Assembly: GCF_900109825.1 (NCBI RefSeq)
Contig: NZ_FOBL01000012.1
Location: 1-64,000, forward strand
DNA: 64,000 nucleotides
Direction of reading: 5' to 3'
Source: Alkalibacterium putridalgicola
Lineage (GTDB): Bacteria; Bacillota; Bacilli; Lactobacillales; Carnobacteriaceae_A
Both the position numbers and the translations under genes were made by a program. This document shows, piece by piece, positions 1 to 64,000 of this stretch (its first letter is position 1; every line of letters starts with the position of its first letter). The notes below the pieces were generated by a model that was not told the DNA's origin, did no database searches, and was given only the letters and a program-made list of their open reading frames with translations.

Positions 1-256
1 TTTGAGTGAACATGGCTAAGACCTTTTTTAGGATATCATTGTCTGTCTTAAGACGGGCATTCTCTGCTTTGATTTTTTCGATATCTGCTTCAGAATACCC
101 GGTTTTTTCATCCGTGGAATATTTTTTGATCCACCGATAAATGGTTTGTTCTGCTATGCCATGTTCCTCACTTAAATTCTTTACTGAATGACCATTTTCG
201 TACAAACTGACTAGCGTTTTCTTATAGTCGACATCATAGGTTCTTCGGTTTGACAT
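1..256 (-). CDS. IS3-family transposase OrfA (partial)
   Basis: The first 85 residues are visible; the 3' end is outside the window. They contain an HTH_Tnp_1-type helix-turn-helix (VKNLSEEHGIAEQTIYRWIK, about residues 22-41) followed by a leucine-zipper-like helix (IEKIKAENARLKTDNDILKK), the usual order in IS3-family OrfA. The protein binds the element's terminal repeats, and a frameshift normally fuses it to the OrfB integrase. The start is ATG at 254-256, preceded by AAGGAG. The family is clear, but the IS name cannot be given without the rest of the element. Confidence 0.88.
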   Translation of the reverse strand, partial: MSNRRTYDVDYKKTLVSLYENGHSVKNLSEEHGIAEQTIYRWIKKYSTDEKTGYSEADIEKIKAENARLKTDNDILKKVLAMFTQ

Positions 257-312
257 CGATAGACACTCCTTTTCGATAGTTTATATTCTATCAAAACGTG
301 TCCAGGATTTCA
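1..312 (-). mobile_element. IS3-family insertion sequence, one end
   Basis: This is the orfA-side end of an IS3-like element that continues off the left edge. Read on the minus strand, the element appears to begin at about 312 with TGAAATCCTGGACACG, which has the TG start typical of IS3-family terminal repeats, followed by the OrfA ribosome site and start. The other terminal repeat lies outside the window, so the exact end and the target duplication cannot be checked. The element lies just upstream of the first GH31 gene but does not interrupt it. Confidence 0.75.
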
Positions 313-362
313 TACTAACATCAAAAAAACGGAAGTGTGAAAAATAATCTTGTCTCTTATCT

Positions 363-392
363 TTGTGTAAAGGCGATAACTTTAGTTATAAT
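363..392 (+). promoter_or_regulatory. Putative promoter of the first GH31 gene
   Basis: TTGTGT at 363-368 and TATAAT at 387-392 are 18 bp apart. The open frame of the GH31 gene extends back over this stretch, so a promoter here argues that translation starts further down, at 447. It lies outside the IS end, so the gene keeps its own promoter. Confidence 0.5.
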
Positions 393-446
393 GAAGCTAA
401 GCAAACTGACTATTTGGATAAGCTTACAGAAAAGGAGCCGGTCCTC

Positions 447-2780
447 ATGAAGCAACCAGAAATCATCGATAAGTCGATCGTTCAGGGAGAAAAGTACCGC
501 TTCACCGTGATCACAGACAAACTAATACGAATGGAATTTTCTGAAGAAGGGATTTTTGAGGACCGATCCACTCAGATCGTCATCAACCGGTTTACTGACG
601 ACGTGGATTTTGAAGTGAAGGACTCTGAGAACATGGTAGAGATTCTGACGGATGCCTTCCATCTTTGCTATATGAAAGAGGAAGCGTTCGCTCCACATAA
701 TTTATTCGTTGATGCAAGGTACCGGTTTACCGAGTATTCGAACCGCTGGTATTATGGCCAGTACATTCCCACTTTAAAAGGATCCCTTCGAACAGTGGAT
801 GAAGTGGATGGCGAGGCGGAGCTAGAGGAGAGTATCATATCCAAAGCCGGGTATGCGGTACTGGATGATTCCAATTCCTTTATTTTTAATGAAGATGATA
901 CGATCAGTCCAAGAGGCCACCAGCAGAAAGATATCTATTTTTTTGCATATGGGAGAGACTATCTGAAAGCGATCAAGGACTTTTACCGGCTGTCCGGACA
1001 TCCGCCACTGTTGCCGCGCTATGCTTTGTGCAACTGGTGGAGCCGTTACTGGACCTATTCAGAACAGTCGTATCTGGCACTGATGGACCGTTTCGAAGTG
1101 GAAGACATTCCTTTTTCAGTGGCCGTCCTGGATATGGACTGGCATTTGACTGATATTCCATCTAAATACGGGAGCGGCTGGACAGGGTACACTTGGAACA
1201 AGGAAATCTTTCCTGATCCAGAATCTTTTTTGACAAAGCTTCATGACCGGGGACTTGCCGTGACCTTGAACGTGCATCCGGCTGACGGTATCAGAGGCTT
1301 TGAGGAACAGTATGATATTGTGGCTGATAAACTGGATTTAAATAAACAGATGGAAGAGCCGGCCAGTTTCGACCTGATGAATGAGACTTTTCGAGAAACC
1401 TATTTTGAAGATGTGAATCATCCGCTGGAAGAACAGGGGGTCGATTTCTGGTGGATCGACTGGCAGCAGGGCGAGTACAGCCGCAGCATTGTCGATCCGC
1501 TCTGGCTGCTCAATCACTATTATTATGAAGATCTAAAAAAACGTGAAAATGAGGCGCTGATCTTGTCACGTTTTGCGGGGCCCGGCAGTCAACGTTATCC
1601 CGTCGGTTTTTCCGGTGATTCGGTGATTTCCTGGGAATCTCTGCGGTTCCAGCCTTATTTGACCGCGACCTCTTCCAATATCGGCTTTACCTGGTGGAGT
1701 CATGATATTGGAGGAAACAATAAAGGGCATAGAGATGAAGAACTGATACTAAGATGGGTTCAGTTCGGCGTATTCAGTCTCATCAACCGGCTCCACAGTT
1801 CAAAGAGCGCCTTTACGAGCAAAGAACCGTGGAACTATACGGATAATATAAGAAAACATATGGTAAAATTTTTGAGGCTTCGTCATGCCTTGATCCCGTA
1901 TCTGTATACACTGAATGTCCGCAACAGTGAAGAAGGAATCCCAGTTATCCAGCCGCTTTATTACAATTGTGCGATGGATGAAGCCGGCTACAACAATAAG
2001 AACGAGTACTTCTTCGGTGATCAGCTGCTCGTTCTGCCGATCACGAATAAAAGAGATGAAGAAACGCTTTACGGCAGCGAGCGTGTCTACCTGCCTGAAG
2101 GGATGTGGTTCGATATTTTCACCAATTTACGGTACGGAGGCAAAGTTGAAATGAAGATCTATCGCGATGAGTCAATGATCCCTGCCTTCGCACGAGCTGG
2201 GTGCATCATCCCTTTGGATCATAAACCGACTGAAACCAGAGCCGGTGATCTGCCGGAAGAGATCGAGTGGCTGATCTATCCCGGCCAAAGCAATGCCTTT
2301 GATTTAGTGGAAGATCAAAATGGCATTCGATCCATTACAACGTTGGAGTTGAATGTTTTAGATCAGCGTTTGACCATCAAAACAGAGGATCTGGGAAAGA
2401 TCCTGCCTCAAAATCGTAAGCATATCATCCAATTCAACGCCTCAAAAAAAGTTGAAGTCACAAGCTTTGAGAATGGGAAAGTGGAGATTGCAAGATTTTC
2501 AGAAGACGTGAATCGGACATCGGTTACGATCATTCCTCAAAATGCCGATCACACAACTATCAGATTCGATCACTTCAAAATAATCAAAAAGCAGGATATC
2601 AGCAGTGAATTATACAAACGACTGCATCGGGCACAGGTAAGACATTATCTGAAAAATGATCTTTTGAGCAGCTTTGACAGTGATCTGACCGACTTCAGCC
2701 TGCTCGCCCTCGTGGATCAGATAGAAGAAGAGTATTTGAGCGAATCCCTATTCGAACTGCTGTATATCAAGAACAGCTGA
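447..2780 (+). CDS. GH31 family alpha-glycosidase (copy 1)
   Basis: This is a 777-residue cytoplasmic retaining alpha-glycosidase with no signal peptide. The N-terminal beta-sandwich is followed by the GH31 barrel with DMDWHLTD, the nucleophile region FWWIDWQQG (Asp338) and the acid/base region FSGDSVISW (Asp391), then WWSHDIGG. Start ATG 447 is chosen because AAAAGGAG lies just upstream, a promoter lies inside the longer frame, and this start aligns with the paralogue at 11594. The two copies are closely similar from end to end, including the C-terminal tail SLFELLYIKNS. Substrate specificity cannot be read from sequence; alpha-glucosidase, alpha-xylosidase and alpha-galactosidase types all occur in GH31. 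The adjacent beta-galactosidases suggest a galactose-containing oligosaccharide. Confidence 0.9.
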   Translation: MKQPEIIDKSIVQGEKYRFTVITDKLIRMEFSEEGIFEDRSTQIVINRFTDDVDFEVKDSENMVEILTDAFHLCYMKEEAFAPHNLFVDARYRFTEYSNRWYYGQYIPTLKGSLRTVDEVDGEAELEESIISKAGYAVLDDSNSFIFNEDDTISPRGHQQKDIYFFAYGRDYLKAIKDFYRLSGHPPLLPRYALCNWWSRYWTYSEQSYLALMDRFEVEDIPFSVAVLDMDWHLTDIPSKYGSGWTGYTWNKEIFPDPESFLTKLHDRGLAVTLNVHPADGIRGFEEQYDIVADKLDLNKQMEEPASFDLMNETFRETYFEDVNHPLEEQGVDFWWIDWQQGEYSRSIVDPLWLLNHYYYEDLKKRENEALILSRFAGPGSQRYPVGFSGDSVISWESLRFQPYLTATSSNIGFTWWSHDIGGNNKGHRDEELILRWVQFGVFSLINRLHSSKSAFTSKEPWNYTDNIRKHMVKFLRLRHALIPYLYTLNVRNSEEGIPVIQPLYYNCAMDEAGYNNKNEYFFGDQLLVLPITNKRDEETLYGSERVYLPEGMWFDIFTNLRYGGKVEMKIYRDESMIPAFARAGCIIPLDHKPTETRAGDLPEEIEWLIYPGQSNAFDLVEDQNGIRSITTLELNVLDQRLTIKTEDLGKILPQNRKHIIQFNASKKVEVTSFENGKVEIARFSEDVNRTSVTIIPQNADHTTIRFDHFKIIKKQDISSELYKRLHRAQVRHYLKNDLLSSFDSDLTDFSLLALVDQIEEEYLSESLFELLYIKNS

Positions 2781-2825
2781 CTAATAGAAACAATCCTAGC
2801 AGAGGAAAAACTAATGCATAAAATG

Positions 2826-2868
2826 AAGACTTACAGTTGGCCGGCAGGCTTTTTGTAAGTCTTTTTTT
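2826..2868 (+). terminator. Rho-independent terminator after GH31 copy 1
   Basis: Stem AAGACTTACA (2826-2835) pairs with TGTAAGTCTT (2854-2863), followed by a T run. Confidence 0.85.
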
Positions 2869-2933
2869 ACTAGTCAGTTCTGAAGTTTTTCGATATCGTT
2901 TATTATTAAAGTATAGCACTTAGATATAGAAAA

Positions 2934-3002
2934 CAAAAACGTTTACTAATTTTACTAAAACATTTCGTAAACGCTTGCATTCTTTAGTATTTTTTATATG
3001 AT
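2934..3002 (+). promoter_or_regulatory. lacZ promoter with cre-like CcpA sites
   Basis: The -35 TTGCAT (2975-2980) and -10 TATGAT (2997-3002) are 16 bp apart. CGTAAACGCTTGCA (2966-2979) matches the cre consensus at about 12 of 14 positions and overlaps the -35 box. A second, weaker cre-like site, CAAAAACGTTTACT, lies at 2934-2947. This layout suggests carbon catabolite repression of the lacZ-ABC transporter operon. Confidence 0.6.
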
Positions 3003-3031
3003 TATTACAACAATATAAGAAAGGGGTTACA

Positions 3032-6117
<3,086 letters not shown>

Positions 6118-6151
6118 GCAGTCAAATAAAAATAAAAATGGAGGGTTTTAC

Positions 6152-7459
6152 ATGTTCAGCAAAAAACATTTATTTTTAAGTGCTTCAGCCGTATTATTAC
6201 TCGCAGCTTGTGGTAACGGAGACGATGAAACGGGAGATACTGGGGAAGAAACAACGGAGGAAACCAGTGGGGATATGAACGAACTGACCGTCTGGACCTG
6301 GGATCCAAACTTCAACGTTAAAGCTTTGGAAATGGCGGAAGAACGTTACCAGGAAGAAAATCCGGATTTCTCACTCAATATTATTGAAAATGCTCAGGAA
6401 GATGTGGTTCAAAAACTGAATACCAGCTTAAGCTCCGGTGTAGATACAGGGCTTCCGCAGATCGTCTTTATTGAAGACTACCGTGCACCAAGTTTCCTGA
6501 ATTCTTATGACGAGGCATTCTATCCACTAGGTGACTACTACAACACCGATGAGTTTGCTGACTACAAAGTGGCAGCTGGATCAGTTGATGACAATGTCTA
6601 TAACATTCCATTCGATACTGGGGTAACTGGACTTTATGTCCGTACAGATTATCTGGAAGATGCCGGTTACAGCCTGGAAGATCTGGAAGACATCACTTGG
6701 GACGAATATATCGAAATCGGGAAAGATGTATATGATCAGACGGGTATCAAGTGGCTGACTAATGACCATGGGGACTTAGGCATCATGCGTGTCATGCTTC
6801 AATCCTCTGGGGTATGGTGGACAGAAGAAGACGGGACGACACCTTACATTGCTGACAACATGGCATTAAAAGAAGCTTTTGAAGATTACAAGGAAATGAA
6901 CGATTCAGGTATCATGAATGTCCATAACGAATGGGATCAGTTCATTCAGACATTCAATAATGGTGATGTAGTGACGGTCCCAACGGGTAACTGGATCTCA
7001 GCTTCTATCATGCAGGCTGAAGATCAGTCAGGCAAATGGGGAATTGCTCCGATCCCAAGACAGAATATCGAAGGTTCAGTCAACGCTTCTAACTTAGGCG
7101 GCTCGTCCATTTATGTTCTCCAGGGAGAAGGACAGGAAGCGGCAGCTGAATTCTTAGCTGCAACATTCGGTTCAGATGTTGATTTCTATCAGGACTTGGT
7201 CACAGAGATCAATGCTCTGGGAGCGTACGAACCGGCAACTGAAGGGGAAGCCTATGAACAAGAAAGTGAATTCTATGGCGGACAGCAGATCTTCCAGGAC
7301 TTAGCTGAATGGACTCAGGAGATCCCTGAAGTTGATTTCGGTCAAAGAACTTATGAAATCCAGGACATCTTGGCTGTTGCTCTTCAAGAATATTTGAATG
7401 GTGCTGACTTGGATGAAGTCCTCCAGAATGCCCAGGAACAGGCAGAGTCAAACATGTAA
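6152..7459 (+). CDS. Sugar ABC transporter substrate-binding lipoprotein
   Basis: This 435-residue extracellular binding protein belongs to the bacterial type 1 (MalE-like) solute-binding class. It has a lipoprotein signal with lipobox LLAAC near residue 20, then an acidic linker rich in Glu, Asp and Thr, then the binding fold (LTVWTWDPNF and onward). It should deliver an oligosaccharide to the permeases encoded next. Its place directly after lacZ suggests a beta-galactoside cargo, which is an inference. A strong ribosome site (GGAGGG) precedes ATG 6152. Confidence 0.93.
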   Translation: MFSKKHLFLSASAVLLLAACGNGDDETGDTGEETTEETSGDMNELTVWTWDPNFNVKALEMAEERYQEENPDFSLNIIENAQEDVVQKLNTSLSSGVDTGLPQIVFIEDYRAPSFLNSYDEAFYPLGDYYNTDEFADYKVAAGSVDDNVYNIPFDTGVTGLYVRTDYLEDAGYSLEDLEDITWDEYIEIGKDVYDQTGIKWLTNDHGDLGIMRVMLQSSGVWWTEEDGTTPYIADNMALKEAFEDYKEMNDSGIMNVHNEWDQFIQTFNNGDVVTVPTGNWISASIMQAEDQSGKWGIAPIPRQNIEGSVNASNLGGSSIYVLQGEGQEAAAEFLAATFGSDVDFYQDLVTEINALGAYEPATEGEAYEQESEFYGGQQIFQDLAEWTQEIPEVDFGQRTYEIQDILAVALQEYLNGADLDEVLQNAQEQAESNM

Positions 7460-7475
7460 TTTTTAGTTAGACTGT

Positions 7476-7512
7476 TAAAGACTCTTTCAATCTGTTTTTG
7501 AAAGAGTCTTTA
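7476..7512 (+). other. Intercistronic hairpin after binding protein
   Basis: A perfect 15-bp stem (7476-7490 with 7498-7512) has a 7-nt loop and no long T run. Such hairpins after binding-protein genes often protect the upstream mRNA or partly terminate transcription, giving more binding protein than permease. Confidence 0.75.
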
Positions 7513-7539
7513 ATTCTAGTTTGAGAAGGGGGATTTAAG

Positions 7540-8451
7540 TTGTCTGACAAAAAAAAGAAAGTCAAAAAGAAAAAAATGGGAAAACTCCAGCGTAACCGTG
7601 TCTGGATGAGCTGGACCTTTGTCCTTATTCCGACTTTATTTATTATCACGTTTTACTTTTATCCAATGATCCAGGCCTTTTGGATCTCACTCCACACAGG
7701 AACTGGGGTCAATCTGGACTTTACCGGACTGGATAACTACCGACGATTATTCAATGATCAGGCATTTATAACGGCTGTCAAGAATACGTTTATTTTCTTC
7801 ATTTTTCAGATACCACTGATGATCATTCTGGCATTGTTCTTCTCGGTGCTATTGAATCAGAAGACGCTGCATTTCAAAGGCGTATTCAGGACACTGGTTT
7901 TCCTGCCGGCGATCACTTCACTGGTTGCCTATTCACTGATCTTCAGGTACTTGTTCTCAAATGATGGAGTGGTCAATCAGATCCTGATGTTCTTTAACTT
8001 CATAGATGATCCGATATTCTGGCTGGGGGATCCTTTCTGGGCTAAAGTACTGATCATCATCGCGATCACCTGGCGCTGGACAGGGTATAATATGATCTTT
8101 TACTTATCCGCGCTGCAAAATATCGATCCAGGGATCTATGAAGCGGCCCGTATCGACGGGGCAAGTGCTGTTCAGCAGTTCTTCAAGATCACGATTCCGA
8201 TGCTGCGTCCGGTCATCCTGTTTACGTCGATCACGTCGACCATTGGGACCTTGCAGCTGTTCGATGAACCGATGAACTTGACCGGTGGGGGACCGGGGAA
8301 TGCCACGACCACCATTTCACAGTATATTTATAATTTGTCATTCGAGTATACGCCGAACTTCGGCTATGCATCCGCGGTATCCTACAGTATCGTTGTCTTT
8401 GTACTGATACTTTCGGCCATTCAGTTTAGAGTAGGGAGGGAAAGAAAATGA
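7540..8451 (+). CDS. Sugar ABC transporter permease (MalF/LacF-like)
   Basis: This 303-residue integral membrane protein has a Lys-rich N-terminus, about six transmembrane helices, and the conserved EAARIDGASAVQQFFKITIP coupling loop of CUT1 permeases, which docks the ATPase. The TTG start at 7540 is supported by GAGAAGGGGG seven bases upstream. The gene overlaps the second permease by four bases. No ATPase gene is present in the operon; a shared MsmK/MsiK-type ATPase elsewhere is the usual solution in Firmicutes. Confidence 0.93.
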   Translation: MSDKKKKVKKKKMGKLQRNRVWMSWTFVLIPTLFIITFYFYPMIQAFWISLHTGTGVNLDFTGLDNYRRLFNDQAFITAVKNTFIFFIFQIPLMIILALFFSVLLNQKTLHFKGVFRTLVFLPAITSLVAYSLIFRYLFSNDGVVNQILMFFNFIDDPIFWLGDPFWAKVLIIIAITWRWTGYNMIFYLSALQNIDPGIYEAARIDGASAVQQFFKITIPMLRPVILFTSITSTIGTLQLFDEPMNLTGGGPGNATTTISQYIYNLSFEYTPNFGYASAVSYSIVVFVLILSAIQFRVGRERK

Positions 8452-9281
8452 AAAATGAAAAACGGACTAAACGTATCGCGACCTATGTCTTTTTAATACT
8501 AGTTTCGCTCATTTTCTTCTTCCCGTTCTATTTCCTGATCGTCAGTATTAGCAATCCGTCGATCGATATTACAAGAGGAAAGCTGCTTCCAGGCAGTCAC
8601 CTCATTGAGAACTTCAAAACGATGATCGAAACGACCCCGATCAGTCTGTCGATCTGGAACTCGGCTTTAGTGTCTGTCGGTCAGACGATCATCTCCATCT
8701 TCGTCTCGTCTCTGGCAGGCTACGGCTTTGAAGTCCACCCCAGCCGCGGCAAGGAAGTCGTGTATAACATCATTCTTTTATCCATGATGATCCCGTTCGC
8801 CGCGCTGATGGTTCCGCTGTTCCGACTATTTGGGACCATTTCCGGTATCGCACCGGCCTTGGGGATCGATACGCTGTTTGGTGTTGTTTTACCTTACGTT
8901 TCTACGGCCTTCCTGGTTTTCTTCTTTAGACAGAACACCAAGATGTTCCCGAAAGAACTCATTGAAGCGGGCCGTATCGACGGTTTGTCAGAATTAGGGA
9001 TCTTTGTCAAAATCTTTATTCCGACTATGAAAACGACTTATGCCGCAGCCGGTATCGTCACGTTCATGAACTCATGGAACAACTACCTGTGGCCTCTGAT
9101 CGTACTGCAGTCACCAGAGAACTACACGGTGCCGCTGGTCATTTCAGCAATGGGCTCCGGCTACACGATCGATTACGGTTCTGTTATGATCGCCATCTTT
9201 ATCACGACGATCCCGACCGCCATCATCTTCTTTGTCTTACAGAAATACTTCGTACAAGGAATGGTCGGCTCGCTTAAATAA
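8448..9281 (+). CDS. Sugar ABC transporter permease (MalG/LacG-like)
   Basis: This is the second CUT1 permease, 277 residues with about six transmembrane segments and the coupling motif IEAGRIDGLSELGIF. Its start overlaps the previous stop (ATGA), indicating translational coupling. It forms the heterodimeric channel with the preceding protein. The operon ends here with a terminator. Confidence 0.94.
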   Translation: MKNEKRTKRIATYVFLILVSLIFFFPFYFLIVSISNPSIDITRGKLLPGSHLIENFKTMIETTPISLSIWNSALVSVGQTIISIFVSSLAGYGFEVHPSRGKEVVYNIILLSMMIPFAALMVPLFRLFGTISGIAPALGIDTLFGVVLPYVSTAFLVFFFRQNTKMFPKELIEAGRIDGLSELGIFVKIFIPTMKTTYAAAGIVTFMNSWNNYLWPLIVLQSPENYTVPLVISAMGSGYTIDYGSVMIAIFITTIPTAIIFFVLQKYFVQGMVGSLK

Positions 9282-9313
9282 AGTGATGAGACAAGTCAAA
9301 ACGCTTATGGAAG

Positions 9314-9350
9314 CACCCAAAAAGAACTGCGATTCCTTTTTGGGTGTTTT
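9314..9350 (+). terminator. Terminator of the lacZ-transporter operon
   Basis: CACCCAAAAAG (9314-9324) pairs with CTTTTTGGGTG (9336-9346), followed by TTTT. Confidence 0.85.
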
Positions 9351-9657
9351 CTTATATGTGCTGTCTAAAAGCTTGATGTGAAATCATGATATGAGTGAGT
9401 AGACCACGCTCGATGCTTGCATATGCACCTCGAGTTAAATGTGTGAGTAGATAAGCGAACAGACCAAGCGTACTAGCTTAAAGTGAGCTAAGAGGGAAAG
9501 TTTATAAGCCGGCTGAGTTACGGGCTAACTGATTGCTTCCGTTTGATTTTGAATAAGTAAGCTCGACCGGAATGAATAGACAGCCGTTCAAATTAGTCAA
9601 CTAAAAAGTGAAAGAGATGATTTAGATACGATCATTTATAAAAGGAGTGGTTCATCA
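9351..9657. other. Intergenic region before GH35 gene
   Basis: About 300 bases without a convincing gene. GTGAGTAGA occurs twice (9395 and 9443), but no regular array is evident. The promoter for the downstream gene is probably near the right end, since AAAGGAGTGG lies just before ATG 9658; no confident -35/-10 pair was identified. Confidence 0.5.
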
Positions 9658-11397
9658 ATGTTTGAGATAAGAGAAGATTTTTATTGGAATGAAAAGCCTA
9701 TTAAGATTATTTCTGGCTCGATTCATTATTTCAGAGTAGTCCCCGAATACTGGGAAGACCGGTTGAAAAAGCTGAAAGCGATGGGGTGCAACACAGTCGA
9801 GACGTATATTCCCTGGAACTTTCATGAACCAAAAGAAGGGCAGTACGATTTTGACGGCATGCATGATGTGGCAAAGTTCATTAAAACAGCGCAGTCGCTG
9901 AATCTGTTCGTCATCGTCCGGCCGTCCCCTTATATTTGTGCTGAATGGGAATTTGGCGGTCTGCCTAGCTGGCTCTTGAAAGATAAAAACATGCAGCTAA
10001 GGACGTACTACGAGCCGCTGCTTAACAAGATCGATCACTATTTTGAAAAGTTATTTAATGAACTGGTTCCGCTGCAGGCCACACATGGCGGGCCGATCAT
10101 TATGATGCAGGTTGAAAACGAGTACGGCAGTTATAACAATGATAAAAACTATCTGAAAGCGCTAGTCGACATGATGAAAAAGTATGGGGTAGATGTTCCT
10201 TTGGTCACCAGCGATGGCACATGGCTTGATATGCTGGAAAACGGGACACTTCCTGAATATGCTCATCCAACTGTCAACTTCGGCTCTGATGCTGCTCATC
10301 ATTTTGGTGAACTCGAGCACTTCATCGGTAAAGATTCTCCTTTGATGGTAATGGAGTTCTGGATCGGCTGGTTCACGGCCTGGGGTAATAAGAAATATAA
10401 CCGGACAGACTACAAAAAACAGGCAGAAGAGCTACGTAAAGTTTTAAATAAAGGCCATGTCAATTTCTATATGTTCCACGGCGGAACGAACTTTGGCTTT
10501 ATGAACGGATCCAACTATTACGATCAACTGACACCGGACATCACTTCATATGATTACGATGCGCCTTTATCCGAATGGGGAGATGTAACTAAAAAGTATA
10601 AGGCGTTCAGGGAAGTGATCCAGGAGGTCACAAACAGCGAACTGCCTCCGTTACCCGAATTGGTCAAGAAAATGGACTACGGGAAAGTCGCTCTAAAAGC
10701 TCGTACTTCTTTGTTTGAAAATCTGGACACGATTAGTGAAGGTGTAAAGAGTCCGTACACGCTTTCGATGGAAGAACTGGACCAGGATTACGGCTATGTT
10801 TTATATCGACAAAAAGCCGGTCCTAAAAGACAAGTAGAGGATTTCCGACTGCTGGGGACAAACGACCGTGCACAAATCTTCCTTAACGGCGTATTGGAGC
10901 TGACACAATACGACAAAGAATTAGGGGATAAAGAAGTTTTTGAACTGACTGAAGATGAGATGACTATGAATATCCTGGTGGAGAATATGGGGCGTGTCAA
11001 TTACGGCCCGCGTCTCAAAGCGCAATCCAAAGGGATCACAGATGGCGTATTCCTGAACGGTGCTTACCGCAGTGGCTGGACGCATTACCCCTTACCACTG
11101 GATAACATTGATAAAGTAGATTATGAGAAACCCTACCAAGAACAGGCGCCGAGTTTTTCCTTGTTCGAACATGAAATAGAAGAAACAGCGGATACCTTTA
11201 TCGATATGACAGGCTGGGGCAAAGGCATCGTTTTTATGAATGGCTTCAACCTCGGACGCTTCTGGGAAGTCGGACCGCAGTATAAACTTTATGTACCCGC
11301 GCCGTTACTTAAGGAAGGCCTTAACCAGATCGTGGTCTTTGAAACAGAAGGAAAGGTGAAAGAAGAACTTATATTTTCTAACAAGCCGCCGTATTGA
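9658..11397 (+). CDS. Beta-galactosidase, GH35
   Basis: This 579-residue retaining beta-galactosidase has no signal peptide, so it probably acts on imported oligosaccharides. The TIM barrel carries the GH35 substrate-binding start (SGSIHYFRVVPEYWEDRLKK), acid/base MMQVENEYGS (Glu155) and nucleophile LMVMEFWIGWF (Glu233). C-terminal beta-sandwich domains end in GFNLGRFWEVGPQ, typical of bacterial GH35. Together with the GH2 enzyme it gives two beta-galactosidases in one locus, probably for different linkages (for example beta-1,3 as well as beta-1,4). The linkage preference is an inference. Confidence 0.95.
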   Translation: MFEIREDFYWNEKPIKIISGSIHYFRVVPEYWEDRLKKLKAMGCNTVETYIPWNFHEPKEGQYDFDGMHDVAKFIKTAQSLNLFVIVRPSPYICAEWEFGGLPSWLLKDKNMQLRTYYEPLLNKIDHYFEKLFNELVPLQATHGGPIIMMQVENEYGSYNNDKNYLKALVDMMKKYGVDVPLVTSDGTWLDMLENGTLPEYAHPTVNFGSDAAHHFGELEHFIGKDSPLMVMEFWIGWFTAWGNKKYNRTDYKKQAEELRKVLNKGHVNFYMFHGGTNFGFMNGSNYYDQLTPDITSYDYDAPLSEWGDVTKKYKAFREVIQEVTNSELPPLPELVKKMDYGKVALKARTSLFENLDTISEGVKSPYTLSMEELDQDYGYVLYRQKAGPKRQVEDFRLLGTNDRAQIFLNGVLELTQYDKELGDKEVFELTEDEMTMNILVENMGRVNYGPRLKAQSKGITDGVFLNGAYRSGWTHYPLPLDNIDKVDYEKPYQEQAPSFSLFEHEIEETADTFIDMTGWGKGIVFMNGFNLGRFWEVGPQYKLYVPAPLLKEGLNQIVVFETEGKVKEELIFSNKPPY

Positions 11398-11413
11398 CCA
11401 ATATAGTAACCAT

Positions 11414-11447
11414 AAAGGCAATGTTCATTTGAGCATTGCCTTTTTTT
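11414..11447 (+). terminator. Terminator after GH35 gene
   Basis: AAAGGCAATG (11414-11423) pairs with CATTGCCTTT, followed by a T run ending at 11447. Confidence 0.88.
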
Positions 11448-11491
11448 GAGGTAAAATCTTCATTGTCTCTAATTTATAGCTACTTATATTT

Positions 11492-11521
11492 TTGTAAACG
11501 AGCGGCTGTATTCGCTATAAT
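11492..11521 (+). promoter_or_regulatory. Promoter of GH31 copy 2
   Basis: TTGTAA (11492-11497) and TATAAT (11516-11521) are 18 bp apart, about 70 bp before the start codon. Confidence 0.55.
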
Positions 11522-11593
11522 AGAATTACCATCGGTTAAAATAATTTTTTAATATAACTAAAGGGGCTTTTTATATTCCGGAGGGAGAAGTGT

Positions 11594-13915
11594 ATGAACC
11601 AACTAAAAAACATCATCAAGGGAAATACTTACCGGTTTACTGTCTTGACCAGCAAACTGCTGCGAATGGAGTATTCCAAAGACGGCATTTTCGAAGACCG
11701 TCCAACTCAAATTGTAAAGAATCGTGATTTAGGCGAAGTGGATTTTGAGCTCAAGGAAACACATCAGATGATCGAGATCATCACCGATTCGTTTCACCTT
11801 CGCTATATGAAGGAAAAAGAGTTTTCGCCAAAGAACCTGTCGATAGATGTCAGATACAACTATACGAACTACACGAACAGATGGTACTTCGGCCAGTATA
11901 TCCCGACGCTTAAAGGGGCATTACGGACCGTCGACAAGGTGGACGGGGAAGCACCGCTGGAAGAGAGTATCATTTCTAAATACGGCTACGCGACGCTTGA
12001 TGATTCGCGGTCTTTTGTTTTTGACGAAAATGAAAACATCAAGGTGAAGAATCACACGCAGACGGATATGTACTTTTTTGCTTATGGCAGAGAGTATGAG
12101 AAAGCCGTTCAGGACTTTTACCGACTGTCCGGCCACCCGCCGCTACTGCCGCGCTATGCCTTGGGCAACTGGTGGAGCAGATACTGGCGTTATACGGAAG
12201 AGAGCTACCTGAAGCTGATCGATAAATTTGAAGAAGACGATATTCCGCTGGCAGTGAGTGTCATCGATATGGACTGGCACCTTACAGACGTGCCTTCAAA
12301 GTATGGAAGCGGCTGGACCGGTTATACCTGGAACAAAGAGCTGTTTCCTGATCCCGAACGTTTCTTAGAAACGCTTCAGGACAAAGGACTGGCAGTGACT
12401 TTGAACGTGCATCCAGCGGACGGTATCCGGGCTTTTGAAGAACAGTATGAAGTTGTTGCAGGAAAGCTTGATCTCAGTACATCTATCGAAGAACCGGCCC
12501 ATTTTGACTTGATGGATGACGACTTCAGACAGGTCTATTTCGAGGACGTCCACCATCCTATGGAAGAACTGGGCGTTGACTTCTGGTGGATCGACTGGCA
12601 ACAGGGCGAATTCAGCAGCAGCGACATCGATCCCCTGTGGCTCTTAAATCATTATCATTTCAAAGACATGAAAGACCGGGGCAAAGACGGACTGATCCTG
12701 TCGCGTTACGGAGGGCCAGGCAGTCACCGTTATCCCGTCGGCTTTTCGGGAGATGCCATCATCACCTGGGATTCGCTGAAGTTCCAGCCTTACTTGACGG
12801 CAACGTCTTCTAATATCGGCTACACTTGGTGGAGCCATGACATCGGCGGCCACTTCAAAGGCTATAAGGATGAAGAACTGGCACTGAGATGGTTCCAGTT
12901 CGGCGTATTCAGTCCGATCAATCGTCTGCATAGTTCCAACAGTGCCTTTTCGAGCAAGGAACCCTGGAAGTACAGCATCGGCATCAGACAGAACATGACG
13001 GAAGCTTTGCGTTTGCGTCATGCGCTGATCCCTTACCTCTATACCTTGAATGTGTTGAACAGCGAGCAGGGCATCCCGGTCATTCAGCCGGTCTACTATA
13101 AATACCCGCACGAGGAGTCGGCTTATCATATCAGGAATGAATATTTCTTTGGAAGTGAACTCCTCGTCTTGCCGGTAACCAGCAAGAAAGATGAGGAGAC
13201 GCTATACGGGAGTGAAGTCTTTTATTTCCCTGAAGGTCAGTGGTTCGATGTGTTCACCAACTTCCGCTATAAAGGTCAGTCGGAACTGAAAGTGTTGAGA
13301 GATGAAACGACCATCCCGGTTTTTGCTAAAGAAGGCAGCATCATCCCACTCGATCCAGCGCCAACTGAAACAGATGCCCATAATTTACCAGAAAATATGG
13401 ACTGGCTGATCTATCCTGGAGCCAGCAACCGCTTTGAACTGGTCGAAGACGCCGACCATCAGCGAGCGGTAACCACTTTTGAACTGAATCATTCCGAGCA
13501 GATTCTGTCTATAAATATAGAAGGTGAGAAGACAGTTTTACCGGAAGAGCGCAGGCATGTCATTCATTTCAATGGATCAAATGAAGTGAAGGTAGTAGAC
13601 GTGCAAAACGGCGAAGTCGAAGCGTCAGTATTCGATAAAAAACTGAACCGGACCACCGTTACGCTTAAGCCAGAAGGCAGCGGAGCGCTGACAGTAAGGT
13701 TTAACGGTTTCAAAGCGATCGCCCAGCAGGATATCAGTGAAGAACTATTCAAGCGTCTGGACAAAGCTCAAGTCGGCTATTTCCTGAAAGACGACCTGCT
13801 CAATGCCTTCAACAGTGACCTTTCTGACTTCAGTCTGCTTGCGCTGATCAATGAAATGGAAGAAGAACAGCTTAGTCAGTCATTGTTTGAACTGCTTTAT
13901 ATCAAGAACAGCTGA
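11594..13915 (+). CDS. GH31 family alpha-glycosidase (copy 2)
   Basis: This 773-residue paralogue of the protein at 447-2780 is colinear along its whole length, with nucleophile FWWIDWQQG (Asp334), acid/base FSGDAIITW (Asp387) and WWSHDIGG. Ribosome site GGAGGGAGAAG precedes ATG 11594. Two such similar enzymes flanking the beta-galactosidase and ABC genes suggest a duplication within the locus, with the copies now having separate promoters and terminators. Substrate is unknown. A cytoplasmic location is inferred from the lack of a signal peptide. Confidence 0.92.
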   Translation: MNQLKNIIKGNTYRFTVLTSKLLRMEYSKDGIFEDRPTQIVKNRDLGEVDFELKETHQMIEIITDSFHLRYMKEKEFSPKNLSIDVRYNYTNYTNRWYFGQYIPTLKGALRTVDKVDGEAPLEESIISKYGYATLDDSRSFVFDENENIKVKNHTQTDMYFFAYGREYEKAVQDFYRLSGHPPLLPRYALGNWWSRYWRYTEESYLKLIDKFEEDDIPLAVSVIDMDWHLTDVPSKYGSGWTGYTWNKELFPDPERFLETLQDKGLAVTLNVHPADGIRAFEEQYEVVAGKLDLSTSIEEPAHFDLMDDDFRQVYFEDVHHPMEELGVDFWWIDWQQGEFSSSDIDPLWLLNHYHFKDMKDRGKDGLILSRYGGPGSHRYPVGFSGDAIITWDSLKFQPYLTATSSNIGYTWWSHDIGGHFKGYKDEELALRWFQFGVFSPINRLHSSNSAFSSKEPWKYSIGIRQNMTEALRLRHALIPYLYTLNVLNSEQGIPVIQPVYYKYPHEESAYHIRNEYFFGSELLVLPVTSKKDEETLYGSEVFYFPEGQWFDVFTNFRYKGQSELKVLRDETTIPVFAKEGSIIPLDPAPTETDAHNLPENMDWLIYPGASNRFELVEDADHQRAVTTFELNHSEQILSINIEGEKTVLPEERRHVIHFNGSNEVKVVDVQNGEVEASVFDKKLNRTTVTLKPEGSGALTVRFNGFKAIAQQDISEELFKRLDKAQVGYFLKDDLLNAFNSDLSDFSLLALINEMEEEQLSQSLFELLYIKNS

Positions 13916-13953
13916 TCCTGGCAGTACTATAGAATTAAGACTATACAGTAAAT

Positions 13954-13995
13954 ACACCGTACTCAACATGGAAGAGTTGAGTACGGTGTGTTTTT
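13954..13995 (+). terminator. Terminator between GH31 copy 2 and rpiR gene
   Basis: ACACCGTACTCAAC (13954-13967) pairs with GTTGAGTACGGTGT (13976-13989), followed by TTTTT on the plus strand. It lies between convergent genes and mainly serves the plus-strand gene. Confidence 0.85.
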
Positions 13996-14038
13996 ATAAA
14001 AATGATGCCAATTGATGTCACACAAAGGGTCAGGGAAC

Positions 14039-14797
14039 TCATTCGTATTCGATCATTCTATAATAGTCAACGACGAGATCTGACAAAATCACAAGAAATG
14101 ATCTTGCTGATATATCGTAACCTTTGTATAAATAGTGCTGAATTGAGAAGCTGACGCCTATATCTGTGGTTTTCATCAAGGCGCTATCGGGATTGTTGGT
14201 CAGAACGATCGTCGGTATTGCTAAGTGAGACAGTTTTTCAGCGGCTTTGACCAGCGTCTGGGTTTCGCCGCTTGATGAGATGAAAATGACTAGATCATGG
14301 CTGTCGACCCAGTTACTGACTAAATCGATCATGTGGGATTCATAGATATAAGAAGACGCCCGGTTGATCTGCATTAGTCGCTTACTCATATATTCGCCGA
14401 CCACTTTTGTGAGTCCAACTGAAATGATGATGATCTTGTCTGCTTTCTTCATTTCTTCGGCAGCTTTTTTCAGAACGTTTTTATCTAGGTGAGCAAGCCC
14501 GGTAGAAAGACCATCCAAGTACTGGTCGACCGGGTCGAGATTCTCCAGATTCTCGCTGCGGGTCAACTGTTCGTTCATTTTTTTCAGATTGAATTTAAAT
14601 TCTGAAAAGCCTCCGTAGCCTAATTTATGACTCAGGCGGACGATGGTCGTTGTGCTGACGGCATTTTTTTCGGCGAGCTTTGTCAAAGACATCTCGGCGA
14701 CGTCCTCGCTGTTGTTTTCAATGTAATAAAGTATTTGTTTCTCGGTATAAGTCAGATTTGCCAGTTCGTTTGCATGAATATCTAAAAGCCTGCCCAT
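14039..14797 (-). CDS. RpiR/MurR-family transcriptional regulator
   Basis: This 252-residue protein has an N-terminal HTH_6 domain (LTKLAEKNAVSTTTIVRLSH, about residues 38-57) and a C-terminal SIS sugar-phosphate-binding domain (about 110-235, with IIIISVGLTK and VIFISSSGETQTLV). It is divergent from the PTS-GH38-GH13 operon and most likely controls it, sensing a phosphosugar produced by PTS uptake. E. coli mng genes use a GntR-type regulator instead, so this would be a different regulatory solution. A perfect palindrome in the shared intergenic region is a candidate operator. Confidence 0.92.
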   Translation of the reverse strand: MGRLLDIHANELANLTYTEKQILYYIENNSEDVAEMSLTKLAEKNAVSTTTIVRLSHKLGYGGFSEFKFNLKKMNEQLTRSENLENLDPVDQYLDGLSTGLAHLDKNVLKKAAEEMKKADKIIIISVGLTKVVGEYMSKRLMQINRASSYIYESHMIDLVSNWVDSHDLVIFISSSGETQTLVKAAEKLSHLAIPTIVLTNNPDSALMKTTDIGVSFSIQHYLYKGYDISARSFLVILSDLVVDYYRMIEYE

Positions 14798-14854
14798 ATC
14801 ATCTCGTCCTTTATTGTAAGCATTTCTTTCATTTTAACACAACACTTCTGCAAG

Positions 14855-14971
14855 TACATCTGTCATGTAGATCGTCTGCTAACTTCAGGATGTACAATTG
14901 TACAGGGGATGTACTAGTCCTTAGATATAACGTGGTGTATTCTATACATAGATCAACTGAAAACGTTTTTA
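14855..14971. promoter_or_regulatory. Divergent rpiR/PTS control region with palindromes and cre
   Basis: TGTACAATTGTACA at 14891-14904 is a perfect 14-bp palindrome. TACAT-CTGTC-ATGTA at 14855-14869 is a related inverted repeat, and another GATGTAC follows at 14909. TGAAAACGTTTTTA at 14958-14971 is a near-consensus cre, about 20 bp before the PTS start codon. The palindromes are candidate RpiR operators and the cre implies CcpA control; both assignments are inferred. Confidence 0.6.
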
Positions 14972-14990
14972 AAAACAAGGAGGAAACAAC

Positions 14991-16961
14991 GTGGACTTAA
15001 AGAAACTAACATCTAAGCAGCTGGTTCGGTATGATATCACATCAACAGATAAGGCAGAAGTGATCAGAGAACTTGTTCATTCATTATACAAAGAAAACAT
15101 TATCAATGACGAGCAGACCTTTTATGACAGTGTAATGGAAAGAGAGGGAACCTCGGCTACTGGAATGGAAAACGGGCTGGCCATTCCTCACGGGAAATCT
15201 GAAACCGTTAACGAAGCAGCTTTTGCTGTGGCACGCCTTGAGCGTCCTGTAAAGGAATGGGAAAGTATCGATCCTGATAATCAAGTGGAGCTGGTCTTTT
15301 TACTGGCTATCCCAACGAGTGAAGCAGGATCCACGCATTTAAACGTGCTGGCTGAATTGAGCACGCGCTTGATGAATAAGGCCTATTACACGCGTCTTCT
15401 TGAAGCCAAAGATTCAGACGACTTTATGAAGGCGCTGGACAGTTATGAAAAAGCCGGGAAGAAAGCCGTCAGCAAAGAAGGAAAAACGATCCTGGCTGTG
15501 ACGTCGTGTGCTTCAGGTATCGCCCATACTTACATGGCAGCTGAAGCGCTTGAAAAAGCAGCTGACAAGTTGGGGTATACGATCTGGACCGAAAAGCAGG
15601 GAGCAACTGGTATCGAAGACCGTATAAGTGCAGAGATGATCAAAAAAGCAGACGGTATCGTCTTTGCTACAGATCTGCCGGTTAAAGAGAAAGCACGTTT
15701 TGCCGGACTTCCTTACGTACAGACCCGTGTTGCTGACCCGCTTAAGAATAGTGAATCGCTTCTGACCAAAGTAGTTGGGAAACCTGACGGTAAAGTAAAA
15801 GTACAGGACAGCGATGTGGCTCCAAGACAGGAGAATCACAACGGCGAAAAACAAGGTGTCCTAAGTGAAATGGTCCAGGCCGTTATGACTGGTATCAGTT
15901 ACATGATCCCACTCCTCGTTGCGGGTGGTTTAATGATGGGTATCGCCAAGCTTGGCGCTATGCCTTTCGGGCTGGTCAATGAGATCAATGATATTTCTTA
16001 CGCGACACACAGCAATGAATTCTTTGTTATATTACATCACTTGGATAAACTCGGCTTTATGATTTTCCAGTTCATCTATGCTATTTTCGCAGCCTATACA
16101 GCTTATTCTATTGCTGACCGAGTTGGTATCGTAGCCGGTTTTGTCGGGGGACTCTTTGCCAACGGTGTTCACTTCCGTTTCTGGGGGATCGAAGGAGGCG
16201 TCGCTTCCGGGTTCTTGGGAGCACTTGTCCTTGGTCTACTCGCCGGATATCTGTCACGATTCTTGAACGAAAAAATCAAACTGAACCGCAATCTACAGGC
16301 AATGAAACCAATGTTCTTGATCCCTGCAGTTTCTGTACTGGTTATCTTCCTGGCTAATTTCTATATCGTCGATCCTGTATTTGGTGGGCTGAACCAGTTG
16401 ATGGAACAAGCGATCACAGCTTCTGCTGAAGGCGGAGAAATCATTCTTTCTTCGATCATCGCAGCAGCAACAGCCTTTGACTTGGGTGGACCTGTCAACA
16501 AAGCTGCTGGGGCCATCAATATCGGACTGGCTGCAGACGGGATCTTCCCACTGACTGCACGCGTCCTATCGATCGTTATCCCACCGATCGGCTTAGGGCT
16601 AGCAACCGTCCTTGACAAGTATATCGTTGGTAAGCGCGTATTCAATGCAAACTTGCGCGTCACAGGTAACACATCGATCCTGCTCGGTTTCTTAGCCATC
16701 AGTGAAGGGGCGATCCCGTTCATGCTGCAGAATCCGATCATTACGATCCCGATCAATATTATCGGAGCCATCCTGGGTTCTATTACAGCCGTGCTTTTAG
16801 GTGCCGTACAATGGCTACCGCTTCCAGCTGTCTGGGGCTGGCCATTAGTCGATAACGTACTGGCTTATATCATCGGACTGCTCGTAGGAACATTATTTAT
16901 TGCACTGTCAAACATCTTTATCCGAAACAATATGATCAAGCGCGGAAAAATGACTGTTTAA
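14991..16961 (+). CDS. mngA: PTS EIIABC, fructose/mannosylglycerate type
   Basis: This 656-residue permease contains, in order, EIIA (phospho-site His67 in GLAIPHGKS), EIIB of the fructose class (phospho-site Cys173 in TSCASGIAHTYMAA), a charged linker, and a membrane EIIC domain with about nine helices. It imports and phosphorylates its sugar in one step. Domain order and length fit both FruA and E. coli MngA (2-O-alpha-mannosyl-D-glycerate PTS). The MngB-like GH38 gene directly downstream, and the absence of a 1-phosphofructokinase gene, favour MngA. GTG 14991 follows AAGGAGG. Confidence 0.75.
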   Translation: MDLKKLTSKQLVRYDITSTDKAEVIRELVHSLYKENIINDEQTFYDSVMEREGTSATGMENGLAIPHGKSETVNEAAFAVARLERPVKEWESIDPDNQVELVFLLAIPTSEAGSTHLNVLAELSTRLMNKAYYTRLLEAKDSDDFMKALDSYEKAGKKAVSKEGKTILAVTSCASGIAHTYMAAEALEKAADKLGYTIWTEKQGATGIEDRISAEMIKKADGIVFATDLPVKEKARFAGLPYVQTRVADPLKNSESLLTKVVGKPDGKVKVQDSDVAPRQENHNGEKQGVLSEMVQAVMTGISYMIPLLVAGGLMMGIAKLGAMPFGLVNEINDISYATHSNEFFVILHHLDKLGFMIFQFIYAIFAAYTAYSIADRVGIVAGFVGGLFANGVHFRFWGIEGGVASGFLGALVLGLLAGYLSRFLNEKIKLNRNLQAMKPMFLIPAVSVLVIFLANFYIVDPVFGGLNQLMEQAITASAEGGEIILSSIIAAATAFDLGGPVNKAAGAINIGLAADGIFPLTARVLSIVIPPIGLGLATVLDKYIVGKRVFNANLRVTGNTSILLGFLAISEGAIPFMLQNPIITIPINIIGAILGSITAVLLGAVQWLPLPAVWGWPLVDNVLAYIIGLLVGTLFIALSNIFIRNNMIKRGKMTV

Positions 16962-16985
16962 TCACTGAAAATAAAAAGGAATAGG

Positions 16986-17012
16986 TCCGTGGAGGAAGTA
17001 AGTCTCCACGGA
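16986..17012 (+). other. Intercistronic hairpin between PTS and GH38 genes
   Basis: TCCGTGGAG (16986-16994) pairs with CTCCACGGA (17004-17012). There is no T run long enough for an efficient terminator, so it more likely tunes expression or mRNA processing. Confidence 0.65.
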
Positions 17013-17041
17013 TACTGTTTTATTCACAGGAGGACTTAAAG

Positions 17042-19723
17042 ATGACATCGAAACGAGTATATATCGTTCCTCATTCTCATTGGGACAGGGAATGGTATTT
17101 TACGATCGAAGATTCCAATTTAATATTAGTTGAAAACATTAACCGGTTGCTCGACGTGTTGGAGCAAGACACGGCTTATCACGGGTATGTCTTTGACGGA
17201 CAGCTGTCTGTGGTGGAAGAGTTTTTGAGGATCGAACCGAAGCAAACGGATCGCTTGAAGAAGTTGATCGAGAAGAAACGCTTGTTTATCGGTCCCTGGT
17301 ACACGCAGGCGGATTCATTGCTGACACATAAAGAGTCACTTGTTCGTAATTTGCTGTATGGTGTTTCAGGCTCCGAAAAAATGGGGCACAGCATGAATGT
17401 GGGCTATCTGCCGGATATCTTTGGACAAAACACCTATCTGCCGTCGCTTTTTAAAAACTTCGGCATCGATTATGGTATTTTCCAGCGCGGGCTGTATACG
17501 GATGAACTGAATGGTGATGTCCATTTTAAATGGCAGTCGCCTGACGGGGAATCGGTCAAGGGAGCGGTCCTGCCACTAGGGTATGGACCTGGGAAATTTC
17601 TTGAAGCCAGTAAGGATTATATGAATGACCATCTTAAACCGCTTGTAGACAAAGTGAGTGATATGAGCAAACATACTGATCATATCCTCTTTCCGTCCGG
17701 TGGGGACCAGGTTCTTGTACGTGAGCATTTCCCGGAAACGGTTAGAGCACTGAATGCTATGGATGGAGAAAACAGCTATGTCTTGTCAGATTATGAGACT
17801 TACATGGATGAAACATGGAATGAGGAAGCCTTCAATAATACGATCGAAGGCGAGCTTATCGCAACCGAAACCTCACGGATGCACCGAACGATTCGTTCTC
17901 AGCGTTATGACATCAAATACTGGAATTATCAGGTGGAACACAAACTCATTGGACAGCTTGAACCTTTAGCGGTCATGGGTCATGCCCTTGGTCTTCGCTA
18001 TCCGAAAGCGCGTCTGGATGAAATGTGGAAAGAACTGTTCGATGTCCATGCACACGATAGTATCGGCGGCTGCAATTCAGACGCAACGAATCAAAATATC
18101 ATGGAACGTCTTCATAAGATCGACCGTCAGATCGATGGTTTGATGAATATTATCAAGCGACAGATGACTCAAGCCATCGTGAATCAGTCTGAAGAAGAGC
18201 AGCTGCTCGTTGTGTTCAATACGAACGGAAAAGCTGCAAAACAGAATGTGGAAGCTATTTTGTTCACCGATCAGCCATCCTTTGAACTGATCAGTAATGA
18301 AGGAGAAACTCTCAGCTATTCTCTGCTCGAACAGATAGAAATGGATGGCGGGAAAAAGATCCAGGTCACAGATGAGGGTGAAAAAGAAGTCCCGCTTCCG
18401 GGTTACTTTAAAACTAAGGTCCTGATTGAAAGCCTTTCTCTTCCTTCTTTTGGCTATACGACGTTGAATATAAATGCAGAAGTTAAACCAAACCAGGATC
18501 ACGAAACTACGCCTGTTCAGTCACTTGAAAATGATCAGGTAAAAATCTTTGTGGAAGACGGTTCGCTTTTCCTTTATAACAAAGTATCCGATAAAACACT
18601 TAAAGATTTTCTGCAGTTCGAGGATACAGCAGATGCGGGGGATTCTTATGACTATTCACCCTTGCCTGGAAGTGAACCGATCTTGATCGATCAATTCGAA
18701 TGTGTCACGACTTCACAGTCTGGTCGTGTACAGTTGATGGACTTAGAGACTAAAGCCCAGTTGCCGAAACTCTTAGATGAACGCCGTCAGGCTGACCACA
18801 ATAAACAGCAGGCATCAACAGAAAATATCACGATCAAAACCCGACTGACTTTGAAACCGGATGATGTCTTCGTCCATGTCCATCATGAAATCGAGAACAC
18901 TGTCAAAGATCACCGTCTACGCGTTTTGATTCAGACACCAGTAGAGAAGCCTCTGTATTCCTACGGCGATCAGGGTTACAGCCTGATCCAACGCCCGCTG
19001 GTCGAGGAACGTATGGCTGACTGGAAAGAACGCGGCTACAAAGAAGCACCAGTCCCGATCTATACCGTTGAGCGTTTCGCCGGACTAAAGGGTGAAAAGA
19101 CAGCCATTACTGCCTTTACGAAAGGGATCAAAGAATATGAAGTACTGAAGGATACCCGTCGATTTGCTCTGACTCTGTTTCGCAGTGTGGGGCTGCTTGG
19201 ACGCGATGATTTGGCTTGGCGACCGGGACGAGCTTCAGGTATCAACAATAAGGTCGTCAAAACCCCTGACGCACAGATGCTTGGAGCGATGACATTTGAT
19301 TATGCCGTCTGCTTCGGTAATGATTCAGATAAGGTTCTGTTTGACCTCGCCGATCAGTATAATAGCCAGGTGTTCACCTATCAGCACCAGAAACTCAATA
19401 CCTTTGAAGAACGGTTAGACCGATTTGAGATTCCATATCCGATAAGCAAACTTCAAAAGAGCCAGTCTCTGCTTGAACTTTCCGATCCAAAGGTCTTCAT
19501 CAGTGCTTTGAAACATGCCGAAGAAGGAACGGGCGCAGTCGTGAGACTCTATAATCCGACTGACCAGGAAGTCAAGCTTTCTATCAAGACGTCTTTGGGT
19601 GAGACTATTTTCACGACGGACTTGAAAGAAGAAAAACAAGCTGAAGTATCTCAGATAACTGTGCCAAGCCGTGGGTATCAGACCGTTTTAATAGAAAAAG
19701 AAGGGACAGATCCAAGTGAATGA
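17042..19723 (+). CDS. mngB: GH38 alpha-mannosidase, MngB-like
   Basis: This 893-residue GH38 protein carries the metal site HSHWDREWY (His13, Asp15), nucleophile region GYLPDIFGQN (Asp125), and VHAHDSIGGCNSD, which supplies the last metal ligand. The C-terminal region contains RLRVLIQTP, KEAPVPIY and LFRSVGLLGRDDL, which correspond to segments of E. coli MngB as I remember it. MngB splits 2-O-(6-phospho-mannosyl)-glycerate, the product of MngA, into mannose-6-phosphate and glycerate. GH38 enzymes acting on alpha-mannosides of N-glycans are the main alternative. ATG 17042 follows AGGAGG, and the next gene overlaps by 8 bases. Confidence 0.82.
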   Translation: MTSKRVYIVPHSHWDREWYFTIEDSNLILVENINRLLDVLEQDTAYHGYVFDGQLSVVEEFLRIEPKQTDRLKKLIEKKRLFIGPWYTQADSLLTHKESLVRNLLYGVSGSEKMGHSMNVGYLPDIFGQNTYLPSLFKNFGIDYGIFQRGLYTDELNGDVHFKWQSPDGESVKGAVLPLGYGPGKFLEASKDYMNDHLKPLVDKVSDMSKHTDHILFPSGGDQVLVREHFPETVRALNAMDGENSYVLSDYETYMDETWNEEAFNNTIEGELIATETSRMHRTIRSQRYDIKYWNYQVEHKLIGQLEPLAVMGHALGLRYPKARLDEMWKELFDVHAHDSIGGCNSDATNQNIMERLHKIDRQIDGLMNIIKRQMTQAIVNQSEEEQLLVVFNTNGKAAKQNVEAILFTDQPSFELISNEGETLSYSLLEQIEMDGGKKIQVTDEGEKEVPLPGYFKTKVLIESLSLPSFGYTTLNINAEVKPNQDHETTPVQSLENDQVKIFVEDGSLFLYNKVSDKTLKDFLQFEDTADAGDSYDYSPLPGSEPILIDQFECVTTSQSGRVQLMDLETKAQLPKLLDERRQADHNKQQASTENITIKTRLTLKPDDVFVHVHHEIENTVKDHRLRVLIQTPVEKPLYSYGDQGYSLIQRPLVEERMADWKERGYKEAPVPIYTVERFAGLKGEKTAITAFTKGIKEYEVLKDTRRFALTLFRSVGLLGRDDLAWRPGRASGINNKVVKTPDAQMLGAMTFDYAVCFGNDSDKVLFDLADQYNSQVFTYQHQKLNTFEERLDRFEIPYPISKLQKSQSLLELSDPKVFISALKHAEEGTGAVVRLYNPTDQEVKLSIKTSLGETIFTTDLKEEKQAEVSQITVPSRGYQTVLIEKEGTDPSE

Positions 19724-21404
19724 CCAATCAAAATTTAAAGATCAGCTAAGGCAGCACCTGACATTTATATACGGGGATGCTTTTCAGGAAGACTTTGTCA
19801 CTGACATAAATGATCTTGTTATAAAATGGCAGTCAAATGAACAGGAAAAGAGTGAACCGCTGACTGAAGAGAATATCTATCTCATTGCCTACGGTGACAG
19901 CATCCAAAAAGAAGATGAAGCCCCTTTAGCTACCCTGCATCACTTTCTTAAAGAAGAAACTGATGGTATCATAACGGATGTTCACCTTCTGCCGATGTTT
20001 CCATATACATCTGATGACGGCTTTTCAGTTGTGGACTATCGCGAGATCAATCCCGACTATGGCACGTGGCAGGATATCGAGGCATTTTCAGAAGATTTTC
20101 GACTGATGTTCGACTTCGTGGCGAATCATATCTCTAAATCCAGCAGCTGGTTCAAGAAATACCTGGAAGATGACCCCGAGTATGCCAAGTATTTTATCGA
20201 AAAAGATGAAGCCTTTGATGCATCTGAAGTAGTGCGTCCAAGAACTTCACCGCTATTTCATTCATATGAAAGCAAACAAGGTAAAAAAACAGCTTGGACG
20301 ACGTTCAGTGAAGATCAGGTCGATGTGAACTTCAGACATTTCCCGGTACTCTTGGAAATGACAGAGATCTTGCTGGAATATATTGCTAAAGGTGCTTCAA
20401 GCATACGCCTTGATGCGATTGGCTTTATATGGAAAAAGTCGGGAAGTACTAGTATACATCTGCCGGAAGCACATGAAATCATCAAGCTCTGGCACACGAT
20501 CACTGAGAAAGTCGATTCGGAAGTTCAGATCATTACGGAAACGAACGTACCGCATAAAGAGAATATTTCTTATTTCGGTAGCGGCACGGATGAAGCGCAT
20601 ATGGTCTATCAGTTCACGCTCCCTCCGCTTGTCCAGTACAGCTTTGCAACGAAGAATGCAGCCAAACTGACAAACTGGGCAAAAACGATCGAAAAAATCT
20701 CGGACCAGGCGACTTACTTCAACTTCTTAGCCAGTCATGACGGTATCGGTGTCAGACCGGTTGAGGGGATCCTTAATGATGAAGAACTGGGTGTGCTCCT
20801 TGAAAAAGTGGAGCAAAACGGCGGAGCGGTTTCTTATAAATCCAATCCGGACGGGTCCAAGTCACCCTATGAGCTGAACATCAACTATATGGACATGCTG
20901 AAAGACAAGGAGGATTCGCTGGAGATTCATGTGAAGAAAGCACTGGCTGCACATGCGATCCTTTTATCTTTTATAGGCGTCCCGGCCATTTACTACCATT
21001 CACTTTTTGGTTCACAAAATGACAGAGAGGGTCTAGAAAAATCAGGGATCAATCGCCGCATCAACAGAGAGAAACTCTCTTACGACAGCTTGAAAGCTGA
21101 ATTTCAAGAAGAAGGGCGACGCCGCCTAGTCTTTGAAGGCATGAAAGATATGATCAAAGTCAGACAGTCGTCTTCAGCTTTTTCCCCTTTTGCAGATCAG
21201 GAAGTCCTGACGGATGACGAACGGCTCTTTTCGCTTATCCGTTCAAACAAGCAGACTGATGAAAAAGTATTTTTCTCGGTCAATGTGTCTGATGAACCCG
21301 TCGATTTAGACTTACCATTCAGCGGAGAGAATCTCTATGCTAGCAATAAATTATCCAAGAAATTAGCCTTAGATCCATACGAGTTTGTCTGGATCAAAGA
21401 TTAA
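19716..21404 (+). CDS. GH13_18 sucrose-phosphorylase-like enzyme (candidate glucosylglycerate phosphorylase)
   Basis: This 562-residue alpha-amylase-fold phosphorylase has nucleophile SSIRLDAIGF (Asp233), acid/base QIITETNVPH (Glu275) and FLASHDGIGVRP. Family 13_18 includes sucrose, glucosylglycerol and glucosylglycerate phosphorylases. The segment after the nucleophile (GFIWKKSGSTSIHLPEAHEII) resembles the roughly 560-residue YcjM/glucosylglycerate group rather than classical sucrose phosphorylases of about 490 residues, from memory of those families. The GTG start overlaps the GH38 gene by 8 bases, so the two are translationally linked. Partnership with a mannosylglycerate-type hydrolase supports a glycerate- or glycerol-linked glucoside as substrate. 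Confidence 0.8.
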   Translation: MNDQSKFKDQLRQHLTFIYGDAFQEDFVTDINDLVIKWQSNEQEKSEPLTEENIYLIAYGDSIQKEDEAPLATLHHFLKEETDGIITDVHLLPMFPYTSDDGFSVVDYREINPDYGTWQDIEAFSEDFRLMFDFVANHISKSSSWFKKYLEDDPEYAKYFIEKDEAFDASEVVRPRTSPLFHSYESKQGKKTAWTTFSEDQVDVNFRHFPVLLEMTEILLEYIAKGASSIRLDAIGFIWKKSGSTSIHLPEAHEIIKLWHTITEKVDSEVQIITETNVPHKENISYFGSGTDEAHMVYQFTLPPLVQYSFATKNAAKLTNWAKTIEKISDQATYFNFLASHDGIGVRPVEGILNDEELGVLLEKVEQNGGAVSYKSNPDGSKSPYELNINYMDMLKDKEDSLEIHVKKALAAHAILLSFIGVPAIYYHSLFGSQNDREGLEKSGINRRINREKLSYDSLKAEFQEEGRRRLVFEGMKDMIKVRQSSSAFSPFADQEVLTDDERLFSLIRSNKQTDEKVFFSVNVSDEPVDLDLPFSGENLYASNKLSKKLALDPYEFVWIKD

Positions 21405-21410
21405 TTAAAC

Positions 21411-21450
21411 AAGAAAACCAGTCAGCTATAATGAGCTGACTGGTTTTCTT
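21411..21450 (+). terminator. Terminator of the PTS-GH38-GH13 operon
   Basis: A 17-bp perfect stem (21411-21427 with 21434-21450) has a 6-nt loop, and its right arm ends in TTTTCTT. The A-rich left arm lets it work on the other strand too. Confidence 0.88.
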
Positions 21451-21574
21451 GCTTTTTAGTATAATAAAGTAATCGTATTTAAAATTCAGCCGATGAGAAA
21501 CGACAATAGTTCAACCTATACTCCTCAATTTTTGAATGATCATTTGAAGGTTTGACCGTCCGATATTCATATGC

Positions 21575-21605
21575 TTGGTAATAACCAGGACATGTATTCT
21601 ATAAT
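21575..21605 (+). promoter_or_regulatory. Putative promoter of GH65 gene
   Basis: TATAAT at 21600-21605 has a weak TTGGTA at 21575-21580 (19 bp spacing), about 50 bp before the start codon. Confidence 0.4.
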
Positions 21606-21653
21606 AAAGATAAGTGTAAAGACCCCAAGCAGTATGTTTGAAAGGAGACCGCT

Positions 21654-23951
21654 ATGAATTCATTGATATCTAAAGATTCGAAATGGGTTTTAACAGAGAA
21701 AGGGACAGACCCGGAAATGATCAGACAGAATGAAACGTTGTTCGCCTTGTCGAACGGGCATTTCGGTACACGCGGCAGTTTGGAAGAGGCTGAGCGGACC
21801 AGGGAATACAGTCACAGCGAGGCCACGCTCGTGAATGCCTACTATGACAGCGAACCGATCGAGTATGGCGAGTGGGCCTACGGATACGCCGAAAAACACC
21901 AGACAGTCATCCCAGTCCCGAACGGGAAGAAGCTGGCAATCAAGCTGGACAATGACCTGTTCGATCTGGAAACCGGGAAGACGACGGACCACAAGCGTCA
22001 GCTCGACTTGAAGAAGGGACTGCTCACACGGTCCTTCACCTGGGAGAATACAAAGGGACATAAACTGGACGTGATAATAGAACGATTCGTCTCTTACGAT
22101 TATCCAGAACTGCTGGCACAAAATATCAAGATCACACCATATGACGAAGGGTGTGACCTTCAGATTGTTGCAACGCTGGATGACTTAAAAGAAATGGGAA
22201 GCCTCTCTGAAGAAGAGAGTAATGATCCGCGGATCAAGGCTCAGAAAGAACGACGCTTCAAGTCCGAACGGTTGGAAGACTTCGAAAATCAGCTGTTGCA
22301 TATAGAAACTAACAGCACAGATCTACACATGATCATGGGAGAAAAGAATGAGCTGTCGGATTCATCCGTTCAGTCCCGCTTTGAAAACGGAGCGGAAAGC
22401 TGGGAAATAGATACAGTCAAAGGCGAAACGGTAACACTTGAACGTATCGTTGGGTATAGCAACATTTTTAAAGACGCTTCTTATAAAGAAGAAAAAGCAC
22501 AAAAACTTTCCACGATCATAAACGAAGCTTCAGCGATCGGTTTTGAAGGGTTGAAAGAAAAGCATGTGGACCATATGGAAGAATTCTGGGAAACATCTGA
22601 TATAGAAATCGAGGGAGACGACGAATTGCAGGTAGGTCTGCGCTTCAATCTTTTCCACTTGTACCAGGCAGCCGGGCGAGACGGAAAGCGGAACATGTCG
22701 GCCAAGGGACTGACCGGTGAAGGCTATGAAGGTCATTATTTCTGGGACACTGAAATGTACATGCTCCCCTTCTTCCTTTATACCCAGCCGAAGATCGCCA
22801 AGCATTTATTGAATTACCGCTATACGATCCTGCATGAAGCACGCAACCGAGCTAGGGAGATGGCCGTAGACAAGGGAGCGCTCTTTGCCTGGCGCACGAT
22901 CAACGGAAAAGAAGCCAGCCCGTATTATCCTGCCGGTACCGCTCAGATCCATATCAACGGCGATATTGCGCATGCTGTCCACTCGTATGTTAAAGTGACC
23001 GGGGACAGACGTTTCGGTATGCATGAGGGCCTTGAGATCCTTGTAGAGACTGCGCGATTTTATGCTGGCTGGGGCCACTTCGATGAAAAGCGAAACGGTG
23101 CTTTTGTTCTAAACGATGTGACCGGACCCGATGAGTATACAGCGATTGTCAATAACAACTATTATACGAACCTCATGGCCAAGCATAACTTCAAGTATGC
23201 AGCCCAAATGGTGGAAGCAGTTCTTGAAGCCCAAGATGAAACCGGCTTGGACGTTCTTAAACGTATCGGCTTTGACAAGACGGAACTGGAAAACTGGAAG
23301 AAAGCCGCTGACAGAATGTTCCTACCCTATGATGAGGAACAGAGACTCACAATGCAGGATGACAGTTTCTTCCATAAAGAAGTGTGGGATATCGAAAACA
23401 CACCGAAAGACAAGTTCCCGCTGCTGCTGCATTATCATCCGCTGACGATCTACCGCTACCAGGTCAACAAGCAGGCCGATACGGTGCTTGCCGAGTTCCT
23501 GTTCTCTGATGAATTTTCACAGGAACAGAAAGCCAGAGACTACGATTACTATGAATCTTTCACAACGCATGATTCGTCCTTGTCACGTTCTGTGTTTGGA
23601 ATGATGGCCAGCGATCTAGGAGAGATGGATAAAGCTTACAGCTATTTCATGGATACGGCGCTGATGGACATCACGGATATGCAGAGCAATACGAAAGACG
23701 GTGTGCATGCGGCAAACATGGGAGGGACGTGGATGAGCATGGTCTACGGTTTTGGAGGCATGCGTCTGTTAAACGATACCCTCCAATTCAGACCGCGACT
23801 GCCGAAAGACTGGACACGCGTCACCTTCAAAGTTCAGTTCCGTCACCGTTTGATCAAGGTGGCGATCGGTAAAGAGGATACCGAGTATACCTTGTTAAAA
23901 GGCGAACCGCTCGTCATCCGTCATTTTGATGAAGAGAAGCATCTAGACTAA
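21654..23951 (+). CDS. GH65 family glycoside phosphorylase
   Basis: This 765-residue inverting phosphorylase has an N-terminal beta-sandwich, a helical linker, an (alpha/alpha)6 barrel with EGHYFWDTEMYMLPF, catalytic acid GPDEYTAIVNNNYYTN (Glu494), and a C-terminal sheet domain. GH65 enzymes split alpha-glucosides with phosphate to give beta-glucose-1-phosphate. Maltose phosphorylases that I recall carry GPNEYENNVNNNWYTN here, so this looks like another specificity, such as kojibiose, nigerose or glucosylglycerol. A neighbouring beta-phosphoglucomutase gene, common beside GH65, is missing from the window. GAAAGGAG precedes ATG 21654. Confidence 0.9.
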   Translation: MNSLISKDSKWVLTEKGTDPEMIRQNETLFALSNGHFGTRGSLEEAERTREYSHSEATLVNAYYDSEPIEYGEWAYGYAEKHQTVIPVPNGKKLAIKLDNDLFDLETGKTTDHKRQLDLKKGLLTRSFTWENTKGHKLDVIIERFVSYDYPELLAQNIKITPYDEGCDLQIVATLDDLKEMGSLSEEESNDPRIKAQKERRFKSERLEDFENQLLHIETNSTDLHMIMGEKNELSDSSVQSRFENGAESWEIDTVKGETVTLERIVGYSNIFKDASYKEEKAQKLSTIINEASAIGFEGLKEKHVDHMEEFWETSDIEIEGDDELQVGLRFNLFHLYQAAGRDGKRNMSAKGLTGEGYEGHYFWDTEMYMLPFFLYTQPKIAKHLLNYRYTILHEARNRAREMAVDKGALFAWRTINGKEASPYYPAGTAQIHINGDIAHAVHSYVKVTGDRRFGMHEGLEILVETARFYAGWGHFDEKRNGAFVLNDVTGPDEYTAIVNNNYYTNLMAKHNFKYAAQMVEAVLEAQDETGLDVLKRIGFDKTELENWKKAADRMFLPYDEEQRLTMQDDSFFHKEVWDIENTPKDKFPLLLHYHPLTIYRYQVNKQADTVLAEFLFSDEFSQEQKARDYDYYESFTTHDSSLSRSVFGMMASDLGEMDKAYSYFMDTALMDITDMQSNTKDGVHAANMGGTWMSMVYGFGGMRLLNDTLQFRPRLPKDWTRVTFKVQFRHRLIKVAIGKEDTEYTLLKGEPLVIRHFDEEKHLD

Positions 23952-23962
23952 ATCTAATCATG

Positions 23963-23998
23963 AAAAAAGTGCTGACCTCAATGGGTCAGCACTTTTTT
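23963..23998 (+). terminator. Terminator after GH65 gene
   Basis: AAAAAAGTGCTGACC (23963-23977) pairs with GGTCAGCACTTTTTT (23984-23998). It may act in both directions. Confidence 0.9.
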
Positions 23999-24056
23999 GT
24001 GTCGTTTTAGTTTCGTTAAAAGGAATATACCAGATTTTATATTAAGACCATACTCG

Positions 24057-24340
24057 CTTCAGGCGAGTATGACCATCATTAGATCGATTCAAAAAAAATA
24101 TTCTGTGAGCAGGCTTAAAAATATTTTATTCTGTCTGCTCAGATTGTCTAGCAGTTGAGCTGGCCATACTTCTGTCATCAAGTGACCGCTCATTTATATA
24201 CTCTACTTCAGTCGGCACTAAAACACGAAGGTAGTGACCAGTCAGAGGTCTTATAAATTTGAGAAGGCTCTTGATAGCTATTCAAAGGACGACCCGGATT
24301 AGATATGGCGTTGAGCAGGCAGTAAAAGTGGCATTTTCTA
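24057..24340. repeat. Degenerate 50-52 bp tandem array (family D)
   Basis: Related octamers GAGCAGGC, GAGCTGGC, CAGTCGGC, GAGAAGGC and GAGCAGGC start at 24107, 24157, 24209, 24261 and 24313, spaced 50, 52, 52 and 52 bp. CTTCAGGC at 24057 is one unit earlier (50 bp). Between them lie GTGACC at 24182 and 24234, also 52 bp apart. At least the first units can fold, for example GAGCAGGC (24107) with GTCTGCTC. No protein of useful length is encoded in the 24.0-24.5 kb region. The units are very diverged, so this call depends on the spacing. Confidence 0.55.
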
Positions 24341-24504
24341 CCCACCCACCAGCTGAGTTCAAATGACCAGTCACAACAGCACCCGAGTAAGGCATACTCG
24401 AAGCCCATAAGAGGCGCGGTTGTCCGAATGGTTTTCAGTTCTGACTACTCAGAGAATGGAACTCGATCAATAGTCACAACCCATATAATAAAACGCGAAT
24501 CTTA

Positions 24505-24538
24505 AAGAAAAAAAGAGAGCCTTCGCTTTCGAAGGCTC
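24505..24538 (-). terminator. Terminator of the minus-strand SDR gene
   Basis: GAGCCTTCG (24517-24525) pairs with CGAAGGCTC (24530-24538). On the minus strand the hairpin is followed by a T run (24514 down to 24505). Confidence 0.85.
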
Positions 24539-24552
24539 TTCATCTCAAGATT

Positions 24553-25251
24553 TTAAGTCAAGTGATTTTTTATAACGATTTCAGGAACTGTTAAGTTCTT
24601 ACGGGCTTTCACATTAGCCAGGATGATGTCCGCCACGTCATCGGGATCCATGAGATGCTGGATTTCTTCTTTTGAGTAGATATCATCCCAGAAGCTAGTT
24701 TTCATCCCGCCCATGTAAGCTGCCAGGACGTGGATGTCTGTGTCGTCTAGTTCTTTGATGATGCTTTCAGTGAAGCCGCGGGCGCCGAATTTACTTGCGC
24801 AGTAAACCGATTCAGAGGTTTTGCCGTCTAGTCCGGCTGTGGAAATGACCTGGATGATCGTGCCTTCGTTTCGTTCTTTCATACGAGGGAGCACGGCCTG
24901 GGTACAGTAGATGGTTCCTTTCAGGTTGATATCGATCATCTGGTCGACAGAATCAGGCGAAATGTTCTCGGCATCGTCGAAGACGCCCACACCGGCATTA
25001 TTTACGAGTACATCGATGTCCCCGTTATCCTCTGTAATCTCTTTGAAGACTTTCGCTACTTCTTCGTGTGACGAGACGTCCAGGGTATAAACAGATACTT
25101 TATCTGAGGACATCTTGTCTGCAACGTATCTCAGCTTACTGAATGTGCGGCCGAGCAAAGTGACATGGTAGTCCATCTCTGCATACTTTAGGGCCAGCGA
25201 CGCACCTAACCCACTCCCGGCACCTGTGATCACGACATGTTTTGAATCCAT
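24553..25251 (-). CDS. Short-chain dehydrogenase/reductase
   Basis: This 232-residue classical SDR has cofactor motif TGAGSGLG near residue 10, NNAG in VDVLVNNAGVGV, catalytic Ser in QVISTAG, and YCASK (Tyr and Lys of the active site). Two start codons follow AAGGAGG. ATG 25251 (MDSKHVVITG) has the better 8-nt spacing and is preferred to ATG 25257 or to the long upstream extension. It is a single gene with its own terminator. The substrate cannot be told from sequence. Confidence 0.88.
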   Translation of the reverse strand: MDSKHVVITGAGSGLGASLALKYAEMDYHVTLLGRTFSKLRYVADKMSSDKVSVYTLDVSSHEEVAKVFKEITEDNGDIDVLVNNAGVGVFDDAENISPDSVDQMIDINLKGTIYCTQAVLPRMKERNEGTIIQVISTAGLDGKTSESVYCASKFGARGFTESIIKELDDTDIHVLAAYMGGMKTSFWDDIYSKEEIQHLMDPDDVADIILANVKARKNLTVPEIVIKNHLT

Positions 25252-25535
25252 TGCCATTTCCTCCTTCACGGTATCTTTCTTACTATCAAAGTACCAAATA
25301 TATCCTCTTTTAGCAACGATTACGACGGCTGGATCGCTTAAAATAGGATGAAACAAAAAGTTGTCTGAATAAATAGAATACGCAACCTTCTGGAAAGGAT
25401 ATAGAGTAACAGTCATTATCAGAAGATCCTTCAGTTGTTGAAAACATTAATTCCTTATCAGTTATGTTAAAATTGATATAATAATATAGATAAATGCAAA
25501 AACACTGTGGTCGAAAGTCTGGAGGGAAAATAGTA

Positions 25536-26576
25536 ATGGTCGAAAATAGAACCAGTGCACTCAAAAAAATCGAAAAAGAAGAAGCTGATTTCGAATCAAG
25601 AGAAGGTCTAAAGTCCAAGCTGCTTGAGGAAGCGGCTTACAGGCGCGGGTATAAGGCTGAACGGCTCGGTTTTGACACCATGATACTTACTTTACATGGC
25701 AAAGAGTTATTGTTTCGGGATATGAACGGGCCGCTTTCATCGGCAGCAATGATGCGGATCGTGGATGACAAATACCGAGCACGCCAACTGATAAAGAGGC
25801 AGGGGGTCACTGTCCCCGAATCGACGTACTTACGTATCTACGAACGTGATGAGATCAAAGCGTTTGCCCATAAAGTAGGCTACCCAGTCGTGCTCAAACC
25901 AAACGATCTATCGCGAGGCGAAGGCGTTTATACCAATATCGCATCAGATGAGGAACTGGATGAACACCTTGATAAAATAGCTGGGCTTATTGGGAGTGAG
26001 TTTTCAAAGATCCTGATCGAGAAACAGTTCAATGGGGACGATTACCGCTTTTTTGTCGTTGACGGTAAAGTGCTGGCGGCTTCGAAGCGGTCGCGGGCCA
26101 ACGTGACTGGAGACGGAGAACACACTGTCCTTGAGCTGATTGAAGAGAAAAACCGATTGAGGAAGCAGAACCGGGATCTGAAAGAGTTCCTTATTCCTAC
26201 TGACAAAGATAAATTGGAACGGCTGTACAGAGAAGGGCGCACACTTGAAACGGTACCTGAAAAAGGCGAATATATCGTCATCAGAGACGAATCGAACATA
26301 GCCAGCGGCGGCGACGGTATTGATTATACAGATACCGCGCATGAAGCCTTTAAAGAGATTGCTGTAAAAGCGATCCAGTCGATCCCAGGCTTTCACTACG
26401 GCGGCGTGGATATTATCACCAATGATATCACTCTAGATCCAAAAGCCGGTGATTACGTCGTTACAGAAGTCGAATTCAGTCCCGGACCGATGAGCATGTT
26501 CCACTGGAAAGGCGAGCAGAGAGATATGGCCAATCCTGTACTGGACTTTTACCTCAAAAACTTAGACAAACTATAG
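25536..26576 (+). CDS. Stand-alone ATP-grasp ligase, cyanophycin-synthetase/GshF-like
   Basis: This 346-residue protein is made almost wholly of an ATP-grasp domain: DKYRARQLIKRQGVTVPES, PVVLKPNDLSRGEGVY (ATP-binding lysine and Gly-rich loop), ILIEKQFNGDDYRFFVVDGK and RANVTGDGEHTVLELIEEKN. The last is characteristic of the ATP-grasp half of cyanophycin synthetase and of bifunctional glutathione synthetase GshF. The Mur-ligase half of CphA and the glutamate-cysteine ligase half of GshF are absent. It should ligate an amino-acid-like amine to a carboxylate, but the substrates are unknown. ATG 25536 is chosen because GGAGGG precedes it. Confidence 0.82.
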   Translation: MVENRTSALKKIEKEEADFESREGLKSKLLEEAAYRRGYKAERLGFDTMILTLHGKELLFRDMNGPLSSAAMMRIVDDKYRARQLIKRQGVTVPESTYLRIYERDEIKAFAHKVGYPVVLKPNDLSRGEGVYTNIASDEELDEHLDKIAGLIGSEFSKILIEKQFNGDDYRFFVVDGKVLAASKRSRANVTGDGEHTVLELIEEKNRLRKQNRDLKEFLIPTDKDKLERLYREGRTLETVPEKGEYIVIRDESNIASGGDGIDYTDTAHEAFKEIAVKAIQSIPGFHYGGVDIITNDITLDPKAGDYVVTEVEFSPGPMSMFHWKGEQRDMANPVLDFYLKNLDKL

Positions 26577-26596
26577 ACACAGTCCTTAGATTGCAG

Positions 26597-26635
26597 AAAG
26601 ACTCTGACAAGTGATAAATCGTCAGAGTCTTTTTT
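26597..26635 (+). terminator. Terminator after ATP-grasp gene
   Basis: AAAGACTCTGAC (26597-26608) pairs with GTCAGAGTCTTT (from 26621), followed by a T run. Confidence 0.88.
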
Positions 26636-26756
26636 GATGACAGGATTTTTAAAGGGCGAAAACGTTTCAGCTACCTGGTTTTATTGTACGAAAAAAGAAA
26701 AAATTCTTTAATAAGTTTTCAATTGCGTATATAGTAGAATGAGTTGATTTATTAGG

Positions 26757-26859
26757 CAAGAAGCCTAGGAAAATGGGTAGTAGGATGTGCCAAGAGTATG
26801 ATCTTGGAGGCCTCGAATGAAAAGTTCAGCACTATAGCTAGGCGAACCGTTTCCTTGCG
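26757..26859 (+). ncRNA. Possible structured leader RNA, unidentified
   Basis: Four nested pairings occur in about 100 nt: GCAAG/CTTGC (26757-26761 with 26855-26859), GCCTAG/CTAGGC (26764-26769 with 26839-26844), GTGC/GCAC (26788-26791 with 26830-26833) and CCAAGA/TCTTGG (26791-26796 with 26803-26808). An alternative small hairpin AGGC-AAGAA-GCCT (26755-26767) would compete with the second pairing. It lies in the 371-bp gap before the metallophosphoesterase gene. I could not match it to a riboswitch or ncRNA family from memory, and it lacks a terminator. Confidence 0.35.
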
Positions 26860-26947
26860 ACTGATAGGCAGACGTCATATACTGTTTAAATAAGCTGTTG
26901 AGTAAATTAACATCGTTTTTCTATATATAAGCAACGAGGAGATTTGA

Positions 26948-27805
26948 ATGAATAAAAACAGACCATTAAAAAAAGCCATGCTACTTCTGATCCTTATCTT
27001 AGGTACGGCCTATTATCTTTACTGGGGAAATAATGCAATCGAGACGACTCATTATGAGTATAGTAACGAAGCGATACCGGCCAGTTTTGATAGCTACAGG
27101 ATCGTTCAGGTGTCTGATTTGCATAATAAAGATTTTCATGGTGAACTGATCGATCAGATAAAAGACCAAGATCCCAACCTTATTCTAGTCACGGGAGATG
27201 TTATTGACAGCAACCGCACCGATCTAGCTAAGGCAGAAGAATTCCTTAGACAGGCCGTTTCGCTTGCGCCCGTGTACTTTGTATCCGGCAACCATGAAGT
27301 TGCATCAAACAAGTACCCTGAACTTGAAGATATCCTCGGTAAAATTGGAGTGAAAAACTTGGATGACGAGACTGCAGTGATCGAAGCAGACGGAGACGTG
27401 CTGTCTCTTGTTGGACTGTCTGATCCGCTCACTCTGATGGCAGAAGAGATAGAGGAAGTCGGAGAAAGAGATACCGTTCTTTTAGAAAACTTGACGGAGC
27501 TTTATTCAGGACAGGACACTGAGTTTTCTATCCTGCTTTCTCATAGGGCGGAGCTGATGGATCTCTACGTGGAGACTGAGTCGGACCTCGTCTTGTCCGG
27601 CCACGCACATGGTGGTCAGATAAGGCTGCCGTTTATCGAAGGCCTTTACGCGCCGTCGCAGGGCTTCTTCCCGGAATATACCAGCGGTAGGTATGAAGAA
27701 AGCGGAACGACCATGATCGTCAGCCGCGGACTGGGCAACAGTCTGTTTCCGCTGCGTGTTTTCAATCGGCCGGAACTCGTGGTCATTGAATTAAAGGCAG
27801 AATAA
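26948..27805 (+). CDS. YkuE-like membrane-anchored metallophosphoesterase
   Basis: This 285-residue protein has an N-terminal membrane anchor (about residues 10-27, AMLLLILILGTAYYLYW) and a calcineurin-like domain with all metal motifs: VQVSDLHN, VTGDVIDS, VSGNHE, LLSHRAE and SGHAHGGQIRLP. The order and GHAHGGQ ending match the YkuE/YaeI group of dinuclear-metal phosphoesterases acting at the outer face of the membrane, but the natural substrate is not established here. GAGGAG precedes ATG 26948. The long, foldable leader upstream could regulate it. Confidence 0.9.
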   Translation: MNKNRPLKKAMLLLILILGTAYYLYWGNNAIETTHYEYSNEAIPASFDSYRIVQVSDLHNKDFHGELIDQIKDQDPNLILVTGDVIDSNRTDLAKAEEFLRQAVSLAPVYFVSGNHEVASNKYPELEDILGKIGVKNLDDETAVIEADGDVLSLVGLSDPLTLMAEEIEEVGERDTVLLENLTELYSGQDTEFSILLSHRAELMDLYVETESDLVLSGHAHGGQIRLPFIEGLYAPSQGFFPEYTSGRYEESGTTMIVSRGLGNSLFPLRVFNRPELVVIELKAE

Positions 27806-27845
27806 AATCGCGCGTGATGCTTTGATGAGAAATCGTAAAAGGCCC

Positions 27846-27874
27846 TTACTTCTCACAGTAAGTTCACGTATAAT
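27846..27874 (+). promoter_or_regulatory. Promoter of MFS transporter gene
   Basis: TTACTT (27846-27851) and TATAAT (27869-27874) have 17-bp spacing. Confidence 0.55.
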
Positions 27875-27908
27875 GAACAGTATTGATTTTTGAGTGAGGA
27901 GAGATGAT

Positions 27909-29141
27909 GTGCAAAGTAGAAGTAGAATGCATTGGCTGGTAGCGGTGATGATGTGCGGACTGGCAATCAGCGCCGTGGGTCTGCCGATCATGACGAACGG
28001 GGTATTCATTACGCCGATCGCTGACAGCTTGAATGTTTACCGCGGGTCAGTGGCAATGCACAATACCCTGACGCTGTTCATGAAAGCCGTGATGTCCTTA
28101 TATGTGCCGAGACTGATCAGCCGGTTCGGCTTCAAGCGTACGATCATTCTTGGTGTCATACTGGCAGGCGGGTCCAACTATCTGCTTGGCTGGGTCAGTT
28201 CGCTCTGGCTTTTCAATATCTTAGGCACTTTACGTGGGATCGGGACGGGTCTGTTGGCCTGGGTCCCACTGACGATCGTCATCAACGAGTGGTTCAGCGA
28301 GAAGCACGGTCTGGTCACGAGTGTCGTATTGAGCTTCAGCAGTATCACTGGGGCGATTTTTTCTCCTGTCTTTTCGAATCTGATTGATTCACTGGGCTGG
28401 GAACAGTCTTACCGCATCATGGGGATACTGATCGTCCTGTTCGCACTGCCGGCTATTTTAGTTCCGTTCACGTTAGATCCGAGAGACAGCGGCTATCTGC
28501 CATACGGCACGGACGATTCTGAAAAAGGAATGGCCAGGGAACGCGAAGTCGTTAAACGTGATGAGCAGCGCGACGTTTCACTCTTCCTTTTCGTGCATTT
28601 ATTCATTTTTACACTGTTCCAGACCCTTCTGATCGGCGTCCCGCAGCATTTCCCAGGGTTTGCTCAGTCGCTTTCTTATTCGTCTGACATGGGTGCGACG
28701 ATGCTTTCGATCGCGATGGTCAGCAGTATCGGCTTTAAATTAGGCCTCGGTTACGTGAGCGACCACTGGGGGCCTGTCAGAAGTACCGTGAGCATCCTAG
28801 CGCTGATCGCTGTTTCAAGCGTGATTTTATTGACTTTCGAGCTTGTTCCGCTGCTTTATGTTGGGGCCTTTCTTTTCGGTGCAGCTTTTTCTATTCCGTC
28901 GGTCAGTGTGACGCTGCTGACGAAAGAGTTCTTTGGACGCTATAATTTTACACGACTGTACCCGATCCTGGCCTTTTCAACGAGTCTTGGCGGAGCGATT
29001 TCTCTGGCAGCAGTCGGTTTTATTTACGACTTTACTGGTTCATATGCACCGGCTTTTGCGGTCGCTTTAGGTATAAACCTTGTAAATATCCTGATCTTGC
29101 TCTTTATTTCAAACCGGATCAGCAAGCAAAAAGCCGTCTAA
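27909..29141 (+). CDS. MFS transporter
   Basis: This is a major facilitator protein of about 410 residues with roughly 12 transmembrane helices and a charged central loop (around residues 200-220, KGMAREREVVKRDEQRD). GTG 27909 is preferred because GAGGAG lies 8 nt upstream; the longer frame from 27894 would place the ribosome site inside the gene. No substrate signature was recognised. It is monocistronic, with its own promoter and terminator. Confidence 0.85.
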   Translation: MQSRSRMHWLVAVMMCGLAISAVGLPIMTNGVFITPIADSLNVYRGSVAMHNTLTLFMKAVMSLYVPRLISRFGFKRTIILGVILAGGSNYLLGWVSSLWLFNILGTLRGIGTGLLAWVPLTIVINEWFSEKHGLVTSVVLSFSSITGAIFSPVFSNLIDSLGWEQSYRIMGILIVLFALPAILVPFTLDPRDSGYLPYGTDDSEKGMAREREVVKRDEQRDVSLFLFVHLFIFTLFQTLLIGVPQHFPGFAQSLSYSSDMGATMLSIAMVSSIGFKLGLGYVSDHWGPVRSTVSILALIAVSSVILLTFELVPLLYVGAFLFGAAFSIPSVSVTLLTKEFFGRYNFTRLYPILAFSTSLGGAISLAAVGFIYDFTGSYAPAFAVALGINLVNILILLFISNRISKQKAV

Positions 29142-29181
29142 GCAGAGGGAGAGATTTTTAAAAGTTGAATATTATTTCTTA

Positions 29182-29208
29182 AGTCGGTGCTTTATGCATC
29201 GGCTTTTT
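29182..29208 (+). terminator. Terminator after MFS gene
   Basis: AGTCGGTGC (29182-29190) pairs with GCATCGGCT (29195-29203) using two G-U pairs, followed by TTTTT. Confidence 0.75.
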
Positions 29209-29258
29209 GAATGCAGATATGCTATGATTGAATCAATGATGACATAGGAGGATCACGG

Positions 29259-30659
29259 ATGAATTATCACTATCAGTATGCAAAATATGAAAAGGTACAG
29301 GCACCGGCACCGGAAAAGGATCTGAAGCAGGTCCCGTTGACTGATGAGACGATGCAGGAGCGCTACAAGAAGGTCATAGGGAAGATGAAAGAAAACGGCC
29401 TGTCGACCCTGGTGATCTACGAAGACCTGGAACACGGGTCAAACTTTGAGTACTTGACGGGCTTTTTGACGCGTTTTGAAGAAGGGCTTCTAATCCTGCA
29501 CGATGACGGCCAAGTCTACTATTTGCTGGGCAATGAAAATCTGAAACTGATCGATCACGCGCGTTTGGAAGGCGAGCTGGTACACATCCCGCATTTCTCG
29601 CTGCCAAATCAGCCGATGGAACCAATGAAGCGCTTTGACGAATTAGTGACTGAAGACTTGATCAAGTCAGACAAGAATGTCGGCGTGGTGGGCTGGAAAC
29701 TCTTTACCGGGAAGTCTGACGCAGCAAGTAAGCAGTTTGACGTCCCGCACTATATCGTCAAACAGTTCATAAATCTCTTCGGGGAAGAAAAAGTCGTCAA
29801 TGCGACTGACCTCTTTATTGGATCAGAAGGCGTACGAACAACGAACAACGCAAACGAAGTGGCACATTACGAATTCGGTGCAGCCTTGGCTTCTAAGCGT
29901 ATGCTTAAAGCACTGGATGCTATTGAGATAGGCAAGTCCGAATGGGAACTTGGCGGTATCTTAAATGCATATGGCCAGCCAAACAGCGTGGTGACGATCG
30001 CCGCAACGGGTCAGCGCTTTGAACAGGCTAATCTGTATCCTTCCGAGAAAAAAGTCAAGCTTGGCGACAAACTGTCACTTACTGTCGGTTATAAAGGCGG
30101 GCTTCAAAGCCGCGGGCCGATCGCCGTTCACGACGCAAAAGAGCTTCCGGAAAAGCATCAGGATTATCTGGACAACGTCGCAAAACCCTATTTTACAGCG
30201 GTTACGGCCTGGCTGGAACAGGTTCATGTCGGCATGAAAGGCAGAGAGCTTTATGACGTGATCGACAGCGTCCTGCCTAAAGAAAAATTCGGCTGGGAGC
30301 TGAATCCGGGCCATTTAACGGCCGACGAGGAATGGATGGCTTCACCGGTCTCGAAATCTTCAGAAACCACCCTTCAAAGCGGCATGTTGTTTCAAGTGGA
30401 TATCATCCCGTCAGTCAAAGGCTATCCAGGTGTGAGTGTGGAAGGTGGCATCGCCTTGGCAGACGAGGCGCTGCAGGAGGAAATCAAGAAAGCCTACCCA
30501 GATGTCTGGACGCGCATGGAACAAAGAAAGACCTATGTAAAAGAAGTTTTAGGGATAAATGTACACAAGGATATCCTTTTGACCGGTCACGCCACTCCGT
30601 ATCTGCGTCCCTTTGCCTTGAACAAGGAAAAAGCCATGGTCTGGCGCGGGAATGTCTAG
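29259..30659 (+). CDS. M24 (creatinase/aminopeptidase P-fold) protein with altered metal site
   Basis: This 466-residue protein has an N-terminal creatinase-like domain and a C-terminal pita-bread domain (from about residue 185). Usual M24 peptidases bind two metals through D, D, H, E and E. Here the first two Asp positions seem lost (LGDKLSLTVGYKGG and QSRGPIAV). The His remains (NPGHLTADEEW), the first Glu is Asp in GMLFQVDIIP, and the last Glu remains (VSVEGGIALAD). It may therefore not be a peptidase, and could be a non-metal enzyme of this fold or a binding protein. AGGAGG precedes ATG 29259. It is followed by an aldo/keto reductase with a separate promoter-like element. Confidence 0.75.
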   Translation: MNYHYQYAKYEKVQAPAPEKDLKQVPLTDETMQERYKKVIGKMKENGLSTLVIYEDLEHGSNFEYLTGFLTRFEEGLLILHDDGQVYYLLGNENLKLIDHARLEGELVHIPHFSLPNQPMEPMKRFDELVTEDLIKSDKNVGVVGWKLFTGKSDAASKQFDVPHYIVKQFINLFGEEKVVNATDLFIGSEGVRTTNNANEVAHYEFGAALASKRMLKALDAIEIGKSEWELGGILNAYGQPNSVVTIAATGQRFEQANLYPSEKKVKLGDKLSLTVGYKGGLQSRGPIAVHDAKELPEKHQDYLDNVAKPYFTAVTAWLEQVHVGMKGRELYDVIDSVLPKEKFGWELNPGHLTADEEWMASPVSKSSETTLQSGMLFQVDIIPSVKGYPGVSVEGGIALADEALQEEIKKAYPDVWTRMEQRKTYVKEVLGINVHKDILLTGHATPYLRPFALNKEKAMVWRGNV

Positions 30660-30697
30660 TTTGGCATTTAACTTTAGAAATTACGCCTCACTTTTTA

Positions 30698-30703
30698 TAT
30701 AAT
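30698..30703 (+). promoter_or_regulatory. Putative -10 box before aldo/keto reductase gene
   Basis: TATAAT at 30698-30703 lies 33 bp before the start codon, with only a weak TTAGAA-like -35. Confidence 0.35.
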
Positions 30704-30735
30704 AGAAGAAGACAGAAGAAAGGAGCAGTAAATGT

Positions 30736-31584
30736 ATGCAAGAATCACACTATTTTGAAACTAATGACGGAGAACGTCTGCCGAAAATCGGTTTAGGCAC
30801 GGTTTATATCAAAGGAGCCAAGGGGGTTCAAAGTACCTTGTCGGCCATTCAAAACGGCTACCGCCTGATCGATACATCGACCAACTATAACAATGAAGGC
30901 ATGGTGGGAGAAGCGATCCGCCGAAGCTCTGTCCCTCGGGAAGAATTTATCATCAGTTCCAAACTTCCCGGAGAGGTGCATGCCTACGATAAAGCCATCA
31001 TGATGATCCAGGAATCACTTTACCGCATGGGTCTGGATTACTTTGACAAGTACCTGATCCACTGGCCGCTGCCGAAGCAGGATAAGTATGTTGAAGCGTG
31101 GCAGGCTTTAGTGGATGCACAGAAATTCGGTCTTATCAAATCGATCGGTGTCTCTAACTTCCTGGAAGAGCATCTGGACCGGATCATTGAAGAGACGGGT
31201 GTGGTCCCGGCGACGAACCAGATCGAGCGTCATCCTTACTTCAACAACAACGAACTTGTTCGAGTGAATAAGGAACGCGGCATCCTCACCGAAGGCTGGA
31301 GTCCTTTTGGCAGAGATAAAGTGGATGTTCTAGGGATCGATGTCCTGAAAGAAATCGGTGAGAAGTACGGCAAGTCTTCGGCACAGGTCGTCTTGAGATG
31401 GAATATCGACAATGATGTGCTGACAGTCGCTAAATCAGCGTCACCGGAAAATCAGCGAGCCAATCTTGATGTATTTGATTTCTCACTAACGCCTGAAGAA
31501 ATCGAAAAGATCAACGCGCTGGATAAAGGTGAACCTGGAAGAGTGGAAGGTCAGCATCCGAATGAATACGAAGAGTTCGATTAG
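30736..31584 (+). CDS. Aldo/keto reductase
   Basis: This 282-residue NADPH-dependent reductase of the AKR barrel family carries the active-site set: Asp and Tyr in RLIDTSTNYNNE, Lys in ISSKLPGE, and His in KYLIHWPLP. IGVSNF and KSASPENQRANLD form the cofactor pocket. It resembles the 2,5-diketo-gluconate reductase/YtbE group of small bacterial AKRs, which reduce a range of aldehydes and ketones. AAGGAGC precedes the start. A second, fairly similar AKR is encoded at 40849-41661 on the other strand. Confidence 0.93.
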   Translation: MQESHYFETNDGERLPKIGLGTVYIKGAKGVQSTLSAIQNGYRLIDTSTNYNNEGMVGEAIRRSSVPREEFIISSKLPGEVHAYDKAIMMIQESLYRMGLDYFDKYLIHWPLPKQDKYVEAWQALVDAQKFGLIKSIGVSNFLEEHLDRIIEETGVVPATNQIERHPYFNNNELVRVNKERGILTEGWSPFGRDKVDVLGIDVLKEIGEKYGKSSAQVVLRWNIDNDVLTVAKSASPENQRANLDVFDFSLTPEEIEKINALDKGEPGRVEGQHPNEYEEFD

Positions 31585-31610
31585 GGTCCCGATCTAAAAT
31601 AAAGAATTTA

Positions 31611-31645
31611 AAACGTTCAGTGAATTTTTTCACTGAGCGTTTTTG
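31611..31645 (+). terminator. Terminator after aldo/keto reductase gene
   Basis: AAACGTTCAGTGAA pairs with TTCACTGAGCGTTT across a short T-rich loop, followed by TTTTGTTT. Confidence 0.85.
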
Positions 31646-31711
31646 TTTATGAAATAACTTCTTTTATATTATCATTAAGACATAACAGCTTACTGAAAAA
31701 GGATGATGATA

Positions 31712-34396
31712 ATGGCTAAAGACAATGAGACAGAGCAAACATACTATCAATATAAAAACGAGGATGTCGTGAAGGAGTTCGATTCAGATGCAGAAGAAGG
31801 ATTAAGTTCTGATGAAGCGCAGAAGCGTCTGGAACGTGATGGACCGAATGAGATCGAGCAGGACGAGGTATCTAAGTGGACGATTCTGATCAGACAATTG
31901 AATAATGTCGTGATCTACATACTTATCGCAGCGGTGGCGCTGACTTTAGGCATGGGACATTATTCAGATGCTGTCGTTATCGGACTGGTCATCATTGCCA
32001 ATACCTTTATCGGCTACTACCAGGAAGTGAATGCTTCCAATGCATTGGAGAAAATCAAAGATATGTTGTCCACCCAGGCGACAGTTATCAGAGACGGCAA
32101 ACGTGTCGATATACCGGCCGAAGAAGTTGTGAAAGGAGATCTGGTCTATATCGAGGCCGGAGACAACATACCGGCTGATTTGCGTCTTATAGAAGCAGAG
32201 AATATGAAAGTGCAGGAATCCTCGCTGACGGGTGAATCCGGTTCGGTGAGCAAGGAAGCGGAACCTCTGGAAGGGAAAAAGTCGACGGGGGACCAGAGCA
32301 ATATGGCCTTTTCTTCGACATCTGTCACCAACGGGAACGGAACGGGCGTCGTTGTAGCAACTGCCGAAGAAACCGAGATCGGCAAAATCAGTTCGGCCGT
32401 CAGTGAACAGTCGCATCAGAAAACGCCTTTGATGAGAGAAATCGACGGGTTAGGTAAAAATATCTCGTATGTGATCCTGGGTGTCGCTGCACTGCTGTTT
32501 GCACTTGGATTCTTCATCGGCGATTATACACTGGGAGCGTTGTCGCTTGCCGTCATCACGATGATCGTCGGTTCGATCCCGGAAGGACTTCCAGCTACGA
32601 CATCCGTGGTTTTAGCTATGGGTGTCAGGACGCTGGCGAATAAAAAGAACACGATTGTCAAAACTCTGCCTGCAGCTGAAACGCTCGGTTCAGTGGATGT
32701 TATTGCGACAGACAAGACTGGCACGCTGACACGTAATGAAATGACCGTTCAGACGATCGTGACGACAGAAGACACCTATGAAGTGACCGGTGTCGGTTAT
32801 TCTCCAGAAGGAGATATTTTAAAAGACGACGAACCTGTCAATATCGATGAACTGGACGCCTTGAAGGAACTGATCCAGTCAGGCTATGAAGCCAATGAAA
32901 CGACTCTTGAACAGGAAGAAGACAAGTGGGTCATCAACGGCGAACCGACTGACGGGGCCTTCCTGACGCTGTATCAGAAAAGTCATGGAACGGAAGAATC
33001 GGACTACGAAGAAATCGACCGCATCCCTTTTGATTCAGACTACCGTTACATCGCCTCGCTTTCACAGCATAAAGAATCTGGGGATCAGAAGATCTATATC
33101 AAAGGATCGCCGGACAAGATTTTTGAAATGGCAGAAGGGTCAGATCCGGACTTTGACCTGTCACACTGGCAGGATAAAGTGGAGGAGTTGTCTTCCAAAG
33201 GGCAGCGAGTGGTTGCAGTCGGCGTGAAGCAATTGGATCAGAAGAAGGAAGATATCGATCATCCTGACATGGAAGACGGCATCACCTTCTTAGGTATCGT
33301 CGGTATCATGGACCCGCCGCGGGATGAAGTGATCGAGTCCATTAAAACCATGCGTAAAGCCGGTGTGGCAGTGAAAATGATCACTGGGGACCACCCAAGC
33401 ACAGCGAAAGCCATTGCTGAACAGCTGGGACTGGCAGAAAACGTCAAGGCGATCACCGGTCTGGAACTGGAAGAGATGAGCGAAGACGAGTTGACTGAAA
33501 AAATCAACGATTATCACGTCTTTGCCCGTACGACACCGGACAACAAACTGGAAATTGTCAAAGCTTACAAGCGCAGCGGAAAAGTCATTGCCATGGTCGG
33601 TGACGGCGTGAATGATGCACCTGCGCTGAAAACGTCCGATATCGGCGTCGCCATGGGTCAGAAAGGCACAGACGTCTCGAAAGATTCTGCGAATATGGTG
33701 CTGGCCAATGATGACTTCTCCACCATGGAAACGGCTATCCACGAAGGTCGACGCATTTATGACAACATCAAAAAGAGTATCCTGTATCTTTTGCCGACCA
33801 GTTTTGCCGAAGGGCTGATCATTGCGATCACTCTGCTGCTGCAGAACGATTTGCCGCTTCAAGCCACACAAATGCTGTGGATCAATATGGTTTCAGCCAT
33901 CACGATCCAATTTGCCTTTATATTCGAACCGGCAGAAGAGGGAACGATGGAACGGCCGCCGCGAGACACGACAAAGCCGTTTATAGGTAAGCGACAGGCT
34001 TTCGAGATTGCTTATGTCTCCATACTGATGGCGGGACTGAGCTTGCTTGCTTATAATTGGCTCACCACCTCATATGGTGTTGACCAGGCGACGGCCAGTA
34101 CGACGGTCGTGAATATCATGGTCATGAGTAAGATATTCTATCTGTTCAATATCCGTACCCGTAAACCGGCATTCTCAAAAGACTTCTTTAGTAATAAGAT
34201 GGCTTTTGTCATTATCGGAATCATGCTCGTGCTGCAGTTGATCCTGACATACGTTCCATTCATGCAGCGTTACTTCTATACTGCAGGGTTGGACCCGCTG
34301 GAATGGATGATCGCGATAGGCGTCGGGCTCATCGTCCTGATCGTTACTGAAGCAGACAAGCTGATTCGGCTGAAAGTGCTGAACAAAGACGAATAA
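31712..34396 (+). CDS. P-type cation-transporting ATPase (P2-like)
   Basis: This protein of about 894 residues has the cation-ATPase N-terminal domain, actuator loop SSLTGESGSV, TM4 motif GSIPEGLP, phosphorylation site ATDKTGTLTRNE, nucleotide-binding KGSPD, hinge MITGDHP and VGDGVNDAPAL, and C-terminal membrane helices. It resembles PMR1/SERCA-type pumps. However, the TM6 region reads NMVSAITIQFAFIFEPAEEG where classical calcium pumps have an NLVTDG-type sequence, so the ion is uncertain (calcium, sodium or another). ATG 31712 is preferred over 31703 because AAAGG lies 9 nt upstream. Confidence 0.9.
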   Translation: MAKDNETEQTYYQYKNEDVVKEFDSDAEEGLSSDEAQKRLERDGPNEIEQDEVSKWTILIRQLNNVVIYILIAAVALTLGMGHYSDAVVIGLVIIANTFIGYYQEVNASNALEKIKDMLSTQATVIRDGKRVDIPAEEVVKGDLVYIEAGDNIPADLRLIEAENMKVQESSLTGESGSVSKEAEPLEGKKSTGDQSNMAFSSTSVTNGNGTGVVVATAEETEIGKISSAVSEQSHQKTPLMREIDGLGKNISYVILGVAALLFALGFFIGDYTLGALSLAVITMIVGSIPEGLPATTSVVLAMGVRTLANKKNTIVKTLPAAETLGSVDVIATDKTGTLTRNEMTVQTIVTTEDTYEVTGVGYSPEGDILKDDEPVNIDELDALKELIQSGYEANETTLEQEEDKWVINGEPTDGAFLTLYQKSHGTEESDYEEIDRIPFDSDYRYIASLSQHKESGDQKIYIKGSPDKIFEMAEGSDPDFDLSHWQDKVEELSSKGQRVVAVGVKQLDQKKEDIDHPDMEDGITFLGIVGIMDPPRDEVIESIKTMRKAGVAVKMITGDHPSTAKAIAEQLGLAENVKAITGLELEEMSEDELTEKINDYHVFARTTPDNKLEIVKAYKRSGKVIAMVGDGVNDAPALKTSDIGVAMGQKGTDVSKDSANMVLANDDFSTMETAIHEGRRIYDNIKKSILYLLPTSFAEGLIIAITLLLQNDLPLQATQMLWINMVSAITIQFAFIFEPAEEGTMERPPRDTTKPFIGKRQAFEIAYVSILMAGLSLLAYNWLTTSYGVDQATASTTVVNIMVMSKIFYLFNIRTRKPAFSKDFFSNKMAFVIIGIMLVLQLILTYVPFMQRYFYTAGLDPLEWMIAIGVGLIVLIVTEADKLIRLKVLNKDE

Positions 34397-34409
34397 CTGA
34401 ATGGAGAGG

Positions 34410-34443
34410 AGAGAGTTCGTTACTCACGAACTCTCTTTTTTTA
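34410..34443 (+). terminator. Terminator after P-type ATPase gene
   Basis: AGAGAGTTCGT (34410-34420) pairs with ACGAACTCTCT (34426-34436), followed by seven T. Confidence 0.9.
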
Positions 34444-34524
34444 CGAGATGAATGGGTATAGTTAACACGATAATCGTTTTTAAGACAACTTCGACAGTTA
34501 CAGATTAAGTTCATGCCCGTACCT

Positions 34525-34855
34525 GCCAAACTTGGCTGGTTTCGGTAGATACGTTGAAGGAGCGATATCGTATCTACCGAAGTTGGAGGAGGTTCGGTCG
34601 TTAGATTTGCTCAAGTCTTTCCTACTTACCGAAGTAGGCCAGGTTCGGTAAGTAGGTTAAATTCATTCTTTTCTATCAACCGAAGTCGGGGCAACTTCGA
34701 CGTGTACAAAAGGGATGTTATATCCTAATGACCGAACTTCCGGAACTTCGACGTGTACAACTGGGAAACCATATCCTAATGACCGAACTTCCGGAACTTC
34801 GACATGTACCAGCAAAAGAGGATCAGGAAACGACCGAACCCAATACTTTTTCGCT
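34525..34855. repeat. 51-52 bp tandem inverted-repeat array (family A, locus 1)
   Basis: There are seven units. ACCGAA half-sites start at 34576, 34628, 34679, 34731, 34782 and 34833, with a degenerate GCCAAA at 34525. The partner TTCGGT/TTCGAC starts 16 or 17 nt later (34541, 34593, 34644, 34696, 34747, 34798, 34850). Loops are 10 or 11 nt, and the distance from each TTCG to the next ACCGAA is exactly 35 nt every time. Some arms extend to 13 bp, such as CCTACTTACCGAA with TTCGGTAAGTAGG at 34621-34656. The intervening segments differ in sequence except for the similar ones around 34705-34790. There is no start codon context or cas gene. Confidence 0.85.
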
Positions 34856-34977
34856 CGCCCCACACTTATAGAGTAATGAACCAGTGTTGTATCTCCTTAT
34901 AAAAGACAAAAGCGTCCCTTTCCCGCTGTTCTGATGCTATACTTGATATAATAGTAGTGTAGAAAGAGGCGACAGGT

Positions 34978-35532
34978 ATGTTCACACAACAAATCGATGA
35001 AGTAATCGCGTTGAAACTGAAGGAATATCAGGATTCAAAAAAAGTGTTCGAGTTGATCGACGCATCTCGGGATCAGCTGCAACAGTGGATGACATGGGTG
35101 GATGAGGTGCAGTCACCGGACGATGTTGATAAAGTCACGCGCCGTCAGCTGCTGCAGTTCGTAAAAAAAGAAGCGATGCATTTCGTGGTCCTCTATAATG
35201 GCGAAGTAGCCGGAGATATCAGCCTGAAAGAGATCAACTGGTCCATTAAGTCGGCTGAGATCGGGTACTGGCTGGGCAGTGCCTATACTGGGAAAGGCAT
35301 CATGACCCGGGCTGTCAGAAGTATACTAGATTATGCCTTCGACGAACTGGGTCTGCATAAGGTGGAAATCTGGGCGGCAGAAGAAAATGTAAAAAGTCGG
35401 AGGATCCCGGAACGGCTTGGCTTTGTGCAGGAAGGCACGCGTCGGGATGATGAACTGATCGGCGGCAAGTACATCACGATGGTCATTTACGGTTTACTGG
35501 AAGATGAGTGGCACAGAGAGACAGACGAATAA
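34978..35532 (+). CDS. GNAT acetyltransferase, RimJ/RimL-like
   Basis: This 184-residue protein contains the GNAT fold of the RimL/YdaF type. EIGYWLGSAYTGKGIMTRAV supplies the acetyl-CoA pyrophosphate loop, and LHKVEIWAAEENVKSRRIPERLGFVQEGTRRD is the typical C-terminal half. In this last segment the usual Asn-x-x-S-x-x-V-x-E-K-x-G pattern has R-I-P-E-R. It probably acetylates a ribosomal protein N-terminus or a small amine; the target is unknown. A TATAAT (about 34949) lies upstream, and the gene starts about 120 bp after the repeat array. Confidence 0.88.
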   Translation: MFTQQIDEVIALKLKEYQDSKKVFELIDASRDQLQQWMTWVDEVQSPDDVDKVTRRQLLQFVKKEAMHFVVLYNGEVAGDISLKEINWSIKSAEIGYWLGSAYTGKGIMTRAVRSILDYAFDELGLHKVEIWAAEENVKSRRIPERLGFVQEGTRRDDELIGGKYITMVIYGLLEDEWHRETDE

Positions 35533-35647
35533 CACAGGAAGGATAGGATGCAGATCCTATCCTTTTCATTTTTGTATCATCTTTTTACGTCAGTTTTTAT
35601 TTAAAATGACAATAATAACAGTAGACAGTATTTTGAGGAGGGAAGAG

Positions 35648-36340
35648 ATGGACGGGATAGTTATAGGTCTGGTGCTTTTAGGGATCCTGATTTTAAAGTC
35701 ATCAAAAAGGAAATACGATCAGTCGGGCTACAAGGAAATCAGTCAGCACAGTTATATTGAGGTTTATTTTGATAAAGGCAGGCTGGGAGAATACCGTCTA
35801 TACCAGGAACTTATGAAACTGGATGATAACGCAAAAGTCCTGCCGAATGTGTATGTTCCGAAAAAGGAAGGGACCACTTCTGAAATCGATCTGCTTTTTA
35901 TTGCCAAAACAGGTATCTACGTTTTTGAATCTAAAAACTACGGCGGCTGGATCTACGGGTCAGAAAAACGCAGATACTGGACCCAGACTTTTCCGAATAA
36001 AACAAAACATTCCTTCTATAATCCGATCATGCAAAACAAAGGACACATCCGTGCACTAAAAGCCTATATGGGGATAGAAGATGTTTACTTTCATTCCATC
36101 ATCATTTTTGGAGAGAATGCCACTATTAAGTCGGAAGAGCTTTGGCAGGCCTCGGTGCCCATCCTTAAGCGACATCAACTCAGGAAAAAACTGGCCAGGG
36201 ACTATGCCACTTTACCCGTCCTTTTGACGGAAAAAGATATGGACACCGTCTATGTTAATCTCAAACCTTTGGCTCAAGTGTCCGGTGAAATCAGAGACCA
36301 GCATATTGCCAGGGTCAAACAGAAACAAATAAAATTTTAG
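35648..36340 (+). CDS. NERD (nuclease-related) domain protein, membrane-anchored
   Basis: This protein has about 230 residues. A short hydrophobic N-terminus (IVIGLVLLGILIL) is followed by a NERD domain with GRLGEYRLYQEL, TSEIDLLFIAKTGIYVFESKNYGGWIYG, which contains the D and E-x-K residues of the endonuclease-like core. NERD proteins are thought to process nucleic acids, but few have been tested. ATG 35648 follows GAGGGAAGAG and removes a 48-residue extension that overlaps the GNAT gene. Monocistronic. Confidence 0.85.
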   Translation: MDGIVIGLVLLGILILKSSKRKYDQSGYKEISQHSYIEVYFDKGRLGEYRLYQELMKLDDNAKVLPNVYVPKKEGTTSEIDLLFIAKTGIYVFESKNYGGWIYGSEKRRYWTQTFPNKTKHSFYNPIMQNKGHIRALKAYMGIEDVYFHSIIIFGENATIKSEELWQASVPILKRHQLRKKLARDYATLPVLLTEKDMDTVYVNLKPLAQVSGEIRDQHIARVKQKQIKF

Positions 36341-36438
36341 GTGGGTCTTCATTGCCTTACTACTGAGTAAATTTTAGTGTATCGATGCAATCAATGGTAT
36401 ACTTATTTTACAAAGCGATGAGGGATGGAGGAGGAATC

Positions 36439-37587
36439 ATGCACATTTTTGCAACCAGGAAAGTCCTGCAGGCTTTTAAAAAAGCCGAGAAGATGGCTGG
36501 AGGGTCTATAGAAAATATCGAGATCCTGGCAGACAGTGGTTCACCCGAAGAAGAGGAACTATTTGAGTGGCATATAAACAGTGTCAAGATAAATCAGGAG
36601 GATCTGCTCGTTCTAACACATGATCTGTCGGGGTTGACTCTGCTTTTTTTGAATACGGATGCAGAAGAATTACTTGATTTTTATGAGTGGTTTGAAGAAG
36701 CGGTTTATGACCTGCTGGGGAAACTGGGCTTCACTCATAAAAGTATCCAGCAGTATCTCACCCATTCAAAGGGATCGAATCTGACTGTCAGCAAAGCGAC
36801 GGATTTCAAGAAGATCGGACGCAATTCGTCAGCAGTGAATCTGATCAGACAGCTGGATCATTATCAGGAAAATGAATATACGATTCAAAGTTACTGGCAG
36901 TATCAGATAAGTCATTTGAACCGGTCGCTTAAGCAGGAACACCGGCCATTCAAACAGTTCATCAGTGAATATGAAAAAATCATTGGTCCAGTGAACTATC
37001 ACGTCGATTTGGCTGAAATCGAGGTCCGATTGAAAATGGGCGGTCTACCTGATGTGATCCGTATCATCCAGATGCCCATGCAGCTTACCTTCGAAGATCT
37101 GCACCGGGTCATCCAGAAGGTGTTTATGTGGCAGGATGCGCATCTGCATCAGTTTATTATGGAAGATGGCTCGACCATTATCGGCGCCCAGCAGAAAGTG
37201 AATATGGAACGTTATCAGATGGGCGGAGAAGAGGAGGCTTATGCTGCGAGTCAGCTTAAACTGGCAGACGTCATCACACCGGAAACAAACGGGGTCTTTA
37301 CCTATGTGTACGACTTCGGTGACGACTGGGTACACAGCATCCGGGTCAGGACCTTTTATTCTGAGAACAGACAGGTGTTTCCTAAGCTCAGCCTCATGTC
37401 TGGAGATCCAGTCCCAGAAAACATAGGAGGACCCCCAGGCTATGCCTATTTTCTGGAAGTCATCAATGATCCGACACATGACGAACACAGTGTCATCAAA
37501 GAATGGGCAAATGATTATCTTTCCCGCTTGAATCTGTTCAATGACGTGAATCACTTTAATCATGATCTGAAGTCCATGCACATATAA
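36439..37587 (+). CDS. pRiA4b ORF-3 domain protein with extra N-terminal domain
   Basis: This is a 382-residue protein of two parts. The C-terminal half (about residues 205-350) is a plasmid pRiA4b ORF-3-like domain, seen in IRIIQMPMQLTFEDLHRVI, WQDAHLHQF, YVYDFGDDWVHSIRV and IGGPPGYAYFLEV. The N-terminal half (MHIFATRKVLQAF and LLVLTHDLSGLTLLF) resembles a small domain of unknown function found alone in other bacteria (DUF6933-like, from memory). GGAGGAGG precedes ATG 36439, which is preferred to the frame opening at 36385. The function is unknown. Confidence 0.78.
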   Translation: MHIFATRKVLQAFKKAEKMAGGSIENIEILADSGSPEEEELFEWHINSVKINQEDLLVLTHDLSGLTLLFLNTDAEELLDFYEWFEEAVYDLLGKLGFTHKSIQQYLTHSKGSNLTVSKATDFKKIGRNSSAVNLIRQLDHYQENEYTIQSYWQYQISHLNRSLKQEHRPFKQFISEYEKIIGPVNYHVDLAEIEVRLKMGGLPDVIRIIQMPMQLTFEDLHRVIQKVFMWQDAHLHQFIMEDGSTIIGAQQKVNMERYQMGGEEEAYAASQLKLADVITPETNGVFTYVYDFGDDWVHSIRVRTFYSENRQVFPKLSLMSGDPVPENIGGPPGYAYFLEVINDPTHDEHSVIKEWANDYLSRLNLFNDVNHFNHDLKSMHI

Positions 37588-37595
37588 ACTAAAGC

Positions 37596-37653
37596 ATCCT
37601 TATGTTGCTGTGAATGATATCTTTTCATCCCGGCAGCATAAGGATTTTCTTAT
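37596..37653 (+). terminator. Terminator after pRiA4b-type gene
   Basis: ATCCTTATGTTGCTG (37596-37610) pairs with CGGCAGCATAAGGAT (37631-37645) across a 20-nt loop, followed by TTTCTT. Confidence 0.75.
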
Positions 37654-37762
37654 AATGGTAGGTATCAGATTATAAAAAACTGTATATATGGTATGATAGA
37701 AAGTGACTTTAGTATGATGAATCTGTGAATTTATCATAAATATGACTCAGTGAGGAATGTCT

Positions 37763-38836
37763 ATGAAAAATTGTATTATCGTTATTCCTGTATTAGATCC
37801 AAACGACGCGTTCACGCCATATGTGAAACAGCTCATCAGTGAAGATTTCAAGTCTATCATCATTGTCAATGACGGCAGTTCCAATGAAAAGACCCAGATC
37901 TTTGAAAAGCTTGATGAACTGCCGGAAGTGACCGTGCTGACTCATGCCGTCAACATGGGCAAAGGCCGGGCACTTAAGAATGCCTTCAATTACATATTAA
38001 ATGATTCCGATTTAGCGACACAGCATGGTGTCATCACGGTCGATGGTGACGGGCAGCATAAAGTAAGTGATGTACTTAAACTTTGCAGTGAATTAGAGGA
38101 AAAATCTTCCAGCCTTCTACTTGGAGTCAGACATTTTCAGGAAGAGAATGTGCCATGGACGAGTCGGATGGGGAATACCATCACCAGACATCTGTTCAGA
38201 CTTTTATATGGTAAAGGACTGAACGACACCCAGACTGGCCTCCGAGGGATATCGACAGATGTATTGCCGGACTTTGCCGCGATCGAGGGAGAGCGGTACA
38301 GTTATGAGACCAATATGCTGATCGTTGCCGTTCATAAAGGACTTAGGTTGAAAGAAGTCCCGATCGCTACCGTTTATATCGAAGATAACGAGGAAAGCCA
38401 TTTTAATCCAGTGAAAGATTCAATTGAAATATATGTGCTGCTGTTCAAGAATTTTTTTAAGTTCATGAGTGTATCTTTCACTTCGTTTTTGATCGATATT
38501 TCTTTCTTTCAACTTTTTCTGTTTATACTGGGCTTTATGACAGTGGGTCGAGAAATCATTATAGCGACTATACTGGCACGGGCAGTGTCCAGTTTCTTTA
38601 ATTTTTCGATTAGCCACAAGTGGGTCTTTGAAAGCAAGAAACGGTGGAATCAGACACTTTTTAGTTATTATGGACTTGTTGCTGTCCAGGCGCTTATTTC
38701 AGGGGTGAGTGTCTACTGGCTGTTCCAGCTGACTGGGATAAAAGAAGTGATACTTAAAGTATTTGTTGATGCCATCCTCTTTATGATCAGTTACCGTATC
38801 CAGAAATTACTGATCTTCAAGTCTCATGAAAAATAA
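37763..38836 (+). CDS. GT2 glycosyltransferase fused to GtrA-like membrane domain
   Basis: This protein has about 357 residues. Residues 1-220 form a GT-A glycosyltransferase of the polyprenyl-phosphate sugar transferase type (CIIVIPVLDP, IIIVNDGSS, TVDGDGQHK and DTQTGLRGIST). Residues 225-355 form a four-helix GtrA domain (FKFMSVSFTSFLIDISFFQL and FNFSISHKWVFESK). Such fusions are expected to make a lipid-linked sugar and help flip it for cell-surface glycosylation; the sugar is unknown. ATG 37763 is preferred because the ATG at 37757 lies too close to GAGG. A stand-alone GtrA is encoded at 49713. Confidence 0.88.
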   Translation: MKNCIIVIPVLDPNDAFTPYVKQLISEDFKSIIIVNDGSSNEKTQIFEKLDELPEVTVLTHAVNMGKGRALKNAFNYILNDSDLATQHGVITVDGDGQHKVSDVLKLCSELEEKSSSLLLGVRHFQEENVPWTSRMGNTITRHLFRLLYGKGLNDTQTGLRGISTDVLPDFAAIEGERYSYETNMLIVAVHKGLRLKEVPIATVYIEDNEESHFNPVKDSIEIYVLLFKNFFKFMSVSFTSFLIDISFFQLFLFILGFMTVGREIIIATILARAVSSFFNFSISHKWVFESKKRWNQTLFSYYGLVAVQALISGVSVYWLFQLTGIKEVILKVFVDAILFMISYRIQKLLIFKSHEK

Positions 38837-38840
38837 AAAT

Positions 38841-38882
38841 GAGTGCGCATCTTCCCATGCTATAGAAGGAAGACGCACACTC
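38841..38882. terminator. Terminator between convergent GT2 and GntR genes
   Basis: GAGTGCGCATCTTCC (38841-38855) pairs with GGAAGACGCACACTC (38868-38882) with one mismatch. The A-rich run at 38829-38840 gives a T tail on the minus strand, so it serves the GntR gene best. Confidence 0.75.
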
Positions 38883-38895
38883 AATTTATCTTCAA

Positions 38896-39612
38896 TTAAT
38901 TACTTACGATATTCTCTGAGGCGAAAGAATCAGCACGGTGCTTCGTGACACCGTATTCTATTGTATCACCCGTATCCAGATAGGTGATTTGTTCTGTGAC
39001 ACCGATCGGATCATCTTTATTGATTTCCAGATGAAGCGCCTCTTCTTCGTCGGCTTTCTTCACCGTAACACGACGATGTGCACTTTGTATCTTTAATCCG
39101 AGCTCATCTTTGATATAATGATAGATAGAGGTCTCTAAATGGGTTCTTTCTAATCCCGGGACGCGTTCGATAGGCATTGCTGTTTTTTCTATCAAAATAG
39201 GTTTGCCGTCCACATACCGTACACGGTGAATGTTGTAAACGAAGCTTCCTGGTTTCAGATTCAGCTTGTCCTGCACGATGTCGTCAGCCTGTATGACTTC
39301 AAAGGCCAGGATCTTATTTGTGACTTTACGGCCGCTCTTGCGGTGATAAGCAGTGAATCCGCTGAGCTGATTGGATTGAGTGATGCGCTTGATTTCTTTT
39401 TGACTCAAGTCTTTAACAAACGTTCCCGACCCGCGGCGTTTGATGATCAATCCCTCGTCAACCAGTAGATCCAATGCGCGCTTGACTGTCATCTTGCTCG
39501 TGTTGTAAGCTTCGCATAAGTCCTTTTCATAAGGAAGCTGTTCAGTGGCAGTGTAATCCCCATTAATAATTTTACCTTTAATGTCGGTATATATTTCTTC
39601 ATATTTTTTCAT
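38896..39612 (-). CDS. GntR-family regulator with UTRA domain
   Basis: This 238-residue protein has an N-terminal winged helix of the GntR/HutC type (LCEAYNTSKMTVKRALDLLVDEGLIIKRRGSGTFVKD, about residues 33-69) and a C-terminal UTRA effector domain (about 90-230, with RVRYVDGKPILIEKTAMP). UTRA regulators bind sugar phosphates or similar ligands. It is divergent from nanE, so it most likely represses amino-sugar or sialic-acid catabolism. Confidence 0.92.
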   Translation of the reverse strand: MKKYEEIYTDIKGKIINGDYTATEQLPYEKDLCEAYNTSKMTVKRALDLLVDEGLIIKRRGSGTFVKDLSQKEIKRITQSNQLSGFTAYHRKSGRKVTNKILAFEVIQADDIVQDKLNLKPGSFVYNIHRVRYVDGKPILIEKTAMPIERVPGLERTHLETSIYHYIKDELGLKIQSAHRRVTVKKADEEEALHLEINKDDPIGVTEQITYLDTGDTIEYGVTKHRADSFASENIVSN

Positions 39613-39649
39613 AACGCACCAAACTTTCTTTTATAGTTGACTCACTTTT

Positions 39650-39789
39650 TTGAGTATACCACATCAGCGAATAGAACAATGTACCATTACATGATAAGTA
39701 TACATTTGACATATTAATTAAATAACATGACATATATTTGTTATGTTATACTTATTAAAAGTAAAAATCAAGCACTTGGAGGGGCTAAT
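39650..39789. promoter_or_regulatory. Divergent gntR/nanE control region
   Basis: TTGACA at 39706-39711 is a likely -35 element. AAGTATA (39696-39702) and TATACTT (39747-39753) are inverted copies flanking it, and GAGTATACC lies near the gntR start. These are candidate GntR-UTRA half-sites. AT-rich sequence prevents a firm -10 call. Confidence 0.45.
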
Positions 39790-40470
39790 ATGTTAAGAAA
39801 AGTTAAAGATGGATTGATTGTTTCATGTCAGGCGTTGTCGGATGAACCGTTACATAGTTCATTCATCATGGGACGTATGGCTAAAGCGGCAACGGAAGGG
39901 GGCGCTGTGGGGATACGTGCAAATTCGAAGGAAGACATTTCTGAAATCAAGAAACAGACCTCTCTACCAATCATTGGTCTGGTGAAACGCCATTATCCGG
40001 ATGTCAAGGTATACATTACGGTTACAATGAAAGAAGTGGATGAACTGATGGATGCGGGGTGTGACATGATCGCCGTGGATGCGACTAAGCAGGAAAGGCC
40101 TGAAGGTGAGACGCTGGAAGAATTTATTCGTGCTATTCGTGAGAAATATGAAGATGTCCTGATCATGGCGGATACGTCGACAGTGGAGGAAGGTGTGGAA
40201 GCTGAGCGACTGGGCTGTGATGTGGTATCTACAACGCTTGTCGGGTATACAAGTTATACCAAAGGTCAGTCTATTTTTGAAAATGATTACGCAATGCTGA
40301 AAGAATATCTTGAAAAAGTGTCGATACCGGTCATTGCTGAAGGAAACGTGGATACACCCGAAAAAGCAAAAGCTTGTTTGGATCATGGTGTCTATTCTGT
40401 CGTTGTCGGCAGTGCCATCACCCGTCCACAGGTGATCACCAAACGATTCGTCGATACGATGAACAGCTGA
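39790..40470 (+). CDS. nanE: N-acetylmannosamine-6-phosphate 2-epimerase
   Basis: This 226-residue TIM-barrel enzyme interconverts ManNAc-6-phosphate and GlcNAc-6-phosphate in sialic-acid and ManNAc use. NanE signatures include [54 protein letters not shown], and the phosphate-binding end [13 protein letters not shown] with [13 protein letters not shown] 39790 follows TGGAGGGG and gives the normal family start; the frame opening at 39727 is rejected. No other nan genes are visible, so it stands alone under the divergent GntR regulator. Confidence 0.94.
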
Positions 40471-40490
40471 ATATATACTAAAAAATAGCA

Positions 40491-40538
40491 GACCCCTTAC
40501 AGAAATCACATGAAGGCGATGGTGCAGGGGTCTTTTAG
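40491..40538 (+). terminator. Terminator after nanE
   Basis: AGACCCCT pairs with AGGGGTCT across a loop of about 30 nt that can itself fold, followed by TTTT. Confidence 0.6.
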
Positions 40539-40780
40539 TCAACATAAAGCAATAGACGCTTCCTTTTACCTATTATATAAAAATATATACAGTTTCCCTA
40601 ATGATATGTTTCTAAACTTTTTAATTGAATATCCGATGTAAGGGTCAAAGACGATAGGGGAGAAGGAGACACCGCATGGATATTGACAGGCAGGATGGAT
40701 GAGTAATATCGTGTGTTAAATATTCTGCAAAAGCCGTTTGATATAAACCGATAATCCATTCAAGTCGTTAGATGAAATGG
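40539..40780. other. Intergenic region, no feature seen
   Basis: AT-rich sequence between nanE and the convergent aldo/keto reductase. No ORF with a ribosome site and no repeat array was found. Confidence 0.4.
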
Positions 40781-40781
40781 A

Positions 40782-40826
40782 AAAACCCGTTAACGCTGAG
40801 AAATACTCAGTCAGTTAACGGGTTTT
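40782..40826 (-). terminator. Terminator of the minus-strand aldo/keto reductase gene
   Basis: AAAACCCGTTAAC (40782-40794) pairs with GTTAACGGGTTTT (40814-40826). The 19-nt loop contains its own CTGAG/CTCAG pair. It is nearly symmetric, so it may act both ways. Confidence 0.85.
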
Positions 40827-40848
40827 ATTGGTTTCTATGACTTAATAC

Positions 40849-41661
40849 TTAGTCGCGGACATCTCTGATCTGTTCAAGTGTTTTGATATCTTCATCAGAA
40901 ATTTCAAAATCCAGCTGTTTGTTTTCGATGATACGGCTTTCGTGTGTTGATTTTGGAAGAGGAAGCGTATCTTTTTCCAGACAGTAACGGATTGACAATT
41001 GTGCAACTGTTACATCGTATTTCTCAGCCATCTCTTTCAGTTCAGGCATATCCAGGACCTGACCTGTCGCCAGTGGAGAATAAGCTTCGACTACTATGTC
41101 ATGGTCTTTACAGAATGACAGCAGTTCTTCCTGATCTTTACCAACATAGAATGGAATCTGATTGGCCATCGGGACAATATCACATTCATCTAAAATCGGC
41201 TGCAGGTGTTCGATCTGGAAGTTTGATACACCGATCGCTTTGATCTTGCCGTCGTTGTATAATTTCTCCATTGCTTTCCAGGACTGAACATTTCCTTCGG
41301 TACAGTCTTTACCCTGATCGCTCCAAGGCCATGGGGCATGGATAAGATAAAGGTCAAGATAGTCGACGCCTAAATTGGTGATCGTTTCATTGAAGGCTTC
41401 AAGTGTTTCGTCGTACCCTTTGATTTCAGCGGGGAGCTTGCTTGTAATGAAAATGTCTTCTCTAGGCGTAGCGAATTCACGAATCGCTTTACCCACATTT
41501 TCTTCATTCTTATAAGCTAGAGCTGTATCAATATGCGTATAGCCGTTTTTTAAAGCCATAGTCACTGAATCGTAAGCTTCTTCATTCGGGATCTGCCATG
41601 TGCCGAATCCGATGCTTGGAATCTTAACGCCGTTGTGAAATGTAAATGTGTCTTTCTTCAT
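40849..41661 (-). CDS. Aldo/keto reductase
   Basis: This 270-residue AKR-barrel NADPH-dependent oxidoreductase has catalytic Asp and Tyr in HIDTALAYKNEE, Lys in ITSKLPAE, and His in LYLIHAPWPW. IGVSNF and PLPKSTHESRIIENK form the cofactor site. AGGAGGAAT precedes ATG 41661. It is similar in size and motifs to the enzyme at 30736. Substrate unknown; this group typically detoxifies aldehydes such as methylglyoxal. Confidence 0.94.
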   Translation of the reverse strand: MKKDTFTFHNGVKIPSIGFGTWQIPNEEAYDSVTMALKNGYTHIDTALAYKNEENVGKAIREFATPREDIFITSKLPAEIKGYDETLEAFNETITNLGVDYLDLYLIHAPWPWSDQGKDCTEGNVQSWKAMEKLYNDGKIKAIGVSNFQIEHLQPILDECDIVPMANQIPFYVGKDQEELLSFCKDHDIVVEAYSPLATGQVLDMPELKEMAEKYDVTVAQLSIRYCLEKDTLPLPKSTHESRIIENKQLDFEISDEDIKTLEQIRDVRD

Positions 41662-41741
41662 ATAAATTATTCCTCCTAAATTTTAATCCTTAATAATTAT
41701 AACGCAAATCTTATGAAAATGCTTACTTTTTGTTTATAAAA

Positions 41742-43508
41742 TTAGTCATAACTGATCAGGAGGATAAATTCGCCATCCATAAATTCATTTTCCTGGATCT
41801 CAAGGCGTTTAACGATGATCGTCAGACGGTAATTTTCATCCTCTGTGGTCAGCTGCATCTCTGAAAGAGGCCGTTCCGGATTCGTGCCGCTTTGCTCCCA
41901 GGCAGTATCGCTCAGCTCAGACAGGTCCTGTTCCAGCAGCACTGTATCATTTTCCAATAGAGCAATGGTCAGATTTTCATTTTCTGTGTTCATTTCTATC
42001 CGGTAAGGCTCCTGATTCAGCTGGATATCACGGTCACTCACCTGAAAAGTGGCGACTTCTACCACTTCGTCGATACCTTCAGTTGAAAAGACAATCGGCT
42101 CCGTCGTATCCAGCGAAATGAAGGCATAGCGCGGACCGGATGGACCAGATATGTCGCGGTCGTCAGCATAGTAGTAATGATAGCTGGAATCAAAGCCGAA
42201 GACAGTCTCAAAATCTTGATAATAACTGAAGTCTTCAGGCAGCCAGTCCAGACGGTCGAGCTGTTCCTGCTGGTTCAAGTAATTCATACTGTAACTGAAA
42301 CGAGCCTTTTCTTCATTGGTCAGTTCACTGTCCAAAGGCGTTGCGACACTGTCGTCCTCAATATAAGGAGCGACCAAATCATTGATTGTGTTGACCTGAT
42401 TCCTTACCCCGATCGATACAGCATCGATCACCGGCAGAATGGATAGAACACCTAAGCAGATGAGAAAAAAGGGGATAAAGAACTTTTTAGAAGTCAGGAA
42501 GCTGTAAATAAGCACACTGACTATGGAGAAAATCCCAAACAGTAAAACGAAATAGCGGCCGTGCGTCAGACCGAAGTCGGCCGTTTTCAGACTGGATGAA
42601 ACGGTCTGGAAAATTGCTATGACCAGAAGCAGATAAGGATAGAAACGGCTGAATAGACGAGCGATTTTCTTGTCCACATTTTCAGCGAGGAACAGCGTCA
42701 CGATACCAACGATCGTATAACTGATCAGCATCGGTTCCATCAAGTTGTCCTGCCAGAAGTCTCCGGAAATATTCGTCAGTATATAGGCAATGAGTATGGC
42801 ACTGAAAACAAGCAGGACCGGGATAATAATATAGGCGATCAGTATTTCAAGCAGAGAGGGGATACTCTTTGCTTCATCGAGAGCTTCGGTATGTTCGGTC
42901 TCTTTGAAAAGTGGAAGCCGCGACAGGAAATAAACCGGCGCAATGAACTGAAAAACGATGGCTGCACTATACGCGAACCAGCGATAATCCAGTTCATAAA
43001 TAAGTGTCGTATAGGCACTGAAGATGGCACTGATACCGATGAAGAGAATAACGGAGATCAGTAAACTGGAGAAAAAGGCTTTAATGGTCAGGATAAGTGA
43101 GTCACTGAATGAAATCTTGTGGTGGAGCGTCGGTACAGCTATTAAAAGAACGGCTAAGGTAAAGTAGAGAACCATTGTCCGGATCTGACCCGACTGGTTG
43201 TAGCCCATCGGTGCCTGACGCAGATAAAAGTAGTATAAGAGCGGTAGAATAAGGCTGCTTCCTTTGATTATCCAGGTGACGAGTTTATTGAGTGGTTTGA
43301 TTTCAGAAAAAAGCTGAATAGAAACGAGCATCAGAACCCCTAAGCCAGCACTTAAGGCCTGATTCATATAATCCGAATCACCTTCTGAGTGTATCGTCAT
43401 GATGGTGAACAGCACGATAAGGACAAGCAGACTTGTTGCGAGCGGAAAACGCGAGAAGGTTGCCAGCCACTGCGTCTTCCTTTTCATAAACCAGCTTTTT
43501 ACAGACAT
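41742..43508 (-). CDS. DUF4153-like multi-pass membrane protein
   Basis: This 588-residue protein has about 11-12 transmembrane helices over residues 15-370, then a soluble, acidic C-terminal region of about 210 residues with repeated beta-strand-like stretches. The N-terminal part resembles the DUF4153 family of uncharacterised membrane proteins. ATG 43508 (MSVKSWFMKRK) follows GGAGGAG; the five-residue longer frame starts inside that site and is rejected. No enzymatic motif is visible. Function unknown. Confidence 0.7.
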   Translation of the reverse strand: MSVKSWFMKRKTQWLATFSRFPLATSLLVLIVLFTIMTIHSEGDSDYMNQALSAGLGVLMLVSIQLFSEIKPLNKLVTWIIKGSSLILPLLYYFYLRQAPMGYNQSGQIRTMVLYFTLAVLLIAVPTLHHKISFSDSLILTIKAFFSSLLISVILFIGISAIFSAYTTLIYELDYRWFAYSAAIVFQFIAPVYFLSRLPLFKETEHTEALDEAKSIPSLLEILIAYIIIPVLLVFSAILIAYILTNISGDFWQDNLMEPMLISYTIVGIVTLFLAENVDKKIARLFSRFYPYLLLVIAIFQTVSSSLKTADFGLTHGRYFVLLFGIFSIVSVLIYSFLTSKKFFIPFFLICLGVLSILPVIDAVSIGVRNQVNTINDLVAPYIEDDSVATPLDSELTNEEKARFSYSMNYLNQQEQLDRLDWLPEDFSYYQDFETVFGFDSSYHYYYADDRDISGPSGPRYAFISLDTTEPIVFSTEGIDEVVEVATFQVSDRDIQLNQEPYRIEMNTENENLTIALLENDTVLLEQDLSELSDTAWEQSGTNPERPLSEMQLTTEDENYRLTIIVKRLEIQENEFMDGEFILLISYD

Positions 43509-43895
43509 GTTGATCTCCTCCAATTGTGAACCTTTATATTAACCTAATTTTACGACTATATGACGGATTTAGCAATTAAATCGGCGGGAATAAATATGAG
43601 AAACAGAAATTAAGAAGGATCAGTTTTAAAAACCTTTTTGATAGGAAATGAGTAGATTTCAGGAGTGGTGAAAGGTTGAGAAAATTTAATGCGTGCCCTT
43701 TGCGATAGAAAAGGGATGCTGAACGTCACGCAAAGTGAGATTGCGTACCCTTCACATCAGGACTATCTGAGCAAAAGGTGACCGCTTAATGTATGTTGTT
43801 TGGTCTTTTATACATATGACAGAAACGTTTAAACAAGTCTTTAATATAAATGAAAGAGATCGGACGTGATGTCCAATCTCTCCAACTTATCTGTG
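43509..43895. other. Intergenic region with a 52-bp-spaced direct repeat
   Basis: No gene was found. GCGTGCCCTT at 43691 and GCGTACCCTT at 43743 are exactly 52 bp apart, and loosely similar AAAGGTTGA/AAAGGTGA elements flank them. This could be a decayed member of the 52-bp arrays seen elsewhere, but two copies are weak evidence. Confidence 0.35.
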
Positions 43896-44813
43896 CTATT
43901 CATAAAATACACGATTCAGTGCAGCTACACGGGTCTTAAGCATAGTTTTCGTCAAATCACTCGAAGCTATTAGATCGTATGAATGAAAGGCGTGACGAAC
44001 GCAGTGTGTCTCCACTGGAACGCCGTCTTTCTGCAGGGCTTTCGAAAAAAGCAGGCCTTCGTCTCTCAGGGGATCATACTCACAGACTTCCACATAAGCG
44101 TCGGGCAATCCGGCAAAGGAATCAGCCTCCATCGGCGAGGCATACTTGTTCGGCAGGGTGACTTCATCTCTTATATAAAGCGACCACATCATCTTGTTGA
44201 GTTTCACACTCCAGAAAGGAAAAGCATGGAGGGATTCAGCACGCATTCGCACATCGGTAACAGGATAGATATGGAACTGATAAGAAAAAGGATACTTGTC
44301 CCGGTCCCTGTAATAGAGCAGGACATTACTGGCCAGAGTGGCTCCTGAACTGTCGCCGCCGATGGCTATTCTTTTAGGATCGATCCCCAGATACTCAGTA
44401 TGTTCCAGTACCCACTCACTTGCTGTCATTGCATCGAAAAACGGTTTTGGGAAAGGGTGCTGTGGGGACAGCCGGTAATCGACATCTATCACGATGGCAT
44501 TCGTTTTCAAAGCATATTCTGCTGTCAGGCGCTTGATGTGTGGGGGACGCGTCAGGAAATAGGAACTTCCATAATAATAAAGCAGCGCTGGAGACGGACA
44601 GCGTACTTTATCAGGTAGGTATACTATTAGAGTGATCAAGTCACCTTCAGTCGTTGAGACCCGGATCTCTTTTACATTAACGCCTTTGGGCATATCAACT
44701 GCTTTTCGGACAAGGGAAAGTGTGCCGTTGATAAAGGGAAGAAGCACCGGCGAGAGGAAAAGAGCCAGGGGTTTATATTTTTTCACTTGATCATGTATGG
44801 AATATTTAGTCAT
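43896..44813 (-). CDS. Alpha/beta hydrolase, HSL-type esterase family
   Basis: This 305-residue protein of the abhydrolase_3 (hormone-sensitive lipase) group has nucleophile GGDSSGATLA, acid YDPLRDEG and His RHAFHSYD. The usual oxyanion motif HGGG is replaced by LYYYGSSYF, so the first His and Gly are missing, which may change activity. A hydrophobic stretch near the N-terminus (LALFLSPVLLPFI) may attach it to the membrane. It is convergent with nothing nearby and divergent from the GGDEF gene. Confidence 0.85.
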   Translation of the reverse strand: MTKYSIHDQVKKYKPLALFLSPVLLPFINGTLSLVRKAVDMPKGVNVKEIRVSTTEGDLITLIVYLPDKVRCPSPALLYYYGSSYFLTRPPHIKRLTAEYALKTNAIVIDVDYRLSPQHPFPKPFFDAMTASEWVLEHTEYLGIDPKRIAIGGDSSGATLASNVLLYYRDRDKYPFSYQFHIYPVTDVRMRAESLHAFPFWSVKLNKMMWSLYIRDEVTLPNKYASPMEADSFAGLPDAYVEVCEYDPLRDEGLLFSKALQKDGVPVETHCVRHAFHSYDLIASSDLTKTMLKTRVAALNRVFYE

Positions 44814-44960
44814 GAGTCCAGCTCTTTTCTTAAAGTTGTCAAGGTTGTACTAAGTGTAGCTTTAAACGATTATATTCACAACTCACATAACTTTTGGTAC
44901 AAATTCGTATTGATTTGTGAAAAAATGCTTTTTTAATATACATTTATTAGATAAATAGTG

Positions 44961-44966
44961 TATAAT
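44961..44966 (+). promoter_or_regulatory. Putative -10 box of the GGDEF gene
   Basis: TATAAT at 44961-44966 lies 38 bp before the preferred GTG start, supporting that start over an upstream ATG at 44965 that would overlap the box. Confidence 0.4.
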
Positions 44967-45003
44967 GACTATACCTATAAACAACTTGAATCGGGGGAGC
45001 AAT

Positions 45004-46356
45004 GTGAAAAAATGGGTCATATCTTTTTTTATAGCCTTTATGGCAGCGCTTATTTTATATATTCCCGTTAATGATTTACATATTGAGTACAATAATCAGT
45101 TGTATGAAGAACAGCGAATAAATACAAGTGAACGTTTGAATCTGATCCGCGATGACATTCAAGCTCGTCTGGACAGCAGTTTGTTTTATGCTGACTTTTT
45201 TGAAATGCTCGTGAGCCAGAACCCGGATATATCTGAAAGTGAACTCCGTGAATATAGTGCATTTATTGTCGAACGCAATCCTCTTGTAGATAGTGTCAGT
45301 CTAGCAAAAGATGGTATTATCCATTTTGTGTATCCTCTTGAAGGCAATGAAGAAGTTATTGGATTCAATCTAATGGAAGACCCTGACAGGAAACGCTTTT
45401 TAGAAGAAGCAATAAATAAAAGAAAAGCTGTCGCTCAGGGACCGATCCAAGCGCTTCAAGGCGGGACAAAGATTTTTAACAGGAAGCCCGTCTTTATTGA
45501 AAAAATCAGTACAGAAGTGGTCTGGGGTTTTGCCAATGTGACGATCGATTTTGATGACCTGATCAGTAGTAGTTTATTACCGGATGAATCACATGCGTTT
45601 AATTACGCAATCGAAATAGAATCAAAAGGAGCTCAGCCTGTGATTTTTGGAGATGCAGATGTCTTTGAAGCAGATGCTGTGACAGCTTCTATTCTTTTAC
45701 CGGAAAATAAATGGACGATCGCGCTCGTTCCTTCAACCGGATGGAATAATAATCGCTCGGTTCATAGTATAGAGACCGTTGTTTTCTACTTCTTTATCCT
45801 TATTATATTCTTTCTTGTCTTTATTTTCGTTCTTCAGTATTATAAGAAACGAGAATTGTCTAGGATGGATGCACTGACTCGCCTGTTGAATAAAAAAACC
45901 TTTGAAATCTCAGCTAAAAAAGTATTGAAGCGCTCCTCCAAACATAACGGTCTGCTTCTGATCGATTTTAATGATTTTAAGAGTATCAATGATACACATG
46001 GTCATTTGATTGGAGATCAAGTATTGACTATTGCAGCTGAGCGTCTCATACATTGCTTGAAGAAAGAAGATCTGATCGGACGTATCGGTGGAGATGAAAT
46101 GATGATTCTTATAAAGGATATCGATGTTCAAACACTAGAATCAATTAAAGACCGTGTTATCCAGCATATCGAAAAACCTATTCTATTAAATGGTAATATG
46201 ATCAGCCCGTCCATATCTGTCGGACAGACCCTAGTCAGTCAGTGGCTTCCTTTTGAACAGCTTTATGATATCGTCGATAAAAAAATGTACAGACATAAAA
46301 CGATCAAGAAGGGCGGGAAACCTGTGTCTTACCGATTATCGGAACAGGACTCTTAA
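45004..46356 (+). CDS. CHASE-domain GGDEF protein (putative diguanylate cyclase)
   Basis: This protein of about 450 residues has a transmembrane helix near residues 5-22, an extracellular CHASE sensor domain (about 40-240), a second helix (about 258-280, VVFYFFILIIFFLVFIFVL), and a cytoplasmic GGDEF domain (DALTRLLNKKTFE, DFNDFKSINDTHGHLIGD, LIGRIGGDEMMILI). The signature reads GGDEM, with Met for the usual Phe, so catalysis is plausible but not certain. It would couple an external signal to cyclic-di-GMP. GTG 45004 follows GGGGGAG. Confidence 0.88.
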   Translation: MKKWVISFFIAFMAALILYIPVNDLHIEYNNQLYEEQRINTSERLNLIRDDIQARLDSSLFYADFFEMLVSQNPDISESELREYSAFIVERNPLVDSVSLAKDGIIHFVYPLEGNEEVIGFNLMEDPDRKRFLEEAINKRKAVAQGPIQALQGGTKIFNRKPVFIEKISTEVVWGFANVTIDFDDLISSSLLPDESHAFNYAIEIESKGAQPVIFGDADVFEADAVTASILLPENKWTIALVPSTGWNNNRSVHSIETVVFYFFILIIFFLVFIFVLQYYKKRELSRMDALTRLLNKKTFEISAKKVLKRSSKHNGLLLIDFNDFKSINDTHGHLIGDQVLTIAAERLIHCLKKEDLIGRIGGDEMMILIKDIDVQTLESIKDRVIQHIEKPILLNGNMISPSISVGQTLVSQWLPFEQLYDIVDKKMYRHKTIKKGGKPVSYRLSEQDS

Positions 46357-46422
46357 GACACACTTAAAATCACGGACTTAACTTTTTCGCTGAATAGGTT
46401 TTCTTCCTATTTAACTGAGTGA

Positions 46423-46542
46423 ACCTGGGTCGACTGTCTTTTTAATTCAGTTATGACATTGATCAGCGGGGTATCGACGACTTTTGTCAGCGACATCGTC
46501 GAAAAGCAAGATCATCTCAAAGTGATTGTTGGAAAAATTTAA
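46423..46542 (+). pseudogene. Short ORF remnant before a terminator
   Basis: The frame is open from 46423 and contains MTLISGVSTTFVSDIVEKQD from ATG 46453 to TAA 46540-46542. It has no ribosome site, yet a good terminator follows 6 bp later. It looks like the 3' end of a lost gene, but I could not recognise the protein. Confidence 0.3.
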
Positions 46543-46548
46543 ACCATT

Positions 46549-46578
46549 GACCTCGTCAGTTCTTCTGATGAGGTCTTT
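46549..46578 (+). terminator. Orphan terminator
   Basis: GACCTCGTCAG (46549-46559) pairs with CTGATGAGGTC (46564-46574), followed by TTTT. No intact gene ends just before it; the GGDEF gene ends 190 bp upstream. Confidence 0.75.
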
Positions 46579-46656
46579 TCAGTTCTATTTTTTGAAAAAG
46601 TCAGTCCTTTCAAGGTACTCTATATATGTAGAGAAATTATCGAAAGGAGCAATAGG

Positions 46657-47394
46657 ATGAAGTTGAAAGATAAAGTAGCCGTCGTTTTTGGCGGTACATC
46701 CGGAATCGGTGAAGCAACTGCGAAAGCCTATGCTGAAGAAGGAGCAAAAGTCGTCGTTACTGGACGTGATGAGGAAGATGGGAATCGTATCGTTAACGAG
46801 ATCACTGAGAAAAATATGGAAGCTATATTCGTTAGAGCAGATGCTACCGATGCCACTGAAGTGAAGCAGGTAATTGACAAAGGCATCGAAACGTATGATC
46901 ATATCGATATCCTGTATAACGGTGCCGGCATCCATGACAAGTACAAGACGGCAGTAGAAGTGGAAGAAGATGAATACGACAAACTGATGGCGGTAAACGT
47001 CAAGGCTCCATATCTCGCTTCCAGGGCTGTCATTCCTCACTTTCTAGAAAGAGGGAGCGGCACGATCATCAATGTCGGGTCCCAGGCAACACACGTGGCT
47101 GGCCCTGGCGGATCCGCTTACATCACATCCAAGCATGCAATAGAAGGGTTCACCAAACAGCTGGCTTATGACTTTGGAGAAAAAGGGATCAAAGCCAATC
47201 TGATCGCTCCCGGTTTTATTGATACACCGATGACTGAAGGGATCGAAGATGAACGGTTGAAAGACATCCCGGCTCAGCGTGCTGGGAAACCGGAAGAAGT
47301 TGCCGCTCTGGCTGTCTTTTTAGCTTCCGACGATTCCAGTTACATGCACGGATCCACCGTTACGATGGACGGCGGCTGGGTCACAGGAAGATAA
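46657..47394 (+). CDS. SDR-family oxidoreductase
   Basis: This 245-residue classical SDR of the FabG/glucose-1-dehydrogenase type has cofactor motif GGTSGIGEA, NGAGIH in place of NNAG, catalytic Ser in NVGSQAT, and YITSK, then the PGFIDTPM loop and the C-terminal SSYMHGSTVTMDGGW. GAAAGGAG precedes ATG 46657. The substrate is unknown. A strong GC-rich hairpin follows the gene. Confidence 0.92.
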   Translation: MKLKDKVAVVFGGTSGIGEATAKAYAEEGAKVVVTGRDEEDGNRIVNEITEKNMEAIFVRADATDATEVKQVIDKGIETYDHIDILYNGAGIHDKYKTAVEVEEDEYDKLMAVNVKAPYLASRAVIPHFLERGSGTIINVGSQATHVAGPGGSAYITSKHAIEGFTKQLAYDFGEKGIKANLIAPGFIDTPMTEGIEDERLKDIPAQRAGKPEEVAALAVFLASDDSSYMHGSTVTMDGGWVTGR

Positions 47395-47413
47395 TGTTTG
47401 TTTTAAATAGGGT

Positions 47414-47437
47414 GAGGCTGGACGCGTGTCCAGCCTC
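47414..47437 (+). terminator. Hairpin after SDR gene
   Basis: GAGGCTGGAC (47414-47423) pairs with GTCCAGCCTC (47428-47437) with a 4-nt loop. There is no T run, so it may be an inefficient terminator or a 3'-end stabiliser. Confidence 0.6.
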
Positions 47438-47474
47438 TATCCTTATAGTACTCTACGGTCAATAAATGTGATTA

Positions 47475-47680
47475 GAACAACTTTCTGGAGGGAGGAGGAG
47501 CAAAACTAGTCTTAATCCGGCTATTGGAACAACTTTCTGGAGTCATGAGAAGCAAAACTGGTTCTAATCCGTATATTGGAACAACTTTCTGGAGACATGA
47601 GGAGCAAAACCAGTCGCAATCCGGCTATTGGAACACCTTTCTGAAGACAAGAGGAGCAAAACTAGTCGCAATATCTCTTT
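47475..47680. repeat. 52-bp tandem array (family C)
   Basis: Four copies begin with GAACAACTTTCTGGAG-like sequence at 47475, 47527, 47579 and 47631, exactly 52 bp apart. Each continues with GAGGAGCAAAAC, then ACTAGTC- and ATCCGGCTATT-like segments. The copies are well conserved, unlike the other arrays. Since 52 is not a multiple of three, they do not encode a repeated protein. A lone ACCGAAC of family A follows at 47692. A CAAAACTAGTC-ATCCG-CATTGAAC fragment of the same kind occurs near 52555. Confidence 0.88.
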
Positions 47681-47942
47681 AAGCATCAATTACCGAACTA
47701 GAAGCGGGAACTGAAACACTTGAAGAGATAATAGTTACTTTTCCTTCAGATTATCCTATGAATTTCTGACTATCTAGATAACTTATTTTCAGAAAATAAG
47801 CACCGTATCACTATTTATGAACAGCATGTTCACACAAACACAATATTTATAAAAAAATATGATAACATCAGTAAATAAAGCTTTATTTTTCTAATATTAT
47901 TTGTTAAACTATTCACATAGAACAAATTAGGAGAGATAAAAA

Positions 47943-48428
47943 ATGAAAAAAATTATGTGCGCTTTACGCTTTGTATTTAGAAATGGCGAAACTTGGACAG
48001 TTAAACGCGACCAAATCGGTGACTTATGGATCAAACAGGTAACGACGAGCTTCGGTCGGATCGGCGATGGAGAATTTGAAGAAATCCATCCCTGCGAATC
48101 TCTGAAAATCGAAATTTTAAAAGAAGCAGATCACGTGAATTCCGATGATATCAATAAAGGCGGACTGGAAGCCGGTATGTTTGCCCGTGTGACACAGTTC
48201 CAGGATATCGAAAAAATGGACATCCTCTATCGTGACACCAAAAATGGCGAAAAACGCATGGATGTTGAAAAAGACACGATTTATTTCCCTTATAAAGCTC
48301 TCGACACTGATGGTCATGACAATGCGCACCAGACTTCTGCAGTCATGAACGAAACGCTTTATATTGTGATCGATCCAATGAAAAATGTTAAAGATATGTA
48401 CCCGCAGTTGCGTGCTGCTCATTCTTAA
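47943..48428 (+). CDS. Hypothetical protein
   Basis: This 161-residue soluble protein begins MKKIMCALRFVFRNGETWTV and is predicted mostly beta. It has mixed charge and no signal peptide, membrane segment or motif that I recognise. The sequence KRDQIGDLWIKQVTTSFGRIG followed by EEIHPCESLKIEILKEAD suggests a small domain binding a ligand or another protein. AGGAGAG precedes the start and a clean terminator follows, so it is an expressed single gene. Function unknown. Confidence 0.8.
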   Translation: MKKIMCALRFVFRNGETWTVKRDQIGDLWIKQVTTSFGRIGDGEFEEIHPCESLKIEILKEADHVNSDDINKGGLEAGMFARVTQFQDIEKMDILYRDTKNGEKRMDVEKDTIYFPYKALDTDGHDNAHQTSAVMNETLYIVIDPMKNVKDMYPQLRAAHS

Positions 48429-48444
48429 TGTGTTCCCTTACCTC

Positions 48445-48478
48445 AGCCAGATGGATACCCCCATCTGGCTGTTTTTTT
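48445..48478 (+). terminator. Terminator after hypothetical gene
   Basis: AGCCAGATGG (48445-48454) pairs with CCATCTGGCT (48461-48470), followed by GTTTTTTT. Confidence 0.92.
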
Positions 48479-48544
48479 GCTTAAAAATTGTGTTTCATTT
48501 AACCAATCGGTACAATGGAACTGAAGAGAAAAAGGAGGAAAATG

Positions 48545-49654
48545 ATGACTAATAAAAAATATGCTCAGTCTTTTACGTTTAAAAATGGACTGACTTTGAA
48601 AAATCGCTTCGTGATGGCACCGATGACGACTAAAATGAGTTTTTACGATGGTGTGATCACAGAAGACGAAAAACGGTATTATCATATGCGGAGTAAAGAA
48701 GTCGGTGCTGTGATCACTGCGGCGGCAAATGTGTCTGAGAACGGAAAAGGCTGGGAAGGGGAGCTCGGTGTCTATGACGACAAGCATATCGCCGGTCTGA
48801 GTGATTTGGCGTCTTCTATAAAAGTCAACGGCACGAAAGCTTTTCTGCAGCTTTATCATGGTGGCCGTATCACTCAATCGTCTGTTCTTAAAGGGCTGCA
48901 GCCGGTTGCGCCTAGTTCTGTCAAAGCGCTCCGTCCTAATTCAGAAGTACCGAGAGAATTGGAAGAAAAAGAAATCTATCAGATCATTAAAGACTATAAA
49001 GAAGCAGCCGTTCGAGCAGTCAAAGCTGGGTTCGATGGTGTCGAACTGCACGGTGCGAATACGTATCTTATTCAGCAGTTCTTTTCACCTCATTCAAACA
49101 GACGCTCGGATCAGTGGGGCGGCAGCATGGAAAAACGGTTCACCTTCATCGACAAGCTGGTGGATGCCGTTACTGCAGGTGTTGACGAGGCGGCCACAGA
49201 ACCCTTTATCGTCGGCTACCGGTTCTCACCAGAGGAGATCGAAACACCAGGTATCCGTTTCAATGAAACACTGTATCTTGTCGAGCAGCTGTGTCAGAAA
49301 CCACTCGACTATCTGCATGTCTCGCTAAGAAACTACAGCCAGGTATCTGAGCTGGATACCTATCAGGACAAACCAATGATCGCTTACCTTAACGAACAGA
49401 TCGATGGGCGAATTCCGTTTATATCAGTGGGAGATATCAGAACAGGGGCAGATGCTGAAGCAGCCTTGAAACACAGTGAGCTTGTTGCCTTAGGACGTGT
49501 CCTCTTGTCAGACCCGAACTGGGTATCAAAAGTAATGGCTGATAAAGAAGAGATGATCAGATATAATGTCGCAGAAGAAGAGCGGAATGTTCTTGCTCTG
49601 ACAAATGGAGTCTGGGGATTCATGCAGGGTATGATGCCGGATCGTTTAAGATAA
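48545..49654 (+). CDS. Old yellow enzyme family NADH-dependent flavin oxidoreductase
   Basis: This FMN TIM-barrel protein of about 369 residues has RFVMAPMTTKMS, FLQLYHGGRIT, the active site HGANTYLIQQFFSPHSNRRSDQWGG, and the FMN-phosphate end SVGDIRTGADAEAAL with ALGRVLLSDP. It belongs to the YqiG-like, single-domain branch without the iron-sulfur cluster domain of 2,4-dienoyl-CoA reductase. It probably reduces activated alkenes; the physiological substrate is unknown. ATG 48545 has 6-nt spacing from GGAGG and is preferred over ATG 48542. Confidence 0.92.
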   Translation: MTNKKYAQSFTFKNGLTLKNRFVMAPMTTKMSFYDGVITEDEKRYYHMRSKEVGAVITAAANVSENGKGWEGELGVYDDKHIAGLSDLASSIKVNGTKAFLQLYHGGRITQSSVLKGLQPVAPSSVKALRPNSEVPRELEEKEIYQIIKDYKEAAVRAVKAGFDGVELHGANTYLIQQFFSPHSNRRSDQWGGSMEKRFTFIDKLVDAVTAGVDEAATEPFIVGYRFSPEEIETPGIRFNETLYLVEQLCQKPLDYLHVSLRNYSQVSELDTYQDKPMIAYLNEQIDGRIPFISVGDIRTGADAEAALKHSELVALGRVLLSDPNWVSKVMADKEEMIRYNVAEEERNVLALTNGVWGFMQGMMPDRLR

Positions 49655-49712
49655 GGATTTAAGTGCAGGATTAAGATTTTGCTCGAAAAGCTGACCTCAA
49701 GGATGTGAATGT

Positions 49713-50123
49713 ATGATAAAAAAACTGTATATCAAGTTTGAACAGTTTATCGATTACTTCCTGTTTGGTCTGGCTACGGCAGTCATAGCTATCACTGTTT
49801 TTTATGTGTTGAATGAATGGGTCGGCTGGCAGTATCTGATAGCCAACGCCGTATCTGTGATCACAGCGATCCTCTTTTCCTATATCGTAAACAAACGCTT
49901 CGTTTTTAAAACAAAAACCCGATCTCGAAAGAAACTATTCAGAGAATTTAGCTTGTTCGTTTCCGTAAGGATCACTGCATCATTGCTGAATATGCTCGGT
50001 CTGTTCGTGCTGGTCAGTTTTATAAGTTTGAATCCGACCTGGGCAAAGATCATTGTCGAGATTATCATTGCTTCAACGAGCTACCTCATAAGCCGAAAGC
50101 TCATTTTTAAACATCACCACTAA
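49713..50123 (+). CDS. GtrA-family membrane protein
   Basis: This 136-residue protein has four transmembrane helices and the GtrA pattern of a helix pair, then NAVSVITAILFSYIVNKRFVFKTK, and a second pair ending in SYLISRKLIFK. GtrA proteins are proposed to flip lipid-linked sugars for wall or surface glycosylation. It is only 18 bp upstream of the next gene, so the two are likely co-transcribed, though a link in function is not obvious. A GtrA domain fused to its glycosyltransferase occurs at 37763-38836. Confidence 0.9.
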   Translation: MIKKLYIKFEQFIDYFLFGLATAVIAITVFYVLNEWVGWQYLIANAVSVITAILFSYIVNKRFVFKTKTRSRKKLFREFSLFVSVRITASLLNMLGLFVLVSFISLNPTWAKIIVEIIIASTSYLISRKLIFKHHH

Positions 50124-50141
50124 CCGGAAAGGAAGAGATGC

Positions 50142-50690
50142 ATGAAGAAAGCATTGATTAATATTGACTACACCAACGATTTCGTTGCTGAAGAAGGAGC
50201 ACTGACTTGCGGGGAGCCGGGACAGGCTGTTCATGATAAAGTGCTTGCCTTGACAAAAGAATTTTTTGAAGCAGGAGAGTTTGTGGCCTTTACGATAGAC
50301 AAGCATACGGAAAATGATCCGTATCACCCTGAAACCGACCTGTTTCCGCCGCACAATATTGACGGAACAGCAGGACGCCATCTCTATGGCGAGCTGGAAG
50401 CCTATTATCAGGAAATAAAAGAGGCCAAAACCGTTTACTATACGGACAAGACGCGCTATAGTGCTTTTCATGGCACGGATCTGGAGACGAAGTTGAGAGA
50501 ACGTGATATCACTGAAGTACATCTTGTCGGCGTCTGTACAGATATTTGCGTGCTGCACACCGCTGTGGATGCTTATAATAAAGGTTTCTCCATTGTCGTT
50601 CATAAAGATGCTGTGGCCAGTTTCAATCAGATGGGTCACGAGTGGGCGCTTGGCCATTTTCAGGAAACACTTGGGGCTAAAGTCATCTAG
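50142..50690 (+). CDS. Isochorismatase/nicotinamidase-like cysteine hydrolase
   Basis: This 182-residue protein has the catalytic triad of the cysteine hydrolase family: Asp in NIDYTNDFV, Lys in YYTDKTRYSAF, and Cys in GVCTDICVLHTA, with the preceding cis-peptide Val-Gly region. DKHTENDPYHPETDLFPPHNIDG resembles the metal-binding region of nicotinamidases (D-x-H-x-x-x-x-x-x-H). A role in NAD salvage is likely but not proved. GGAAAGGAAGAG precedes ATG 50142. Confidence 0.9.
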   Translation: MKKALINIDYTNDFVAEEGALTCGEPGQAVHDKVLALTKEFFEAGEFVAFTIDKHTENDPYHPETDLFPPHNIDGTAGRHLYGELEAYYQEIKEAKTVYYTDKTRYSAFHGTDLETKLRERDITEVHLVGVCTDICVLHTAVDAYNKGFSIVVHKDAVASFNQMGHEWALGHFQETLGAKVI

Positions 50691-50706
50691 TCAAAGACGT
50701 TACAAA

Positions 50707-50756
50707 AGAACCTCTGCTTTCTCATCCGATAAGGAGAAAGCAGAGGTTCTTTATTT
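50707..50756. terminator. Terminator between convergent genes
   Basis: A 17-bp perfect stem (50707-50723 with 50734-50750) is followed by TTTATTT on the plus strand. The minus-strand gene ends directly beside it. Confidence 0.88.
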
Positions 50757-51277
50757 CAGCTGAACTGTATATAGATACTTAAATCGAACGGTTCGTTTTT
50801 TTCCTGAACACGCTGGGATTCTGTATCGTAATATTTATAGGGGCCACCCTTAACGTAGGCAAAGGCCATTAAGATAGTCGTCTGCAGATAATGTCTGACA
50901 TCCGGATTGAACTTTTCCGGTATCTGCCCCAGCGAGATTCCTTCTAAATAAAGGTCAAAATTACCTTCAGAAGTCGGGGTGATCGTTACGTTATGCGTAC
51001 AGAGACTTTCATACTTATAGATTTCCTTATTTCCTTCTTTTATATTGTTATCTTTTTTTCCGATGTAATACCGATGCGTTCTATCTTTTTTTATAATCAC
51101 TTTAACTATTTTATCTATTGTTTCCTGATCAGCAGTCAACTCGCTGGCCTGGAGATAATGTTTGCTTTGAATAGATAAGACATCACTGGATCTTTTTACC
51201 GTATTCATGCCTAAAAAATCGATCGATTGAGTGGAATGATTTTTAACGAAGTATTTTAATCGGTCATAAAAGCTCAA
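50756..51277 (-). CDS. Hypothetical protein
   Basis: This soluble protein has about 173 residues. The TTG start at 51277 (LSFYDRLKYFVKN) follows GAGAGGGGG by 8 nt, which is better than the frame beginning inside that site. The N-terminal half is basic and helix-prone (ETIDKIVKVIIKKDR). The C-terminal half, HNVTITPTSEGNFDLYLEGI and YLQTTILMAFAYVKGG, is beta-like. I recognise no family. It lies next to the ComK-like gene on the same strand, separated by about 190 bp, so a competence link is possible but not supported. Confidence 0.65.
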   Translation of the reverse strand: MSFYDRLKYFVKNHSTQSIDFLGMNTVKRSSDVLSIQSKHYLQASELTADQETIDKIVKVIIKKDRTHRYYIGKKDNNIKEGNKEIYKYESLCTHNVTITPTSEGNFDLYLEGISLGQIPEKFNPDVRHYLQTTILMAFAYVKGGPYKYYDTESQRVQEKNEPFDLSIYIQFS

Positions 51278-51469
51278 GACATATCCCCCTCTCAATAAAA
51301 ATAACGAAAAATAACGTTTGCTGAAGCGACAGGTAAAACCACCACTATTTTATCCTATCGAAGATAGAAACTGATTTCAAATATAATGTCTTACTCTTAT
51401 TATCGTCAGAGATAGCTTTTAGTTAAGAAGTAATAAGGAATAAAACATTTATCCTTTGATCCGGTTCAT

Positions 51470-52342
51470 TTATTTAAAAATAATGGAATAAGGAAACAGT
51501 GCTTTTATCTCATCCAGATAGGGATTATCTTCGCCTAAAACCGTCTGCAGTATCTCGTTTGCTCTATGTAACGACATATAGTCAAAAACTTTCACCAGCG
51601 AAAGAGGTGTCTGACCGGCAGTCAGGGAGGTCAGCTCTTTTTTTACAATATTAAGATCCTCATACCGGTTTTCTTCATAAAAAGGAGAAAACATGTTCTG
51701 AAGATCTGTCGATAGAGCTTTGGTCGTATGGTAAAGTCTGGATGTTTTCATAAACATATCATCCACTTTCTTTCTTGAAAAGGGGAGAGTCAGTTCATGA
51801 AGCTCTCTGATTTTTAAGCAGGTCAACTGATTGGATGCACGTTCTTCATAGTAAAGGACATGATGAAAAGCGATCCAGCTGGAATGATTCTTAGCCGTGC
51901 CTTTATCCGGTGCAAACATGGTTTCTCCAACGACATAGGGACACCGCTGAGTTATTCCTAAAGTTTTGCCGAAATGTTTGATAAAGGCATAGTCGACTTC
52001 CCGATAGTCAAAATACCTTTTCATGATCTGAGATGTGGTTTCTTTGGATTTCAATATTTCACCCGACAACTGGAAAACAAGGGTATTGTATTCACTTTCT
52101 GTATTAGACGATAAATCATAAATATAAAAGGAATGCCTTGAAATAAGCAGCTGAGACTGCTCGATAGCTTTGTTCAGTGAACGGGTCAGTGTCTCTGTAT
52201 TGATTTCCAGCGTGCGTTTGGACTGATACGTGTTACTATGTATGGCATATGGCGGAGATTCGTCGTGCAGAAGACTATTTGTATAAAAGGCAGTTAAATC
52301 TTTATAAATATGGATCGCATCGTCTTTTTGAAACTGGACCAT
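51470..52342 (-). CDS. ComK-like competence transcription factor
   Basis: This protein has about 290 residues. Residues about 80-220 resemble B. subtilis ComK: a run of small, basic segments, then ITQRCPYVVGETMFAPDKGT, HSSWIAFHHVLYYE, and LTLPFSRKKVDDMFMKTSRLYHT. These line up with the ComK regions ISHKPPIMVDPSNQIFLFPT, CGWISHVHV and MELPISYNSFENQVYRTA, compared from memory. ComK is about 190 residues, so this has extra sequence at both ends, including a helical tail of about 70 residues. It would activate DNA-uptake genes. ATG 52342 follows AAGGAG. Confidence 0.62.
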   Translation of the reverse strand: MVQFQKDDAIHIYKDLTAFYTNSLLHDESPPYAIHSNTYQSKRTLEINTETLTRSLNKAIEQSQLLISRHSFYIYDLSSNTESEYNTLVFQLSGEILKSKETTSQIMKRYFDYREVDYAFIKHFGKTLGITQRCPYVVGETMFAPDKGTAKNHSSWIAFHHVLYYEERASNQLTCLKIRELHELTLPFSRKKVDDMFMKTSRLYHTTKALSTDLQNMFSPFYEENRYEDLNIVKKELTSLTAGQTPLSLVKVFDYMSLHRANEILQTVLGEDNPYLDEIKALFPYSIIFK

Positions 52343-52723
52343 AACGTGGACTCCTTCATTGAACATCTCAAATTAAGTTAGCGCTTACAAATGGCTGCGA
52401 CGACTAACCGATAGAAATAGTTTATCATATCACATGTTTCAGTAAATGATGATTACAGTCTATTTGCATTAAAAGTTGGTGATAAAAAGTTATATTTACT
52501 TATATTAAAAGATAGCTCTGTTTTCCGAAGTTCATACGGTAGTTCTTCCAAAAACAAAACTAGTCGATCCGTCATTGAACATAGGGATTCTCCTTATCGT
52601 AAATCGTTGTGCGCCCAAGGCTTAGGTCACTTTGACGAACCGAAAAATAGGGAGTAATAACAGTAGGTAGCCGTCTCGATTTTTTGTATACTTACTCTAT
52701 AGATCAGGAAAGAAGGGTCACTT
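52343..52723. other. Intergenic region with a remnant of a 52-bp repeat
   Basis: No gene was found. CAAAACTAGTCGATCCG and CATTGAAC (from 52555) match the core of the family C array at 47.5 kb. TCCGAAGTT near 52523 and ACCGAA at 52639 resemble family A half-sites but are not in register. The left end must hold the comK-like promoter and the right end that of the ABC exporter. Confidence 0.4.
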
Positions 52724-53655
52724 ATGCTGGAAACGAAAGCATTGACAAAAAAATTCAAGTCCAATGAAGCGGTCTCCAATGTCAGCCTGTATTTGGAAGA
52801 AGGGGAATCTGTTGGTCTGCTCGGTCCGAATGGTGCCGGGAAGTCCACGACGATTTCCATGATGTCGACGTTGCTTCCGCCGACTTCCGGCGAGGTCCGA
52901 TATAACGGGGTCGATGTCCTGGATAAACCGCAGGAATTAAGACGTGTATTAGGTGTGGTACCCCAGGAGATCGCTTTGTATGAGGAACTGACGGCGTATG
53001 AGAATATGAAGTTTTTCGGGCGTATTTACGGGTTAAAGGGTGCAAGGTTAGAAAAGCCATCAAAGAAGTCCAGGATATGATCGGTTTGACAGAAAGAAGC
53101 AAGGACCGGGTCGAGACTTATTCCGGGGGCATGAAGCGGCGCATCAATATCGGGGTGACCCTGCTGCATGAACCGCGCGTGCTGATCATGGATGAGCCGA
53201 CTGTCGGGATCGATCCGCAGTCACGGAATTATATTCTTGAAATGATCCGCCGGTTGAACAGAGAAAAGGATATGACGATCCTCTATACCAGTCATTATAT
53301 GGAAGAAGTGGAAAAGTTGTGTGACCGCATCTATATTATGGATCACGGTGAAATCATCGCTTCAGGCACGAATCAGGAGCTTAAAAATATTTTGGCAAAC
53401 AATGAAACGATCCGGATCGAGGTCGAGACGCTCTACAAAGACTTTGCTGACCGGCTGGCTTCCCATGACGTCGTTCAGAAAGTGACGCAGAAGGGGAAAG
53501 GCTATAAAGTCATTGCCACAAAAGGCGATGACCTGCTTGGAGATGTTTTCGAACTGGCTAAACGCTCACAAACTAAAATCATCGGCGTGGCAGTTCAGAC
53601 ACCCTCTCTGGAAGATGTCTTTCTGCATCTGACCGGACGGACCTTAAGGGATTAG
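52724..53655 (+). pseudogene. ABC-2 exporter ATPase, frameshifted
   Basis: An ABC ATPase is split by a single-base frameshift near 53050. The first part (52724-53080) has Walker A GPNGAGKSTT and Q-loop VVPQEIALYEELTA, then goes out of frame at GLKGARLEKPSKK. In the +1 frame the sequence continues as VRKAIKEVQDMIGLTERSKD with signature YSGGMKRRI, Walker [12 protein letters not shown] and the H-loop (ILYTSH), ending at 53655. Adding one A after TTA (53048-53050) would restore GLKGARLRKAIKEV. It may be a real mutation or a sequencing error. The downstream permease genes are intact. Confidence 0.88.
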
Positions 53656-53667
53656 AGGAGGGATGAT

Positions 53668-54939
53668 ATGCTGCATTTAATAAAAAAAGACTTTCAACTG
53701 TTGTCCCGCAGCCGTTCTGAGCTGATGCAGCTTTTGCTGATGCCGTTACTCCTGATTGCTATCCTGGGCTTTGCTCTGGGAGATCTGTTGTCGGCCGGCT
53801 TTTCCATCGAGCCTTTTTCTGTTGCGGTCGTAGAAGAACAGACTGAGGCTGAAGCGGTAGAAACATTTGAAAACCATTTGATGGCTATCGGTATGGGAGA
53901 AGCAGAAAGAACGCAGCTCCTGGCTGTCACGGACGATTTGAATCCGAGGGACGAACTGTTCAATGTCCTGGAAAGTGATGAGGTAAGTGAATGGGTCACC
54001 ATTTCAGAAATGTCGAGCCGCACCTCAGCAGAAGAAGCCCTTGAAGAAGGGGAGGTAGAAGGTGTGATCGTTATTCCTGAAGGTTTTTCAGTAAACCTCT
54101 GGAAAACTGTCCTCTTGAACGAACGAGCCGTGTCCGGATTGGATCTGGCGCTGGTTAACTTTCAAAGTGTACCGGCGGATATCCTGAGGAGTATCACCAG
54201 AACATTTGTGGACCGGTTCAACCTCGAGTTATCGATAGCTCTCGCTTTAGAGGGTGAAGAGGAGACTGCTGCTGCAGATAACGACTATGGTGAGATCGTT
54301 TCGCTGAATGCGGCAGAGCCCATCACTTCCTTTCAATATTATACGGTGGGCATGGGGATGATGTTCGCGCTATACACTGCCCCCGCTTTGGCGAGTCGGG
54401 CCTATAAGGAGAAAGAACAGCACGTCTTCGGCCGACTTATCGTCTCAGGGACCAGGCCGATAAACTATCTCTTGAGCAAACTTGTTTCCGGTATGGGGAT
54501 CACGTTCGTTCAAGTTGCTATCCTCTTTGGCTTGAGTACCCTCATATTTGGCACGTTTTCCGGCAGAAATCTGTCATTCTGGCTGGATACGGGCCTTGCC
54601 ACGCTAGTCCTGGCGTTTGTCGTAGGGGCGATCACCAGTCTGCTGACCTCCATTACGCTCTATTCAAACAGCGATGCTTCAGCAAGTACCTTCGATGGGC
54701 TCATCGTTACGCTCTTTGCTTTTATCGGAGGGAGTTTCACCCCGGTCGAACAGTTTTCCGAGAGTTTGAAAACATTAGGGAACTGGACCCCGAATGGTGC
54801 GATGATGACCAGTTATCTGCAGCTCCTGCAGGGCTTTTCTCTTGCAGAAGTCTCATCTCTCATGGTCAGAGTCGTCATCATGGCTGTCGTGCTTGCTGGA
54901 ATGAGTATCGTGATCTTTCCGAAAAGGAGGCTGGATTAA
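53668..54939 (+). CDS. ABC-2 type exporter permease
   Basis: This 423-residue protein has one N-terminal transmembrane helix (about 20-45), a large extracellular domain (about 50-220), and five C-terminal helices, the ABC2_membrane_3 arrangement of YhaP/NatB-like exporters. GGAGGG precedes ATG 53668, 12 bp after the ATPase frame. With the next gene it forms a heterodimeric exporter driven by the upstream ATPase, if that protein is made. Substrate is unknown; drug or peptide export is typical of this layout. Confidence 0.88.
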   Translation: MLHLIKKDFQLLSRSRSELMQLLLMPLLLIAILGFALGDLLSAGFSIEPFSVAVVEEQTEAEAVETFENHLMAIGMGEAERTQLLAVTDDLNPRDELFNVLESDEVSEWVTISEMSSRTSAEEALEEGEVEGVIVIPEGFSVNLWKTVLLNERAVSGLDLALVNFQSVPADILRSITRTFVDRFNLELSIALALEGEEETAAADNDYGEIVSLNAAEPITSFQYYTVGMGMMFALYTAPALASRAYKEKEQHVFGRLIVSGTRPINYLLSKLVSGMGITFVQVAILFGLSTLIFGTFSGRNLSFWLDTGLATLVLAFVVGAITSLLTSITLYSNSDASASTFDGLIVTLFAFIGGSFTPVEQFSESLKTLGNWTPNGAMMTSYLQLLQGFSLAEVSSLMVRVVIMAVVLAGMSIVIFPKRRLD

Positions 54940-56031
54940 ATGTGGACTGTATTTAAACTGCAGTGGCAGCGTCTTTTTAAAAAACCGTTACTCGTCCTGT
55001 TGTTTTTAGGATTGACGGTACTTTTCGTTTACTTCATGGGCGGGAGCCAGGGCAACCAGCAAATCACCGTGCGGACATTCAGCCAGGAACTGTCGAGCGA
55101 AGAATTAGACGAATGGCTGGCAATGTTGAACGAAGATGAAACATTTATTTTTGAAGAGAGTGACTATGAGACAGTTTATGAACGGATACGAATGAATAAA
55201 ACAGCCTTTGCTCTGGAGCTGAATGAAGACGATTACCGGTTTTTAGTGGGACGTGAAAATATGGAGATGTCTCCGATCGTTCAGCATGTCGATCAGATTT
55301 TTACGCGTGAAAAAAGGCTGTCGGCCATCGCACAAACCGATGGGACGGATCCTGTGGAAGTTGAAACCTTTATCACATTAAATACTGTGACCGGTAATGA
55401 GGCTGCTTCAACTAATCAGGTCTTCCCCATTATGCTGTTAGTCGGCATGACTTTTTACTTCTCGATTTTTTCGATCCTGCTGCTGATGATCAATCTTGTC
55501 GAAGAGAAGAAAACGGGAACGTGGAACCGGCTGATTTTTTCTCCTTTGAGCAAAACCACTATTTATTTGGGTCAGTTGCTGCACTACTTTTTAGTCGGTC
55601 TGTTTCAGATCGGTCTGGCATTCGTTATTTTGGACGCACTTTTAGGCATCAGCCTGGGGAACAATTATGTGGCCATGCTGGTGGTGACGGTGAGCTTCGT
55701 GTTCGCCATTGTTTCGCTGGGTCTTCTGATCATTGGACTGGTGTCGTCACCGCAGCAGCTGCAGGTCGTGATCCCGATCGTCGCAACATCGATGGCAATG
55801 GTCGGCGGAGCGTTCTGGCCGCTTGAAGTAGTCAGTAACCCTATCTTATTGTTCCTGGCCGAGCTTACGCCGATCAAGCATGGCATACAAGGGATGATGG
55901 GGGCTGTGATCCAGGACAGAGGGGTCACGGAGCTGTTAGAACCTGTCTCAGCCCTGCTGCTCATGGGTATACTGTTCATGGGCATCGGGCTTAATCTCGT
56001 GGAACGTGTCTCTGAAAAGAGCAGTATTTAG
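54940..56031 (+). CDS. ABC-2 type exporter permease
   Basis: This 363-residue partner permease has the same plan: one N-terminal helix, an extracellular domain (about 40-165), and five to six C-terminal helices. Its ATG directly follows the previous stop codon, so translation is coupled. ABC2 motif EEKKTGTWNRLIFSPLSKTT marks the cytoplasmic loop. The operon ends at the terminator/operator region before tetR. Confidence 0.88.
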   Translation: MWTVFKLQWQRLFKKPLLVLLFLGLTVLFVYFMGGSQGNQQITVRTFSQELSSEELDEWLAMLNEDETFIFEESDYETVYERIRMNKTAFALELNEDDYRFLVGRENMEMSPIVQHVDQIFTREKRLSAIAQTDGTDPVEVETFITLNTVTGNEAASTNQVFPIMLLVGMTFYFSIFSILLLMINLVEEKKTGTWNRLIFSPLSKTTIYLGQLLHYFLVGLFQIGLAFVILDALLGISLGNNYVAMLVVTVSFVFAIVSLGLLIIGLVSSPQQLQVVIPIVATSMAMVGGAFWPLEVVSNPILLFLAELTPIKHGIQGMMGAVIQDRGVTELLEPVSALLLMGILFMGIGLNLVERVSEKSSI

Positions 56032-56060
56032 AAAGATGATAGTCATGGTAGAAGATGATT

Positions 56061-56142
56061 GACCACTCTGGTCAGATATGGTACTGTAAGCGTATAAACA
56101 GAGTGGTCGATTTTTTTTAAGGTAAACTGACCGCACTGGTCG
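56061..56142 (+). promoter_or_regulatory. Terminator overlapping two TetR-type operator candidates
   Basis: GACCACTCTG (56061-56070) pairs with CAGAGTGGTC (56099-56108), followed by eight T, ending the exporter operon. The left arm is also part of the inverted repeat GACCA-CTC-TGGTC (56061-56073), and GACCGCACTGGTC at 56129-56141 is a second copy just before tetR. These resemble autoregulatory TetR operators; the assignment is inferred from position and symmetry. Confidence 0.6.
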
Positions 56143-56168
56143 AAGATGTATCAGCGAGGGGGGAAATC

Positions 56169-56837
56169 ATGGATGATGCTTTTCAATCTCTGGAAAAGGA
56201 GAAACAGGAAAGGATCCTGAATGCGGCTTTTAAAGAGTTCAGTGAAAAAGGTTATAAACAGGCGTCGACGAATCAGATAGCTAAAGATGCAGGCATAGGT
56301 AAAGGGACACTGTTCTATTATTTCGGCAACAAAGAAACACTTTTTAATTACCTGATCAACGAAGCTTTTGAGATTGCCTACAGGGAATATTTGAGTCGGA
56401 TCGATTTTGATGAAACAGATTTTTTCAATCGTATAGAGGAAATGAGTGTATTGAAGTGGCAAGTCTATGCCCGTTACGAACGGGCACTCAGCTTTATGGC
56501 ACATATCCTGATGCACTCGGAGAACTATGTTTTGCCGGAGGATCTCGTTAAGAAGCGGCAGAAGGCTGAAGAAATCTGGGGCAGTCTGCTGACTCGAAAT
56601 ATCGATTTTTCAAAATTCAGAGAAGATATCCCTAAAGAAACGTCGCTTAAATTTATACGCTGGACGATCGAAGGTTTCCGGGCCGAACTGGAACAGCGTT
56701 TTAAACAGGCAGATTTCCAGGACTATACGAATGAAAACCTAAAGCCTTTTTATGAAGAGTTTTATGAACATCTGGATCATCTGAAAAAAATCTATTACAA
56801 AAACTCAAAGGGTGAACAGTCTAAAGACGTTGAGTGA
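56169..56837 (+). CDS. TetR/AcrR-family transcriptional regulator
   Basis: This 222-residue protein has an N-terminal TetR helix-turn-helix (FKEFSEKGYKQASTNQIAKDAGIGKGTLFYYFGNKETLF, about residues 20-58) and a helical ligand-binding domain. It lies between two ABC exporter operons and 20 bp before an SDR gene. It probably represses its own gene and one or both exporters through the GACC-GGTC sites upstream. The ligand is unknown. GAGGGGGG precedes ATG 56169. Confidence 0.92.
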   Translation: MDDAFQSLEKEKQERILNAAFKEFSEKGYKQASTNQIAKDAGIGKGTLFYYFGNKETLFNYLINEAFEIAYREYLSRIDFDETDFFNRIEEMSVLKWQVYARYERALSFMAHILMHSENYVLPEDLVKKRQKAEEIWGSLLTRNIDFSKFREDIPKETSLKFIRWTIEGFRAELEQRFKQADFQDYTNENLKPFYEEFYEHLDHLKKIYYKNSKGEQSKDVE

Positions 56838-56856
56838 AGACGGGAGTGAATGACCC

Positions 56857-57717
56857 ATGAAAAAGAAAGTATGTCTGATCACAGGTGGAAATTCAGGTAT
56901 CGGTAAAGCAGCCGCGATCCAGTTGGCTGAGGCCGGCGTCACGGTCATTATCGGCTGCCGGAATGAAGAAAGAGGCCGCACAGCACTGGAAGATATCAGA
57001 GCGCAGAGCGGCAGCGAAGAGGTCGAACTGCTGCTCATCGATATGAGTTCACAGGCGTCTATCAAAAAGGCCGCAGAGACAGTCAAGCTGAAACATCCCG
57101 TCCTGGATATCCTGATCCATAATGCCGCCGATTTCGATATCAGCAGAAAAAAGCCGCAGTTTTCAAAAGAAGACGTTGAAACGGTCTGGGCAACGAATCA
57201 TATCGGTCCCGTATTGTTCACGGACTTATTGATGGATGAACTTAAGCGGAGCGAACAAGGACGCGTACTCACTGTGTCGTCACAGGGACTGGTCATGCAC
57301 CCTTTTTTAAAAGTCGATCTGGAGGATCCTGAACTCAGGGAGAGCAAGTATAGCGTGGAGAAAGCTTATTATCAGTCGAAACTGGCTCAAGTCATGTACA
57401 CGTACTGGCTGGCTGATAAATTGAAGGACACACCCATTACAGTCAACGCCATACGCGTGCCGAACGTTAAAGTCGATCTGGACAGGTATCCTGATCTGTC
57501 AGCAATCATGAAACGCATGTATGCAGTGAAGAGCAAATTCTCGATTTCACCGGAAGAGATGGCTGAAACGTATACGTATCTGGCCCTTTCGCCTGAAATG
57601 AACACTGTGTCGGGGAAATACTTCGATGAAAAAAGGCAAACAGTGTCATCATCCAAGTATAGCCAGGATAAGAACAATATCAGCCAGGTCATGGACCTGA
57701 CATTGAAGTATATTTAA
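56857..57717 (+). CDS. Short-chain dehydrogenase (retinol-dehydrogenase-like SDR)
   Basis: This 286-residue SDR has TGGNSGIGKA, HNAADFD in place of NNAG, catalytic Ser in LTVSSQG, and YYQSK (Tyr and Lys). The pattern CRNEERGRTALEDI is typical of the extended RDH/WW-domain-oxidoreductase-like branch. It sits between tetR and the second exporter operon and is probably transcribed with tetR (19-bp gap). It could modify the compound that the exporters remove, which is speculative. Confidence 0.9.
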   Translation: MKKKVCLITGGNSGIGKAAAIQLAEAGVTVIIGCRNEERGRTALEDIRAQSGSEEVELLLIDMSSQASIKKAAETVKLKHPVLDILIHNAADFDISRKKPQFSKEDVETVWATNHIGPVLFTDLLMDELKRSEQGRVLTVSSQGLVMHPFLKVDLEDPELRESKYSVEKAYYQSKLAQVMYTYWLADKLKDTPITVNAIRVPNVKVDLDRYPDLSAIMKRMYAVKSKFSISPEEMAETYTYLALSPEMNTVSGKYFDEKRQTVSSSKYSQDKNNISQVMDLTLKYI

Positions 57718-57755
57718 AAAAAGATGCAAGAATCAGCTGGAGGAGTGATGGACGA

Positions 57756-58655
57756 ATGGAAAAAGTGATCGAGATCAAAGGACTGAAGAAGGCTTTCGGG
57801 AAAACACAGGCCTTGTCGGATGTAAGTTTTGATGTAACTAAAGGTGAAATCGTCGGCTTTATCGGACCGAACGGGGCAGGCAAGTCCACGACGATAAGAA
57901 TACTGCTTGGCCTGATCAAAGCAGACGGCGGTGACGCGTCTATTTTTGGAAAAGATGTCTGGGACGAGGCTGTAGATATCCATAAACGCGTGGCCTATGT
58001 ACCCGGGGATGTCAATTTATGGCCGAATCTGACAGGCGGAGAGGTCATCGATCTGTTCCTCAGCATGCGTGGACAGAAAGTGGACAAGCAGCGCAAGGAA
58101 GAACTGATCCGCCATTTTGAATTCGACCCGACTAAAAAATGCCGCAGCTACTCAAAAGGGAACCGTCAGAAAGTGGCGCTGATCGCAGCGTTTGCGGGCG
58201 ATGCCGATGTCTACATTTTTGATGAACCAACAGCCGGACTAGATCCGCTGCAGGAGCGTGTCTTCCAGGAACAGGCGCGACAAGCTCAAAAGCGAGGCGC
58301 CAGTGTTCTTTTATCCAGTCATATCCTGTCAGAAGTCGAACAGCTCTGTGACACCGTTGCGATCATCCGCCAGGGCGAGATCGTGGAATCGGGTTCTCTG
58401 GATGAACTGAGACACTTGACCCGGACGCAGATCATCTTGAAAACTGAAGAAGATGTACCGGCGCTTGAAAAACAGGCTTTTGCTCACGATGTCGTGCGTG
58501 AAAAAGGCGAAATCATTTTTCAACTGGACAGTGAAAAGATGCCTGAATTTTTAAGCTATATCGAACCGTATCGCGTCACTAAACTTGAGAGTGCACCACC
58601 TAAACTCGAAGACCTGTTCATGCGTCATTATGAATCGACGAGAGGAGGGGTCTAA
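57756..58655 (+). CDS. ABC exporter ATP-binding protein
   Basis: This 299-residue ATPase has Walker A GPNGAGKST, a Q-loop region (VAYVPGDVNLWPNLTG), signature YSKGNRQKV (SKGNR rather than SGG), Walker B VYIFDEPTAGLDP, and H-loop LLSSHILSE, with a C-terminal extension typical of drug-exporter subunits. GGAGGAG precedes ATG 57756. It is followed with no gap by its permease, and 38 bp separate it from the SDR gene, so tetR-SDR-ABC may form one operon. Confidence 0.93.
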   Translation: MEKVIEIKGLKKAFGKTQALSDVSFDVTKGEIVGFIGPNGAGKSTTIRILLGLIKADGGDASIFGKDVWDEAVDIHKRVAYVPGDVNLWPNLTGGEVIDLFLSMRGQKVDKQRKEELIRHFEFDPTKKCRSYSKGNRQKVALIAAFAGDADVYIFDEPTAGLDPLQERVFQEQARQAQKRGASVLLSSHILSEVEQLCDTVAIIRQGEIVESGSLDELRHLTRTQIILKTEEDVPALEKQAFAHDVVREKGEIIFQLDSEKMPEFLSYIEPYRVTKLESAPPKLEDLFMRHYESTRGGV

Positions 58656-60251
58656 GTGGCTCAAGCATTCGCGCAGACGGGACGGCTGTTTCGTTTTTCT
58701 TTGAAGAAAGACTGGTTGAAAATCTTTTTATGGCTCTTAGGTGCTGCCTTTTTCGTCTTTGTAGGTGTCTTTGCCTTTGTAGAAGTCTACGGTGATCCAG
58801 CAGAGAGGGAAGCCATGGCTTTTGCGATGCAGAACCCGGCGATGGAAGCATTGTTTGGACGTGCTGTGGGTGAGAACAATTATACGATCGGTGCGATGTA
58901 TACGCATATGATGACGATCATGACCTTTGTCTTATTAGCTATTATGTCGATATTACTGGTCGTCAGAAATACAAGGTCTGAAGAAGAGGACGGTATCCTC
59001 GAACTGATCCAGGCTCAACCCACGGGAAGAGTGGCGCACACAACAGCAGCTATTCTATTGCTGGTCACCACGAATATCCTCGTTCTGATCATTTCGGCGG
59101 GTGTGCTGCTTGCTTTTGGAGACAGCAGCATGGCGCTGGAAGGCGCGCTGCTGACCGGGACGATCTATGCCGGCATCGGGATATTTTTCGGTGCTGTGAC
59201 GCTGGTTACCGCTCAGCTTTCATCCAATGCGAGAGGGGCCATGATGCTGGCCTTTGGTGTCTTGGGTCTCTCTTATGTCATCCGGATCATCGGTGACGGA
59301 AGCATGCCGTTCCTCAGCTGGTTCTCACCACTGGGGCTGCTCTATAATACTGAACCCTTCGTCAACAACTACTGGTATCCAGTTTTCATCAGTTTAGGCA
59401 TCAGCCTGCTGTTGATCGCTTTGGCTTTGTATTTGAAACAGAAACGCGACATGGGCTCAGGCCTGCTGCCGGACAGGGATGGAAAGCGACATGCTTCTGC
59501 CTTCTTAAAAACCCCTGCTGGCTTCGTCCTTGATCTCATCAAAACGCCGCTGATCGTCTGGACGGCATCGATGGCTTTGCTGGGGATTTCCTACGGCTCG
59601 GTGATCGGGGACGTGGACAGTCTTTTGGAAGGGAATGACGTCGTCAGCCAGATCATTGCCGGTCAGGAAGGCATCAGTATGTCCGAGCAGTTCATGGCGA
59701 TGATCCTTGGCGTTTTGGGAATCATTTCTTCGATCCCTGCGGTACAGTTTCTCTATCGTATCCATGGCGAAGAGAAGAAAGGACGGCTGGACAAACTGAT
59801 CGCCGGGACCCATTCACGCTATGTCATTTTAGGCACCTTCTTCATCCTGAGTGCACTCATTGCCGTCTTCATGCAGCTGGTGACGTCGCTTACCTTTGGA
59901 GGCGCCGCGGTGGTGATGGACTTTGATGTTGATTTCGTCGACGTTCTGCTCGCAGGTATGGGTTATGTTCCGGCCATATTCGTGATGATCGGACTGGGCA
60001 CCCTGTTATTGGGCTGGTTACCGAAACTGACTTCTCTCGCCTGGCTGTATTTAGGATTTGTCTTTGTGAATCTTTATTTTGGTGAACTCTTCGACTTTCC
60101 GGAATGGTTGAGTAACTTGTCAGCCTTTCACTACGTGCCGGAAATACCGATCGAAGACTGGAGCTGGACGGTCTTTTTGTCACTGACTGGTGCAGCGATC
60201 ATCTTATCGGTGATCGGATTCATCGGATTCAGACGACGCGACATAAATTAA
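58656..60251 (+). CDS. ABC exporter permease, double-length
   Basis: This 531-residue membrane protein has about 12 helices in two similar halves, each with a first helix, an extracellular stretch and five more helices. One gene can thus supply the whole channel. It resembles the TetB-like/antibiotic exporter permeases of Gram-positive bacteria. The GTG start at 58656 directly follows the ATPase stop codon, with GAGGAGGGG upstream. The substrate is unknown. Confidence 0.88.
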   Translation: MAQAFAQTGRLFRFSLKKDWLKIFLWLLGAAFFVFVGVFAFVEVYGDPAEREAMAFAMQNPAMEALFGRAVGENNYTIGAMYTHMMTIMTFVLLAIMSILLVVRNTRSEEEDGILELIQAQPTGRVAHTTAAILLLVTTNILVLIISAGVLLAFGDSSMALEGALLTGTIYAGIGIFFGAVTLVTAQLSSNARGAMMLAFGVLGLSYVIRIIGDGSMPFLSWFSPLGLLYNTEPFVNNYWYPVFISLGISLLLIALALYLKQKRDMGSGLLPDRDGKRHASAFLKTPAGFVLDLIKTPLIVWTASMALLGISYGSVIGDVDSLLEGNDVVSQIIAGQEGISMSEQFMAMILGVLGIISSIPAVQFLYRIHGEEKKGRLDKLIAGTHSRYVILGTFFILSALIAVFMQLVTSLTFGGAAVVMDFDVDFVDVLLAGMGYVPAIFVMIGLGTLLLGWLPKLTSLAWLYLGFVFVNLYFGELFDFPEWLSNLSAFHYVPEIPIEDWSWTVFLSLTGAAIILSVIGFIGFRRRDIN

Positions 60252-60285
60252 CTGGATAACTGGAAAACTGAATGAGATGAATGGA

Positions 60286-60321
60286 CAGACGTTGGGCGAG
60301 CAGCTCAACGTCTGTTTTTTT
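60286..60321 (+). terminator. Terminator of second exporter operon
   Basis: CAGACGTTG (60286-60294) pairs with CAACGTCTG (60306-60314), followed by seven T. Confidence 0.9.
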
Positions 60322-60363
60322 CTGAATATTGATTGTCCGATTGCTTATAAAGAGGCATTGGAA

Positions 60364-60697
60364 ATTATTTTGTGACTAACTTCGACACGTTCGGCGAGCG
60401 ATTTTTACAGTACTTACCGAACTTGACCCCTATTCGACACGTACATCGCGAAAAGGTCTCTCAACCTACCGAATATTCAGGCACTTCGGTAAGTACATGT
60501 TGAACACTACTTTTAACCTACCGAATAGATATCCCCTTCGGTAGGTACGAGTAGATCAGGGCTTTCTAACTACCGAACACCTGCCAAGTTAGGTAAGTAC
60601 GTTTCGATATGCTTGCTTAACTTACCGAAGATAAGCGACTTCGACAGGTAGGTAGTGATCAGTTCTTTCTAGTTGCTGAATAAGACAGACTTTAGAC
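60364..60697. repeat. 51-52 bp tandem inverted-repeat array (family A, locus 2)
   Basis: This array has the same architecture as 34525-34855. ACCGAA half-sites start at 60416, 60468, 60520, 60572 and 60624, with a degenerate GCTGAA at 60675 and a lost one at 60364. Partner TTCGRY/TTAGRY sites start at 60381, 60433, 60485, 60537, 60589, 60640 and 60692. The distance from partner to next ACCGAA is 35 nt in all six intervals, and loops are 10 or 11 nt. GTAC commonly follows two bases after the partner site. The loci share framework rather than whole-unit identity, so they have diverged under a spacing constraint or arose separately from one template. Confidence 0.85.
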
Positions 60698-60739
60698 GCG
60701 GAATATTTTATGCAGCATTACAATAGACCTGCTCACCTC

Positions 60740-61095
60740 GAAACTAGTTTGAGTAATGCTAATGAAACGTTCATTCGACGTACTCACACAGAAAAAGATT
60801 TGAATGATGCTAATGAGGCAATCATTCGACGTACTCGCACAGAAAAAGATTTGAATGATGCTAATGAGGCAATCATTCGTCGTACTCAGATCGAAAAAGG
60901 TTTGAGCAATGTCAATGAACGATCATTCGACGTACTCGCATCAAAAGTGATTTGAGCGATACCAATGAAGCATTCATTCGACGTACTCGCATCGAAAATG
61001 ATTTGAGTGATGCTAATGAAGCATTCATTAGACGTACTCACCCCAAACTGGTATTGAGCAGCACGAATGAGGCATTCCTCACACGGTCCTACGAA
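60740..61095. repeat. 50-51 bp tandem array (family B)
   Basis: Six copies carry CATTCGACGTACT (or close variants) at 60772, 60823, 60874, 60924, 60975 and 61026, spaced 51, 51, 50, 51 and 51 bp; a further diverged copy follows near 61077. Each has an inverted repeat such as GAATGAT-N12-ATCATTC. The 50-bp unit has an 11-nt loop instead of 12, so again only the loop varies. The period of 51 creates open frames with a 17-residue repeat (EAIIRRTRTEKDLNDAN), but the 50-bp unit breaks the frame in the middle, and no ribosome site precedes it. I therefore treat it as non-coding. Confidence 0.8.
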
Positions 61096-61184
61096 ATAAA
61101 CGGTACAACAATATCTAATAAGGTCTGGATTCGGCCTCATCCGAATCCCACCTATTTAAAATCAGCAGTAAGCATTTTTAAATT

Positions 61185-61205
61185 TTACTACGTTAAATGT
61201 AGTAA
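61185..61205. promoter_or_regulatory. Inverted repeat, candidate PadR operator
   Basis: TTACTAC-GTTAAAT-GTAGTAA at 61185-61205 is a perfect 7-bp inverted repeat. It sits just upstream of GATAAT (about 61215), a likely -10 box for the padR operon, so a bound repressor would block transcription. Autoregulation by the PadR protein is an inference. Confidence 0.5.
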
Positions 61206-61318
61206 TTTTCGCAGGATAATGATAAACTGAGTACAACGACAGATGAAGTACTTTTATCCCACGTTAAAACAAACACGTTTACATACAACAAGAGTCTACG
61301 AGAAGGAGGAGAGAACCA

Positions 61319-61651
61319 GTGATCAGCAGTGATGTCATCAGAGGCTATAATGATACGTTTCTTCTGTCCTTATTAACAAAAGGGGATTCCTACGGGTATG
61401 ACCTGTCCAGACAAATCAGGGAACTCACAGATGATGCCTATATCATCAAGGAAACAACAATGTATTCCGCCTTTGCACGCTTAAAAAAGAATGGCTACAT
61501 CACCTCTTATCCCGGGACTGTCACACAGGGGAAAAAGCGCACGTACTATTCCATTACTGAAAACGGAAGAAACTATTTAAAGGAAAAAAGACAAGAGTGG
61601 CGTATCACCAAAGAAGTGGTCGATAAATTAGTTGGAGGGGATAATAAATGA
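61319..61651 (+). CDS. PadR-family transcriptional regulator
   Basis: This 110-residue protein has the PadR winged helix (FLLSLLTKGDSYGYDLSRQIRELTD, TTMYSAFARLKKNGYITSYPG, RTYYSITENGRNYL) and a short C-terminal helix for dimerisation. GTG 61319 follows AAGGAGGAGAG. It overlaps the next gene by four bases. PadR proteins paired with a DUF1700-type membrane protein are common in Firmicutes and may respond to envelope stress. Confidence 0.93.
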   Translation: MISSDVIRGYNDTFLLSLLTKGDSYGYDLSRQIRELTDDAYIIKETTMYSAFARLKKNGYITSYPGTVTQGKKRTYYSITENGRNYLKEKRQEWRITKEVVDKLVGGDNK

Positions 61652-62616
61652 ATACGATCAGAGAGTATATCGAGCAGATGTTCAAAGGGGTTCCGGTGAC
61701 AGAAGAAACAGTTCAATTAAAAGCGGATATCCTGGGTAATCTGGAGGACAAATATACAGCACTAAAAGAAAGCGGCGCTTCCGAACATGAAGCGATCGTC
61801 ACGGTGATCGCTGAATTCGGCGACATCGATGAGCTGCTGGAAGAATTCGGCGTAAGCCGTGTGAATGAACAAGTCACAAAAAATTATGAGACGATGAGTG
61901 AATCTGACTTGAGGCAGTATATTCAGGCCAAAGGTAAAATGGGGTGGAACATCGGCTTGGGTGTTCTAGCATGTCTTACAGGTGTCGCCGGGCTGCTCCT
62001 GTTTCTGGCTTTCCAGTCTGTCCTATCTGGGGCGCTATATATCGGACTGCTCTTTCTGGTCGGCTTTTCAGTGATCGGCATCGGCCTGTTTATTATTGAA
62101 GGAATGAAAGCAGGTGAACTTGAACGCTTTTCTTCGCCTTATATCATTCTTCCAGGTGATAAAGAACAGTTCATTTCTGAACAGAAAGACTACAAGCGGT
62201 CGTTTATTTTCAGTATCGTGGCCGGAGTGTCACTATGCATCATGTCGATCACGCCTATACTGGTGGGCGCATTGACTGCGGTCCTGCCCATATTGGTCGG
62301 TGTTGCTTTTTCCCTGCTGCTCATCGGTGTCGGGATCATCTTCTTTACCTATAGCGGCAATATCTGGAGCGCGTACGAAAGCATCAAGCATAACGGTAAA
62401 TATGTGGAAGTGATCGAGAAAGAAACGGTCAAACATAAAAGGAATAAGAAAGTGGATTATGTCATCGACGAGATTTACTGGCCTATCATCGTGGTCATCT
62501 ATTTTGTCTTCAGTTTCACTCAGGGGACATGGGCGTGGTCGTGGATCATTTTCATTCTGGCAGGGGCTTTAGAAAGTACGATCAAGTCACTCGCCGGCAG
62601 CTGGGACAAGGATTAG
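61648..62616 (+). CDS. DUF1700-like/permease-prefix domain membrane protein
   Basis: This 322-residue protein has a soluble N-terminal domain (NTIREYIEQMFKGVP, ILGNLEDKYTALKESGASEHEAIVTVIAEFGDIDELLEEFGV, about residues 1-72), as seen in DUF1700 and permease-prefix proteins. Two groups of transmembrane helices follow (about 105-155 and 185-240), then a C-terminal pair. ATG 61648 overlaps the padR stop, so both are made together. The PadR partner probably controls it; the biochemical role is unknown. Confidence 0.85.
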   Translation: MNTIREYIEQMFKGVPVTEETVQLKADILGNLEDKYTALKESGASEHEAIVTVIAEFGDIDELLEEFGVSRVNEQVTKNYETMSESDLRQYIQAKGKMGWNIGLGVLACLTGVAGLLLFLAFQSVLSGALYIGLLFLVGFSVIGIGLFIIEGMKAGELERFSSPYIILPGDKEQFISEQKDYKRSFIFSIVAGVSLCIMSITPILVGALTAVLPILVGVAFSLLLIGVGIIFFTYSGNIWSAYESIKHNGKYVEVIEKETVKHKRNKKVDYVIDEIYWPIIVVIYFVFSFTQGTWAWSWIIFILAGALESTIKSLAGSWDKD

Positions 62617-62664
62617 TTTTTTTAAAGTATTTTAACTTGTAGAGTGAGAAAGGGTTTTCCAGAA

Positions 62665-62702
62665 AAGAGCGAGAGATGTTATACTTCTCGCTCTTTTTTT
62701 GT
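62665..62702 (+). terminator. Terminator after padR operon
   Basis: AAGAGCGAGA (62665-62674) pairs with TCTCGCTCTT (62686-62695), followed by a T run. Confidence 0.9.
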
Positions 62703-62922
62703 GTCCAGTTCTTTCTTGAATGTTAAAATAGTAATATAATCACTCAGTATTTTTTATAAAACGTAATTATAATAACAAGTGTTTCTAGAACCGCTTCTAA
62801 TATCTTAGCAGTAAGCAAGGCTTATTAATTGCTTCTTTAAAAAAACAGGCTTACTATATTAAGTGTACCGACCATGTGGGTTCGTACATATTTATTTGCC
62901 GAAAACTAAAGGAGGAATTAAG

Positions 62923-64000
62923 TTGAGTACTATAGCCTGGAAAAAACATATTAAACGGGGTCTTATTTTAACGTCAACACCTTTGATTTTAGCCGCCTGT
63001 GCAGATGACGCTGAATCCGATCCTGCGGGAGAAGACACGCCTGATACAGAAGAGAATGCCGGATCAGAAAACAGCGGAGAAACGGTCCAGCTTGAATTCT
63101 GGTCATTCTGGGGTTCGGGACCAAGGCGTGAAACGATTGAAGCCATTATAGAAGATTTTAATAATGAAAATGATAATATAGAAGTCGAATACGTCTATCA
63201 GCCCTGGGGCGATATCTGGACGAAGTCGCTGGCAGCAATCGCAGGCGGTAATGCCCCTGATGTGATCGTTCAGGACATCAACAGTGTCAGACAGCGTGCA
63301 GAAGCAGAGCAGGCGACGAATCTCCAGCAGTTTATCGAAGACGACAGTTTTTCCGAGAATTTCTATCCTCAGCTCTGGGATACGGTGATTTATGAAGATG
63401 AAGCTTACGCCGTCCCGTTTAATACCGATACACAGGTCATCTTCTATAATAAAGATGCTTTTGAAGAAGCAGGACTGGATCCGGAGAGTCCTCCGACCAC
63501 TTGGGCAGAGCTGGAAGAAGATGCACGGGCACTCGATATTCAGTCAGGAGATGACTGGGAACAGATCGGTTTCTATCCGCGCTGGAATATTGGACCTGAC
63601 GTGTGGGCGCTGAATGCTGATGAAGGCGTATCCTGGTTTGACGATGAAGGGAATGTCACGATCAATACACCTGAAAAAGTTGCGGCTCTTGAATGGATGC
63701 TCGAGCAGCAGGATCATTATGGTCGCGATACGATCAATCAATTTGAAGCTGAGTTTGGTTCAGGAGTAGCCGATCCGTTCATCTCTGGCCTTGTCGCCAT
63801 GCGTGGACAGAACTTGAATTACTACACTAATCTGCGTGAAAATGCTCCAGAAGACTTGAATTACGGCGTGTTCCGTTTGCCTGAATACGAAGAAGGCAGT
63901 GGTCACTGGACATGGGGAGGCGGCTTTGTTTTAGAAATTCCTGAAAATACGGAAAACCCTGAAGCTTCCTTTGAATTCCTTCAGTATCTGACTTCAACAG
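62923..64000 (+). CDS. Sugar ABC transporter substrate-binding lipoprotein (partial)
   Basis: The first 359 residues are visible; the 3' end is beyond the window. The TTG start at 62923 follows AAAGGAGG. A lipoprotein signal with lipobox LILAAC is followed by an acidic linker and a type 1 solute-binding fold (VQLEFWSFWGSGPRRETIEAI, AAIAGGNAPDVIVQD, PFNTDTQVIFYNKDAF). It is a MalE/UgpB-like component of an ABC importer whose permeases are presumably downstream. TGTAC-N15-GTACA (about 62863-62887) upstream is a candidate operator. Confidence 0.92.
   Translation, partial: MSTIAWKKHIKRGLILTSTPLILAACADDAESDPAGEDTPDTEENAGSENSGETVQLEFWSFWGSGPRRETIEAIIEDFNNENDNIEVEYVYQPWGDIWTKSLAAIAGGNAPDVIVQDINSVRQRAEAEQATNLQQFIEDDSFSENFYPQLWDTVIYEDEAYAVPFNTDTQVIFYNKDAFEEAGLDPESPPTTWAELEEDARALDIQSGDDWEQIGFYPRWNIGPDVWALNADEGVSWFDDEGNVTINTPEKVAALEWMLEQQDHYGRDTINQFEAEFGSGVADPFISGLVAMRGQNLNYYTNLRENAPEDLNYGVFRLPEYEEGSGHWTWGGGFVLEIPENTENPEASFEFLQYLTST

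Follow-up and report, generated by a model that had tools for sequence, protein, structure and literature searches.

Twelve alternating half-sites on a 298-bp ruler: an intergenic element of Alkalibacterium and candidate phased DNA scaffold

The 2.6-Mb genome of Alkalibacterium putridalgicola, a salt- and alkali-loving lactic acid bacterium (Carnobacteriaceae), carries about 22 dispersed intergenic copies of an element whose standard form consists of twelve 12-bp half-sites resembling TTCGRYANKTAG, alternating in orientation over a total of 298 bp and separated by spacers of 17-10-17-11-17-10-17-11-17-10-17. At orthologous loci the exact half-site count and the helical pitch persist although the sequence is lost, and this clearly bears the mark of selection acting on the geometry of the DNA. 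The best explanation, to which about an even chance is assigned, is a helically phased DNA scaffold (five turns per unit) for a putative multimeric DNA-binding protein; the phased scaffold is the firmer part of this proposal, firmer than its function. Few dispersed DNA sites are known to influence the shape of bacterial chromosomes, and most of them are short. No description of the element was found in the literature under open-licence coverage, which is weak evidence because that coverage is partial. The window referred to below is the whole stretch of DNA analysed, 64,000 nucleotides of contig NZ_FOBL01000012.1; loci and genomes are designated by L and G numbers.

Design of the element

A minus half-site and the plus half-site after it form an inverted pair of 34 or 35 bp (12-10-12 or 12-11-12), and the centres of these pairs are spaced alternately 51 or 52 bp apart. 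The half-site TTCGRYANKTAG is itself asymmetric and no palindrome. A genome-wide pattern search, proposed in a preliminary description of the window locus, gave 57 matches to ACCGAA-N10/11-TTCG-N31-ACCGAA and none to the reversed pattern, which excludes chance. Arrays were chained with a 12-mer weight matrix (PWM), permitting spacers of 15–19 and loops of 8–13 and penalising uncommon values. Exactly 12 half-sites were present in 29 of 49 chained arrays from the first set of loci. The plus–minus spacer was 17 in 268 of 273 cases, the minus–plus loop was 10 (134 cases) or 11 (101) and nothing else, and neighbouring loops alternated between 10 and 11 in 170 of 186 pairs and repeated in 16, these spacing counts being slightly favoured by the penalty on uncommon values. 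A scan by geometry only, with no sequence input, recovered the same elements, with TTCG as their core. Between elements, spacer identity has a median of 0.31; the paralogous copies L028 and L030, at 0.55, lie well over this background. In L044, L069, L276 and L277 the element is built of three near-identical 103-bp repeats and still ends at 12 boxes, which argues that the box count itself matters.

Inverted pairs with at most one mismatch number 80 in the genome (48 + 32), every one inside an array (C31 and C54 included); no isolated pair was found outside the arrays anywhere in the genome at this threshold. The elements are thus not an operator regulon. Operators of a transcription factor would account for the conserved half-sites, and the type B boxes (TTCGACA) match the Spo0A box; besides lacking single inverted pairs outside arrays, though, the genome has its elements at gene ends and not at promoters, and none of the 12 Alkalibacterium genomes searched encodes a Spo0A_C domain (PF08769). 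On this last ground Spo0A was rejected as the cognate protein, and operators in general are very improbable.

Two elements of the same orientation lie 1.2 kb apart on either side of one 314-aa reading frame (L030, 3083–3380 and 4582–4879). Small inverted repeats, GAAACTGGC/GCCAGTTTC and ATACGCGC/GCGCGTAT, adjoin several elements (L028, about 2960–3080; L030, about 2925–3010 and 4950–4980) and may be a separate repeat family.

The window locus

The element of the window locus is a seven-unit form with spacers, by PWM chaining, of 17-10-17-11-17-10-17-11-17-10-17-10-17 (Table 1). Seven units had been described beforehand; ACCGAA is exact in six copies, not in seven. The extent given for the array was right in its coordinates but began too late, the degenerate first pair (34490, 34519) having been overlooked, as had the fixed design of 12 half-sites in 298 bp. 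The 35-nt step reported from TTCG to the next ACCGAA is exact in six of six intervals, at positions that were all listed correctly.

Table 1. Features of the window at and around the element, and the second family member
Feature	Position	Strand	Sequence or remark	Method
Whole element, 7-unit form	34490..34838	.	14 alternating half-sites	PWM chaining
Half-site 1	34490..34501	+	TTCGACAGTTAC	
Half-site 2	34519..34530	-	degenerate; + strand reads GTACCTGCCAAA	
Half-site 3	34541..34552	+	TTCGGTAGATAC	
Half-site 4	34570..34581	-	+ strand reads GTATCTACCGAA	
Half-site 5	34593..34604	+	TTCGGTCGTTAG	
Half-site 6	34622..34633	-	+ strand reads CTACTTACCGAA	
Half-site 7	34644..34655	+	TTCGGTAAGTAG	
Half-site 8	34673..34684	-	+ strand reads CTATCAACCGAA	
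Half-site 9	34696..34707	+	TTCGACGTGTAC	
Half-site 10	34725..34736	-	+ strand reads CTAATGACCGAA	
Half-site 11	34747..34758	+	TTCGACGTGTAC; unit almost the same as the preceding unit	
Half-site 12	34776..34787	-	+ strand reads CTAATGACCGAA	
Half-site 13	34798..34809	+	TTCGACATGTAC	
Half-site 14	34827..34838	-	+ strand reads GAAACGACCGAA	
Likely terminator of upstream gene	34411..34442	+	inverted repeat GAGAGTTCGT-TACTC-ACGAACTCTC, then T7	simple scan
Flanking gene	31703..34396	+	cation-transporting P-type ATPase, 897 aa	
Flanking gene	34978..35532	+	GNAT-type acetyltransferase, 184 aa	
Second family member	60381..60680	.	12 half-sites	PWM chaining

Half-sites 6 and 7 form a perfect 12-10-12 inverted repeat. 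Tandem Repeats Finder detects only 2.3 similar copies in the array (34693–34809), so that most of its units have just boxes and spacing in common. The same program puts the likeness of the last two units at 89%, and because of this the seventh is probably a recent duplication. The likely terminator of the upstream gene points into the element; it came from the simple scan, and a separate terminator scan found none at this locus. The second family member has spacers of 17-11-17-11-17-11-17-11-17-10-17.

Two further arrays lie in the window. One (47471–47672) is an intergenic tandem array of 52-bp period and 3.9 copies, with unrelated sequence (GGAACAACTTTCTGGAG...) and without clear inverted half-sites. 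The other (60748–61090) has a 51/52-bp period (TCATTCGACGTACTC...) and adjoins the second element; an 81-aa reading frame that overlaps it is probably no gene.

Conservation between species

Named carriers of the element are Alkalibacterium subtropicum, A. sp. 20, A. kapii, an Alkalibacterium MAG and Marinilactibacillus piezotolerans. Among 148 genomes, the host's own and those of relatives, pattern matches were confined to six Alkalibacterium genomes (own included) and one genome of a neighbouring genus; six of the 12 Alkalibacterium genomes examined gave no match. The genomes that bear the element are G000, G001, G003, G004, G007, G010 and G021, and G002, G005, G006, G008, G009 and G011 are relatives free of it. 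Elements occupy orthologous loci in L015/L041/L044, L020/L052/L053/L079 (L079 being from Marinilactibacillus), L025/L046/L064 (downstream of mnmG), L028/L073 and L019/L086, where they stay at 298 bp even at element identities down to 0.54. In the seven orthologue pairs with both members at 298 bp, boxes differ at 147 of 1008 positions (14.6%) as against 495 of 1078 for spacers (45.9%, p = 3e-56); these pairs contain zero indels, and the adjacent 60 bp are often gapped in alignment. TTCG and T10 of the box are nearly invariant in them. Spacer sequences are near random between species and constant in length.

Selection on spacing, and a protein binding one face of the DNA, had both been suggested for the window array, and the constant 298 bp of orthologous elements with diverged spacers speaks for each. 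The preliminary description had also considered that the array might be unique to the strain, drift in linker length among relatives or stem from one recent minisatellite expansion. For the family as a whole none of these applies: other species carry the element, its linkers keep their length, and an expansion can be named solely for the last unit of the window locus.

The design is not without variation. In G007, another Alkalibacterium, the half-site has another consensus (TTCG, then GAC, ACC or ACA), and five of six elements keep the same 12-box ruler as the standard; its locus downstream of mnmG is empty. The Marinilactibacillus locus has 24 half-sites and resembles two tandem elements, while A. 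kapii, G010 and the window locus show variation in the number of units and the length of the loops. An ordinary minisatellite, recently amplified in tandem and functionless, would explain the probable duplicate at the end of the window array and the homogenised loci (A. kapii mnmG, Rossellomorea, L276 of G007). Against it, most elements have units with no relation to one another beyond the boxes, although species agree in the number and spacing of these, and for the whole family it is contradicted by the conserved length at orthologous loci; as a general account it is highly improbable.

At its mnmG locus A. kapii (G001) has an array homogenised to 7 near-identical units (L132, 951–1299); the orthologous elements of G000, G003 and G004 are diverged, unlike that of A. 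kapii. Genomes without the TTCG element have other 52-bp arrays at the mnmG-linked position (L134/L103 in G005; L144, 1149–1405, in G014).

Position among genes

All elements examined are intergenic. With a minimum of 120 aa for the reading frames on both sides (n = 34), the flanking genes are co-directional in 23 cases, convergent in 11 and divergent in none; if a quarter were expected to be divergent, a result of 0 in 34 would have a probability of about 6e-5. By the simple scan, terminators aim into the element on 24 of 45 gene-end sides and on 1 of 23 gene-start sides. The orientation of the element relative to neighbouring genes is not fixed. The neighbours are varied and largely housekeeping, with no common theme; they include P-type ATPases, pheT, mnmG, dnaN, superoxide dismutase, gluconokinase and a MATE transporter, and no partition genes were present among the flanking genes examined.

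Protein-bound DNA or structured RNA

The base after the box is almost never T and the mirror position almost never A, and the loop centres are GC-rich. These constraints are near strand-symmetric, as expected for a protein on double-stranded DNA. The alternative is a structured RNA, in which the element would be transcribed as a string of hairpins, as the preliminary description had also allowed, or as one branched RNA. Single-strand folds are indeed stabler than shuffles on both strands (z -3.1 to -4.9), but alternating inverted boxes give such stability anyway. The central helix is 95% paired, and most of the pairs that vary in it do so by compensatory change; in one clade this covariation of the central pair reaches even degenerate positions.

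This signal does not extend along the element. When box complementarity was compared with permutation, the central pair reached z = 6.6 and the 10/11 pair z = 3.4, the others 2.2 or less. Four of the five minus–plus helices pair at 69–83%, and plus-17-minus helices pair at 76.3% as against 76.5% in shuffles; apart from the central pair, complementarity between arms does not exceed that of shuffled boxes. No special central-helix signal was seen in G007, so that the signal belongs to a single clade. Covariation confined mainly to one pair in one clade speaks against hairpins strung along an RNA, and it likewise counts against a single RNA in which every hairpin would be paired. The variable orientation, the many elements beyond terminators, the lack of any Rfam match over the window and of any promoter found by scan at the window locus also weigh against RNA, which is distinctly unlikely.

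Comparison with known systems

BIMEs consist of alternating inverted motifs with two fixed-length linker classes; they are extragenic, lie at gene 3' ends and are not known to occur between divergent genes. The Alkalibacterium element shares these traits with E. coli BIME-2/REP clusters, having alternating inverted intergenic motifs and fixed linker lengths. REP motifs, however, are imperfect palindromes, whereas the Alkalibacterium motif is an asymmetric half-site; the linker sequence is conserved in BIMEs and REPINs but not here (median identity 0.31); and unlike BIME-2, the standard form has 12 half-sites and needs no RAYT transposase. In Pseudomonas REPIN clusters, which are accompanied by a RAYT, the likeness lies in tandem inverted motif pairs that are dispersed intergenically. 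A family of this kind, a short palindromic repeat spread by a transposase and persisting semi-selfishly, would explain the alternating motifs, the two linker lengths, the 3' intergenic position, the raised spacer identity of the L028/L030 paralogues and the empty site in G007. Yet the RAYT Y1 domain (PF01797) has no match in the element-bearing genomes G001, G003, G007 and G010, for which reason the Y1 transposase was rejected as the cognate protein; the elements are old at their loci, with their structure kept after insertion, and the half-site is no palindrome. Such an origin is unlikely.

The centromere of the F plasmid, sopC, comprises 12 tandem 43-bp units with one inverted pair each. Common to both are tandem units near integral helical turns and one dimer-bound inverted pair per unit, the binding being putative in Alkalibacterium. 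But sopC/parS is a single locus beside a ParA/ParB-type operon, as opposed to about 22 dispersed chromosomal copies beside varied genes, and Alkalibacterium units measure 51/52 bp, not 43, and have unrelated spacer sequences. Bacterial minisatellites (VNTR) likewise have tandem units of constant length, as in the homogenised forms of A. kapii and Bacillaceae; theirs are recent and near-identical, whereas in most Alkalibacterium elements the units have no more than half-sites and spacing in common. CRISPR arrays also alternate repeats with variable spacers of constant length, but their repeats are identical and direct; the Alkalibacterium boxes vary and alternate in orientation, the units are short, and other species have the elements at orthologous loci. 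Under the best explanation, the element would work in the way of BIMEs in E. coli or of sopC and belong to neither family.

Related arrays in other Bacilli

The pattern TTCG-N33-CGAA-N10/11 has 73, 66 and 40 matches in three other Bacilli genomes, with a control near 0, and the same TTCG geometry occurs in Rossellomorea vietnamensis; arrays in these genomes are mostly homogenised, with a 52-bp pitch. Most intergenic tandem arrays there and in the Alkalibacterium family, of any sequence, have a period of 51–52 or 40–42 bp (loci L179–L192, L233–L272 in G381, G275 and G237, and L159–L178 in G014), in contrast with 20 other Bacilli sampled, a bias to be taken as a lead, not as a rule, because the sample is small and some genomes were picked for TTCG arrays.

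Arrays of 51–52 bp make up 16 of 22 in G381 and 6 of 8 in G237, and 40–42 bp arrays occur in G014 and G381; these periods correspond to five and four helical turns, in unrelated sequences that often have one inverted pair per unit. G381 has a second multi-locus half-site family, TATTGGYGMCC, at 52-bp pitch (L181, 16245–17201; L183, 16547–16746; L236; L237), and several more (TTTAATAGACATTTC, TTGACAGCTTTG) with partly common sequence. A two-unit sequence in two Paraliobacillus species (L048 and L066) has a CTAATGACCGAA-like box and the standard geometry, and may be a remnant or chance. Matches in Bacillus sp. HNG and Scopulibacillus were rejected as plain direct repeats of 51/52 bp. The architecture scan listed no arrays in Afipia, Williamsia, Pseudomonas and others with pattern matches; a viral_contigs search gave no match; and an any-4-mer scan of the standard geometry over 200 kb of G002 and 130 kb of G005 returned no element and one direct-repeat array.

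Model and implications

The element is proposed to act as a double-stranded DNA scaffold, in which a putative dimeric DNA-binding protein would sit on each 34/35-bp inverted pair. The pitch averages about 51.5 bp, equal to five turns of 10.3 bp, so that all dimers would share one face of the DNA. The alternation of 10 and 11 in the loops would hold the helical phase along the whole element, and the six units would give one ordered nucleoprotein complex. Its role can be guessed at by analogy with BIMEs and sopC, and may lie in organising the chromosome or in forming a barrier, topological or transcriptional, at the 3' ends of genes. Several observations speak against such a scaffold: covariation of the central pair at degenerate positions, which plain protein binding leaves unexplained; fold stability over shuffles; variation in unit number and loop length; the empty mnmG locus of G007; and the six genus members without a match.

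A bolder and more tentative view, rather doubtful as it stands, is that of a discrete architectural element whose twelve half-sites and 298-bp helical ruler function only as a whole; half-site and cognate protein would drift and the ruler be kept, as one case of a wider class of 4- and 5-turn phased arrays in Bacilli, a dedicated chromatin module. The element is a direct handle for finding a large DNA-wrapping or DNA-bridging protein in Bacilli, by affinity purification and spacing mutants, and the recurrence of 51–52 and 40–42 bp pitches in unrelated intergenic arrays may hint at a general rule.
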